43,179 bases of DNA. Source: an uncultured bacterium (GTDB lineage Bacteria; Cyanobacteriota; Vampirovibrionia; Gastranaerophilales; Gastranaerophilaceae). The position numbers and the translations under genes are program-made. The notes beneath the pieces are model-generated. The model was given only the letters and a program-made list of their open reading frames with translations, had not been told where the DNA came from and did no database searches. The DNA is taken from assembly GCA_949282215.1 (NCBI GenBank), contig CASDPF010000014.1, positions 1-43,179 of the forward strand, given 5' to 3'. Of the stretch, positions 1 through 43,179 are shown piece after piece (within the stretch, counting starts at the first letter, position 1; each line of letters opens with the position of its first letter).

Positions 1-423
1 ACCCCAGATTGATGTCGCTTTTTCTATATATTCAGGATTATCTTTGTCTTGGTCTTCTACGTTCGCTACTCCGTATTTCTCCAAAAATTCTCCCATTGTC
101 GCACTTTCCAAATAATTCGTTGCATCTAATTCCGATACCATTATTTGGCCATCCGTATTTATTATTCCGTATTGATTTTTTAATATCCCATACTGTGTCA
201 GGCTTGTTCCTGTTAGTTTTTGTAATGTCTTATTCCCGTCTGCATCATATGTTGAAAACATTAATTCGGTCTCGCTTAAGGCATCCAAATACGCTGCACT
301 CGCTTCGCTTGTCTTGCTCGCCAATGACATCTTTGCTGTCGTTATTGTCTGGGATCGCAGTTCATTGTCCGACAGCCGTGCTGTTATACTTAGTAATCTC
401 GCTTGTGATGCACTTAAGCCCAT
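1..423 (-). CDS. Lineage-type hypothetical protein, N-terminal part (cut by window edge)
   Basis: The minus strand is open from an ATG at 423 to the left edge, giving 141 codons without a stop. The protein begins MGLSASQARLLSITARLSDN and continues as a polar, Ala/Thr/Ser-rich sequence. I recall this kind of start from hypothetical proteins of gut Melainabacteria, with no known function. An AAGGAA Shine-Dalgarno sequence sits a few bases before the ATG. There is no signal peptide. The opening helix, with an SQARLL stretch and a following N-E-L-R, loosely recalls axial-filament (flagellar rod/hook) N-termini, but that is only an impression. The C-terminal part lies outside the window. The plus-strand frame over the same bases is judged to be a shadow. 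Confidence 0.75.
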   Translation of the reverse strand, partial: MGLSASQARLLSITARLSDNELRSQTITTAKMSLASKTSEASAAYLDALSETELMFSTYDADGNKTLQKLTGTSLTQYGILKNQYGIINTDGQIMVSELDATNYLESATMGEFLEKYGVANVEDQDKDNPEYIEKATSIWG

Positions 424-525
424 AAATTTCCTTTTTGTCGACCTTTCCCGTAAATAAGTTACCACTACTTATATCGGTTAATGAAAGAAATATCTTTAAA
501 ATTTAATTAGTTTATTACAAATAAT

Positions 526-1845
526 TTACAATCTAACTCTATGCAAACCTGATGATATTACAGCAACCATTATCCAGAATATAAACTGAATTTGAGGTCT
601 AAAGAAAACTGTATCAACCATACCATGAACCATTAATGCTAAAATAGAAATTAGAGCAGACGCAACAAATATAACACATTTTATTTCAGAAGATTTTAAA
701 ATAAACCTTACAGACTCCTTGATTAGTACAATTAGAAAACCAAAAAATGCAACAAGAGCAAAAATACCGCTTTCAACAGCTGTTTCTAAAAATATGTTAT
801 ATGCACTTAGAGCATCAAATCCCGTACGCATATATAATCCGTAAATCTCTCTGAAATTTTTATTACCAACGCCAATCCCTAGCAGCCAATTATCTTTAAA
901 CATTTGAATTGAAGACTGATATACATTAAATCTAAAAGAATTTGAAGAATCCTGACGCATAGCAAAAATTGACAACACTCTAGCTCTTAAAGAGGAAACA
1001 AATAAAATTGCCGACGTAAAAATTGCAAAACAAAAAGCTATAAATGACAAATAAATTTTCTTATAATTCTTCCACAAATACTTTGCCGACACAGCAAAAA
1101 ATCCGGCAAAAATTACCAAACAGCCTAGATAAGAGCCTCTGCAGCCTGTCAAAAATAATGCAGCAACAGAAATCAAAGTTAAAAACAATGAAATTATTAA
1201 AGATTTTATTTTTTTCTCAACTGCGAAATAAGCACTAAGCCCAAACAAAGCCGGAAGTCCAGCTACAAAATATCCACCCAAAAGATTTGGATTGTATGGC
1301 TTCAAAGTTCCATACACACGAGTCATAACCTCTTCAGGATTTAAATTTGATACATCCTGCCAAGTAGAAATTTCTTCAACCTGAGCAAAATTTTGCAAAA
1401 AACCGATTACGCCTTCAAAACTTATGCATATCCCAATAGCAGCAAAAATATAAGGTATTTTATTTGTATTATTTTTTAAGTAATGAGCAACTGAAAGATA
1501 AAAACCTAAATAGGTAAAAGTCTTCATAAAACCCTTTAAGCTTAAAGCAAAAAGAGTTGAACCTGCAAGACTTATTATAACAATCATAAAGTAAGCCAAT
1601 AGCCATAATTCAAAGGTATTCGGCTCTAATTTTTCACCCTTGCAGGTAATCAATTTGATAGCAGTTAAAAATATCGTAATTAATGCAATAAACCCGATTC
1701 CATCTGATGATAACACAACAGATGAAAAAATTACTGCTAAAACAGACATGAAAATCAGTTTGTCAATGCTCTGCAAAAACAAACTGTTTTCATAAAAATA
1801 TTGCAATTTATTTTGAGTAAAATTTAATATATTATTGAATATCAT
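526..1845 (-). CDS. O-antigen ligase / IctB-family polytopic membrane protein
   Basis: 439 residues with about ten hydrophobic segments. The family is recognised from the periplasmic-loop region (about residues 300-350), which contains FRFNVYQSSIQMFKDN followed by LLGIGVGNKNF and then a conserved FDALSAYN. This arrangement is shared by cyanobacterial IctB proteins and the Wzy/WaaL O-antigen ligase superfamily (PF04932). A GCRGSYLG motif lies around residue 235. Likely role: transfer or polymerisation of a lipid-linked glycan at the inner membrane. The older bicarbonate-transport idea for IctB is unproven. The gene start overlaps the end of the upstream DUF4330 gene by 14 bp, so the two are probably cotranslated. 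A heptose kinase two genes upstream supports an envelope-glycan role. The exact substrate cannot be read from sequence. Confidence 0.8.
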   Translation of the reverse strand: MIFNNILNFTQNKLQYFYENSLFLQSIDKLIFMSVLAVIFSSVVLSSDGIGFIALITIFLTAIKLITCKGEKLEPNTFELWLLAYFMIVIISLAGSTLFALSLKGFMKTFTYLGFYLSVAHYLKNNTNKIPYIFAAIGICISFEGVIGFLQNFAQVEEISTWQDVSNLNPEEVMTRVYGTLKPYNPNLLGGYFVAGLPALFGLSAYFAVEKKIKSLIISLFLTLISVAALFLTGCRGSYLGCLVIFAGFFAVSAKYLWKNYKKIYLSFIAFCFAIFTSAILFVSSLRARVLSIFAMRQDSSNSFRFNVYQSSIQMFKDNWLLGIGVGNKNFREIYGLYMRTGFDALSAYNIFLETAVESGIFALVAFFGFLIVLIKESVRFILKSSEIKCVIFVASALISILALMVHGMVDTVFFRPQIQFIFWIMVAVISSGLHRVRL

Positions 1846-2383
1846 CGCTATGATTCATAATTTCAGAATCTGCACTTACCTGCAAATTAGAAACTGTCCC
1901 GTTAAACTTATAATCTTTACCCTCCAATGTGATAGGAAGCCCGATTTTTATTTTATTACCACCAACCACAGCTCCGTCTTTGGTAATCTTTGCAACATCA
2001 GTTAAAGAAACTAATATATCATACACATTAGACTGAGAAGGATCTTCTACAACCAAAACTGTTTTATTATCGTTATTTGTGGAAGTAGTCAATCTTGGCA
2101 ATACAACCTTTCTTTTTTCAGTCTTAACTGAAACTATTTCCAAGTCTGAATATGGCACATTTCTTATACTTATAAAAGTAGTATCACCTTTTTTTATAGG
2201 CAAATCCTGACCAGTATAAGTTATACCGCGGATAAATACATCAAAATTAATCTGAGATGTCGCTTCAATCTGTTTCGATGCGGTTTGTCTGAAATTCTTA
2301 TAAGTAATAAAACCGACAATTAATGCTAAAACTATACCGATAAGAATAATAAAATCGACCGCTTTGAATTTTAATTTTTCCAT
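1832..2383 (-). CDS. DUF4330-like single-pass membrane protein
   Basis: 183 residues. A short basic N-terminus (MEKLKFKAVDF) is followed by one hydrophobic segment at about 10-30 and then a beta-rich domain predicted to lie outside the membrane. This layout matches the DUF4330 family common in Cyanobacteria, whose function is unknown. It lies 12 bp downstream of the heptose kinase gene and overlaps the O-antigen-ligase-like gene, so it is probably part of an envelope operon. A GGAG-type ribosome binding site (from AGAGGAGAATG) precedes the start. An accessory role in polysaccharide assembly or export is only an inference from neighbours. Confidence 0.7.
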   Translation of the reverse strand: MEKLKFKAVDFIILIGIVLALIVGFITYKNFRQTASKQIEATSQINFDVFIRGITYTGQDLPIKKGDTTFISIRNVPYSDLEIVSVKTEKRKVVLPRLTTSTNNDNKTVLVVEDPSQSNVYDILVSLTDVAKITKDGAVVGGNKIKIGLPITLEGKDYKFNGTVSNLQVSADSEIMNHSDDIQ

Positions 2384-2395
2384 AACATTCTCCTC

Positions 2396-3400
2396 TTAGA
2401 GTTTTTCAACAGCAGAAAGAAGATTTTCTACCGTAGTTGTTGCACAGCCGTATTGTCTTACGACAATACTTGCGGCAACATTTCCTATGATTGCGGCATA
2501 AGCCGGATCTGCACCTGTTGCAAGTGCTAATGTATACACTGCAGTAACCGTATCTCCGGCACCTGTAACATCAAAAACCTCTGACTTATTAAATACCGGA
2601 ATCTTCGTATATTTTTTATCTGGCTCCGCTACAAACATTCCATCCGCCCCGCAGGTTATAAGGATAGCTTTTGCGAATGTTTTATATAGTAATTTATCAC
2701 CTGCATGTTTTAAATCATCTTCCGATTCTATTGCAAAACCAACCGACTTTTGGGTATCTGGAAGATTTGGAGTCATAGATGTAACATCTTTATATTTTTC
2801 TAAATCTTTTTGTGCATCTACAACTATAACTTTGTCATAAATATTCGCCAACTCAATTGAGCGTTTTATTATCTTATCAGTTAAAGTCCCTATATGATAA
2901 TCTGATAATATAATTGCATCATGCTCTGTTATAGCTTTTTCAATTTCTGCAAGAACTTTATTCTCAGTCTCAACAGAAATCTTTGAATTTGTCTGTCTGT
3001 CAACTCGTACAATCTGTTGAGTAATTGAGGTTGTAATAGAACCCGAAATACGTGTTTTTGTTGTAGTCTTTCTGGTTGGATCCTTTATAATATGCTCACA
3101 ATTAATTCCCGCCTTTTCAAAAGTTTCTAAAAGCTGTCCTGCCTGATAATCATCCCCTATTACACCAATAACACTGACATTTCTTCCGTTTAAAGTTGCA
3201 ACGTTATGAGCAGCATTAGATGCACCTCCAAGAATTAGTTTTGTATAAGTATGCTGTAAAATTAAAACAGGTGCCTCTCTCGAAATTCTCTCGGCATCCC
3301 CGTATATCATCTCATCAAGTGCCAAATCTCCAATTACAAGGACTTTTGGCTCAGCAAGCTTTTTAATATGATATATGAGTTTTTCTTTATCAATCTTCAT
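2396..3400 (-). CDS. rfaE1: D-glycero-beta-D-manno-heptose-7-phosphate kinase (RfaE domain I)
   Basis: 334 residues, the usual size for the stand-alone kinase half of HldE. It is a PfkB/ribokinase-family protein. The N-terminal sugar-binding motif GDLALDEMIYGDAERISREA is followed by GGASNAAHNVATLNG at about 57-71. The C-terminal signature DVTGAGD ends in the catalytic Asp at about 283. The reaction is phosphorylation of heptose-7-phosphate at C1 on the path to ADP-heptose for LPS inner core. No nucleotidyltransferase domain is fused here, so that step must be encoded elsewhere. The gene lies between a metallophosphoesterase gene and DUF4330 on the same strand. Other PfkB sugar kinases are possible, but the GDxxxDxxxxGxxxRISxEAP signature is typical of RfaE. 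Confidence 0.85.
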   Translation of the reverse strand: MKIDKEKLIYHIKKLAEPKVLVIGDLALDEMIYGDAERISREAPVLILQHTYTKLILGGASNAAHNVATLNGRNVSVIGVIGDDYQAGQLLETFEKAGINCEHIIKDPTRKTTTKTRISGSITTSITQQIVRVDRQTNSKISVETENKVLAEIEKAITEHDAIILSDYHIGTLTDKIIKRSIELANIYDKVIVVDAQKDLEKYKDVTSMTPNLPDTQKSVGFAIESEDDLKHAGDKLLYKTFAKAILITCGADGMFVAEPDKKYTKIPVFNKSEVFDVTGAGDTVTAVYTLALATGADPAYAAIIGNVAASIVVRQYGCATTTVENLLSAVEKL

Positions 3401-3454
3401 AAGACTACTCTATATTTCAATGGTAACTTAACACAAACAAAATTTATAATCAAA

Positions 3455-4192
3455 TCACATATGCCTGATTAACGGCACAAGAAGCTGATCTGCAATTTGG
3501 TCGCAACCTTCAAATTCTCTTACTCTCATCAATTCAGAAGCAGTTTTAAAGTCATAATCAATTTCTTTATGAGTAACAGTAAAAGCTCCATTATCAAAAT
3601 CAATAATAGCATAACAAGCTTTTGGAACACCGGTCATTGGTCTTCCCACACTACCCACATTTACAACTGTTTGTTTTGTTAAAGTTTGGTACCCGCAAGG
3701 GACATGCGTATGTCCGCATAAAATTAAATCAGCAATTTCACCTTCTATCATTTCCTGAACTTCTGATAGTTTCATATTAGGTAAAATATCTTCGTTCATT
3801 CTTCTTGGAGAGCCATGCACTAAAAGAACGGATACACCTTCTACCATCATTTCTTTTCTCGGTGGTAAAGATTTTAAAAAATCCTTTTTATCCTGCTCTA
3901 TAATATCATTATCATCAAGAAGAGCATTTGCCATAACAGGCATTTTTTGCTGTAATTTGTTATAGATATCCAAAGTAAAATCAGCAATCAGTTTATCTGT
4001 ATTTCCTTGAATTATGGTCCAGTCATAGCCGTGCTCCATTATGTATGATAAAACCATTCTCGGTTGAGGCCCTGCCATAGCTAAATCACCTAAACACCAA
4101 ATTTTATCACATTTCTCTTTGGAAATATCCATAATCACACTTTCTAAAGCTTGAAAATTTCCATGAATATCTGATATTACAGCAACTCTCAT
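3455..4192 (-). CDS. Metallophosphoesterase (YfcE-like calcineurin fold)
   Basis: 245 residues with all five motifs of the calcineurin-like phosphoesterases: SDIHGN (8-13), GDLA, GNTD, HGSP, and GHTHVP followed by NVGSVG. These bind two metal ions. Length and order fit the YfcE/MJ0936-like group, which act on phosphodiesters. The real substrate is unknown. The start is supported by AGAGAGGA just upstream. Divergently transcribed from ispG. It heads the minus-strand run containing the heptose kinase gene, with a 54-bp gap between them. Confidence 0.85.
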   Translation of the reverse strand: MRVAVISDIHGNFQALESVIMDISKEKCDKIWCLGDLAMAGPQPRMVLSYIMEHGYDWTIIQGNTDKLIADFTLDIYNKLQQKMPVMANALLDDNDIIEQDKKDFLKSLPPRKEMMVEGVSVLLVHGSPRRMNEDILPNMKLSEVQEMIEGEIADLILCGHTHVPCGYQTLTKQTVVNVGSVGRPMTGVPKACYAIIDFDNGAFTVTHKEIDYDFKTASELMRVREFEGCDQIADQLLVPLIRHM

Positions 4193-4264
4193 TATTCTAT
4201 ATCCTCTCTTTTCATATTTATATTTTTATTAATTAAAATTAAGCCCTACAAATTTTATTTGTGC

Positions 4265-4276
4265 TAACATGATTAT
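4265..4276 (+). promoter_or_regulatory. Extended -10 promoter placing the start of ispG mRNA at the ATG
   Basis: TGC followed by TAACAT (4265-4270) forms an extended -10 element. Exactly 6 nt separate it from the ispG ATG, and no Shine-Dalgarno sequence is present. The transcript may be leaderless. Confidence 0.4.
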
Positions 4277-5332
4277 ATGATAAACAGAAGAAAATCAAAA
4301 GAAATTTCAATAGGAAATGTTAAAATAGGAAATAATAATCCTATCAGCGTTCAATCTATGTGTAACACTGACACAAGAGATATCTCAACGACTTGCAGAC
4401 AAATAGATGAGCTTTCTGATAAAGGGTGTGAAATCGTAAGGCTAGCAGTCCTTAACTCTGAGGCTGCCGATGCAATAAAAGATATCGTTAAGAAAACTAA
4501 TGTACCGCTTGTCGCTGATATTCATTTCGATTACAAACTTGCAATCAAATGTATAAATAACGGAATTAATGCACTCAGACTAAATCCGGGTAATATCGGA
4601 AAACGAGAGAATGTGGAAGCGGTTGTAAGACTTGCAAAACAGCAAAATATACCGATACGTATCGGCGTAAATGCAGGCTCGCTTGAAAAAGAACTGCAAG
4701 ATATGGATATTCCGCTTGCTGAAAAAATGGTCTTGAGTGCAATGAAACATATTCAAATTCTCGAAGATTTAAATTTTGATTTGATAAAAGTTTCACTTAA
4801 ATCCTCAGATGTTTTAACTACAATTGAGGCATACAGATCCATTGCAGAAAAAATCCCGTATCCGCTGCACTTAGGTGTAACAGAAGCAGGCACTTTAAGA
4901 GGTGGACTAATTAAGTCATCTGTCGGGTTAGGAACGCTTTTGGCCGAAGGAATAGGCGATACAATAAGAGTTTCACTTACTGAAAATCCAGTAGAAGAAG
5001 TAAGTGCCGGATTTGATATTTTAAAAAGTTTAAATTTAAGAGAAAGAGGAGTAAACTTTGTATCTTGTCCGACCTGCGGCAGAACGCAAATTGATTTAAT
5101 TTCATTAGCTAAAAAAGTTGAAGAAAGATTTAAAGATTTACCTTATCCAATAACTATTGCGACAATGGGATGTGCTGTTAACGGACCGGGAGAGGCTAAA
5201 CATGCAGATTTTGGTATCGCAGGCGGCGTAAATGAAGGTCTTGTTTTCAAAAAAGGTGAAATTGTTGCTAAAGTTCCTGAAAATATGCTTCTTGAAAAAT
5301 TAGAAGAAATTATAAGAAAATCATACAAATAA
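4277..5332 (+). CDS. ispG: 4-hydroxy-3-methylbut-2-enyl-diphosphate synthase IspG (GcpE)
   Basis: 351 residues. IspG is an iron-sulfur enzyme of the MEP pathway that converts MEcPP to HMBPP for isoprenoid synthesis. Seen: the TIM-barrel start with QSMCNTDTRD, ADIHFDY and RLNPGNIG, then the C-terminal cluster-binding region with SCPTCGR (two Cys) and MGCAVNGPGEAKHADFGIAG (third Cys plus a conserved Glu). Length matches the short bacterial type without the plant-type insertion. There is no ribosome binding site. The first ATG lies 6 nt after a -10-like hexamer. Divergent from the metallophosphoesterase gene. No other MEP-pathway gene is nearby. Confidence 0.95.
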   Translation: MINRRKSKEISIGNVKIGNNNPISVQSMCNTDTRDISTTCRQIDELSDKGCEIVRLAVLNSEAADAIKDIVKKTNVPLVADIHFDYKLAIKCINNGINALRLNPGNIGKRENVEAVVRLAKQQNIPIRIGVNAGSLEKELQDMDIPLAEKMVLSAMKHIQILEDLNFDLIKVSLKSSDVLTTIEAYRSIAEKIPYPLHLGVTEAGTLRGGLIKSSVGLGTLLAEGIGDTIRVSLTENPVEEVSAGFDILKSLNLRERGVNFVSCPTCGRTQIDLISLAKKVEERFKDLPYPITIATMGCAVNGPGEAKHADFGIAGGVNEGLVFKKGEIVAKVPENMLLEKLEEIIRKSYK

Positions 5333-5416
5333 TCCATCCTTTTTTTATGTAAAGAAATTATAATATACTTGTAACTGTTCAAAAATGTATTATTATAATA
5401 TATAATGAGGTGTATT

Positions 5417-5728
5417 ATGAAAAAAAGTTTAGTTTTAAGTGCAATTATGTTAATGAGTGCCGTTCCGTCATTTGCAGGAGTCGACATCCATGAAACAACA
5501 AGTCCTCAATATTTATATAACGGGGGATATTCCAGTGAAGCAATTAAATTAATTCAATATAATAAAGCTTATTCAAATGGTGAAAACCTAAGAGCGGAAG
5601 AAGAAGCTAAAGCTAATAGTAAACCGTTTATATCTAAGTTTTTAGATTATCTTGATCCTAGCAGAGATGACGGAAGATTCTTTACCAGAGATTTAGAGTT
5701 ATCAACTCCTAATTATGAAGATTTATAA
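5417..5728 (+). CDS. Small exported hypothetical protein
   Basis: 103 residues from the ATG at 5417. This start is chosen because an AGGTG ribosome binding site precedes it and because it puts a clean signal peptide first (MKKSLVLSAIMLMSAVPSFAG, cleavage after SFA). An upstream in-frame ATG at 5405 would add four residues. The mature part is polar and about 80 residues long, with acidic and Lys-rich stretches and no recognised domain. Its end overlaps the next gene by 14 bp, so translation of the two is probably coupled. Together with the TPR and glycosidase genes downstream it appears to form an operon of exported proteins. Confidence 0.7.
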   Translation: MKKSLVLSAIMLMSAVPSFAGVDIHETTSPQYLYNGGYSSEAIKLIQYNKAYSNGENLRAEEEAKANSKPFISKFLDYLDPSRDDGRFFTRDLELSTPNYEDL

Positions 5729-6383
5729 GATTAAACTTGTTATAATTCTCTTTATTGCTTTCATAATCACCGTTACTTGCAATGTCCAAGCCTATGCATT
5801 GCAAAAGGGTTCTTTGGAATACTTGGAAAACAGATTCGATTATTCAACACTTAATCCTTCTGAGTTTATCCAACTGGGAGATAAATACTTTGAACAAGCT
5901 ATTAATGAAACAAATAAAATAACCCGAAACCGTTTATTTAGATATGCAATGGGAAATTATTTTTTAAGTTCAAAAGCAGACCCGAAAAATGTTTATCCAT
6001 ATGTTCAATTGGGTAGAATTTATGACAAAATGAATATAAATACTCTTGCGAAAGAATCTTTTTACAAAGCAACAAACCTTGATTATTATAATCCTTATGC
6101 AAATTTCTATTTTGGAGAATATTATTACGACAGAAGAGACTACAATCGAGCTTTAAGGTATTATATAATTTCATACCAAAACGGATATGAAAATAATTTT
6201 GAGACAGCTGTAAAAATCGCAAATATTTATGAAAAACTCGGAGACCTTATAAATGCAAAAGATTTTTACAATAAATCAGCAGAACTTAATCCAGAAAAGG
6301 CAGCTGAATTTCAAAAAAAATTACAACAGATAGACAGTTTAAAATATGACGAATCCGAATATTATTATATCATTAGGGAGTAA
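5715..6383 (+). CDS. Exported tetratricopeptide-repeat protein
   Basis: 222 residues. An N-terminal hydrophobic segment (about 6-26) ends in NVQAYA and could be a signal peptide or anchor. It is followed by about four TPR-like helical pairs, for example VYPYVQLGRIYDKMNINTLA, YANFYFGEYYYDRRDYNRAL and NIYEKLGDLINAKDFYNKSA. TPRs usually act as protein-binding scaffolds, here probably in the periplasm. It overlaps the preceding exported gene and is followed 2 bp later by the glycosidase gene, so it may assist that enzyme. The partner is not known. Confidence 0.75.
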   Translation: MKIYKIKLVIILFIAFIITVTCNVQAYALQKGSLEYLENRFDYSTLNPSEFIQLGDKYFEQAINETNKITRNRLFRYAMGNYFLSSKADPKNVYPYVQLGRIYDKMNINTLAKESFYKATNLDYYNPYANFYFGEYYYDRRDYNRALRYYIISYQNGYENNFETAVKIANIYEKLGDLINAKDFYNKSAELNPEKAAEFQKKLQQIDSLKYDESEYYYIIRE

Positions 6384-6385
6384 AA

Positions 6386-8281
6386 ATGAAGCTTAGTAAA
6401 ATATTTACGGCAATAACATTATTTATAGTAACAGGGACGCAAATAGCATTAGCAGCAAATAATAATAACCTGCTAGAACCTTATACCTTAAAAAAGGGGG
6501 AGATTCTTTTTAATCAATCCAAACGAGCCGTAGATGCAGTAAATCCTACTCCTTATTCAAATAAAGCCGGCAGCTTTTTCCCTGGGGCAAGAGGCTCTAA
6601 TCAACTTGTAATTTATACTCACGACTACGGAGAACGGACTCATACAAATGAATTCGGAACAGAAGCTATAATTGAAGGAAATACCGTTACAGACTTAAGC
6701 GGAGCTGATTCTTTTATACCAGAAAACGGTGCAGTAATAAGCGGACATGGCACCGCAAAAAATTGGATAACAGCAAATATAACTGTCGGGACAAAAATAT
6801 ATTATGATGAAATTTCAGGCGTAATTACCACATTCACAACCTCTGACAGTTTAATATTTGAAGCCCAGCATAAAATTACTGAAGCCAAAAATATGATTAG
6901 CTATTATAAAAGTAAAAATAAAGACTATGATATGACATCTCCTGAAGATTACATAAAAGATGCAGAATCATACTTAAAAAAAGCGGAAAAAAATCCGCAG
7001 GAAATACAAAAATATTCTCAATTAGCTATAAAATCAGCTAATGCTGCATTAAAAAGCGTTATACCATTTAAAAATACAGAATTCAAAGGAGTTTGGCTCA
7101 GACCAACCGAAACAAGCGAATCTGCAATTATTAATTCGGTTCGAAAAATTAAAAATTCAGGTATTGATAATGTCTTTATCGAAACTTATTTCCATGGGCG
7201 TACTATTTTCCCAAGCAAAACAATGGAAAAATATGGATTTATATCTCAAAATGAAAAATTCAACGGAATAGATCCACTTAAAATATGGATAAGGGAAGCA
7301 CATAAAAATAATATCAAAGTACACATCTGGTTTGAGACATTCTATGTCGGAAATCAAAACCCGAATACTAATCCGCAAAATATACTTGCTGTAAAACCTG
7401 CCTGGGGAAACAGAACAAAGCAGTTTTATGAATCAGCTTCTGCTACTCCATCAGTATCAGAACATAACGGATATTTTATAGATCCGGCAAATCCTGAAGT
7501 TCAAAAGTTTCTGGAAGAATTACTTACCGAAATTATTACCACCTACAAACCGGATGGAATAAACTTAGATTACATAAGATATCCTCAAGCAGTCAGTAAC
7601 GCTACTGTAAGCAACTGGGGATATACCGAATTTGCGAGAAGCGAATTCTATTCAAAATATGGAAAAGACCCTGTGAACATAGATAATAAAGATCCACTAT
7701 GGCAACAGTGGGGTAATTATAGAAGACAAAAAATTAACGACTTTGTTGCCAAAATAGGTAAACTAGGACGAGCTAATAAAATATATGTTAGTGCTGTAAT
7801 ATTTCCAGATATCAAAGGAGCTTATTATTCAAAACTTCAAAACTGGCAATATTGGTCTGTAAACAACTTAATTGACGGATTTACTCCGCTATTTTTGACC
7901 TGCAATGCAAAAACTCTAAATTCAATGGTCACAGAAGTCTTGCAGCATAAAGCCGCGAATACGGATTTATTTGCCGGATTATTTGTAACTTTTATGGGCG
8001 GAAGCGAAGAAGATCTTATAAGAGAAATCCATGAGACCAGAAAGCTTGATATTAACGGAGTAATTTTATTTGACTTTGCACATTTAGACGATAAATATAT
8101 AAACGCTATTTCTACAAGAGTATTCAGTTCAAAAACAAAAGACACAACAACCACAACATCAACATCTGCAACACTACCGAAAATTGATACAAAACAAGAT
8201 GTTTATCAGAATATTCCAAAAACTCCTGCTCAGCCGACATTAACCCCATCTAAGAAAAAAGAAAAAGGCTGGTTCAAGTAA
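6386..8281 (+). CDS. Secreted family-10-like glycosyl hydrolase (DUF187/GHL10) with N-terminal beta domain
   Basis: 631 residues. A signal peptide ending at about residue 24 (IALAA) is followed by a beta-rich region (about 40-160). That region contains AVISGHGTAKNWI, a pattern resembling phosphodiester-glycosidase-like domains. A Lys-rich helical linker spans about 165-225. The DUF187/GHL10 TIM barrel starts at about residue 231 with EFKGVWLRPTE. Within it are VHIWFETFYVG and GINLDYIRYP, the usual strand-end motifs with acidic residues. The C-terminus is Thr/Pro-rich. Members hydrolyse polysaccharides, possibly peptidoglycan or envelope glycans. The substrate here is unknown. The gene starts 2 bp after the TPR gene, preceded by AGGGAG. 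Confidence 0.85.
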   Translation: MKLSKIFTAITLFIVTGTQIALAANNNNLLEPYTLKKGEILFNQSKRAVDAVNPTPYSNKAGSFFPGARGSNQLVIYTHDYGERTHTNEFGTEAIIEGNTVTDLSGADSFIPENGAVISGHGTAKNWITANITVGTKIYYDEISGVITTFTTSDSLIFEAQHKITEAKNMISYYKSKNKDYDMTSPEDYIKDAESYLKKAEKNPQEIQKYSQLAIKSANAALKSVIPFKNTEFKGVWLRPTETSESAIINSVRKIKNSGIDNVFIETYFHGRTIFPSKTMEKYGFISQNEKFNGIDPLKIWIREAHKNNIKVHIWFETFYVGNQNPNTNPQNILAVKPAWGNRTKQFYESASATPSVSEHNGYFIDPANPEVQKFLEELLTEIITTYKPDGINLDYIRYPQAVSNATVSNWGYTEFARSEFYSKYGKDPVNIDNKDPLWQQWGNYRRQKINDFVAKIGKLGRANKIYVSAVIFPDIKGAYYSKLQNWQYWSVNNLIDGFTPLFLTCNAKTLNSMVTEVLQHKAANTDLFAGLFVTFMGGSEEDLIREIHETRKLDINGVILFDFAHLDDKYINAISTRVFSSKTKDTTTTTSTSATLPKIDTKQDVYQNIPKTPAQPTLTPSKKKEKGWFK

Positions 8282-8313
8282 TTTTATCTTTATGCTAACA
8301 TCATATCTGGAAT

Positions 8314-10716
8314 ATGATTAGAGCTGAAGTAATTGAACTATCAAAAAATAAAAATACGATAATGTTTATAACTGCAATCTTTTTTATGTTAGGAATATTA
8401 TCTTATTTTAATAACTGCGGGTTAATTTCATCAAGTATCATTACAATAATAGGAATACTTTTACTTTTAAAAAGAATTTTTTCTTATAAATATGTACTGT
8501 TCTGGGTATTTATTTTTTACTTTGGATTTTTCAGCACCTTCTATAGAATTAAAAATTCAGATGATCTATCTGGAATAGCTCCTGTAAAAGGTATCATAAG
8601 CGGGCAAATAGTATCTATTCCAAACAGTAATTCTCCAGATAAAACAAAATTTTTCTTCAAAATAAATGAAATTAATAACGAAAAGGTAAAAGGAAAAACT
8701 CTTGTTACATTAAATTCAGATAAAGGAGATTTTTCAAACTTAAATATAGGTAGCAGCTATGAAATTACAGGTAAACTGAATCTTCCATTCAAAGCTACAA
8801 ACCCCTCGCAGTTTGATTATGCAAAATACTTAAGAAACTTTTCTACTTACACTACATTTTATGCAGATTTAGAAAATTGTAATGAAATAAAGAGCCAACT
8901 TACACTCAAATGGAAATTTTTACAAGGACTAAATAATATAAGGAACAGCATAATAAATACTCATGCCCGTTACTTAAAAAGTCCGAATTTAGAAATTCTT
9001 GGCGGTATAGTATTTGGTGATGACGCGGTTGCTCCTCCTGATTATATAAAAGATTATTTTGTTAATTCAGGGTTATTGCATATTTTAGCTGCATCAGGAA
9101 TGAATGTAGCATTTATTTACGGATTTTGGTATTTTATATTGAGAAGATTTAGAGTCCCGTTTAAGATAACAGTAATAAGCGGGATGGGAGTTGTAATTCT
9201 TTATACACTGATGACAGGGCTTGGACCATCAGTTATAAGAGCAGCGTTGATGCTTCTTTTCATATTAGCCGGAAAATTAATCAATCGGGATGCTCACAGT
9301 ATATCACTCCTGTCACTTGTTGCCGCATTAATGCTGTTATACAATCCTGCTTATATAAATGATGTCGGATTTCAATTATCATTCATTGTAACTTTCGGAA
9401 TTTTAGTCAGTGCAAATCCTATTTTAGAAAAATTTAAGAATTCTAAATGTCCTGATTGGCTTACTGCGGGAATATTTATCCCAATAATTGCACAAATTTG
9501 GGTAGCACCTATCCAGATGTTTTATTTTAATACATTTTCAACATACTCCGTATTCGCTAACGTATCCATAATGCCGTTTTTAAGTGTAATAAGCTTCGGA
9601 GGTTTTGTAAGCTCTATCCTTGCGATATTCGGGCCTATCGGAAAATATATTTGTCTGTTTGCAGATTTTATTTTGAAATATTTCCTTGATGCCCTTGTAT
9701 TAATTTCAAAGTTCTATTCAAATCTTCCTCACTCACTGCTAACAACAACTCATCCTCATATATCACAAATTATTTTGTATTATGCGATAGTACTTTTTGT
9801 TACTCTTATGCTCAAAAAAGGTTTTACCAGAAAAGGAATTATACTTGCAATAATACTATCTTTGATATTATTAATCACAACAATTCAAATCCCGAATAAA
9901 AAACTTGAAATAATAACCTTTGACGTTCAAAATGCAGACGCATTCCTTATAAAAACGCCGCAAAATAAATATTTTATAATTGATACAGGCAAAGCACCAT
10001 ATAAGGGAGGCTCAACACAAGCAAGGATTATAATTCTAAAATATCTAAAGGATAGGGGAATTAAAAATATAGAAGGAATGATATTAACTCATTTTGACAG
10101 CGACCATTCAGGCGGTGCCATTGATTTGATGAAAAATCTAAATATAAAAAACGTCTATCTAACATCACTTAATGATAACTCTTTTACATCTAAAAATATC
10201 TATAAAACACTAAAGGAAAGAAAAATAAATACAAATATAGCCCAAAACAACAAAGAAATATACAAAGAAAATAATCTTCAAATAAAAACCCTAAAAATAA
10301 ACGACAAAAATGAAAATGAAAGTTCTATAATAACGCTTATTTCTTATAAAGATTTTGAAACCCTTTTTATGGGTGATGCAGGGGTGAAAGCTTTTAACGA
10401 ATTAATCAGCTATATACCGAAAAAAATAGAAGTTCTAAAAGTCGGACATCATGGTGCGAAAGGGATTATTGATAATAAAATGGAAGCATACCTGAACCCA
10501 GAGGTTTCAATAATATCAACAGGAACAAACTATTTCGGACATCCATCAAAAGGAACACTTGACATGTTAAGAAAAAGCTCAATATATAGAACTGATAAAA
10601 ACAATTCAATAAAAATCTCCACAGACGGGAATTTATCAAAAATCTATACATTTAACAGAACAAAACACAAATATGAATTAAATAAAACTATTCAAAACCG
10701 AGTTCACGAGCCTTAG
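8314..10716 (+). CDS. comEC: ComEC/Rec2 DNA-uptake channel
   Basis: 800 residues in the classic three-part order. N-terminal membrane segments and a soluble OB-like domain come first. Next is the Competence domain (about 220-510), with LLHILAASGMNVAFIYGF and GLGPSVIRAALML. Last is a C-terminal metallo-beta-lactamase-like domain (about 530-780), with LTHFDSDHSGGA and VGHHGAKG. ComEC carries single-stranded DNA across the inner membrane during natural transformation. The metallo-beta-lactamase part may degrade the non-imported strand. No good ribosome binding site is visible. A TGCTAACAT extended -10 lies 12 nt before the ATG. The 3' end overlaps the convergent TPR gene by 29 bp. Confidence 0.93.
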   Translation: MIRAEVIELSKNKNTIMFITAIFFMLGILSYFNNCGLISSSIITIIGILLLLKRIFSYKYVLFWVFIFYFGFFSTFYRIKNSDDLSGIAPVKGIISGQIVSIPNSNSPDKTKFFFKINEINNEKVKGKTLVTLNSDKGDFSNLNIGSSYEITGKLNLPFKATNPSQFDYAKYLRNFSTYTTFYADLENCNEIKSQLTLKWKFLQGLNNIRNSIINTHARYLKSPNLEILGGIVFGDDAVAPPDYIKDYFVNSGLLHILAASGMNVAFIYGFWYFILRRFRVPFKITVISGMGVVILYTLMTGLGPSVIRAALMLLFILAGKLINRDAHSISLLSLVAALMLLYNPAYINDVGFQLSFIVTFGILVSANPILEKFKNSKCPDWLTAGIFIPIIAQIWVAPIQMFYFNTFSTYSVFANVSIMPFLSVISFGGFVSSILAIFGPIGKYICLFADFILKYFLDALVLISKFYSNLPHSLLTTTHPHISQIILYYAIVLFVTLMLKKGFTRKGIILAIILSLILLITTIQIPNKKLEIITFDVQNADAFLIKTPQNKYFIIDTGKAPYKGGSTQARIIILKYLKDRGIKNIEGMILTHFDSDHSGGAIDLMKNLNIKNVYLTSLNDNSFTSKNIYKTLKERKINTNIAQNNKEIYKENNLQIKTLKINDKNENESSIITLISYKDFETLFMGDAGVKAFNELISYIPKKIEVLKVGHHGAKGIIDNKMEAYLNPEVSIISTGTNYFGHPSKGTLDMLRKSSIYRTDKNNSIKISTDGNLSKIYTFNRTKHKYELNKTIQNRVHEP

Positions 10717-12424
10717 CAAAAACCTTTTCCGCTTCGATTTTCTTACCTAAGTTACTCAACGCAACACTTTTATAATAATAAGCATTAGCACAATCCCTAT
10801 CGAGCATTATCGCTTTATTTGCAAACTCTAATGCTGAGAAATTTTCCTGCTTATCCAGAAATACTCCTGTAATCCCTAAATAATTATACACATCAGTAGG
10901 GTCTAATTCTATTGCTTCAAAATAATCATCAATAGCTTCATCGAACTTTCCGAGATTATGCAACGCCCAAGCTTTTCTGTAATGAGAATAAGCATAGTCT
11001 TTATTTACCATTATAGCCTTATTTGCAAAAAGTATAGATTTTTTGAATTCCGAAAGCTTTGAATAGCAATAAGAAATATTTGCATACGCATCGACAAAGG
11101 AATCATCACACTCAATACATTTTTGATAAGTTTCGATAGATTCTTTATACTTTTCAAGTTCCTGCAATGCCCAAGCTTTTCTAAAATAAGAATAAGCATT
11201 ATCTTTATCTAATAACAACGCTCTATTAGCATATTCAAGAGATAGTTCAATTTTTCCGATCTTCGAATAACTGTAAGATAAAGAATGATAATAATCGACA
11301 TCATCAGGCTCTAATTCAACACTTTTTTTGAAAGCTTCTGCAGCAACATCAAATCTTTCGACAGAAAGCATAATATTTCCCTTACGGTAATAGGAATAAG
11401 CAGATTTATCATTCAATTCAATAGCTAAATCCGCATAACTGTCTGCAAGCTTGTAATCACCTAATTTTGAATAGCAATATGAAATATTCAATAATAAATT
11501 GTCATCATATCTATCAAATTTTAACGCTTTTTTATAAAAAATAAGGGCATTATCAAAATCATCTTTATCATCATAAACATTAGCCATAAGCTCATAAAGA
11601 TATTCAGTAGCCGCAGTCGTATAATCAGCAAAACGGAGATATCTTAATGCTTTGTTATATTCTCCTCTTTTTTTAGCAGTAAGAGCTAAAAACTTTAATA
11701 CCTGTTGTTTATCGTCAGTTTTTCTATATAATTCGTGAGAAAATCTATCAGCCTCATCATATCGTTCTAAATATATTAAACACTGAATTCTGCGTTCAAG
11801 TAAATCAACACTTTCCTGAATAGAAATACATTTTTCCAAATATTCTAAAGCTGGTTCAGCATCATTTAACTCTGCATAACACTCCATCATCTTAAAATAA
11901 AGATTATACTTATCCTTATAATTTTGAGCTTTTTGGAAGCATTCTAAAGCTTTTTCATAATCAGACGGATCAATCGCATAAAAAGTGAACCCGAGATTAT
12001 AATAAAATTCAGGAGAAATACTTTCATTTTCAAGCAATTTTTGAAGATAATATTCTGCTTTTTCATCTAAGCCGGTATAATTGAATAATAAAACTAAAAA
12101 AGTCTGAATCAGCCAATCATCTCCACCTAAAGCTTCGGCAATAGCGGTATTTTTAACTACATCTTTTTTCTTACCTAGTCTGCCATTTATAAATGCAAGT
12201 CTTACATAGCCATAGGCATAATTAGGGCTAAGCTTAACGGCTTTTTTAGCGTATTTCAAAGCTTTTTTATCATCCCCTGAAAAAACATAAGCCTTAGATA
12301 AATACACACACTGCTCCGCTGATAAATGCTTTTCTTTTTCAAGCATCTTAACAACATTTTCAGCTGTAGCCGCATTTATGAATATTTTTGCATCTTCATA
12401 TTTTGTATAAAAGTTATCGTACAT
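10688..12424 (-). CDS. Large cytoplasmic tetratricopeptide-repeat protein
   Basis: About 578 residues from the ATG at 12424, chosen because AGG lies 5 nt upstream. An in-frame ATG at 12463 would add 13 residues but has only a distant AAGG. The protein is built from about 14-15 TPR units. Recurring helices such as AYSYFRKAWALQELEKY and ANISYCYSKLSEFKKSI repeat almost identically in the C-terminal half, which suggests recent internal duplication. No signal peptide or membrane segment is visible. It is probably an interaction scaffold, and its partner cannot be inferred. It converges on comEC with a 29-bp overlap of coding ends. Confidence 0.85.
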   Translation of the reverse strand: MYDNFYTKYEDAKIFINAATAENVVKMLEKEKHLSAEQCVYLSKAYVFSGDDKKALKYAKKAVKLSPNYAYGYVRLAFINGRLGKKKDVVKNTAIAEALGGDDWLIQTFLVLLFNYTGLDEKAEYYLQKLLENESISPEFYYNLGFTFYAIDPSDYEKALECFQKAQNYKDKYNLYFKMMECYAELNDAEPALEYLEKCISIQESVDLLERRIQCLIYLERYDEADRFSHELYRKTDDKQQVLKFLALTAKKRGEYNKALRYLRFADYTTAATEYLYELMANVYDDKDDFDNALIFYKKALKFDRYDDNLLLNISYCYSKLGDYKLADSYADLAIELNDKSAYSYYRKGNIMLSVERFDVAAEAFKKSVELEPDDVDYYHSLSYSYSKIGKIELSLEYANRALLLDKDNAYSYFRKAWALQELEKYKESIETYQKCIECDDSFVDAYANISYCYSKLSEFKKSILFANKAIMVNKDYAYSHYRKAWALHNLGKFDEAIDDYFEAIELDPTDVYNYLGITGVFLDKQENFSALEFANKAIMLDRDCANAYYYKSVALSNLGKKIEAEKVFAKARELGFE

Positions 12425-12558
12425 TCTAACCTGTTCTTTTACACGTCTTGAAAAACAAAACATGTAAACATATCTAACCTTATTACAAGAAATAATACGG
12501 TCAGGATAGAATTAAACTTTAGGGATTTTTGAAAAAAATTTACATAAGTTTAAAACTT

Positions 12559-13323
12559 TTATACAAGAACTTCGTTTTCTTTATCTTCAAGAGCAGTCGC
12601 AATCTCATCAAGGATTAACTGAGCAGCAGCAATCCTGTTATCAGCAGTAGTAATAGGTCTGCCGATTACCATATAATCAACTCCTGATAAAATAGCACTG
12701 CGAGGAGTATCAACTCTTACCTGATCATTAACCGAAGCCCAAGTAGGACGAGTCGCAGGACATACAATAATAAAATCTTTATCAGGAATTTGCTGTCTTA
12801 TGCGTTTTGCTTCATCAGCACTTGCAACGACGCCATCTAAACCGGAGTCATAAGCAACTTGTGCCAGTTGAGATACATAATCCTCAATATTTTTATCAAC
12901 ACAAAGCTCTTCAGTAAGCGTTCTTTGTCCAAAACTTGATAAAAGAGTTACCCCGAGAATAATCGGAGGCTCTTTGTCCAATCTTTTACAACAAGCATTC
13001 ACGGCTTTCACAGTGCCTGAAATCATTTTAGAACCGCCCTGAATATGGATATTAAAGAAATGAATATTATTTTTTACAAGGTTAATACAAGCCTTTTGAA
13101 CGGTATTTGGAATATCATGAAATTTGCTGTCATAATAGCATCTTCCGCCCAATTCTTCAATAAGACGTACGGCTTCAAACCCGTAAGTTACAATTAAAGG
13201 CAAACCGATTTTAAAATATCCGACATAATCCTTTAATTCCAACACAAGCTCTTTTACTTCTTCCAGCGTATCAACATCAAGAGCCAAGATGATTCTGTCC
13301 TTTGGACATTGAGGTCTTATCAT
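12559..13323 (-). CDS. pyrF: Orotidine 5'-phosphate decarboxylase PyrF
   Basis: 254 residues. PyrF decarboxylates OMP to UMP in pyrimidine synthesis. Evidence: the start ILALDVDTLEE, the catalytic array D65-x-K67-x-x-D70-IPNT, GVTLLSSFG, the phosphate-binding end VDYMVIGRPI, and a length of about 250, typical of type 1 PyrF. The ribosome binding site is AAAGGTGG upstream. It stands alone without other pyr genes and is separated from the TPR gene by about 130 bp. Confidence 0.95.
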   Translation of the reverse strand: MIRPQCPKDRIILALDVDTLEEVKELVLELKDYVGYFKIGLPLIVTYGFEAVRLIEELGGRCYYDSKFHDIPNTVQKACINLVKNNIHFFNIHIQGGSKMISGTVKAVNACCKRLDKEPPIILGVTLLSSFGQRTLTEELCVDKNIEDYVSQLAQVAYDSGLDGVVASADEAKRIRQQIPDKDFIIVCPATRPTWASVNDQVRVDTPRSAILSGVDYMVIGRPITTADNRIAAAQLILDEIATALEDKENEVLV

Positions 13324-13520
13324 ATCTATATTCCACCTTTATAACAGATACATTTTACTACTAAAATAAATAAAATCAATAGTCAACAGAAGTTGTATCA
13401 GAGAGTTATTCCAGAGTAATCCTGTAGCACTGTAATCTTTCCAAAAGACTTGAGCAAGACGGGAATAGTGTTTATCACATAGGATTTGAGGAATGCTTCA
13501 ACTAATCTTGCATAATTTTG

Positions 13521-13998
13521 CTATAATCGGGCTAAGTGATGATAAAACAGTCGTTCCAGTGTGTTGGTGCGGCTCCGCTAAATTAAAGCAGTGCGGGGGA
13601 TAGGTTGGTGGCACAAAGCATTTTTCAAGCTAAACGATACTAGATTATTGCGGTATTTCTCTATAATCGGGCTTAGTGATAATAAAAATCCCGTTCCAGT
13701 GTGTTGGTGTGGCTCAGCGAAATTAAAGCAGTGCGGGGGATAGGTTGGTAGCACAAAGCATTTTCAAGCTTAACGATACTAAGATTATTGCGGTATTTCT
13801 CTATAATCGGGCTTAGTGATAATAAAAATCCCGTTCCAGTGTGTTGGTGTGGCTCAGCTAAATTAAAGCAGTGCGGGGGATAGGTTGGTGGCACAAAGCA
13901 TTTTCAAGCTAAACGATACTAAGATTATTGCGGTATTTCTCTATAATCGTGCTTAGTGATAACAAAAATCCCGTTCCAGAGTGTTGATGTGGCTCAGC
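13521..13998. repeat. 140-bp tandem repeat, three full copies plus a partial fourth
   Basis: Units begin at 13521, 13661, 13801 and 13941, each with TATAATCG. The spacing is exactly 140 bp. Copies 2 and 3 are nearly identical; copy 1 differs slightly. The fourth breaks off after GGCTCAGC at 13998. Because 140 is not a multiple of three, the array is not a coding repeat. Units 1 and 3 contain a G-rich stretch (13595-13611 and 13875-13891) with four runs of at least two G. Unit 2 lacks the last run. Copy 1 has TGCTATAAT, an extended -10. The array sits between pyrF and the terminator of the prepilin gene. Apart from this array, 13324-13520 shows nothing I can identify. Confidence 0.9.
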
Positions 13999-14001
13999 CA
14001 C

Positions 14002-14031
14002 AAAAAAAAGAGACTTTTGGTAAAAAGTCTC
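14002..14031 (-). terminator. Rho-independent terminator of the prepilin gene
   Basis: On the minus strand GAGACTTTT and AAAAGTCTC form a perfect 9-bp stem with a 4-nt loop, followed by eight U. It lies about 90 bp downstream of the prepilin stop codon. Confidence 0.85.
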
Positions 14032-14117
14032 ATAACAAAAAGATTCATTTAGATTTTACTTTATAGAAAAGTAAACTTTGAGTATAGCGGTCATTTCGCT
14101 AAATCAGAAATGTTCCA

Positions 14118-14801
14118 CTATTTGCCTGCACCATATAGAACAGCTTCAGCAGCAGCAGTAGCAGGAAGAACTGTTTGGTCATACATAATTACAGGATAGA
14201 TATCTGTAGGGTTAGAAACTTTACAGTCTCCAGTTGTAGGACCTTTGAATGGATCAGTTTGACCATCACAATTAACAACTTTGTTAGGATTTTTTTCACC
14301 ATTAACATCTATTACACCAAAACAGTAACCAGTTTTTGCATCAGTACCTTTATTATTTATTTTATTATTTGCATCAATTTTATCAGTTGCATTACCTTCT
14401 GTACATTGAGATGAATTTGTTGCAAATGTAAAAGTAATACCATCATTAAAATACAATGTATAATTATTTGAGTCACCAAACTTTACATTAGTTGAATTAC
14501 TTGCGGTATATGCATTGCCACCTGTCTTAACAACGTTCATACGATTGTTAAACAAGTTGTACAGTGACGCATTGTCATTTGTAGTTGTAGAAGTTGTTTG
14601 AGACAAGTCATAGTCATCAAGAGCAACGTTCAATACAACAGCTTGGGACAATACAGACAGAGCTTTTTTGTAAGCTGTTTTGTATTGAGCACCGTTAGTT
14701 GAATTCATCAATGTAGGCATTGTCATAGCGGCAACTACCCCGATAATACCTAGCGTAATCAAGACTTCCGCTAAGGTAAAAGCATTTTTAAAACTTTTCA
14801 T
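14118..14801 (-). CDS. Type IV prepilin-like / pseudopilin protein
   Basis: 227 residues. A short class III signal (MKSFKNA) precedes FTLAEVLITLGIIGVVAAM, the N-methylation/prepilin helix with the conserved Glu at +5. The residue at -1 is Ala instead of the usual Gly. The globular part is Asn/Thr-rich, with four Cys and the motif IDVNGEKNPNKV, which recurs in the second prepilin of this window. Likely a minor pilin or pseudopilin, processed by a prepilin peptidase encoded elsewhere. The ribosome binding site is GGAGG. It is transcribed from a canonical promoter overlapped by a 15-bp inverted repeat and is divergent from an XRE regulator. A terminator follows. Confidence 0.85.
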   Translation of the reverse strand: MKSFKNAFTLAEVLITLGIIGVVAAMTMPTLMNSTNGAQYKTAYKKALSVLSQAVVLNVALDDYDLSQTTSTTTNDNASLYNLFNNRMNVVKTGGNAYTASNSTNVKFGDSNNYTLYFNDGITFTFATNSSQCTEGNATDKIDANNKINNKGTDAKTGYCFGVIDVNGEKNPNKVVNCDGQTDPFKGPTTGDCKVSNPTDIYPVIMYDQTVLPATAAAEAVLYGAGK

Positions 14802-14833
14802 TTATGTACCTCCATTATAATAGTTCCATTTAT

Positions 14834-14862
14834 ATAATACCATATACATATCATTTTGTCAA
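14834..14862 (-). promoter_or_regulatory. Sigma-70-type promoter of the prepilin gene
   Basis: On the minus strand TTGACA (14857-14862) and TATTAT (14834-14839) are separated by exactly 17 bp. The start codon is about 33 bp downstream of the -10. Confidence 0.75.
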
Positions 14863-14880
14863 TATAAATGATATGTATAT
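14842..14880. promoter_or_regulatory. 15-bp inverted repeat, candidate operator for the XRE regulator
   Basis: ATATACATATCATTT (14842-14856) is mirrored perfectly at 14866-14880 with a 9-nt spacer. The left arm fills most of the promoter spacer and the centre is the -35 box of the prepilin gene. Binding here would be expected to repress the prepilin gene and could autoregulate the divergent XRE gene. Confidence 0.65.
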
Positions 14881-14930
14881 CATAAATAAGACTAAATATC
14901 AACTATATACTGTACAAGTGAGGGAACATT

Positions 14931-15248
14931 GTGGATAAGGTACTCTTAGGCAAAAAGCTAAAACAAATAAGGATTTCCAGAGGGATTTCACAGGAACAGC
15001 TGTCAGAGATGATATATTTATCACCAAGACAAATGAGTATCATTGAAACAGGTAATTCTTATCCTTCTTTGGACACTTTTGTAAGAATTGCCGAAAAATT
15101 AGAATTTGATATTAACGACTTTTTTAACGTAAACATAAAAACGCAGGATGAAACCCGACAAAAAGTTATCGAACAGGTAAAAACACTCGATAAAAAGCAC
15201 TTAGACCTTGTAAGTGACATCATTAGTGCTATTGAAAAAAATTCATAG
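14931..15248 (+). CDS. XRE-family helix-turn-helix regulator
   Basis: 105 residues from a GTG start preceded by GAGGG. The N-terminal Cro/C1-type HTH (about 7-62) contains LKQIRISRGISQEQLSEM and SPRQMSIIETGNSYPSLDT. A helical tail of about 40 residues probably dimerises. It is transcribed divergently from the prepilin gene. A long inverted repeat lies in the shared intergenic region, so the prepilin promoter is the likely target. It resembles the second XRE gene at 30601 in size, domain layout and position. Confidence 0.85.
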   Translation: MDKVLLGKKLKQIRISRGISQEQLSEMIYLSPRQMSIIETGNSYPSLDTFVRIAEKLEFDINDFFNVNIKTQDETRQKVIEQVKTLDKKHLDLVSDIISAIEKNS

Positions 15249-15274
15249 CACATATAGCAAATTCAAATTACTTC

Positions 15275-16363
15275 CTAATCAATAGTTTCATCGTCTTTTA
15301 AATCATCCGGAAGTTCCGGAATTTGTTTAGATACAACCCCGCCGAGTTTTTCTATACGTTTAATTTGGTTTAGGATATTACCGTTGCCCTGAAGTTTTTT
15401 CAAAGCAGTATCCATAGTTGATCTTGCTTTCAATAAATCAGAAAGCAGATTAGCAAACTTGTCAAGCATAGCAGAACATAGTCTTGAGATTTCGATTGCA
15501 TTTTTATTTTGTCTGTCGACTACGTGGAATGAATTAATAATTTTCAATGCAGCGAGCAAAGTTGAGGGAGATACCGGCATAACTTTATTTTGCCAAGCAT
15601 AATCCCAGAGCTTGCAATCTTCACAAAAAATCATCGAATAACAACTCTCAATAGGAATAAACATTAAAACATAGTCAGGAGATGAGTCCTCTATTGAATA
15701 ATCACGTTTGGCAAGCCCAGTAATATGAGCTTTGGTAGAGTCAAAAAACTGACGCAGATGAATTTCTTTTTCGTCATCACTTTCAGAATTAACATAAGCA
15801 TCCCAAGAAGAAAGAGAGGTTTTGGCATCAATAAAAACATTTCTGCCTTCAGGAAGAAATACCGTGGCATCAGGTCGTCCTTCACCTGTCCCGAATTGGA
15901 TTTTATATTCTTCATCTTTCCTAAGCCCCGAAGCCTCCAGAACCCTTTCTAAAACAATTTCGCCCCAATGACCTTGTCTTCTGTTATCTGAACGCATTAC
16001 ATTCACAAGAGAGGTTGTATCTTGAGAAATTCTATTTCCTGCCTCAAGGAAATTTTTGATATTCATATCAAAACGGGTAAATTTCTCTGCCTCAAGTTTA
16101 AAATTCTCCTCAGACCTTTTTTCAAAGTCCTCAATCTTTTCTTTAAACCTTTTATAAAACTCGTCAAGTTTTTCACGATTTTGCTCGCTTAATTCTTTAG
16201 AACCGTCTTTCAAAAGAGAGTTTGCAGTATTTTCAAAAGAAAGCTTCATTTGCTCAATCATAGCTTCCCTTGAGGAAAGCTCACTTTTACGGCTGATAAA
16301 AAACGGTATATAAACTGCAATAGCTCCAATTACAAACCCTAATATAAATATCATAATTTCCAT
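15275..16363 (-). CDS. rmuC: DNA recombination protein RmuC homologue
   Basis: 362 residues. The order is an N-terminal membrane anchor (about 3-22), a long coiled coil (about 30-100), then the RmuC nuclease-like domain. That domain includes QGHWGEIVLERVLEASGL, RPDATVFLPEGRNVFIDAKTS (split here as RPDATVFLPEG then FIDAKTS) and VLMFIPIES. The D and the E/D-x-K pattern fit a PD-(D/E)XK fold. RmuC limits recombination at inverted repeats in E. coli. The ATG at 16363 is chosen, with GGAG upstream. A TTG ten codons earlier would be a poor start. It converges with the XRE gene. Confidence 0.88.
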   Translation of the reverse strand: MEIMIFILGFVIGAIAVYIPFFISRKSELSSREAMIEQMKLSFENTANSLLKDGSKELSEQNREKLDEFYKRFKEKIEDFEKRSEENFKLEAEKFTRFDMNIKNFLEAGNRISQDTTSLVNVMRSDNRRQGHWGEIVLERVLEASGLRKDEEYKIQFGTGEGRPDATVFLPEGRNVFIDAKTSLSSWDAYVNSESDDEKEIHLRQFFDSTKAHITGLAKRDYSIEDSSPDYVLMFIPIESCYSMIFCEDCKLWDYAWQNKVMPVSPSTLLAALKIINSFHVVDRQNKNAIEISRLCSAMLDKFANLLSDLLKARSTMDTALKKLQGNGNILNQIKRIEKLGGVVSKQIPELPDDLKDDETID

Positions 16364-16462
16364 AAATTCACGCTCTCCATATATCCCATACAACAGATTG
16401 ATTATACATATTAATATACCACAACAAAATTAGACTAAAAGGATTAGCGAGAAAAAATCAAT

Positions 16463-16579
16463 CCAAAAAATCAATCATGCCCCAAAGCATGGTCTAGAGC
16501 ATGGTTGAGGGATTATCTCAATCCATGGATGTAAATCAATAATTCATGCTTTACAACCAAAAACATCAATCAAGGCATG
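16463..16579. promoter_or_regulatory. Cluster of six CATG half-site motifs upstream of the response regulator
   Basis: CATG occurs at 16476, 16488, 16500, 16524, 16545 and 16576. The first four are spaced 12, 12 and 24 bp apart. Most sit in GCATGG or CCATGG contexts, and several are preceded by ATCAAT or TCAATC. This phasing suggests repeated protein-binding sites, perhaps for the NarL-type regulator encoded 80 bp downstream. Confidence 0.4.
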
Positions 16580-16656
16580 GATGAAGCCACCCCTCTAAAA
16601 GTTGTAGTATATAAACTGTAGAGGAAAGCAACTAATAAAGTTTAAAGGGGAATAAG

Positions 16657-17355
16657 ATGAGAGAGTTCAAGAGAAAAGCAAGAGTTTTACTAATTGATGA
16701 CAATGCAGATCACTTAAGAGGTGTAAAAGAATTAATCAGCCTTGAAACAAATTACGACATTGTAGGTACAACTACAAGTGCTAATATGGGGATTAATCTG
16801 GTAAAAAAATATCAGCCTGATTTGGTTTTAATGGATATTAATATGCCGGAAAAAGACGGTCTGCAAGCTATTCAAGAAATCGAAAAACTTGAACTCGGTA
16901 CAAGAATTATTGCATTAAGCGGATATGATGATGCAGATTTAATTTTTAGAGCTATGAAAATAGGAGCTAAGGGATATGTGTTAAAGACAATGGCTTCAGC
17001 TCAATTAATTTATGCTATTGATGAGGTATTGAGCGGAAAAGTTTACTTACCATCTGCACTTTCTTCAAGATTCTTTGAATACTTCCAACGCACATTCAAA
17101 GAAGAAACTTCAAGCCAAAACGAAGAAAACCTATTAAACTACCTGACTTCTCGTGAAGAAGAAGTGCTTGATTTACTCACACAAGGTAATAACTACAAGG
17201 CTATTGCAGGAAAATTATTTATATCAGAAACTACAGTAAAAACTCACGTAAATAATATTTTCCAAAAATTACAAGTAAACGACAGAACCCAAGCTGTATT
17301 ATATGCCTTGAACAACGGCTTTGCAAATAAAGTCCGTGCTAAAATCTCAGCTTAA
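16657..17355 (+). CDS. NarL/FixJ-family response regulator
   Basis: 232 residues. The receiver domain spans about 8-125, with the acidic pair D14/D15, phospho-acceptor D60 (VLMDINMP), S88 and K110. A LuxR-type HTH follows at about 163-220 (LTSREEEVLDLL, then ISETTVKTHVNNIFQKL). Phosphorylation by a histidine kinase should promote DNA binding. The ribosome binding site is AAAGGGG. The upstream region carries regularly spaced CATG motifs. A terminator follows, and then a soluble histidine kinase gene that is the obvious candidate partner. Confidence 0.92.
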   Translation: MREFKRKARVLLIDDNADHLRGVKELISLETNYDIVGTTTSANMGINLVKKYQPDLVLMDINMPEKDGLQAIQEIEKLELGTRIIALSGYDDADLIFRAMKIGAKGYVLKTMASAQLIYAIDEVLSGKVYLPSALSSRFFEYFQRTFKEETSSQNEENLLNYLTSREEEVLDLLTQGNNYKAIAGKLFISETTVKTHVNNIFQKLQVNDRTQAVLYALNNGFANKVRAKISA

Positions 17356-17378
17356 TAAATTTTACAATAAAACCAAAA

Positions 17379-17406
17379 GGGTTCAGCAATTACTGAGCCC
17401 TTTTTA
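17379..17406 (+). terminator. Rho-independent terminator after the response regulator
   Basis: GGGTTCAG pairs with CTGAGCCC (one G-U pair) around a 6-nt loop, followed by six T (17401-17405 plus one earlier A-T step). It separates the regulator from the kinase, so the kinase may depend on readthrough or its own promoter. Confidence 0.8.
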
Positions 17407-17429
17407 TTTATAAAAAGAAAGTGAATAAA

Positions 17430-18089
17430 ATGCCATCAGAAATAATCAAAGAACAATCCCGCTGCATTGCACATGAAATCAGAAATCAGGTTTCCATTTG
17501 CGATGTATATTGCGAAATAATCAAAAAACAACTCAGTAAAAACGGAATACAAAATGACTCTGTAGAAAAAGCTCTGGAATGTATCCAAAAATCCGTTAAA
17601 ATGATAAATAATTCGCTTATCGACCTGAAAACACTTGATAATATTAAACAATCAATCTGTTATGTAAATGATTTAATAGATGAAAGTATTAACTTAGGAA
17701 AAGTCTACATCCAAGATAGGCAAATTCAAATAAATTCAAACCTGAAAGAAAATGTCCAAATATATGTTGATGAAAATAAATTCCTCGGATGTTTAATAAA
17801 TTTAATAAAAAACGCTATAGAAGCAATAGATACAAAAGGTGAAATAACAATATCAACAGAAATTACGAGTAAAAAATGTATAATCAAAATTTCAAACAAT
17901 GGTAAACCTATATCCCCATCAGCACAAAAAGAGCTATTTAATGAGGGTTTTACAACAAAAAAAACAGGGAGCGGGCTAGGGTTATACATCTGCAAAAACA
18001 ATTTAGAACAGCAAGACGCAACACTTTCCCTGATAAAATCAACACAGCAAAAAACCGAATTTGAAATTCAAGTTCCAATATTTAAATAA
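17430..18089 (+). CDS. Soluble sensor histidine kinase
   Basis: 219 residues from the ATG at 17430. AGAAAGTG upstream supports this start; a GTG at 17421 is too close to it. Seen: H-box AHEIRNQV with H15, a helical dimerisation region, N-box NLIKNAIEAI (about 124-133), G1 region SNNGKPI with Asn in place of the usual Asp, F-box GFTTKK, and G2 box GSGLGLYI (about 180-187). There is no membrane segment and no sensor domain, so the input must come from another protein or an unrecognised N-terminal contact. It sits directly after a NarL-type regulator. Confidence is high for kinase, moderate for the pairing. Confidence 0.85.
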   Translation: MPSEIIKEQSRCIAHEIRNQVSICDVYCEIIKKQLSKNGIQNDSVEKALECIQKSVKMINNSLIDLKTLDNIKQSICYVNDLIDESINLGKVYIQDRQIQINSNLKENVQIYVDENKFLGCLINLIKNAIEAIDTKGEITISTEITSKKCIIKISNNGKPISPSAQKELFNEGFTTKKTGSGLGLYICKNNLEQQDATLSLIKSTQQKTEFEIQVPIFK

Positions 18090-18090
18090 T

Positions 18091-18118
18091 AAAAAAGACC
18101 GCTAATGCGGTCTTTTTT
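18091..18118. terminator. Bidirectional terminator between kinase and Spy-like gene
   Basis: AAAAAA-GACCGC-TAAT-GCGGTC-TTTTTT is a perfect 6-bp GC-rich stem flanked by A and T runs. It can end transcription from both converging genes. Confidence 0.9.
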
Positions 18119-18125
18119 ACAACCC

Positions 18126-18728
18126 TTATTCAGCATCTGCATGAGGTGCAGGCGGCGGAAGTTCAGGTTTTTTATCTCCAGCCGGCGGAGGTCCAAATGG
18201 AGGTCTTAATGAATTGCCGTGATGTTTTTTGAATTCTTTTTCAAACTTTTTACGGCCTTCTTCTTTCATTTTTTTCAATTCTTTCAACTGTTTTTTAGTA
18301 AGAATTGATTCGAATTCCTGCATGTTTTTCATACGAATTTCATGAGCCTGCTTTTTCAATTCTTTGATTTCTGCTGTTAACTTATCAATTTTTTCCTTTT
18401 GCATTTGAGTTGAAATTCTTGATAATTTGACAACTTCAATTTCTTGACGTTTTTGCTTAATTGCCTCAATGATAGGCTTCATTTCTTCATGACCCTTCAT
18501 TCTGATTTCTTTTGCTTTTGCTTTTTGTTCGTCAGTAAGCTTTAGGCGTTTTTCAAAAGCAGCTTTCTTTGCATCCGTTTTTTTAGGCGGTCTTTGCATT
18601 TCCGGTGGTGCAGGTCTTTCTACACTTTCGGCAGGTTTAGCAGCTTCTACTGTAGGCATATCTGCCGCAAAACATTGAGTAGATACTCCAAATGCCAATA
18701 AACTTGCTAAAATTAAAGTTTTTTTCAT
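18126..18728 (-). CDS. Spy/CpxP-like periplasmic LTxxQ protein
   Basis: 200 residues. The signal peptide ends at about residue 21 (TQCFA). A Pro-rich segment precedes a long, strongly charged helical region bearing two LTxxQ motifs, LTDEQ at 64-68 and LTKKQ at 143-147. These define the Spy/CpxP superfamily (PF07813). The C-terminus is Pro-rich (GPPPAG, PPPAPHADAE). Members are ATP-independent periplasmic chaperones or metal-stress sensors. The gene starts 37 bp after the ECF sigma gene on the same strand with an AAAGGA site, so it is probably the effector of that stress operon. Confidence 0.8.
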   Translation of the reverse strand: MKKTLILASLLAFGVSTQCFAADMPTVEAAKPAESVERPAPPEMQRPPKKTDAKKAAFEKRLKLTDEQKAKAKEIRMKGHEEMKPIIEAIKQKRQEIEVVKLSRISTQMQKEKIDKLTAEIKELKKQAHEIRMKNMQEFESILTKKQLKELKKMKEEGRKKFEKEFKKHHGNSLRPPFGPPPAGDKKPELPPPAPHADAE

Positions 18729-18765
18729 AAGTTTTTCCTTTCTGTGTTATAGCCTGCTTTAGGCC

Positions 18766-19263
18766 TTATAATAAATCTTCTAACTGATTGGCTAATTCTT
18801 TCTTAGCGTTATAAATTCTTGATTTTATCGTGCCGATGGGACACTTGAATTTTTCTGCACATTCTTCATAAGTATACCCATATATTTCTGAATATATAAT
18901 CACATCCCGAAATTTCGGTTTTAAATTATTTATAGCTTCCATAATTCTCTTTTTTCGGTCATTTTTTATAACCCTTAATTCCGGAGACGCTTTTGTGTCT
19001 TTTAAAGTTTCAAAAGTATTATCATCTTCTTCAATCAACTGTTCATGCTTTTTCACAGCTGATTTTAGATAATCTTTAGAAACATTTTTGGCAATAGTTA
19101 CTACCCAACTTTTTAAACTACCTTTCTCTTTATACTTATCAGAATTTTTCCAAACTTTAAGATAAACCTCCTGTTCCAAATCCTCGTTATCTTCGCCTGA
19201 AATCATTCTGATAATATTTTTCACATTCGCTCTATTCTTCTCAATTATTTCTTTTAAATTCAT
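18766..19263 (-). CDS. ECF-family RNA polymerase sigma factor
   Basis: 165 residues, typical of ECF sigma factors, with only regions 2 and 4. Region 2 includes DLEQEVYLKVWKNSDKY and GSLKSWVVTIAKNVSKDYL. Region 4 includes VIIYSEIYGYTYEECAEKF and CPIGTIKSRIYNAKKEL. It overlaps the upstream anti-sigma gene by 4 bp (ATGA), which suggests translational coupling and a fixed ratio. Probably held inactive at the membrane by the anti-sigma factor and released by envelope stress. Likely targets are its own operon and the Spy-like gene behind it. Confidence 0.92.
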   Translation of the reverse strand: MNLKEIIEKNRANVKNIIRMISGEDNEDLEQEVYLKVWKNSDKYKEKGSLKSWVVTIAKNVSKDYLKSAVKKHEQLIEEDDNTFETLKDTKASPELRVIKNDRKKRIMEAINNLKPKFRDVIIYSEIYGYTYEECAEKFKCPIGTIKSRIYNAKKELANQLEDLL

Positions 19264-19607
19264 TCATCCACCATAATTAGTCCGTATGAATCCACAGGGA
19301 ATCCATAATCTTCAATACTGAGGACCTGTCCGTATCTGATAATATCCGCGACATCAGTATTCAAATTAACTATTCCAAGAGTAACACCACTAAACAAAAT
19401 TGCACAGGCTGCACAGGCTATTTTTAGCCTTGCCGAAGTTTTACGATTTTTTAGATATTCCGGTTTTACTTCCTGTATCAAAGCTGAAACCTTATCCATA
19501 ACCTCTTGTTCCTTGCGGCAATCTTCACACTCTAGCAAGTGCTGTTTTAAAGTTTCCTCATCGGAAAATGTAAATAAAGCTTCGTATTTATCACATCTTT
19601 TACTCAT
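19260..19607 (-). CDS. Zinc-finger anti-sigma factor, single-pass membrane protein
   Basis: 115 residues. The cytoplasmic N-terminus carries the ZAS motif H23-x3-C27-x2-C30 (HLLECEDC), with a further Cys at position 5. One membrane segment lies at about 61-80, followed by a short external tail of about 35 residues. It is first in the operon, before its cognate ECF sigma, with a 4-bp overlap. The role is to sequester the sigma factor at the membrane until a signal arrives. The short outer tail suggests that sensing may need a partner. Confidence 0.8.
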   Translation of the reverse strand: MSKRCDKYEALFTFSDEETLKQHLLECEDCRKEQEVMDKVSALIQEVKPEYLKNRKTSARLKIACAACAILFSGVTLGIVNLNTDVADIIRYGQVLSIEDYGFPVDSYGLIMVDE

Positions 19608-19626
19608 TTTTTTTAACCTCTATATT

Positions 19627-19657
19627 ATTATAACGAAATTAAAATAAAAATTGTTCA
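19627..19657 (-). promoter_or_regulatory. Candidate ECF-type promoter of the sigma/anti-sigma operon
   Basis: On the minus strand TGAACA (19652-19657) is followed by a 16-bp spacer and CGTTATAAT (19627-19635). This resembles ECF promoters with an AAC-rich -35 and CGT at -10. No sigma-70 -35 box lies at the right distance from TATAAT. It would fit autoregulation. Confidence 0.4.
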
Positions 19658-19746
19658 TTTTTCTTTATGAAATGTTGAAAAAAATTTTTTTTGGTTTTAA
19701 TATGTGCAGGTCGAAATATGATTTGTTAATTAATTAACCGGACAAA

Positions 19747-20376
19747 ATGGGATTTCAAAACTTTTTAAGAAATGTATGCTCCAAACTGGGGGAAAATAAT
19801 AAACCAACCTATGCAGTTGTTGCTATCGCAGCGGTAAAAGGGATTTGCCGTCCGACATTTACAATGATGGATAAAACCGAAAAACCCGAGACTAAAAAAT
19901 ATACTGCTTTAAGAGAAGGTCTTACAGAACTTATCGCAATTCCTGTATATATAGGATGCGGATATTTAGCTGGGAAATGCTCACCAATTTTTACCAAAAA
20001 TGTAAAAAAAGAAGATTTTTTAACAAACAAAGTAAAACAAGACATTGCTAATGGGGTTAGTAATGAGAAAATAACCAAAGCTATCAGCAATGCGGAAAAA
20101 CAACTTGAAAAATATAAAATAAGAGCAACAAACAATTTAAGATTTATAGGTGTTTGTGCAGCAGCATTAGTTGCAATCCCTGCATTATGTTCTATAACAA
20201 TCAAACCTGTTATGTCTAAAATTTTAAAAATGCCAAAAGAAAATACTGAAGATAACAATTTAAAACAGCAAGTTATGCAACAACCGCAGCAAATAACAAA
20301 TTATACAAAGCCTGCAGTCAAACTTAAAACATATATAACTGCACCGCAAACAGGAATGAAAGTAGGTGGCGTATGA
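19747..20376 (+). CDS. Lineage-type membrane protein, paralogue of the next gene
   Basis: 209 residues, no recognised domain. It has two hydrophobic stretches, at about 57-77 and 138-160, separated by a Lys-rich helical region. A Gln/Pro/Lys-rich tail follows. The N-terminal part (RPTFTMMDKTEKPETKKYTA) aligns with the neighbouring gene (RPGFILIDNDISPDTKKYAA), so the two are paralogues. The stop overlaps the next start by 4 bp (ATGA). No Shine-Dalgarno sequence is visible. I recall related proteins only from gut Melainabacteria. The function is unknown. Confidence 0.7.
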   Translation: MGFQNFLRNVCSKLGENNKPTYAVVAIAAVKGICRPTFTMMDKTEKPETKKYTALREGLTELIAIPVYIGCGYLAGKCSPIFTKNVKKEDFLTNKVKQDIANGVSNEKITKAISNAEKQLEKYKIRATNNLRFIGVCAAALVAIPALCSITIKPVMSKILKMPKENTEDNNLKQQVMQQPQQITNYTKPAVKLKTYITAPQTGMKVGGV

Positions 20377-21014
20377 TAGGACCTATTACAAGTGCACTTA
20401 CAAGCTCAGGTATAACAAATCTTGTTCAAAGTACAAGTTCTTCTGTTACAACAGAAACTCTACTAAAAGCAATCGGAAGGCCAGGATTTATTCTAATTGA
20501 TAATGATATCTCACCTGATACTAAAAAGTATGCAGCAGCAAAAGAATTCTTATATCAGGCAACATGTTTGCTTGTATATATGGCTTTGGTAATTCCTGTA
20601 TTTAAAAAAGGTGCATTTAAATATGGTCAAAAATATTTATTTAAAGACATGCCAGAAGCAGGCTTTTCGAAATTTAAAGACCTAAAGACTTACGAATTAT
20701 ACAGAAAACTTTCTGATAAATCAGTAGAAGACAGACAGCACATCCTTAATATTAATAAACTTCAAGATCGTTTTTCACCTGATATAAGAAAAGAACTCAC
20801 AACAGCAGAAGATCCTGATAAATTCACTAAAATAAAAGGCTGTGTAGAACTAGGTTCCTTAGTAGGTTCCGTCCTCGGACTTGCAATATTAGCACCACAA
20901 GTGAGCCATGCATTCATACACCCCGCACTAAGAATGCTTGGACTTGAGAAAAAAGATAATAAGGCAAACAAAGTTGATAATACTAAAACTCAGTCATTAA
21001 ACAAAACTGCTTAA
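20373..21014 (+). CDS. Lineage-type membrane protein, paralogue of the preceding gene
   Basis: 213 residues. It shares the RPxFxxxDxxxxPxTKKY(A/T)A region with the preceding gene, followed by a hydrophobic segment (about 60-80), a Lys/Asp-rich helical middle, a second hydrophobic segment (about 157-185) and a polar tail. A GTAGGTGG site precedes the ATG. Its 3' end overlaps trmFO on the opposite strand by 18 bp. The repeated two-segment layout suggests paired membrane proteins made together. No function can be assigned. Confidence 0.7.
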   Translation: MIGPITSALTSSGITNLVQSTSSSVTTETLLKAIGRPGFILIDNDISPDTKKYAAAKEFLYQATCLLVYMALVIPVFKKGAFKYGQKYLFKDMPEAGFSKFKDLKTYELYRKLSDKSVEDRQHILNINKLQDRFSPDIRKELTTAEDPDKFTKIKGCVELGSLVGSVLGLAILAPQVSHAFIHPALRMLGLEKKDNKANKVDNTKTQSLNKTA

Positions 21015-22298
21015 TACTTCAATTGAGCGTTTTACAATTAATTCTGCTTTTAGCTTTTTATTTTTACGTTCTTTTTTCGGTAATTCAACAGCAGGAACAA
21101 TTCCCCAATTTGAATTTATCGGTTGGAATTTTTCATGTTCAGGGTTTGAAATATATCTTGTCAAAGCTCCTAGCATTGTCTCCTCAGGTAATATCAAAAG
21201 ATTTTCATTATTTAAAAATCTTGCCATATTTATACCGGCTAAAAGACCTGAAGCGATTGATTCTGTATACCCCTCAGTCCCCGTGATTTGACCTGCAAAA
21301 AATAAAGTTTCCCGTTTCCTTGTCTGTAATGTTGCATTAAGCAATTTTGGAGAATTAATAAACGTGTTGCGATGCATAACTCCATATCTTACGATATTAA
21401 CATTTTCAAGCCCAGGTATAGACTGCAAAAGTTCTTTTTGAGCTCCCCATTTTAAGTTTGTTTGGAAACCCACAAGATTAAATAAAGTTTTTGCAGAATT
21501 ATCCTGTCTCAATTGAACAACAGCATAATTTTCTTCACCTGTACGTTTATCCACTAAACCCACAGGTTTCATAGGACCAAAACGAAGTGTATCAACACCT
21601 CTTGAGGCTAAAACTTCTATAGGAAGACAACTTTCAAAGAATTTAGCATTTTTTTCAAATTCTTTTAATTCAATTTTCGGAGAGTTAATTAATATATTAT
21701 AGAACCTTTCATACTGCTCTTTATTCATCGGACAATTAATATAAGAAGCCTCTCCCTTATCATATCTGCTTGCCCAGAATGCCTTTTCAAAATCAATACT
21801 ATCTTTTTCTACAATAGGAGCAATCGCATCAAAGAAATATAAATGGTCACTATCTGTAAAGTTTTTGATAGATTCAGCCATCAAATCCGAAGTCAAAGGA
21901 CCTGATGCCATAATGACATTTCCTTCTGGAATTTCAACAACTTCTTCATTTATAATCTCAATATTTGGGTTAGCTTTTATTTTTTGAGTAACAGTATCCG
22001 AAAAAAGTTCTCTATCTATAGCCAAAGCACTCCCGGCAGGGACAGCACAATCCCGTGCTATTTTTATAAGCTCTCCGCCTAGAATTTCCATCTCTTTTTT
22101 CAAAAGTCCCGACGCATTTGAGCAATCGGCAGCACCAAGACTGTTGGAACATACAAATTCCGCAAACTTATCTGTTTTATGAGCTCCTGTTGATTTTACA
22201 GGTCTCATTTCATACAATTTAACCTTTATTCCTCTTTTAGCAAGCTGCAAAGCAGCTTCACTGCCTGCCAGACCGGCTCCGATTACCTTAACTTCCAT
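20997..22298 (-). CDS. trmFO: Methylenetetrahydrofolate--tRNA-(uracil-5-)-methyltransferase TrmFO
   Basis: 433 residues. This flavoprotein makes m5U54 in the T-loop of tRNA using methylene-THF and FADH2. Seen: the FAD-binding start VIGAGLAGSEAALQLAKRG, then YEMRP, FVCSNSLG, ALAIDRELFS, VASGPLTSD-like (MASGPLTSD) and FAGQITGTEGYTESIASG, all in the usual order and length. Found in Firmicutes, Cyanobacteria and others in place of SAM-dependent TrmA. It converges with the plus-strand membrane protein gene, with an 18-bp overlap. Confidence 0.95.
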   Translation of the reverse strand: MEVKVIGAGLAGSEAALQLAKRGIKVKLYEMRPVKSTGAHKTDKFAEFVCSNSLGAADCSNASGLLKKEMEILGGELIKIARDCAVPAGSALAIDRELFSDTVTQKIKANPNIEIINEEVVEIPEGNVIMASGPLTSDLMAESIKNFTDSDHLYFFDAIAPIVEKDSIDFEKAFWASRYDKGEASYINCPMNKEQYERFYNILINSPKIELKEFEKNAKFFESCLPIEVLASRGVDTLRFGPMKPVGLVDKRTGEENYAVVQLRQDNSAKTLFNLVGFQTNLKWGAQKELLQSIPGLENVNIVRYGVMHRNTFINSPKLLNATLQTRKRETLFFAGQITGTEGYTESIASGLLAGINMARFLNNENLLILPEETMLGALTRYISNPEHEKFQPINSNWGIVPAVELPKKERKNKKLKAELIVKRSIEVLSSFV

Positions 22299-22386
22299 AA
22301 CCAGAGTTTAAAATAGAAATTTTATTATGTCAATTTTAACTTTTATAGCAATTTTATATACAATTTTTATCTAAAAATAAGATTTA

Positions 22387-22415
22387 TTGCAGTTTTGTAA
22401 AATTATTATTATAAT
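22387..22415 (+). promoter_or_regulatory. Promoter for the 721-residue membrane protein, with long 5' leader
   Basis: TTGCAG (22387-22392), a 17-bp spacer and TATAAT (22410-22415). The leader would be about 160 nt and contains a possible hairpin, AGTATGA at 22450 pairing with TCATACT ending at 22476. Apart from these, the 22299-22582 gap shows nothing identifiable. Confidence 0.55.
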
Positions 22416-22582
22416 TGTAGTAAATCACTTGCAAAATTACAATATATTAAGTATGATAATTACACTTATTCATACTGAGTTTTGTTAATTATTTTAAACA
22501 AACCCCAAAAATATAGCAATAAGTAGCAATCAATAGTTTTATTAAACATGTGTAGATAGTTATAAAAAGTTAAAGTAGGGAT

Positions 22583-24748
22583 ATGGTAGTAAAAGCAGTA
22601 AATACACCGGTAAGTGAAAATACAGGTTTAAAGACCAGACAAAACCGCAATATTAGTAAGAACCTAAAAAACAATAATTTCAATAATAATAACCCGTCAT
22701 TCCAAGGCAGCAATCCAATAGTAATGCTTATGGATGCAATTGATAGAGGCGGATTTGCAGCATCATTCATAGCACAAGATGGTATCGGTATGGTTGCCCC
22801 TCGTATAAAAGAGGGTCTAAACAGAGGCAGAAAAACTGATGAAAACGGTAAAAAACATGGTCCGTTAAATTGGGAATTTGCAAGAAAAGAAGGTATCCGA
22901 GAAATTTTAAGCGGTCCTAGTGCTTTTATTATTCCTGCTATTATGCTGCACTTTATAACAAAACATTCAGGAACAGCAAACAATGTATCTATAGATACAA
23001 TTAAAGGTCTCGGACAAATATTTGAAAAATATGCAACTGAAAATAGAAATACTCTTTCAGATGTAGCCAAAACAAAAAAAGAATTTTACGAAAATGTATT
23101 TACTAATGTCTTAACAGAGACTACATCAATAAAAGACGGAAATACAGTCAAAAAGACTCTTAGCGATGAAATTATCGCAGAAAAAGCAAAAGAATTCACA
23201 AACAGAGTTATAGAAATTGAAAATGCAAAATCAAAAGGATTCTTCAAAAAATTATTAGATATAAAAGTAGAAAGCTCTGCTGAAGATCTTACACAAAAAT
23301 TAGCAGATGACTTTATGACAATAAAAAAAGAGAACTTATCACCATCTGTTAACGAAATGCTTGCACATCTGAAAGTTGAAGGACGACAAGACCCAGTAAC
23401 AGAACCATTCAAAAAACTGCTTGGTTCTATGAAAAATTACTCAGATGATGCAATAAAATCTGTTAATAAACAACTTGAAAAAGACGGAACAACAAATCTT
23501 GCAGACTTCTTGAAAACACATACTTCACGACGCATCGGGTCAAGATTTACGACAATTATGTCCATGTTCTTTGCTGTAGTAGGTTTCTATACAATTATTC
23601 CTAAATTATACAACCTCGGGTTAAAAGGCAACCCTGCACTAAAAGACCAGGAAGAAACACCTGTAGCAAATGGGAAACCTGAAACTACAGAAAAAGCAGA
23701 AGATTCAATTCAGAATAAAAAAGCCAAAGGAAAAGACATACCTTTCCAAGGGGCAGGAATACAAAAAGTTATGGCAAAAACCGGCGATACTGTAATCAAT
23801 ACTAGCTGGATAAAGAAACTTGCAGATAAATTTGACTTTGACGGACCATCAATGTCCGTAACAGCAATGTTAACTCTGTTATTCGGATTCTGTCTGCCTC
23901 CGAGATACATAAACGGACAAGATAAATACGATAAAAAAGAAATTCTTGTACGTGATATCTCCAGTTTCGTAGCTATTTTGTTCGGAGCAAAAGCACTATC
24001 AAGAGCTTGTTCTGTAGTATTCTCGAAATTATCAGGTCTTGCTTTAAATACAACACCTGCAGATCATGCAAAATCAGTATTGCATAAATTTAAAAATTAT
24101 GTAACAGCAGGAAGCGGTATAAATGTATTATCTAGCGAAGCGATTATTTCAAAATACTCAAACATTGATAAATTCAAAGGCGGAATTAACGGATTCTTTG
24201 AATTCATCGAAGATAACGGCGGAAATATCAAAAAAATGCTTCGTCTTGATAAAACCGTAAAAGCCAACGCTGAAGCTATAATCGGAAAACCGCTCAAAAA
24301 TGCTACAACAAACGAAATTAAAGAGGCATTCAAAAACATTGCAAACGATAATGAATCACTCCAAAATATCTATAAAGTATTCAGGAATGTTAAAGACAAC
24401 AAATATATAAATTACGCAAAAACAATGAATAGTGCCTTTGGAGCATTGTCAACTTTAGCACTTGTACCAATGTTCATGATATGGCTCGCAAGATATTGCG
24501 ATAGAATGACTAAAAATGACCGAGCTAAAGAAAAATTAGCAAACTCTGCACCAGTAAATGACACTATGACTAAGCAGGAACAAGCTAATAACACAGAAAA
24601 AGTTAGTGAGACAAAACCAATAGAAACAGCTCAAATAAAAGATTCAAAACAACCTGAACAAATAAAAACGGAAGAAAAATTACAAGCTGGTCAACAAAAT
24701 CAAGATAAAAACAATAAACTTACAATGAATCAATTTTTGAAAAAATAA
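22583..24748 (+). CDS. Large lineage-type membrane protein with N-terminal SFQG motif
   Basis: 721 residues, no domain recognised. The N-terminus is Asn/Lys-rich and carries PSFQG at about 38-42. Then comes a conserved block (about 43-120) including MDAIDRGGFAASFIAQDGIG and LNWEFARKEGIREILSGPSA, and a hydrophobic segment at about 113-130. Further hydrophobic segments lie at about 322-342, 425-445, 460-480 and 620-640, between Lys-rich helical regions. The C-terminus is Gln/Lys-rich. I recall related proteins only from Gastranaerophilales. The RGxF-D-R-E pattern vaguely resembles the two smaller membrane proteins at 19747 and 20373. Its own promoter lies about 170 bp upstream and a terminator follows. 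Confidence 0.75.
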   Translation: MVVKAVNTPVSENTGLKTRQNRNISKNLKNNNFNNNNPSFQGSNPIVMLMDAIDRGGFAASFIAQDGIGMVAPRIKEGLNRGRKTDENGKKHGPLNWEFARKEGIREILSGPSAFIIPAIMLHFITKHSGTANNVSIDTIKGLGQIFEKYATENRNTLSDVAKTKKEFYENVFTNVLTETTSIKDGNTVKKTLSDEIIAEKAKEFTNRVIEIENAKSKGFFKKLLDIKVESSAEDLTQKLADDFMTIKKENLSPSVNEMLAHLKVEGRQDPVTEPFKKLLGSMKNYSDDAIKSVNKQLEKDGTTNLADFLKTHTSRRIGSRFTTIMSMFFAVVGFYTIIPKLYNLGLKGNPALKDQEETPVANGKPETTEKAEDSIQNKKAKGKDIPFQGAGIQKVMAKTGDTVINTSWIKKLADKFDFDGPSMSVTAMLTLLFGFCLPPRYINGQDKYDKKEILVRDISSFVAILFGAKALSRACSVVFSKLSGLALNTTPADHAKSVLHKFKNYVTAGSGINVLSSEAIISKYSNIDKFKGGINGFFEFIEDNGGNIKKMLRLDKTVKANAEAIIGKPLKNATTNEIKEAFKNIANDNESLQNIYKVFRNVKDNKYINYAKTMNSAFGALSTLALVPMFMIWLARYCDRMTKNDRAKEKLANSAPVNDTMTKQEQANNTEKVSETKPIETAQIKDSKQPEQIKTEEKLQAGQQNQDKNNKLTMNQFLKK

Positions 24749-24765
24749 CTATAACTATCACACAC

Positions 24766-24807
24766 AAAAAAGCAGCACCAATGAAAATTCATTAGTGCGG
24801 CTTTTTT
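24766..24807. terminator. Bidirectional terminator
   Basis: An imperfect stem (AAAAAAGC.GCAC.AATGAA against TTCATT.GTGC.GCTTTTTT, two mismatches) is flanked by A and T runs. It serves the upstream plus-strand gene and the convergent DUF1858 gene. Confidence 0.85.
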
Positions 24808-24820
24808 AATTATTATTTAA

Positions 24821-25027
24821 TTACTTATTTTCAATCAAAGCATTAATATCTGCAACCATTGCATCAGGGTCAAACCCGTGAACGCGAGCACCTGCTTCAA
24901 GGTTTTCAAATCTTGCTGCTGCACATCCTATACAACCTAAACCATATTTTTGAAATACTTCAATACTTTCAGGATGTGCCTGTACAATATCCATGATATT
25001 CATTTCTTTAGTTACTTTGTCTGCCAT
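24821..25027 (-). CDS. DUF1858 redox-disulfide domain protein
   Basis: 68 residues, a single DUF1858 domain of the type called hybrid-cluster-protein-associated redox disulfide. The VTKEMNIMDIVQAHPE opening and the C32-x2-C35 pair in GLGCIGCAAA are diagnostic. The two Cys may cycle between thiol and disulfide or bind metal. The partner is unknown and no hybrid cluster protein is nearby. The ribosome binding site is AAGGAGA. Convergent with the 721-residue protein. Confidence 0.85.
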   Translation of the reverse strand: MADKVTKEMNIMDIVQAHPESIEVFQKYGLGCIGCAAARFENLEAGARVHGFDPDAMVADINALIENK

Positions 25028-25136
25028 AATGTTATCTCCTTTTCACTAACTCATACATTCCTAATTTAAATATAAATTGTTGACTTCTAAATTTATATCC
25101 TTAAATAAATTATACACGAAAAAGAAGGATGTGTAT

Positions 25137-25295
25137 ATGGAATTATTAAAAAAACTTTTCAAAGATGATGAGAAAGTAATCGGGTTATGTGCATTCAAAA
25201 AGCAGCCTCAAAAAGTCTATTCTTATGAACCGAAATTTAAAGCTACAAAACTGTGTTATTGTACAAATACTAAAAACAATTTTTTCTTATTGTAA
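25137..25295 (+). CDS. Small hypothetical protein with two terminal cysteines
   Basis: 52 residues from the ATG at 25137, chosen over an upstream ATG at 25077 because GAAGGA lies at a good distance. The protein starts MELLKKLFKDDEKVIGLCAF and ends NFFLL, with three Cys (one in GLCAF, two as CYC). Basic, with no membrane segment. The KVIGLCxF pattern gives me an impression of a lineage-restricted family, but I cannot name it. The stop overlaps the convergent SpoU gene by 9 bp. Confidence 0.55.
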   Translation: MELLKKLFKDDEKVIGLCAFKKQPQKVYSYEPKFKATKLCYCTNTKNNFFLL

Positions 25296-26036
25296 GCAAA
25301 AGAGTTTATAAAGAACTACCGCACAAGAAACACTCAGATTAAGCGATTCAACGGTATCTGTCATTTCAATTTTCACTGCACCATTAGAAAATTGTATGAG
25401 CTTAGCGCTTAATCCATCTGCTTCACTGCCAAACATAATTAAACACGGCAAATTAACAGTAAAATCTTTTAAATACTTCTCTGCCCTGGGCAAAGTCGCA
25501 ATTTTTGAAAACTTATCAAATACCGAAAGCTCAGAAAACTCCTTAAGATATACAACAGGAATTTTCCACAAATTTCCAACCGAAGAACGAACACATTTAG
25601 GATTATACAAATCGGCACATTCACCATATAAGACAATTGCATCTGCACCAAAAGCAGTTGAAGTACGAAGGATTGTGCCAAGATTTCCTAAATCCTTTAT
25701 ATTCTCTAACAACACGACTTTTTTACAACAGGATAGAATATTTATATCATAAACTCGCTGAATACCTATTGCAACAACATCAGGAGGTGAATCTGTCGTT
25801 GAAATTTTTTTTAAAACAGCTTCATTTGTCAAAATTATTTTATCGGACAAATAGGAATAATTTTTGGCTTTTTCAGCCAAAACAAAAACTTTTTCAATAG
25901 TAATACCTGCGTCAAAAGCTTCTTTTACAGACTTTTCACCCTCCAATAAAAATTTATGAGTTTTATCTCTATACTTTTTTTGCTGCAGTTTTACTGTTTC
26001 TTTTACCAATTCATTATTAACACTTGTAATTTCCAC
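25287..26036 (-). CDS. SpoU-family (TrmH/RlmB-like) RNA 2'-O-methyltransferase
   Basis: 249 residues. An N-terminal RNA-binding domain, with FLLEGEKSVKEAFDAG, is followed by the SPOUT knot. Three motifs are seen: NLGNLGTILRTSTAFGA, LIMFGSEADGLS and ESLNLSVSCAVVLYKL. It transfers a methyl group from SAM to a ribose in rRNA or tRNA. The target base cannot be read from sequence. The start is GTG in a TAGTG overlap with the upstream aminopeptidase stop codon, suggesting translational coupling. Confidence 0.9.
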   Translation of the reverse strand: MEITSVNNELVKETVKLQQKKYRDKTHKFLLEGEKSVKEAFDAGITIEKVFVLAEKAKNYSYLSDKIILTNEAVLKKISTTDSPPDVVAIGIQRVYDINILSCCKKVVLLENIKDLGNLGTILRTSTAFGADAIVLYGECADLYNPKCVRSSVGNLWKIPVVYLKEFSELSVFDKFSKIATLPRAEKYLKDFTVNLPCLIMFGSEADGLSAKLIQFSNGAVKIEMTDTVESLNLSVSCAVVLYKLFCLQ

Positions 26037-27601
26037 TACAACACCTCAAAATCACTTAACCAAGCTTTTTCCTGCTCTGTCAGTAAATCATAATCAATAA
26101 GTTTTTTTTCATAATTCATTTTTACAAATGAATTTATTTTACCATTCTGCAAATAGCAAGAATTTTCCAATCTTACACCAAAATACTCCTGATTATATAA
26201 CCCCGGTTCAATCGTGAAACACATATTATCTTTAAGCTGTACCTTAGCAATTTCGTTATTTGAAAGGTTAGGCGGGTACTCGTGGACACTAATTCCGATA
26301 CCATGTCCGAGTCCATGATTAAATACAAAACCATCTGTTGCATTTTCAGCAACAATCTTTCTTGCTAATGAATCGATATCAAAACCGCTTGTTTCTGGCG
26401 TAACTTTATAATTAAATGCATTTAAAAATACTTTCAACACTATTGTATAGACTTTTTTTTGAAGATAAGACGGCTCACCTTTTACAAAAACCCTTGTAAT
26501 ATCAGTAGCCAATCCGCCCTCATAATAAGCTCCGCAATCAATTAAAATAAGACTTCCATCCTGAATTATCTCATCTTTGGACGACTTTGAATAATGAGCC
26601 AGTGCTGAATTTTTATCTTTTGCGACTATTGATTTAAAACTCAGACCAATAGCACCAAATCTTATAAATTCTTCCTCTAATTTTTGAGAAATATCAAATT
26701 CGGATATATCCTGATTATTTTCAATAAAATTTCTAACAGATCTAAGAGCTAAATCCGTTTTTTCAAAAGCTTTTTTATAATGTTCCAATTCATTATCTGT
26801 CTTTATCGCACGCATCTTTTGCAGAGGATTTTCTGACAGTGCAGCGGCATTAGAGTTTACAATTGAATAATCATAAGCATTGATGGATTTTTTATCAACA
26901 TATATTTTACCTGTAAGGGACTTTAATTTTGTTTCAAAATCAAAGAATCTGTCTCGGGTAAAGTATTCTGCACCGGATTTTGTTACAATAGCTTTTGCTG
27001 AAATTTTTGACTCATAAGGTCTTGAAAAATCTCTTTTGTTAAACAAATAAGAAACATCTTCCGCGTTTGTAAGAATTATTGCATCATCATAAGATAAATC
27101 ATCAGTAATTTTTGAAAGTTTTGTATCAAATGACAAACCTGTATATGCTAATTCTATATCGACAATATTATCTTTTTGCAGTTCAAAATCAGCTTGAGCA
27201 GGGTCGTCATTTAATAATTTGACAGAAAAATATTTCTGAAGTAACTCAACTCGACTTTGGGAATTCTTCTTTGCCACAACCCCAAGCACTGAATTCTCAG
27301 GAAATATTTCACGCATCCTATCAATCATCTTTTCATCTGATTGAAGTTTTATGACTGTAATAAGAGCATGATTTACCTCTAAATCAGCCTGTATATGATA
27401 TCTGCCATCCACGAAAAGATAAACAGAATCCATTGTAACAACAGCATCTCCGGTAGAACCGGTAAAACCGGTTAAATTGTAACGTGAATTTTCTGCTAAC
27501 GAATTGTATTCAACCAACAACTCATTAGTAGAGTTCACAAGCAAACAATCAATTTGCTCATTTTTCATAAAATCATGTATATTTTTCAGTAAAGTATTCA
27601 T
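26036..27601 (-). CDS. pepP: Xaa-Pro aminopeptidase (M24 family)
   Basis: 521 residues. Two creatinase-type N-terminal domains (about 1-290) are followed by the M24 pita-bread domain (about 295-480). Metal ligands are visible: the Asp pair in LIDCGAYYEGGLATDIT, His in HGLGHGIGISVHE, Glu in FTIEPGLY and Glu in VRLENS. The final region (TEQEKAWL) resembles the short C-terminal domain of long aminopeptidase P proteins. It removes N-terminal residues before proline, probably in the cytoplasm. Encoded between a parvulin gene (gap 1 bp) and the SpoU gene (overlap 1 bp). Confidence 0.9.
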   Translation of the reverse strand: MNTLLKNIHDFMKNEQIDCLLVNSTNELLVEYNSLAENSRYNLTGFTGSTGDAVVTMDSVYLFVDGRYHIQADLEVNHALITVIKLQSDEKMIDRMREIFPENSVLGVVAKKNSQSRVELLQKYFSVKLLNDDPAQADFELQKDNIVDIELAYTGLSFDTKLSKITDDLSYDDAIILTNAEDVSYLFNKRDFSRPYESKISAKAIVTKSGAEYFTRDRFFDFETKLKSLTGKIYVDKKSINAYDYSIVNSNAAALSENPLQKMRAIKTDNELEHYKKAFEKTDLALRSVRNFIENNQDISEFDISQKLEEEFIRFGAIGLSFKSIVAKDKNSALAHYSKSSKDEIIQDGSLILIDCGAYYEGGLATDITRVFVKGEPSYLQKKVYTIVLKVFLNAFNYKVTPETSGFDIDSLARKIVAENATDGFVFNHGLGHGIGISVHEYPPNLSNNEIAKVQLKDNMCFTIEPGLYNQEYFGVRLENSCYLQNGKINSFVKMNYEKKLIDYDLLTEQEKAWLSDFEVL

Positions 27602-27602
27602 A

Positions 27603-27884
27603 TTACTTTCTGTCAGTCACAAGAATTAAATGCCATCCGAATTGAGTCTGAACAGGATTTGATACAACACCTTTTTCTAAAGCAAAAGCAGCATCTTCAA
27701 AAGGTTTTACCATCATACCACGTCCGAAAAACCCTAAATCACCGCCATTAGCACCTGACGGACATTCAGAATACTCAGCAGCAGCCACGCCAAATTCCTT
27801 ACCGTTTTTAATTTCTTCATATAATTTTTTTGCTGTAGTTTCAGTTTTGACCAGAATATGACTTGCTCTTATCTCATCTACCAT
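27603..27884 (-). CDS. ppiC: Parvulin-type peptidyl-prolyl isomerase
   Basis: 93 residues, a minimal parvulin like E. coli PpiC. It has [11 protein letters not shown] at the start, the [12 protein letters not shown] loop, [12 protein letters not shown], and the end TQFGWHLI. There is no signal peptide, so it should act in the cytoplasm. It heads the minus-strand run with pepP and the SpoU gene. The ribosome binding site is AAGGAG. A candidate RNA gene with its own terminator lies just upstream. Confidence 0.92.
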
Positions 27885-27933
27885 GAAAAATACTCCTTAT
27901 ATAATCTTACTACACTTTTATTATACTATAAAT

Positions 27934-27967
27934 AAAAAAGAAAACCTGCCGGTATGCAGGCGACAGG
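27934..27967 (-). terminator. Rho-independent terminator of the candidate RNA
   Basis: On the minus strand AACCTGTCG pairs with CGGCAGGTT (9 bp, one G-U) around a 9-nt loop, followed by TTTTCTTTTTT. It lies upstream of ppiC, so it must end a separate transcript. Confidence 0.75.
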
Positions 27968-28165
27968 TTCAAGTATATCAAACGTGAAAACTATTATGAA
28001 AAAGTGTACATAGCTTTTATAGGAAATAAGCTTACCGTATTTTAAACCAAACCCGCTAAAGAAAAACTCTTATCGCAACCCCGAAAAAGTGCCTGGATAC
28101 AGCAAGCTTACATTAATATAATAACGTTTTTTCCGCAAATTTTCACCCTCCCCGAGAATGTATTT
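27937..28165 (-). ncRNA. Candidate structured RNA, rod-shaped, possibly 6S-like
   Basis: The 412-bp gap 27885-28296 has no gene. On the minus strand it folds into nested helices. Helix one is 28140-28146 with 27984-27990 (GTGAAAA/TTTTCAC). Helix two joins an A-run near 28127-28133 with a U-run near 27999-28004. Helix three is 28099-28110 with 28027-28038, 12 bp including two G-U pairs. Helix four is 28091-28096 with 28047-28052. Between helices two and three is an AT-rich bubble. A terminator follows. A long hairpin with a central bubble is the layout of 6S RNA. It does not match tmRNA, RNase P RNA or SRP RNA signatures. The 5' end is a guess. Confidence 0.45.
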
Positions 28166-28219
28166 TCTATTACAGAGATAACATTTTATAATTAATTCTC
28201 AAGAATTAGAGAAAAAGTC

Positions 28220-28248
28220 TTGCAAAATAAAAACTTTTATATTAGATT
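28220..28248 (+). promoter_or_regulatory. Candidate promoter for tRNA-Gly
   Basis: TTGCAA (28220-28225), 17 bp, TAGATT (28243-28248), about 48 bp before the mature tRNA 5' end. Confidence 0.4.
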
Positions 28249-28296
28249 AGAAGAGTAGCAAAAAGTTGAAGCTGCAAAACAAATTTAATAAATCAT

Positions 28297-28369
28297 GCGG
28301 AAGTAGCTCAGTTGGTAGAGCTTCTGCCTTCCAAGCAGAATGTCGCGAGTTCGAGTCTCGTCTTCCGCT
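28297..28369 (+). tRNA. tRNA-Gly (anticodon TCC)
   Basis: A full cloverleaf is visible. The acceptor stem GCGGAAG pairs with CTTCCGC. A D-arm is followed by anticodon stem TCTGC/GCAGA with loop CTTCCAA, giving anticodon TCC (reads GGA/GGG). The T-arm contains TTCGAGT. The discriminator base is T, as expected for bacterial tRNA-Gly. The CCA end is not encoded. A run of T follows directly and may help termination or processing. Confidence 0.97.
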
Positions 28370-28399
28370 TTTTTAGTACAGAAATTAGGGATTTGCATA

Positions 28400-29245
28400 A
28401 TGCTGAATGAAATTTTAGATTATCTTGATAAAATTCAAAAAGTTCTTACAACTATACATTTTGATCTTATAGTACAAATTATTTTAAACCTTGTTATCCT
28501 CGGTATTATATTCAAAGCTATAGATGTGTTTGAGAACAATTTGAAGAAAAAATTTAACGAAAATAAAAATTCTCAAATAGTAAAATTTATACCTGCCCTA
28601 ACAAGAATAATAAAATTTGTTATATTTTTCATCCTAGTAGCAGCTTTACTGCAAAATCACGGATATTCAATTTCATCATTAGTTGCAGGTTTTGGAATTA
28701 CAGGTTTGGCAGTAGGTTTTGCAGCAAACGCAACCATTGCAAATTTATTTGGAACTATTGCTATTTTATCCGACAAATCTTTTGAAGTCGGGGATTACAT
28801 TAAAATAGGAGCATTTGAAGGAACTGTAGAAGATATCAATATGCGTTCCACAAAAATTAGAACACTTGATAACGCATTGACAATAATCCCTAACAGCACC
28901 CTTGCAAACGGTGAAATAATTAATATAACCAAAGCCCACAAAAGAAGAATTTTAGAGACTATAGGCGTAACTTATGATACAAGTAATGAAAAATTAAAAC
29001 GTGCTATTGAAATTATTGAAGAAATTCTTAATCAAAACAGCGATATCTATGGGGATTACGTAGTATTTTTGGATACACTCGCAGACAGTTCTATCAATAT
29101 AAAAATTAATGCCTATGTAAAAACAAATAATTATGTAAAATATTTAAAAATAAAAGAAATAATCCTTCTTGAAGTAATAAAGCGTTTTAGAGAAGAAAAT
29201 ATTGATTTTGCATTCCCTTCAAGAACTTTATATATGGCAAAATGA
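28400..29245 (+). CDS. Small-conductance mechanosensitive channel (MscS family)
   Basis: 281 residues from the ATG at 28400. Longer reading would run into the tRNA, and AGGG lies upstream of this ATG. Two or three membrane helices in the first 110 residues end in the pore helix, SSLVAGFGITGLAVGFAANA, which has the Gly/Ala packing of MscS TM3. A beta domain follows (FEVGDYIKIGAFEGTVEDI), then the C-terminal alpha/beta domain. It releases solutes on hypo-osmotic shock. It overlaps rlmH by 4 bp (ATGA). Confidence 0.92.
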   Translation: MLNEILDYLDKIQKVLTTIHFDLIVQIILNLVILGIIFKAIDVFENNLKKKFNENKNSQIVKFIPALTRIIKFVIFFILVAALLQNHGYSISSLVAGFGITGLAVGFAANATIANLFGTIAILSDKSFEVGDYIKIGAFEGTVEDINMRSTKIRTLDNALTIIPNSTLANGEIINITKAHKRRILETIGVTYDTSNEKLKRAIEIIEEILNQNSDIYGDYVVFLDTLADSSINIKINAYVKTNNYVKYLKIKEIILLEVIKRFREENIDFAFPSRTLYMAK

Positions 29246-29712
29246 AAATCAAAATAATTGCACTAGGAAAAATTAAAGAGAAATTTTTAAAAGAGGGGAT
29301 TGACGAATTCTTAAAAAGATTAACCCCTTATGCAAGTATAGAAATTATAGAGCTTCAACCTATAGATATAAAAGATGAGCATTTGACAAAAAGAGTATTA
29401 GATGAAGAAGGGGAAAAAATTCTATCGTTAATTAAGCCTCAATCATACCTTATTACGATGGAAATTAACGGGAAACAGTTTTCTTCAGAAGAATTTGCTC
29501 AGAAAATATCCACTCTTACAAACGAAGGTCAAAGCGAAATAGTATTTGTAATAGGCTCCTCTTGCGGACTTTCTGAGAATGTATCAGCCAGAGCAAACTT
29601 AAAAATGAGTATGTCAAAAATGACCTTTCTTCACCAATTTGCAAGATTAATCCTTGTGGAACAGATATATAGAGCATTCAAAATCATAAAAGGTGAAACT
29701 TACCATAAATAA
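29242..29712 (+). CDS. rlmH: 23S rRNA pseudouridine-1915 N3-methyltransferase RlmH
   Basis: 156 residues, the standard RlmH length. This SPOUT enzyme methylates pseudouridine 1915 of 23S rRNA using SAM. Seen: start MKIKIIALGKIKEKFLKEG, VIGSSCGLS as the SAM-binding loop, and the invariant C-terminus with LHQFARLILVEQIYRAFKII and GETYHK. Translationally coupled to the channel gene by a 4-bp overlap. Its stop is 3 bp from the end of a convergent prepilin gene. Confidence 0.96.
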   Translation: MKIKIIALGKIKEKFLKEGIDEFLKRLTPYASIEIIELQPIDIKDEHLTKRVLDEEGEKILSLIKPQSYLITMEINGKQFSSEEFAQKISTLTNEGQSEIVFVIGSSCGLSENVSARANLKMSMSKMTFLHQFARLILVEQIYRAFKIIKGETYHK

Positions 29713-29715
29713 GTA

Positions 29716-30492
29716 TTAATAATTCATCTCCCAACCTTCTTCAATCACTCTTGCAGCACACATATGACCTTGTGCACTTGCTACATTTGGATTACAGTCT
29801 GTTGTATTCCGCCAATACGCATATGATGTTTCCCATTCATCTCCGGACTTCCATTTTGCATATACAACCCCACCCTGAGGATACCACTTACCGTCACAGC
29901 CCAACCATAGTGTAAAATTATCTCTACCAACTTTGTTCGGACCCTTAACACCGTTAACATCAATCATTACCCAACCACATGTGGTGGAAGGATTCACTTT
30001 TGGGTTTAACTGTTCATACTCATGCAATGTAAAATTCATTGACATCCCATTTGCCAGTTCAATCAAGCGAAGTTCCTGAATAGCAGAACCCTTATTCCCT
30101 CCCAAATAAACAGGTTGGCAAAACGTATCCTTTTCTTGACAAGTATAAACACTTAATTTGATATATTTACCTAACTCCTTTTTCATATAATTCTCGTAAC
30201 TCTGGCTAGAAGAGTCAAGATCCGGCTTTGCGAATTCAGTATTTTTATTTGATAAGTCAACATTATTAAATGCATTAATGTAGAACGAAGTATTTCGCAT
30301 ATCATCAACCCCGTCTTCAGCCATAATCTTCAGAGTAAGAGTATTAAGCATTGAAAAAGCCTGCTTGTAGCCGTTTACATAAACATTTTTTTGATAATTT
30401 TGCATAAGTGCAGGCAAAGTCATCGCAGCTACAATCCCAATAATCCCCAAAGTTATCAATACTTCCGCAAGTGTAAATCCTGATTTTTTCAT
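29716..30492 (-). CDS. Type IV prepilin-like / pseudopilin protein
   Basis: 258 residues from the ATG at 30492, placed 7 nt after GGAGG. The longer reading starts five codons earlier and loses this spacing. Signal MKKSG is cut before FTLAEVLITLGIIGIVAAM, with Gly at -1 and Glu at +5. The globular domain has several Cys and Trp, and carries IDVNGVKGPNKVG, the same motif as the first prepilin. Likely a minor pilin or pseudopilin. It is divergent from an XRE gene, with a canonical promoter between them, repeating the arrangement at 14118-15248. Confidence 0.87.
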   Translation of the reverse strand: MKKSGFTLAEVLITLGIIGIVAAMTLPALMQNYQKNVYVNGYKQAFSMLNTLTLKIMAEDGVDDMRNTSFYINAFNNVDLSNKNTEFAKPDLDSSSQSYENYMKKELGKYIKLSVYTCQEKDTFCQPVYLGGNKGSAIQELRLIELANGMSMNFTLHEYEQLNPKVNPSTTCGWVMIDVNGVKGPNKVGRDNFTLWLGCDGKWYPQGGVVYAKWKSGDEWETSYAYWRNTTDCNPNVASAQGHMCAARVIEEGWEMNY

Positions 30493-30512
30493 AAATATCC
30501 TCCACATACTAT

Positions 30513-30541
30513 ATAATATGGTATTTTACTTCTTTTGTAAA
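30513..30541 (-). promoter_or_regulatory. Promoter of the second prepilin gene, with overlapping inverted repeat
   Basis: On the minus strand TTTACA (30536-30541), 17 bp, TATTAT (30513-30518). A shorter inverted repeat, TACTT at 30527-30531 and AAGTA at 30540-30544, flanks the -35 box and may be the operator for the divergent XRE regulator. Confidence 0.65.
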
Positions 30542-30600
30542 GTAGTTTAAATGGATTTACTTAATATTTCGTATAACTAGTATTAATAGTAGGGGTAGAT

Positions 30601-30927
30601 ATGCAAAATCAGGTTTGTAAGATTTTAGGCGAAAACATAAAAAAACTAAGAAAAGCAAGAGGATTAAAACAAGACGAACTAGCAGAAATGATTGGAATTG
30701 AAATTAAATCACTCAGTTTGATAGAAACAGGGAAGGGATTTGTTTCTGCAAAGACTCTTGAAAAACTCGCAGCAGTACTAAATACCAGATTGTCTGACCT
30801 ATTTGAGTATCAGGATGGGCAAAGCTGTGACAACCTATATGATATAATCCTAAATAATCTTGAACTAATAAAAAATAATCCGCAAAAATTGGAAACGATA
30901 AACATTGTACTAAAAAGCCTTATATAA
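30601..30927 (+). CDS. XRE-family helix-turn-helix regulator
   Basis: 108 residues, ribosome binding site AGGGG. The Cro/C1-type HTH (about 9-65) includes LRKARGLKQDELAEM, SLIETGKGFVSAKTLEKLA and LSDLFEY. The tail of about 40 residues is helical. It matches the XRE protein at 14931 in size and layout. It is divergent from a prepilin gene, and is probably the regulator of that gene. Confidence 0.87.
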   Translation: MQNQVCKILGENIKKLRKARGLKQDELAEMIGIEIKSLSLIETGKGFVSAKTLEKLAAVLNTRLSDLFEYQDGQSCDNLYDIILNNLELIKNNPQKLETINIVLKSLI

Positions 30928-30998
30928 AACAAATACTACTTATCCACTTGATTTACGCAAAAAAACTGCTATAATTTGTTTTATCAAGGAGGACAATT

Positions 30999-32882
30999 AT
31001 GGAAGTAAATAAAATTACAACAACAAAAGTTAACCAGAAATATATCCACACCCCTGCTCAAAAACTAATTTCAACAAATATACAACAAGAAAATAATGAC
31101 GAACTAATGAGGGAACTTGATAATATGGCAAATAGGAATAATGTAAGCTTCAAAGGAAATTATGACTTAAATCTTACTTCTGAAGAGTTACAAAAAAGAA
31201 CACATAAAGATTATTTGACTACTAAAAAAATGCTAAAACCTGATGCACCTGAATATCTTTCACTTGCAGATGGAGATAAGGAAGCACTTAAACACCTTGT
31301 CAAAGCAGCATATATATTAGAAAAAATAAATATGCAGCTTGATAATCCGCATAATCTTGAATTCAAAGAGTATTTAGATAAAGAAGTTGCAAAAGGCAAC
31401 AAAGATGCTGAAATGACTAAAACCCTTTTTGATGCACAAAAAGGTATTAACGCAATTGATTCAATGTCACAAAAAATAAACTTAGCAAAAGGTCATTCTG
31501 ACCTGCCAGGAAAAGGCGTATATCCTGAAGATTTAACAAAGGAAGAATTCCATTCAATTCTTACAAAAATGTTGAATGAAGGAAAAGATGAAGAGGTTAA
31601 AAAGATTTTGACCCAACGTTCAGTAGTGGAAAGAAATGGGGACGAACTTGTAGGAATTGATTATATTGATAAATATAAAGAAGATTTCGCAAAAATGGCA
31701 GATGAACTTGATAAAGCTGCCGAAACATCAACTAATGCAGACTTCAATGAATATCTGAAATTACAAGCAAAAGCACTAAGAGAAGCAGCCCCTATGCTAG
31801 ATGCCTATGCAGACAAGAAATGGGCAACGCTTCAAGATACACCTCTTGAATTCACTATTACAAGAGAAAACTACCAGGATGAAATGACCGGTACAATTGT
31901 TGAGAACAAAGAACTAAGTAAAATGCTTGAAGAAAGAGGCATTTCACCAATTCCTAAAGATTTCTTAGGAGGCAGAGTAGGCATTGTAAATAAAGAAGGC
32001 ACAGATGCCTTAATGGCTATAAAACAATATCTTCCGACTTTAGCAAAAAATATGCCTTATGCTGATGAATATGAACAAAACATCTCAACAAAAGGTGATG
32101 CTAAACAAACTATGGTTGATGTGGATCTTGTAGCTGTAACCGGTAATGTTGGAGAATATAGAGGAGGAATTACCTTAGCGGAAAATCTTCCGAATGATGA
32201 TAAATTATCATTGCAAATCGGAGGAGGCAGACGTAACGTTTATCATAGACAAATCAGATTTATCAGTGATAAAGAAAAACTTCAAGAACGCCTTGATGCA
32301 ATATTAGATAAAGATCAACAACAATATTACCTGGATGAAGCTGACCACTGGTTTACAATAGGTCATGAAAATGCACATTCTCTTGGACCTAAAAACGGAA
32401 AAGAATCTCTTGGTAAATACAGAAACATCATAGAAGAAAATAAAGCAGATATGGGAGCACTTGCTTTTGTTGATTTGCTCACAGAGCTTGGAATGTACAC
32501 TCCTGAACAAAGAAAACAGATTATTGTTACAACAGTGACTGATAACTTCCTAAAATCAAAACCGACTTTATCCCAAGCTCATAGAGTCAGAACGGTTATG
32601 CAGAATAAATATTTTGCCGAAAGAGGAGCCTATGATATTACTCCTGAAGGTAAAATTCACGTTAACATAGACAAAGTTGTACCGATTGCAAAAGAAATGC
32701 TTGCAGAAATCGTAAGAATTCAAATAGACGGGGACTTTGATAAAGCTGAAAAATATGTCAATGATAACTTCGTATGGACTGATAATATGGAGTTTATCGC
32801 ACAAAAATTGCAGCAAGTAAGCAAATCTTTAAACGGACGCCTAGAATCTGAGCTTGCTGAAAAACTTTTAAAAGAAGAATAA
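30999..32882 (+). CDS. M49-like (dipeptidyl peptidase III-type) zinc metallopeptidase
   Basis: 627 residues, preceded by AAGGAGG. The zinc site is H456-E457-N-A-H460 (GHENAHSLGP) with E479/E480 in EENKADMGAL. Bacterial M49-like/DPP III-type proteins have a HExxH-x2-GP followed by EExKAD in the same way, whereas classical DPP III has HExxxH. QIGGGRRNVYHRQIRF and the late RVRTVMQNKYF are also consistent. There is no signal peptide. The first 50 residues are polar and end in NNVSFKG (about 47-53), a motif similar to the one in the 721-residue protein. Probably a cytoplasmic peptidase. Substrate unknown. Confidence 0.75.
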   Translation: MEVNKITTTKVNQKYIHTPAQKLISTNIQQENNDELMRELDNMANRNNVSFKGNYDLNLTSEELQKRTHKDYLTTKKMLKPDAPEYLSLADGDKEALKHLVKAAYILEKINMQLDNPHNLEFKEYLDKEVAKGNKDAEMTKTLFDAQKGINAIDSMSQKINLAKGHSDLPGKGVYPEDLTKEEFHSILTKMLNEGKDEEVKKILTQRSVVERNGDELVGIDYIDKYKEDFAKMADELDKAAETSTNADFNEYLKLQAKALREAAPMLDAYADKKWATLQDTPLEFTITRENYQDEMTGTIVENKELSKMLEERGISPIPKDFLGGRVGIVNKEGTDALMAIKQYLPTLAKNMPYADEYEQNISTKGDAKQTMVDVDLVAVTGNVGEYRGGITLAENLPNDDKLSLQIGGGRRNVYHRQIRFISDKEKLQERLDAILDKDQQQYYLDEADHWFTIGHENAHSLGPKNGKESLGKYRNIIEENKADMGALAFVDLLTELGMYTPEQRKQIIVTTVTDNFLKSKPTLSQAHRVRTVMQNKYFAERGAYDITPEGKIHVNIDKVVPIAKEMLAEIVRIQIDGDFDKAEKYVNDNFVWTDNMEFIAQKLQQVSKSLNGRLESELAEKLLKEE

Positions 32883-32898
32883 TCTTATTATTTTAGGC

Positions 32899-32955
32899 AA
32901 TTCTCCTGAAGTAAAATCCTTTATATAAACATAGGGGATATATTTCAGGAGAATT
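32899..32955 (+). promoter_or_regulatory. 12-bp inverted repeat covering the ribosome binding site of the next gene
   Basis: AATTCTCCTGAA (32899-32910) and TTCAGGAGAATT (32944-32955) are perfect complements with a 33-nt loop. The right arm holds AGGAG, 10 nt before the ATG at 32962, and is followed by six T. The structure could act as a terminator for the peptidase gene, or as an RNA switch that hides the ribosome binding site. Confidence 0.6.
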
Positions 32956-32961
32956 TTTTAT

Positions 32962-33486
32962 ATGACAACACCACTTATTAAAAAATCGACGTCAATTAGC
33001 AGTTACCAAAACTTTGACGGCAGTAATTTAACCATCGGCGGTTTTGAAGAAAAAGCATCAAACAAAAATGGTTCCGCAGAAGCATTTTTGGGGCTTGGAA
33101 CAGATTTTAAAAATGAAGGAATGGCTGTAATAGATTTCAAAGGTTCATATAATTATGAAAAAAACAGTATCATTAATCAAAATTTAAGAGTAAGAAATAA
33201 AATAGGAACAAAAAATGCATCAACACAAATAAGATACTCTCCACTCAGCATAAATATTCCGCTGACAAATAAAACTACTGCATATATGAATGCCTATTAT
33301 GCAGGTAAATACAATTACAAGACTAATGAGTGGAATAACAGTGCAGGAGTTTTTGCCGGAATTACACAAAAACTTTCAGATAAAACATCTATATCAATTG
33401 ATGCCGAAAGATACAATCTTCAAAATATTAAAGATAACTCAGGGAAAAATTGGAGCATAAATGTTAAGATTAGCAGTACATTATAA
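32962..33486 (+). CDS. Hypothetical beta-strand-rich protein
   Basis: 174 residues without signal peptide. Alternating polar/hydrophobic segments, such as GMAVIDFKGSYNYEKNSI, INIPLTNKTTAYMNAYYAGK and SAGVFAGITQKLSDKTSISI, look like hairpins of a beta-barrel. The last residues (WSINVKISSTL) resemble a terminal strand. Lack of an export signal is odd for an outer-membrane protein. The ribosome binding site lies in an inverted repeat. The 3' end overlaps folE2 on the other strand by 6 bp. No function can be given. Confidence 0.6.
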   Translation: MTTPLIKKSTSISSYQNFDGSNLTIGGFEEKASNKNGSAEAFLGLGTDFKNEGMAVIDFKGSYNYEKNSIINQNLRVRNKIGTKNASTQIRYSPLSINIPLTNKTTAYMNAYYAGKYNYKTNEWNNSAGVFAGITQKLSDKTSISIDAERYNLQNIKDNSGKNWSINVKISSTL

Positions 33487-34263
33487 TTTACTTTCATGCT
33501 GATAAGCCCAAGCTGAATGATTATGAATACTTTCAAAAGCTTCACATTCAACTTCAAACTCATTCACAACAGGATATTCACGTAATTTTACAACAACATC
33601 TCGTAAAACATCTTCGACAAACTTTGGATTATCCCAAGCTTTTTCCGTAACATACTTTTCATCTTCACGCTTTAATAACGGATATACTGGACAAGAAGCA
33701 CAACTTTCAATCAAAGAAATTAAATCTTCCAACCAAATATGCTTATCCTCGTCATAAGATACTCTTACTGTAATAAAGGCTCTTTGGTTATGAGCTCCGT
33801 TATCGGAAATTTCTTTAGAACAAGGACAAAGTGTCGTTACAGGTACTTCCACACCAAGTATGAACTTATAACCGTCAGAATTTATCCTGCCCTCAAATGA
33901 GCAATCATAAGCCATTTGTGCAGGCAAATTAGTTACAGGAGAGCATTTTTCAAGAAAATATTTAAATTTAAACTGTAATTCACCGCTTTGTGCATCAAGG
34001 TTTGTTATAATTTTTTCCAAACACCCTTTTATATCAATACCAAGCAAGTTTTTATGCTGCCACTCATTCAAAACCTCAACAAAACGAGACATATGAGTAC
34101 CTTTATAGTCTCTCGGCAATGAAACATTAACTCGAGCTTTTGCTGAGACAACCTGATTTGACTTGTTTTTCCTTTGGATAATCAAAGGCACATCTATATG
34201 CTTGATTCCGACTTTTTGAATATCAACATTTCTTGTATCTTTAAGGTTTTGTATATCTTTCAT
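33481..34263 (-). CDS. folE2: GTP cyclohydrolase FolE2 (type IB)
   Basis: 260 residues, PF02649 family. It opens the GTP ring to 7,8-dihydroneopterin triphosphate for folate and queuosine precursors. Seen: HIDVPLIIQRK, NVSLPRDYKGTHMSRFVEVL and TTLCPCSKEISDNGAHNQR, which carries the active-site Cys and the conserved His. Type IB enzymes can use metals other than zinc. Ribosome binding site CAGGTAA, weak. No other folate or queuosine gene is adjacent. Confidence 0.94.
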   Translation of the reverse strand: MKDIQNLKDTRNVDIQKVGIKHIDVPLIIQRKNKSNQVVSAKARVNVSLPRDYKGTHMSRFVEVLNEWQHKNLLGIDIKGCLEKIITNLDAQSGELQFKFKYFLEKCSPVTNLPAQMAYDCSFEGRINSDGYKFILGVEVPVTTLCPCSKEISDNGAHNQRAFITVRVSYDEDKHIWLEDLISLIESCASCPVYPLLKREDEKYVTEKAWDNPKFVEDVLRDVVVKLREYPVVNEFEVECEAFESIHNHSAWAYQHESKL

Positions 34264-34298
34264 TGAAATTACCTGTATTGTTAAGAATTATTAAAAAA

Positions 34299-34327
34299 TT
34301 GACCAATTAATAGCAATTTTTTAATAA
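34299..34327 (+). promoter_or_regulatory. Orphan promoter on the plus strand
   Basis: TTGACC (34299-34304), 17 bp, TAATAA (34322-34327), with no plus-strand gene downstream before a terminator. Confidence 0.4.
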
Positions 34328-34333
34328 GTTTGT

Positions 34334-34410
34334 ACTTTATATAAACATAAAGCTCTCTCTTCTTATTTAAACGGATAGGCCTTGACAATGATTTCAAGGT
34401 CTTTTTTTTT
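34334..34410 (+). ncRNA. Candidate small RNA between two minus-strand genes
   Basis: A plus-strand promoter-like pair upstream and a strong plus-oriented terminator bracket about 75 nt with no gene. The terminator is GGCCTTGA 34378-34385 with TCAAGGTC 34394-34401, then nine T. Both neighbours run on the minus strand, and the hairpin lacks a U-run in that direction. The segment includes a CTCTCTCTTCTT stretch that could pair with purine-rich ribosome binding sites. The 5' end is estimated. Confidence 0.35.
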
Positions 34411-34411
34411 G

Positions 34412-34897
34412 CTATTTGTCAGAAGAACATTGCTGACAATCATCTAAACGTTCACGGACAGATAAATATCTGTCTAATTCTTTTCTAATTTTCTTCAAAT
34501 CAAGATAAATAGCATTATTTAATAAAAATCTATTATCGTATTTTGGATCTATAACGTACATTGTCGGAAAACCTGACAGAGCTACATCTTCAACTAATTT
34601 TTGATTAGCCGGATCTTCAGCGTTAAGCATTACAAAGTTATAATCACCTTTATAAATTTTGCTCAATGTAGCGAACTTTGGCATAAATCTCAAGCAATAT
34701 CCGCACCAATCAACATAAAAAAGCCCAATAATAGGTTTATCTGATTTAACAGCTTCATCATAAGTGATACCAACATGATAATCTGAAGGGACTTTTTTCT
34801 GCGAAGTTTGGATATTATTGGTAACAGCAAGACTTACCACAGCTGTCATTAAGCATATAACTAAAATTCCAAGTGTTATAAATATTTTCTTTTTCAT
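34412..34897 (-). CDS. Membrane-anchored thioredoxin-like protein
   Basis: 161 residues from the ATG at 34897, with GAGGAGAG upstream. A TTG seven codons earlier is rejected. An N-terminal anchor (about 5-25) is followed by a thioredoxin fold. The active site is W-C65-G-Y-C68, then SGFPTMYVID with the cis-Pro. A C-terminal helix ends in DDCQQCSSDK, an additional C-x2-C. It probably handles disulfides or thiols of periplasmic proteins. The extra CxxC may be a second redox pair. It stands alone. Confidence 0.82.
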   Translation of the reverse strand: MKKKIFITLGILVICLMTAVVSLAVTNNIQTSQKKVPSDYHVGITYDEAVKSDKPIIGLFYVDWCGYCLRFMPKFATLSKIYKGDYNFVMLNAEDPANQKLVEDVALSGFPTMYVIDPKYDNRFLLNNAIYLDLKKIRKELDRYLSVRERLDDCQQCSSDK

Positions 34898-34983
34898 TTC
34901 ATACTCTCCTCTAACCAATATGTTAGCATAAAAATATTACTTTCAAACTATAAAAGTTTTTTTAATAAATCTTAATACATGAC

Positions 34984-35062
34984 TTGAAAAAGTATATACT
35001 ATGATATATACTAAGTATATACATTTAAGTCGTGTTACTTGCTCCCGTTAAAGCCAAACGGG
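34984..35062 (+). promoter_or_regulatory. Promoter, palindromic operator region and leader hairpin of the sigma-factor gene
   Basis: TTGAAA (34984-34989), 17 bp, TATACT (35007-35012). The spacer contains the palindrome AGTATATACT (34991-35000), and the -10 is followed by a related AGTATATAC, suggesting repressor sites. In the leader CCCGTT (35044-35049) pairs with AACGGG (35057-35062) around a 7-nt loop. Confidence 0.6.
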
Positions 35063-35114
35063 CAGGAAATTTCAGGTGCAGAAATTTTCTAAAAGCAAAA
35101 TTAAGGAGTTTTTT

Positions 35115-36035
35115 ATGTCTATGAGCAATGAGTTACCCGTAAAGATGAGGAAAACTGCCTCAAAATCGGACCCGGCAAAGAATGAAGTAGTAGAAGCAGT
35201 AAATGATAGTGTATTGACCGGATATTTAAGAGAGATTTCAAATTATGATTCACTAAGTGCAGAAGAAGAAAAAAGAATAGCAAAATTGGCAAAAGAAGGA
35301 GATGCAGAAGCCAAACAAAAGCTTATTCAAGCGAACTTGAAACTAGTTGTAGGCATCGCAAAAAAAGCAATTCATGTATCAGGTCTGCCAATGATTGATT
35401 TAATACAAGAAGGTAATTTGGGTCTAATGATTGCTGCAGAAAAATTTAATTACAAACTGGGCTATAAATTCGCCACTTACGCAAGCTGGTGGATTAAACA
35501 ATCGATGTTCAAGGCTATTTCAGAACAGTCACACTGTATGAAAATTCCTGTGTATATTCAAGAAACTCTGTCTAAATTCTCAAAAATTAAATCAGAAATG
35601 GAAAGAGAAAATAACTGTCAGGTAAAAACACATGAAGTAGCTAAGAAAATGAATATTAGTCCTGATAAAATAGAAACATTCCTATCAGCTTACACAAAAA
35701 CAATTTCAATAGAAAGCGGACTGGAAAGAGAAAACGGCAAAGATATGAATATTGCTGATATCCTTGAAGATGAACGAGCATCAGTTACAGATAATATTGA
35801 ATTTAAAAACTTACAAAACGACATTGAATTTGTAGTATCAACATTAAAAGAAAGAGAACAAGAAGTAGTGAGAATGCGCTACGGACTTGGGAACGCACCT
35901 AAAAGGACTCTTGAAGAAATCGGTAACTTATATGGAGTTACCAAAGAATGTATCAGACAGACAGAATTACGTGCGCTCAAAAAGTTGAGAATGTCCAATC
36001 TCGGGCAAGAATTACTTGCAGGATATATTGAATAA
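35115..36035 (+). CDS. RpoD/SigA-family sigma factor (group 2 type)
   Basis: 306 residues from the ATG at 35115, with AAGGAG 6 nt upstream. An upstream GTG at 35076 is rejected. Regions 1.2 (DSVLTGYLREISNY) through 4 are present, with no long region 1.1. Region 2 includes LIQANLKLVVGIAKKAI, DLIQEGNLGLMIAAEKF and FATYASWWIKQSM. Region 3 is present. Region 4 includes EREQEVVRMRYGL and TLEEIGNLYGVTKECIRQ. Length and content suit a group 2 (nonessential, stress-type) factor as in Cyanobacteria, not the housekeeping factor. It has its own promoter with a palindrome and a downstream terminator. Confidence 0.9.
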   Translation: MSMSNELPVKMRKTASKSDPAKNEVVEAVNDSVLTGYLREISNYDSLSAEEEKRIAKLAKEGDAEAKQKLIQANLKLVVGIAKKAIHVSGLPMIDLIQEGNLGLMIAAEKFNYKLGYKFATYASWWIKQSMFKAISEQSHCMKIPVYIQETLSKFSKIKSEMERENNCQVKTHEVAKKMNISPDKIETFLSAYTKTISIESGLERENGKDMNIADILEDERASVTDNIEFKNLQNDIEFVVSTLKEREQEVVRMRYGLGNAPKRTLEEIGNLYGVTKECIRQTELRALKKLRMSNLGQELLAGYIE

Positions 36036-36078
36036 AAGAATTTCTCGTAGAGTGTGTATTTTATGTCTTGTGAAGTCT

Positions 36079-36102
36079 GAGCGGCAAATATGCCGCTCTT
36101 TT
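36079..36102 (+). terminator. Rho-independent terminator of the sigma-factor gene
   Basis: GAGCGGCA and TGCCGCTC form a perfect 8-bp stem with a 4-nt loop, followed by TTTT. Confidence 0.88.
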
Positions 36103-36121
36103 AATTTACATTAACCGTATG

Positions 36122-36149
36122 TTTACAAATTTCAAAAAATAATTAAAAT
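36122..36149 (+). promoter_or_regulatory. Promoter ending 6 nt before the next ATG
   Basis: TTTACA (36122-36127), 16 bp, TAAAAT (36144-36149), then six bases and the ATG at 36156. A leaderless mRNA is likely, since AAGAG is too close to act as a ribosome binding site. Confidence 0.5.
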
Positions 36150-36155
36150 AAGAGT

Positions 36156-36692
36156 ATGAGAAAATTCTTTACTATATTTTTTGGACTGCTTATACTTTTC
36201 ACAGGAAACATCTCTTACGCAGAAGGAGACCTCTGGGATAATTTCGGCGACCAAAATGTATATGGACAAAAACCAGTATCAGATGAAGAATTTGATAAAG
36301 CCCTCGAAAGTAAAAAAAGAAAGAAAAAAAGAGATAAAAACATTCCAAAAGGCGAAGAATTCAGACAAAGCAATGAAACAGATTTTGTAAATAATATCAA
36401 AGAAAATCTACCGATAATTTGCATTTCAGCTCCTTTAAAGATTGGAGATGAAGGGGTTTTACCTGTCGGTCATTATCAGGTAAAAGGGGAAATCAAAGAC
36501 GGACAACCTAGAATTAAACTATATCAATCACATTACCTAATGGCAGATTTTCCTGCTACAGAAACTAATGAAGATTTCGATCAACCTGAAATTAATTTTG
36601 TAGGACTTTTAGACTACAGCGAAAATCAATATAAACTTATTTTCGGCTCAGTAGATTTTAACGCCTATGCAATAGTAGACATTGCCGAATAG
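36156..36692 (+). CDS. Exported hypothetical protein with charged segment
   Basis: 178 residues. The signal peptide is at 1-22 (ISYAEG region, cleavage after YAE or SYA). A Lys/Arg-rich stretch lies around 52-62 (KKRKKKRDK). A C-terminal beta-rich part (about 85-178) follows. No domain is recognised. The probable location is periplasm or envelope. The first ATG is 6 nt after a -10 box. It faces a small membrane protein gene on the other strand, whose stop lies 12 bp downstream. Confidence 0.65.
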   Translation: MRKFFTIFFGLLILFTGNISYAEGDLWDNFGDQNVYGQKPVSDEEFDKALESKKRKKKRDKNIPKGEEFRQSNETDFVNNIKENLPIICISAPLKIGDEGVLPVGHYQVKGEIKDGQPRIKLYQSHYLMADFPATETNEDFDQPEINFVGLLDYSENQYKLIFGSVDFNAYAIVDIAE

Positions 36693-36703
36693 GGTAATTA
36701 TTT

Positions 36704-36838
36704 TTATACTACAAAATAAAGCAATGCAAACATAAAACAAAGTGAAAAAGCACTCATTAAAAACCATATATGCATTACAGGATGTTGATAACCCCAGATT
36801 TCTTTAATAGTAGTTGCCGCATTTTCAATAACTTGCAT
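36704..36838 (-). CDS. Small single-pass membrane protein, 44 residues
   Basis: ATG at 36838, TAA at 36706-36704. GGAG lies 6 nt before the ATG. The N-terminal 20 residues are amphipathic (MQVIENAATTIKEIWGYQHP). Then come VMHIWFLMSAFSLCFMFALL and YFVV, one membrane helix, and the stop. A clear ribosome binding site, an uninterrupted helix and a compact layout argue for a real gene, although it is short. Function unknown. It could be a subunit of a membrane complex. Confidence 0.65.
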   Translation of the reverse strand: MQVIENAATTIKEIWGYQHPVMHIWFLMSAFSLCFMFALLYFVV

Positions 36839-36912
36839 ATTGCTCTCCAAAAAACATATTCTCTACATATTTTATTTTCTTCATTAACGAAAAAATGACA
36901 TCACCCGATTAG

Positions 36913-36941
36913 TTGATTATTTATATCCTTTCGGATAATAT
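36913..36941 (+). promoter_or_regulatory. Promoter of the U32 peptidase gene, leaderless geometry
   Basis: TTGATT (36913-36918), 17 bp, TAATAT (36936-36941), then six bases and the ATG at 36948. No Shine-Dalgarno sequence. Confidence 0.55.
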
Positions 36942-36947
36942 ACAGTT

Positions 36948-38183
36948 ATGCAGAATGTAGAACTTTTAATGCCGGCAGGCAATTTGGAAAAACTTGAATA
37001 CGCAATACGATATGGTGCAAATGCAGTATATTTAGGAGTTGTAGATTTTAGCTTACGAGCTATGAGAAAAGGACAGTTAATTACTCTTGACAACCTTAAA
37101 GAAGCTGTCGACCTGGCACATAAATTAGGGGCAAAAGCTTATATTACACTGAATATTTTTGCATTTAACAATGACATAAAACAATTGGAAGGATGTATTG
37201 ACAGATTTAAAGAAGCAAATCCTGATGCAATTATTTTGAGCGACTTTGGAGTATTTAATCTCGTTAGAAAATATTTGCCCACAACTCCTATTCATATAAG
37301 CACTCAAACAAATACATTAAATTATGAAAGCGTAAAGTTTTGGAAAGACTTAGGTGCAAGCAGAGTAATTCTTGCAAGAGAGCTTCCAATCAAAGATATT
37401 GCGGAAATAAGAAACAAAGTTCCTGATATAGAATTAGAGAGTTTTGTACACGGTTCACAATGCGTATCTTTCTCAGGGAGATGCCTATTGAGTGATTATT
37501 TTACAAACGGAGAACGGAAAGCAAATCACGGAAATTGTTCACAGCCTTGCAGATGGAGTTATAAACTTGTAGAAGAAACAAGACCAGGACAATATTATGA
37601 AATTAATCAGGATGAAAGAGGCTCTCATATCTTAAGTCCAAAAGATTTATGTCTTGTAGAACATATTAGAGAACTTATTGATGCCGGTGTCGACTCTTTA
37701 AAAGTTGAAGGCAGAACAAAGAGCTTATACTATGTGTCTGCGGTATCAAAAGCTTATAGACAAGCTATTGATGAATGTATTAAAAATCCGCAGGCAGACT
37801 TGCATAAATATTTTATAGAACTGAAAAAAGTCGGAAATCGAGGATATACCACAGGGTTCGCTCTAGGCGAAAATAAGCCTGACAGCTACAGTTACGATAT
37901 TTCAAAAGGTCTTGCAGGAGCTGATTTCTTATTTGAATTTAAAGATAAGACTGATATGGGTTATCTTGTTAAAATCAAAAATAAAATTCACATAAATGAT
38001 GAAGTCGAAATTATTACTCCTGATGAACAATTTACAACAACAGTAAAAAGTATTATAAAAAACAACGAATCTGTTGATATCGGGAATACTAATGATGATG
38101 TATATTTAACATTTTCACAAGAGCCAAAAGATTATAAATATGCACTTGCAAGAACTATAGGAGTGAAAGAACATGTTTCTTAA
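36948..38183 (+). CDS. U32-family protein (TrhP/YrrO-like), tRNA hydroxylation
   Basis: 411 residues. The N-terminal TIM-like domain starts MPAGNLEKLEYAIRYGANAVYLG, split here as MPAGNLEKLEYAIR and GANAVYLG. It continues HISTQTNTLN, then VHGSQCVSFSGRCLLSDYF with two Cys, HGNCSQPCRW with two more, and SLKVEGRTKSLYYVS. The four Cys of this group probably bind an iron-sulfur cluster. TrhP and its relatives make 5-hydroxyuridine at the wobble position of tRNA from prephenate-derived substrate. Proteolysis is the older family label. The 3' end overlaps the YqeG gene by 11 bp. Confidence 0.88.
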   Translation: MQNVELLMPAGNLEKLEYAIRYGANAVYLGVVDFSLRAMRKGQLITLDNLKEAVDLAHKLGAKAYITLNIFAFNNDIKQLEGCIDRFKEANPDAIILSDFGVFNLVRKYLPTTPIHISTQTNTLNYESVKFWKDLGASRVILARELPIKDIAEIRNKVPDIELESFVHGSQCVSFSGRCLLSDYFTNGERKANHGNCSQPCRWSYKLVEETRPGQYYEINQDERGSHILSPKDLCLVEHIRELIDAGVDSLKVEGRTKSLYYVSAVSKAYRQAIDECIKNPQADLHKYFIELKKVGNRGYTTGFALGENKPDSYSYDISKGLAGADFLFEFKDKTDMGYLVKIKNKIHINDEVEIITPDEQFTTTVKSIIKNNESVDIGNTNDDVYLTFSQEPKDYKYALARTIGVKEHVS

Positions 38184-38649
38184 ACCCGACTATAACTTAA
38201 AAAATATTTACGAAATTAATCTCGAAGAACTAAAATCTCTCGGGATAAAAAATCTCCTTTTTGACTTGGATAGCACCCTTATGGCGTCAAAATCAGGATT
38301 TTATGCCGAAAAGACTCTAAATTGGCTTGAGCAGGTTAAAAAGGATTTTTCAATAGCTGTGATTTCTAATAATCATAACGAAAAATATATTGAAAAAGTA
38401 AAAGCTGTTTCAGATTTTCCATTGGTATTCTGTGCAAAAAAACCTGATACAAAAGTCACAAAAGAGTTTATGCAATCATGCAATATGAAATCAGAAGAAA
38501 CAGCCTTTATCGGTGACAGACCTTTGACAGATGTTTTGTGCGGGAAAAAGCTCGGCTGCACAACAATCCTTGTTGACTCAATTTCTGCTGATATAGAAAA
38601 ACCTATCGTAAGATTGGCAAGAAAACTTGAAAGATGCTGCATAAGATAG
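38173..38649 (+). CDS. YqeG-family HAD phosphatase
   Basis: 158 residues. Motif I is LLFDLDSTL with the Asp pair. Motif II is the Ser of VISNN. Motif III is the Lys in FCAKKPDTK, and motif IV is FIGDRPLTDV. The length matches the YqeG/HAD-IIIA group, related to the plastid phosphatidylglycerophosphate phosphatase GEP4. It might make phosphatidylglycerol. It overlaps the U32 gene by 11 bp, so it is cotranslated. Confidence 0.88.
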   Translation: MFLKPDYNLKNIYEINLEELKSLGIKNLLFDLDSTLMASKSGFYAEKTLNWLEQVKKDFSIAVISNNHNEKYIEKVKAVSDFPLVFCAKKPDTKVTKEFMQSCNMKSEETAFIGDRPLTDVLCGKKLGCTTILVDSISADIEKPIVRLARKLERCCIR

Positions 38650-38702
38650 CAAAAAGAAATTTTTAGTAATTTTTATCTCTGCATAACCTAAGGTTTAAAA
38701 AC

Positions 38703-39662
38703 ATGAAAATTATCAATACAAATAACGGTGAAGAATATAAAAAACGAAATTTTTTAATAAATAGTATAGCTGTTACTGCAGGTACAGCAGCCTACTTAAC
38801 AGGCAAATCCGCAGTAAACTATTCCCTTTGCAGACCTCTTGCTAAAAATATAACAAAATACGGAAAACAAACTGATACTGTTGAAATAAATAACGCCATA
38901 AATTCAATTTTAAAAGAGCCTAAAACTGCTGACAAAAATATTAGAATTATAGATTTTGATAAATTACCTAAAATTCAAGACCCGAATATTGAAGATTACC
39001 TAAAAAATCTTTATGAATCTGTTCCACCAAAATACAAAGATAAAAACTGCTGTTCTAAGTGGGTTTTAGAACAAGAAGCTTATGTAATGGATGTTCTAAA
39101 GAAATTTTGCCCAAATCGAGCAAAATCATTTAAAAGTATAAATGATTATTTTGCACAAAAATACAGATATGCACTGCAAGAAGGGAGAACAGCAATAGCA
39201 CTTCTGCCTAAAAACGATATTTTTGTAAATCTGAAAAAACTTCCATCTGCAACTTTCCATGAATTAGGACATATTATGAATCCTAAAATAAATATAATTG
39301 CAGTGAGTTGTAAAAAGGTTCTGCCATTCATAGTCGGAGCAACACTACTTACTAGGAAAAAAGTTGATGGCGAAGAATACAAAAATAATATTGATAAAAC
39401 AATCAGTATAGCAAGGAAAAATGCACCTTTTATCGCAATGGCAAGCCTTTTACCCACTGTCGGAACAGAAGCTTTAGCTTCTTATAAAGGTACTCAAATT
39501 GCAAGACCTTATATCAGCAAAAAAACTTTAAACTCGTTAACAAAACTCCATTTAACAGGAGCAGGGACTTATTTAATAACTATGGCAACAACCGGCTTGG
39601 CTTTGTGGGGAGCTATGAAAATTAAGGATAAAATTTCTGCACCAAAACTTATTGAAAATTAA
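38703..39662 (+). CDS. Hypothetical membrane protein with HELGH metalloprotease motif
   Basis: 319 residues. The N-terminal hydrophobic segment is at about 20-38. The middle is charged. TFHELGHIM at about 184-192 gives a zincin HExxH (H186, H190). Two further hydrophobic segments follow (about 204-214 and 240-262), and a last one at about 282-305. The third zinc ligand is not obvious; E258 in TVGTEALA is a candidate. AAGG lies upstream. No domain name could be given. It resembles membrane proteins of the lineage, but proteolysis is plausible only from the motif. Confidence 0.65.
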   Translation: MKIINTNNGEEYKKRNFLINSIAVTAGTAAYLTGKSAVNYSLCRPLAKNITKYGKQTDTVEINNAINSILKEPKTADKNIRIIDFDKLPKIQDPNIEDYLKNLYESVPPKYKDKNCCSKWVLEQEAYVMDVLKKFCPNRAKSFKSINDYFAQKYRYALQEGRTAIALLPKNDIFVNLKKLPSATFHELGHIMNPKINIIAVSCKKVLPFIVGATLLTRKKVDGEEYKNNIDKTISIARKNAPFIAMASLLPTVGTEALASYKGTQIARPYISKKTLNSLTKLHLTGAGTYLITMATTGLALWGAMKIKDKISAPKLIEN

Positions 39663-39709
39663 CAAATCGACTAAACCACATAGTCATAACAGAGTATAGA
39701 TTAAATTAT

Positions 39710-39715
39710 TATAAT
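39710..39715 (+). promoter_or_regulatory. TATAAT -10 box 6 nt before the ATG
   Basis: A perfect TATAAT is followed by six bases and an ATG at 39722, without a Shine-Dalgarno sequence. No convincing -35 is seen. Confidence 0.4.
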
Positions 39716-39721
39716 GCTAAA

Positions 39722-40408
39722 ATGAGAACTATCATAAAGTTTTTATTTATAAGCATCTTAATTTTGTGTACATTAAAAAGCTATGCACAACAGACAGTAT
39801 TTAATGTACCTAGTGCAGATGTAACACCTGCCCAAAAGGTATTCCTACAGCATGAATCTCAATTTAAACCCTATAATCCGAATGCTTTTTGGCAAGGTAC
39901 ACATTAAACGGCAGTAGGCATAGGACACAACACTGAACTGGATGCTACACTTTTTAACGTAGCAGCCCCTGGAAATAACAATATAACCTTAGGTCTTGGA
40001 TTTAAATCAGCTATACCGGTTTTATTTTTAAAAGAAAAATTTCCTGAAAGGGAAATTAAATTTACAACAGGTTCAGAAATACTGGTTTCATTGGAAGGCG
40101 AAGGAGTAGGAAATTGGAGTTATGCTCATATTAGCGGAAGATTGCCCAAATTAAATACAAGATTAACCGCAGGAATAAGTGTAGGAACAAAACAGGTATT
40201 CGGAAAAAATACAGTTGATTTTATTGCAGCCATAGAACAACCTTTAACTAAAAAGTTAAACATCGTCGGCGACTGGTACTCAGGGAAAGGCAACCTTACA
40301 GGATTTTTAATTATAGGATTAAGTTATAAACTACCGAAAGAAAGTGCAATTTATGCTGGTTTTCAAATTCCAAACAGTGCATCAAACGTTCTACCGGCTT
40401 TGTTGTAG
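39722..40408 (+). pseudogene. Exported beta-rich protein gene interrupted by an in-frame TAA
   Basis: One continuous frame of 229 codons, broken only by TAA at 39905-39907 (codon 62). Before it are a signal peptide (ILCTLKSYAQQ, cleavage after SYA) and 40 residues ending FWQGTH. After it the same frame continues TAVGIGHNTELDATLF and later GLGFKSAIP, GDWYSGKGNLTGFLIIGLSY and NSASNVLPALL. These look like beta-barrel hairpins ending at TAG. Reading on both sides is coherent, so a single substitution (for example TAT or TAC to TAA), a sequencing error, or true readthrough would explain it. The downstream ATG at 40091 would give a signal-less fragment. Confidence 0.75.
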
Positions 40409-40503
40409 AAATATCAAAAATTCTTTCATTAAAACCTTAAATTAAAAAATTAAAATCATACAAACTTTATGATAGAATCATATATAAACAGAGGTCTATT
40501 ATT

Positions 40504-41061
40504 ATGAACGAAAAAGAAAAAATGATTAACGGGGAAAAATATAATCCGATGGTACCAGAACTTGAACAGGCAAGAATAAGAGCTAAAGAATTATGCCGTC
40601 AATATAACAATCTTCCGCAAAACGCAAAAGATGAGAAAAAAAATATCTTAGAAAAACTCCTAGGAAAAATTGAAAATACAATTATTATTGAACAAAACTT
40701 TTTTTGTGATTACGGGTTTAATATTGAATGCGGAGAAAATTTTTATATTAACCACAATTGCGTAATCCTTGATTGTGCAAAAGTAAAATTCGGCGACAAT
40801 GTATTCATAGGGCCTAACTGCGGTTTTTATACAGCAATACACCCGCTGAATGCAAAAGAAAGACTGACCTTTATTGAATCGGCAAAACCAATTACAGTCG
40901 GAGATAATGTATGGTTTGGGGGTAATGTTGTTGTATTACCAGGTGTTACAATCGGCAATAATACTGTCATCGGTGCCGGGAGTGTCGTAACTAAAGATAT
41001 TCCCGACAACGTTGTCGCTGTCGGAAATCCTTGTAAAGTTATTAAAATTATTGAACAATAA
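40504..41061 (+). CDS. Maltose/galactoside O-acetyltransferase family (left-handed beta-helix)
   Basis: 185 residues. The N-terminal Mac-type domain opens with EKEKMINGEKYNPMVPEL. Hexapeptide repeats run from about residue 65 to 180, with a loop bearing the catalytic His in YTAIHPLNAKER. The end is GAGSVVTKDIPDNVVAVGNP, the family signature. It moves acetyl from acetyl-CoA to a sugar hydroxyl. The substrate is unknown. Ribosome binding site AGAGG. The neighbouring cupin gene is convergent. Confidence 0.9.
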   Translation: MNEKEKMINGEKYNPMVPELEQARIRAKELCRQYNNLPQNAKDEKKNILEKLLGKIENTIIIEQNFFCDYGFNIECGENFYINHNCVILDCAKVKFGDNVFIGPNCGFYTAIHPLNAKERLTFIESAKPITVGDNVWFGGNVVVLPGVTIGNNTVIGAGSVVTKDIPDNVVAVGNPCKVIKIIEQ

Positions 41062-41065
41062 ATTT

Positions 41066-41371
41066 TTATATTTTAATCAAAAGGAATTTACTGTCTTTAT
41101 TTGCCAAAACTTTATGTTGAGCATCTTTTTTGAACATCAAAATTTCACCCTTTTCAATCTTAAATTTTTCAGCATCAAAATGAAGTTCAATTTCACCATC
41201 AATGACATATACCGCAGCATCACTTATTGATGTATGAGTATCAATAATTTCGTCTTTTTTTAAGGAAATTATTGCAAGACTGCTGTCACCATTTTCTATT
41301 AACAATTTTCTTTCAAACTTTTCAGATTTTGAGTCTACAATATCTTTTGCTTTCAACACATTATAAAACAT
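41066..41371 (-). CDS. Small cupin-domain protein
   Basis: 101 residues forming a single cupin barrel. Two conserved blocks are seen, DTHTSISDAAVYVIDGEIELHF (cited as DTHTSISDAAVYVIDGE) and KGEILMFKKDAQHKVLA. The metal-site His of cupins is partly present (H in DTHT and H in AQHKV). Role unclear: small-molecule binding or sugar-related catalysis. Ribosome binding site AAGGAGAG. Convergent with the acetyltransferase gene, 4 bp apart. Confidence 0.8.
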   Translation of the reverse strand: MFYNVLKAKDIVDSKSEKFERKLLIENGDSSLAIISLKKDEIIDTHTSISDAAVYVIDGEIELHFDAEKFKIEKGEILMFKKDAQHKVLANKDSKFLLIKI

Positions 41372-41448
41372 ATATCTCTCCTTATATTGAGTTACAAAAT
41401 CATTTTATATAAGCATTCTAAAATTTTCATTCCACGAAAAGAGAATAT

Positions 41449-42210
41449 TTATTTAAGTTTAAAAATAGAGCAAAACTTTTTAATCAAATTTTTTATGACT
41501 AAGTTTCTCTTAAAAGGAGCAATCGCACATCCTGGATCTATTAAATATAATTTTCCGTCAGCAGTTTTTCCAAACTGAGATTTATTAATATATACCTCAT
41601 CTGCAGTAAAACCAATATAATCCCTTAGAGTATACCCTTTTTCTCTAATAGAATTTATAAATTCTTTTAACTCCTTTTCTGTTATGTTTTCATTTGAAGT
41701 TTTTGCTTCTAAATAATAATAAACACCGTTTTTATTACCTGTTTTTTCTATCGGCAAATCAAAATCATCAGGTTCTCTACCATAAGGGAAATGTTGGTAT
41801 GAAGTAATTTTTAAAATTTTACCATCCTCAGTTTCAAAAGCAAAAGCAAAAGCACCTATACCGTGTAAGGATTTTACTTTATAATCCGACAATTCTTCTA
41901 ATTTTTTCAAATTTTCACTAATATATCTTAACTCCTCCATTGTATGAAAAGCTCTTACGAAACGGCTTTTTAGCATAATGTCATCAGAATTTACGATACT
42001 ATCAAATACTTCCCATACATTAACAGGCTTTCTCAGGTATATTTTCTTCAAATCCCCATTTGAAATATCAATATCATAATCAGCAATACAAGGACTATAT
42101 TTTTTAAACTGATCAAGATTGACTTGATTATTATTTTTATAATGCTTATTTCCAAAACAAACAGGTTTTTGAATAATATTAACTATTGCGGGATTAGAAT
42201 AAATTTTCAT
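41449..42210 (-). CDS. Protein-kinase-like protein, lineage type
   Basis: 253 residues from the ATG at 42210. A start five codons upstream at 42225 is equally lacking in ribosome binding site. The N-terminus is short and polar and carries PVCFGNK. A glycine-rich loop is suggested by HGIGAFAFAFETEDGKILKIT (about 113-133; key residues G114, G116, K128, K131), in which IGAF replaces GxGxxG and the Lys of KILKI could bind ATP. GKLYLIDPG (about 228) resembles a DFG metal site. No HRD was found. This looks like a divergent or degenerate kinase. It may bind nucleotides without transfer. The last 20 residues are basic. Confidence 0.5.
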   Translation of the reverse strand: MKIYSNPAIVNIIQKPVCFGNKHYKNNNQVNLDQFKKYSPCIADYDIDISNGDLKKIYLRKPVNVWEVFDSIVNSDDIMLKSRFVRAFHTMEELRYISENLKKLEELSDYKVKSLHGIGAFAFAFETEDGKILKITSYQHFPYGREPDDFDLPIEKTGNKNGVYYYLEAKTSNENITEKELKEFINSIREKGYTLRDYIGFTADEVYINKSQFGKTADGKLYLIDPGCAIAPFKRNLVIKNLIKKFCSIFKLK

Positions 42211-42370
42211 ACTTATACAACACACATAAATAAAAATTTTGCTATTTTCAGATAACGCAAAAAAATCTTTTTATGCATTTTAAACCATAGGAGACTCGAA
42301 TAATATTCAAAAACAGAATTATTAGAAAAGTACTCTAATACGCTCCAAGTCAAAGAAAGAAAATTTGCAA

Positions 42371-42916
42371 ATGCTAAATGCTCATTTAAAATACGCACCA
42401 ATAAAAAGAAAAACAATAAAAACATTTCCAAAGGCTTTAATATATCATCAACTAAAAAGTCCTCAAGACAGATTTATTCTTTTTCCTACAAATAAATCAG
42501 AATTCGGCAAACATGTAATTATGGAATGTGCAAAAGAATTTATAAACAGAAAAGATATTGGTTACACAGCATCTCTATGCATAGATAAACTAATCTCAAC
42601 TTGCTGCGGTAAGGGATACGGGACAGAAATGTTAAATTTTGCAAAATTTTATAGCAAAAAAACTGGCTGCAACGGATTTTTACATCTGTTTGCGGATGGC
42701 TGCTACAATCCACATAGATTACCCCATATTTTTTATAGAAAATACGGAATGAGCACTATTGACCCTAAAATTGATAAAAAGCTCGATAAACTAATCGCTA
42801 AAAACAAAAATGCTACATATAAAGATTTTAAGACAGAAAAAATGTACTACCCTCCAATCAAACATCCAAAATCTAAACTCCTGCAATTTTTTGATAAATT
42901 ATTTAAATTATTCTAA
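42371..42916 (+). CDS. GNAT-like acetyltransferase
   Basis: 181 residues from the ATG at 42371. A TTG two codons earlier is less likely. No clear ribosome binding site. The middle part has CGKGYGTEMLNFAKFYSKKTG (cite C-G-K-G-Y-G-T), matching the acetyl-CoA pyrophosphate loop (R/Q-x-x-G-x-G/A) of GNAT. It then runs LHLFADG and HIFYRKYGM, typical of the final strand-helix. The N-terminal 50 residues are Lys-rich and do not look like the usual first GNAT strands, so the N-terminus may be decayed. The C-terminal 40 residues are basic and helical. Substrate unknown. Confidence 0.6.
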   Translation: MLNAHLKYAPIKRKTIKTFPKALIYHQLKSPQDRFILFPTNKSEFGKHVIMECAKEFINRKDIGYTASLCIDKLISTCCGKGYGTEMLNFAKFYSKKTGCNGFLHLFADGCYNPHRLPHIFYRKYGMSTIDPKIDKKLDKLIAKNKNATYKDFKTEKMYYPPIKHPKSKLLQFFDKLFKLF

Positions 42917-43065
42917 TAAATATAAAAATGTAGGAATGCAAAATAACACCAGTTTTAAGAAAAAGATAAAAGAATATTTAATAAAAATTCTACTCTTCAA
43001 TGGAATAAGAAAGAATGCTTAACAAGTTTACGAGTTATTAGCTTTTTGAGAGAGGAATGAAAATA

Positions 43066-43173
43066 ATGAACAAAGGTACGTGTAAAAGAACACATGGTTT
43101 GGCTACTTGTTACAGATGGTTTGATTATTTGGGGACACTTTGTGTTTGGGGAAAATCCAAGCTACAAACTTGA
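43066..43173 (+). CDS. Possible small protein, 35 residues (doubtful)
   Basis: ATG at 43066 to TGA at 43171-43173, followed by a T-run. GAGAGAGG lies upstream, about 11 nt from this ATG; another ATG at 43057 is too close. The product is Cys- and Trp-containing (MNKGTCKRTHGLATCYRWFD, then LGTLCVWGKSKLQT). The codon choice looks GC-richer than surrounding intergenic DNA. The gap 42917-43065 before it holds nothing I can identify. It might be coding, or a leader for something beyond the window. Confidence 0.3.
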   Translation: MNKGTCKRTHGLATCYRWFDYLGTLCVWGKSKLQT

Positions 43174-43179
43174 TTTTTT

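Follow-up and report, generated by a model that had tools for sequence, protein, structure and literature searches.

Small HTH autoregulators such as CylR2, the C proteins of restriction-modification systems, RstR, and SinR typically act on the adjoining promoter. The XRE regulators described here have the same one-HTH build as CylR2, the C proteins, RstR of CTXphi, and SinR (66-110 aa); however, their partner is a prepilin, and dozens of diverged copies are present per genome. Compared with type IV prepilins (PF07963; geopilin and PilA), this partner has the same class III signal peptide, Glu at +5, and N-terminal helix, whereas at least 150 copies with highly divergent bodies are found here in 2.19 Mb. 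The Neisserial pilE/pilS and opa systems share with the present one a large repertoire of surface subunits, a conserved common N-terminus, and the exchange of variable bodies; in our case, however, most copies are complete, dispersed, and each equipped with its own control module, and the exchange was observed between species rather than within a clone. The homopolymer tracts of the Neisserial systems find their like only in the poly-G class of prepilins described below, and the pair at 29716-30927 has no homopolymer switch. Finally, type II toxin-antitoxin loci with XRE, AbrB, or ribbon-helix-helix (RHH) antitoxins use the same DNA-binding folds and are likewise small mobile two-gene units, but the genes here are divergent rather than co-directional, and the partner is a prepilin that matches no toxin family. 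For Gastranaerophilales, which are common uncultured gut residents with a little-known surface biology, one pilA has been reported among the type IV pilus genes of a termite Gastranaerophilus (PMC5877343), and in the open PMC literature we found no paper that describes such a repertoire or a pairing of prepilins with XRE genes.

The Prepilin-XRE Pair and Its Control Region

The window, which is the whole analyzed stretch of 43,179 nucleotides, represents one contig of a MAG of 2.19 Mb in 45 contigs. A preliminary description had placed a prepilin and a facing 108-residue XRE regulator at 29716-30927, and both the coordinates and the gene identities proved right, with the PF07963 and HTH_3 matches of the open reading frames above their cut-offs. 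The prepilin ORF, as listed, extends over 29716-30507 on the minus strand with its stop at 29716; however, the start codon is likely the ATG at 30492, because a GGAGG Shine-Dalgarno sequence, read directly at 30499-30503 on the same strand, precedes that ATG. The resulting prepilin of 258 aa (29716-30492, minus strand) was assigned to the type IV prepilins by its match to PF07963 N_methyl (27.3 bits, cut-off 21.2), an alignment of paralogues, and an AlphaFold2 model. It contains a class III signal peptide (KKSG/FTLAEVLITLGIIGIVAAMTLP), a hydrophobic helix, and Glu at +5, and the FTLAEV motif is invariant across the 27 aligned prepilin paralogues. In the model (pTM 0.71), a long N-terminal helix is followed by a C-terminal beta domain that includes a DVNGxKGPN motif. 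The N-terminal region matched geopilin and PilA chains of the PDB in a profile search, and a Foldseek search of the model against the PDB gave no significant match to a solved structure. A search of viral_contigs found nothing related to this prepilin, and no toxin or defence family in Pfam, NCBIfam, PHROGs, or PADLOC matched it. One PilB-like ATPase (674-aa frame) and two PilT-like ATPases of the type IV pilus machinery were identified in the genome, which suggests that a single type IV pilus machine is common to all of its prepilins.

The XRE regulator (30601-30927, plus strand, 108 aa) is a member of the HTH_3 family (PF01381, 47.3 bits, cut-off 23, E = 2e-12) and is composed of one Cro/C1 HTH and a short C-terminal helical tail, with no recognised sensor domain. 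Its closest solved relatives by sequence are PezA, C.BclI, DdrO, CylR2, and SinR; the match to the RstR phage repressor family NF041951 (46.5 bits) did not reach the cut-off of 80. The XREs resemble CylR2, the C proteins, and SinR at the sequence level, and a divergent autoregulated repressor would be the simplest reading. We proposed that the XRE is probably a repressor that controls its own synthesis and serves just the pilin gene beside it, and that the locus is one of many cassettes in a large prepilin repertoire that changes quickly and appears to depend on a single type IV pilus machinery. In each cassette, the prepilin is faced by a divergently transcribed DNA-binding protein, small and of one domain (an XRE in the present case), which would bind the common promoter region and limit its own expression; by repression rather than activation, it would keep its prepilin silent, or fix its level, without regard to the other cassettes. 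The prepilin, when expressed, would be displayed on the surface via the single PilB-type machinery. The two genes of a pair are acquired or lost together, and a regulator can come to stand over a different pilin body.

The two genes share an intergenic control region of 108 bp (30493-30600). A sigma-70-like pilin promoter (30513-30541, minus strand) was present as previously described, with TTTACA at 30541-30536, a spacing of 17 bp, and TATTAT at 30518-30513; as a consensus match, it is one of 8, where shuffled sequence gives 7.1. The inverted repeat TACTT-N8-AAGTA over the pilin -35 box, also part of that description, is indeed present at 30527-30544, but it does not exceed chance (best inverted repeat of the region, p = 0.36; best direct repeat, p = 0.65), and this candidate operator was dropped for that reason. 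The TACTT/AAGTA pattern occurs 4 times in the window versus 0.86 expected, and a further TTACTT lies at 30557-30562 in the same intergenic region. No homopolymer tract, the mark of a phase-variable contingency gene, was found in 30493-30600. We consider it unlikely that the XRE is instead an activator or dual regulator that, like the restriction-modification C proteins, undergoes autoregulated build-up and activates the pilin with a delay. HTH-only proteins of like size, including C.BclI and C.AhdI, are among the sequence matches, PADLOC control-protein models match, and several pairs carry tandem direct repeats, all of which would suit an activator; however, the candidate repeats of the present pair, themselves at chance level, cover the pilin -35 box and the sequence downstream of it, a location that would be better suited to repression.

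Divergent Pairing in the Genome and Its Relatives

The genome contains at least 150 PF07963 matches (the best 150 of 206 candidates scored) and 96 HTH_3 matches. Among the matches listed, 51 of the 96 XREs face a prepilin divergently at 98-260 bp, so that approximately one-third of the listed prepilins stand back to back with their own small XRE regulator. When all listed XRE-prepilin neighbours within 600 bp were considered, 51 were divergent, none was convergent, and one was on the same strand, whereas approximately one divergent pair is expected under a uniform null. We read out all 51 pairs, in which the XREs are 67-127 aa long and the intergenic regions mostly span 50-180 bp. The two modules in 43 kb that had been pointed out are real, but gave too low a picture of the genome.

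The pairing was also conserved across species. In three other species of the genus (G007, G009, and G012), at least 50 divergent pairs versus approximately 1.1 expected were counted among the best 150 matches over all three genomes. The relative closest by RlmH identity is G010, and 14 of the 24 prepilins in a 400-kb stretch of it have a divergent XRE; in named genomes, this holds for 8 of the 63 prepilins that were usable in a sample of 80 loci, mostly from Candidatus Gastranaerophilales MAGs. Assignment of the window's genome to the Candidatus Gastranaerophilales type is based on related MAGs that carry names. At first look, the candidate numbers lay between 12 and 205 within the family of the window, and mostly under 30 in other families of the class. 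Strict divergence, a tight gap, and conserved pairing, as expected of dedicated autoregulators, were thus found in both the genome and its relatives. Prepilins and XREs are both abundant, and chance neighbours might be expected in a genome rich in both families; this explanation is refuted by the counts (51 versus approximately 1, and 50 versus approximately 1.1 in relatives), and we assign it practically no probability. Because random placement of the XREs relative to the prepilins fails in the genome and in its relatives alike, the pairing stands, and there is strong support for the suggested family of paired pilin-regulator cassettes.

The other pair of the window comprises a prepilin of 227 aa (14118-14801, minus strand) and an XRE of 105 aa (14931-15248, plus strand), and is conserved in G010 with identities of 95% for the XRE and 96% for the pilin body. 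Its prepilin belongs to a sub-family with the N-terminus GFTLAEV...PTLMN(STNGAQYK), which is XRE-paired here and in L048 and lacks an XRE in L238, L239, and G010 C1:220945. The prepilin L216 is a pseudogene, with stop codons just past the conserved N-terminus (MKKKNAFTLAEV...PTLNPEE, then two stops).

Footprints against G010 revealed that the paired intergenic regions are near-identical between the genomes and contain repeated palindromes that differ from pair to pair, such as TTGCATGTATGCAA in three copies in L031, a conserved ATGATTTTATAAATCAT in L032, and a conserved ATGATATGTATATCAT with a second, inverted copy in the pair at 14118. Direct repeats (p <= 0.05) were present in 16 of 48 paired intergenic regions versus 1 of 36 divergent regions used as controls (Fisher p = 0.0006), and inverted repeats were not significantly enriched (11/48 versus 5/36). 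XRE similarity initially correlated with the intergenic words common to pairs (Mantel r = 0.21, p = 0.002); however, in-place shuffling of the regions gave a null mean of 0.183, and 52 of 300 shuffles reached the observed value. We do not claim XRE-operator co-variation, since the signal was largely lost under this control. Thus, the earlier remark that the modules have different operator sequences agrees with the individual footprints, but a family-wide matching of XREs and operators was not demonstrable by statistics. Private operators across the paired family are likely as judged from these sequences, and the pair at 29716-30927 itself carries no operator above chance.

Insertion of the Pair and Exchange of Pilin Bodies

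The whole pair is carried by a segment of approximately 1.23 kb (29718-30949) between rlmH and the gene at 30999. On the left, rlmH (29242-29712, plus strand) is 83-96% identical in 12 other genomes, and on the right, the gene at 30999-32882 (plus strand) encodes a conserved protein of 627 aa and directly follows rlmH in other genomes. In all 12 of the 12 other genomes of the genus, the site is empty, with rlmH followed by the gene at 30999 and no prepilin between them; the empty-site junction of G010 reads ATAAATAAGTATT/GATTTAC. We therefore concluded that the pair was inserted as a two-gene unit of approximately 1.23 kb in this lineage. Neither a recombinase nor common cassette ends were seen at the rlmH site or at the further sites compared. 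To the left of rlmH, a tRNA gene at 28297-28369 (Rfam RF00005) overlaps the listed start of an MscS-like ORF (28340-29245); the true start of the ORF is probably downstream of the listed one, at MLNEILDYLDK.

Unit insertion at an otherwise conserved site and a patchy presence are also features of a selfish two-gene module, in which excess prepilin would be harmful, by membrane insertion or by blocking the pilus machine, and the XRE would be a DNA-level antidote, so that the pair would spread and persist like a toxin-antitoxin unit. The partner folds (XRE, AbrB-like, and RHH) are antitoxin folds, and NCBIfam and PADLOC antitoxin models match the HTH weakly. We nevertheless regard this explanation as quite improbable: no toxin family matched the prepilin, many prepilins with bodies of this type have poly-G leaders instead of a DNA-binding partner, and the sites compared show no recombinase or common ends.

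A dedicated repressor whose pilin body is exchangeable was consistent with the comparison between the genome and G010. Fifteen own pairs have their flanks inside the G010 stretch, among which five are conserved (L023, L031, L032, L047, and the pair at 14118), six are absent, one is a deleted remnant, and three are body-swapped. In these three (L006, L010, and L014), the XRE was kept and the pilin body replaced relative to G010 contig C1 at the identical genomic place, with XRE and body identities of 75% and 31%, 95% and 41%, and 84% and 26%, respectively. In L010 and L014, the intergenic DNA is conserved between the species although the pilin body differs. The idea that duplication passed on XRE and pilin body together was rejected, as the similarities of the two are uncorrelated within the genome (Mantel r = -0.06, p = 0.82). 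The bodies were also not segregated between the XRE-paired and poly-G classes (same-class nearest neighbour 0.50, permuted 0.57, p = 0.89). Since XREs were kept over swapped bodies, the similarities were uncorrelated, and bodies were mixed between classes, we concluded from the sequence comparisons that a control module and the pilin body next to it act like parts that can be separated.

Proposed Alternative Control Modules of Prepilins

The 151 listed prepilins comprise 51 with an XRE, 52 with a poly-G leader, and 48 others, most of which were covered by a survey of non-XRE partners. Nine of these 48 face, in divergent orientation, a different kind of small HTH protein, with weak DUF6471/HTH matches or none (L213, L217, L220, L221, L225, L227, L240, L241, and L243). 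Three (L211, L212, and L214) face a divergent AbrB-like protein, called by eye from its repeated swapped-hairpin-type sequence and without a Pfam match, and one (L246) faces a divergent RHH protein (HicB/CopG, E = 5e-5); one further divergent XRE was also found. The XRE is thus replaced by unrelated folds at some prepilins. Because such unrelated DNA-binding folds fill one position, the property under selection seems to be local transcription control, that is, a DNA-binding protein controlling the prepilin that it faces.

These observations also bear on whether the XREs form a network over many prepilin promoters or distant genes, with adjacency reflecting co-transfer only. XRE-operator specificity has no statistical support, as such a network would allow; however, the neighbours stand strictly back to back at a narrow spacing, non-homologous DNA-binding proteins fill the XRE position, and the intergenic DNA is conserved between species even under a replaced body (L010 and L014). 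We therefore consider a network of this kind quite improbable.

A second large class of prepilins is preceded by a leader of approximately 200 nt that is common to its members and contains a poly-G tract, 11 G long in 41 of 49 sampled leaders. There are 60 copies of the leader in the own genome (L054, L057, L058, L059, and L060 are examples among the 60 places listed), 24 in G010, and 0-4 in other members of the genus. At 36 loci of the own genome and its relatives, the pilin frame extends upstream to the poly-G tract without a stop; with the tract length as assembled, the start codon of nearly every one of these loci is out of frame, and a change of one G in either direction restores the frame. 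Open-frame tracts of 8-12 G lie a few codons 5' of FTLAEV in the own genome (L050, L052, L053, L117, L215, L224, L232, and L245) and in relatives (L109, L128, L149, L150, L163, and L201). Homopolymer tracts of the phase-variable kind were thus found for the poly-G class in the genome of the window, and its prepilins look phase-variable and mostly off, with homopolymer assembly in MAGs as a caveat. The suggestion of individually switchable surface structures is plausible for the XRE pairs, in which every surface protein may be switched on and off by a control of its own, but sequence-level support for switching is most direct for the poly-G class, not the XRE class.

As a tentative view, about which we are slightly more doubtful than confident, a non-photosynthetic lineage of gut cyanobacteria might possess approximately 150-200 plug-in prepilins on one machine, the bodies being exchanged freely among loci and the control modules (a private divergent XRE, the second HTH type, an AbrB-like protein, an RHH protein, or a poly-G tract) being interchangeable, so that the population would show combinatorial, individually switched pilin sets. 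If true, this variable surface system, with dozens of regulator-paired and dozens of homopolymer-switched members, would rank with the largest of any small bacterial genome and would provide many paralogous repressor-operator pairs that occur together naturally and must not cross-talk within one cell. Such a repertoire raises questions about adhesion, phage receptors, and immune evasion that can be put to the test.

The poly-G leader has a fixed order, in which AGGAGG is followed by a 16-aa leader peptide (MQKxxIDRISGGGATN), the 11-G tract, an invariant ACCTCC, a GTGCC/GACAC hairpin, then T, and CGGAGG ahead of the pilin start. No Rfam family matched this leader. Continued coding of the leader-peptide frame through the terminator-like hairpin is not claimed, since no codon-position bias was observed. 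From its sequence, the ACCTCCG of the leader could pair with the pilin Shine-Dalgarno sequence CGGAGG.
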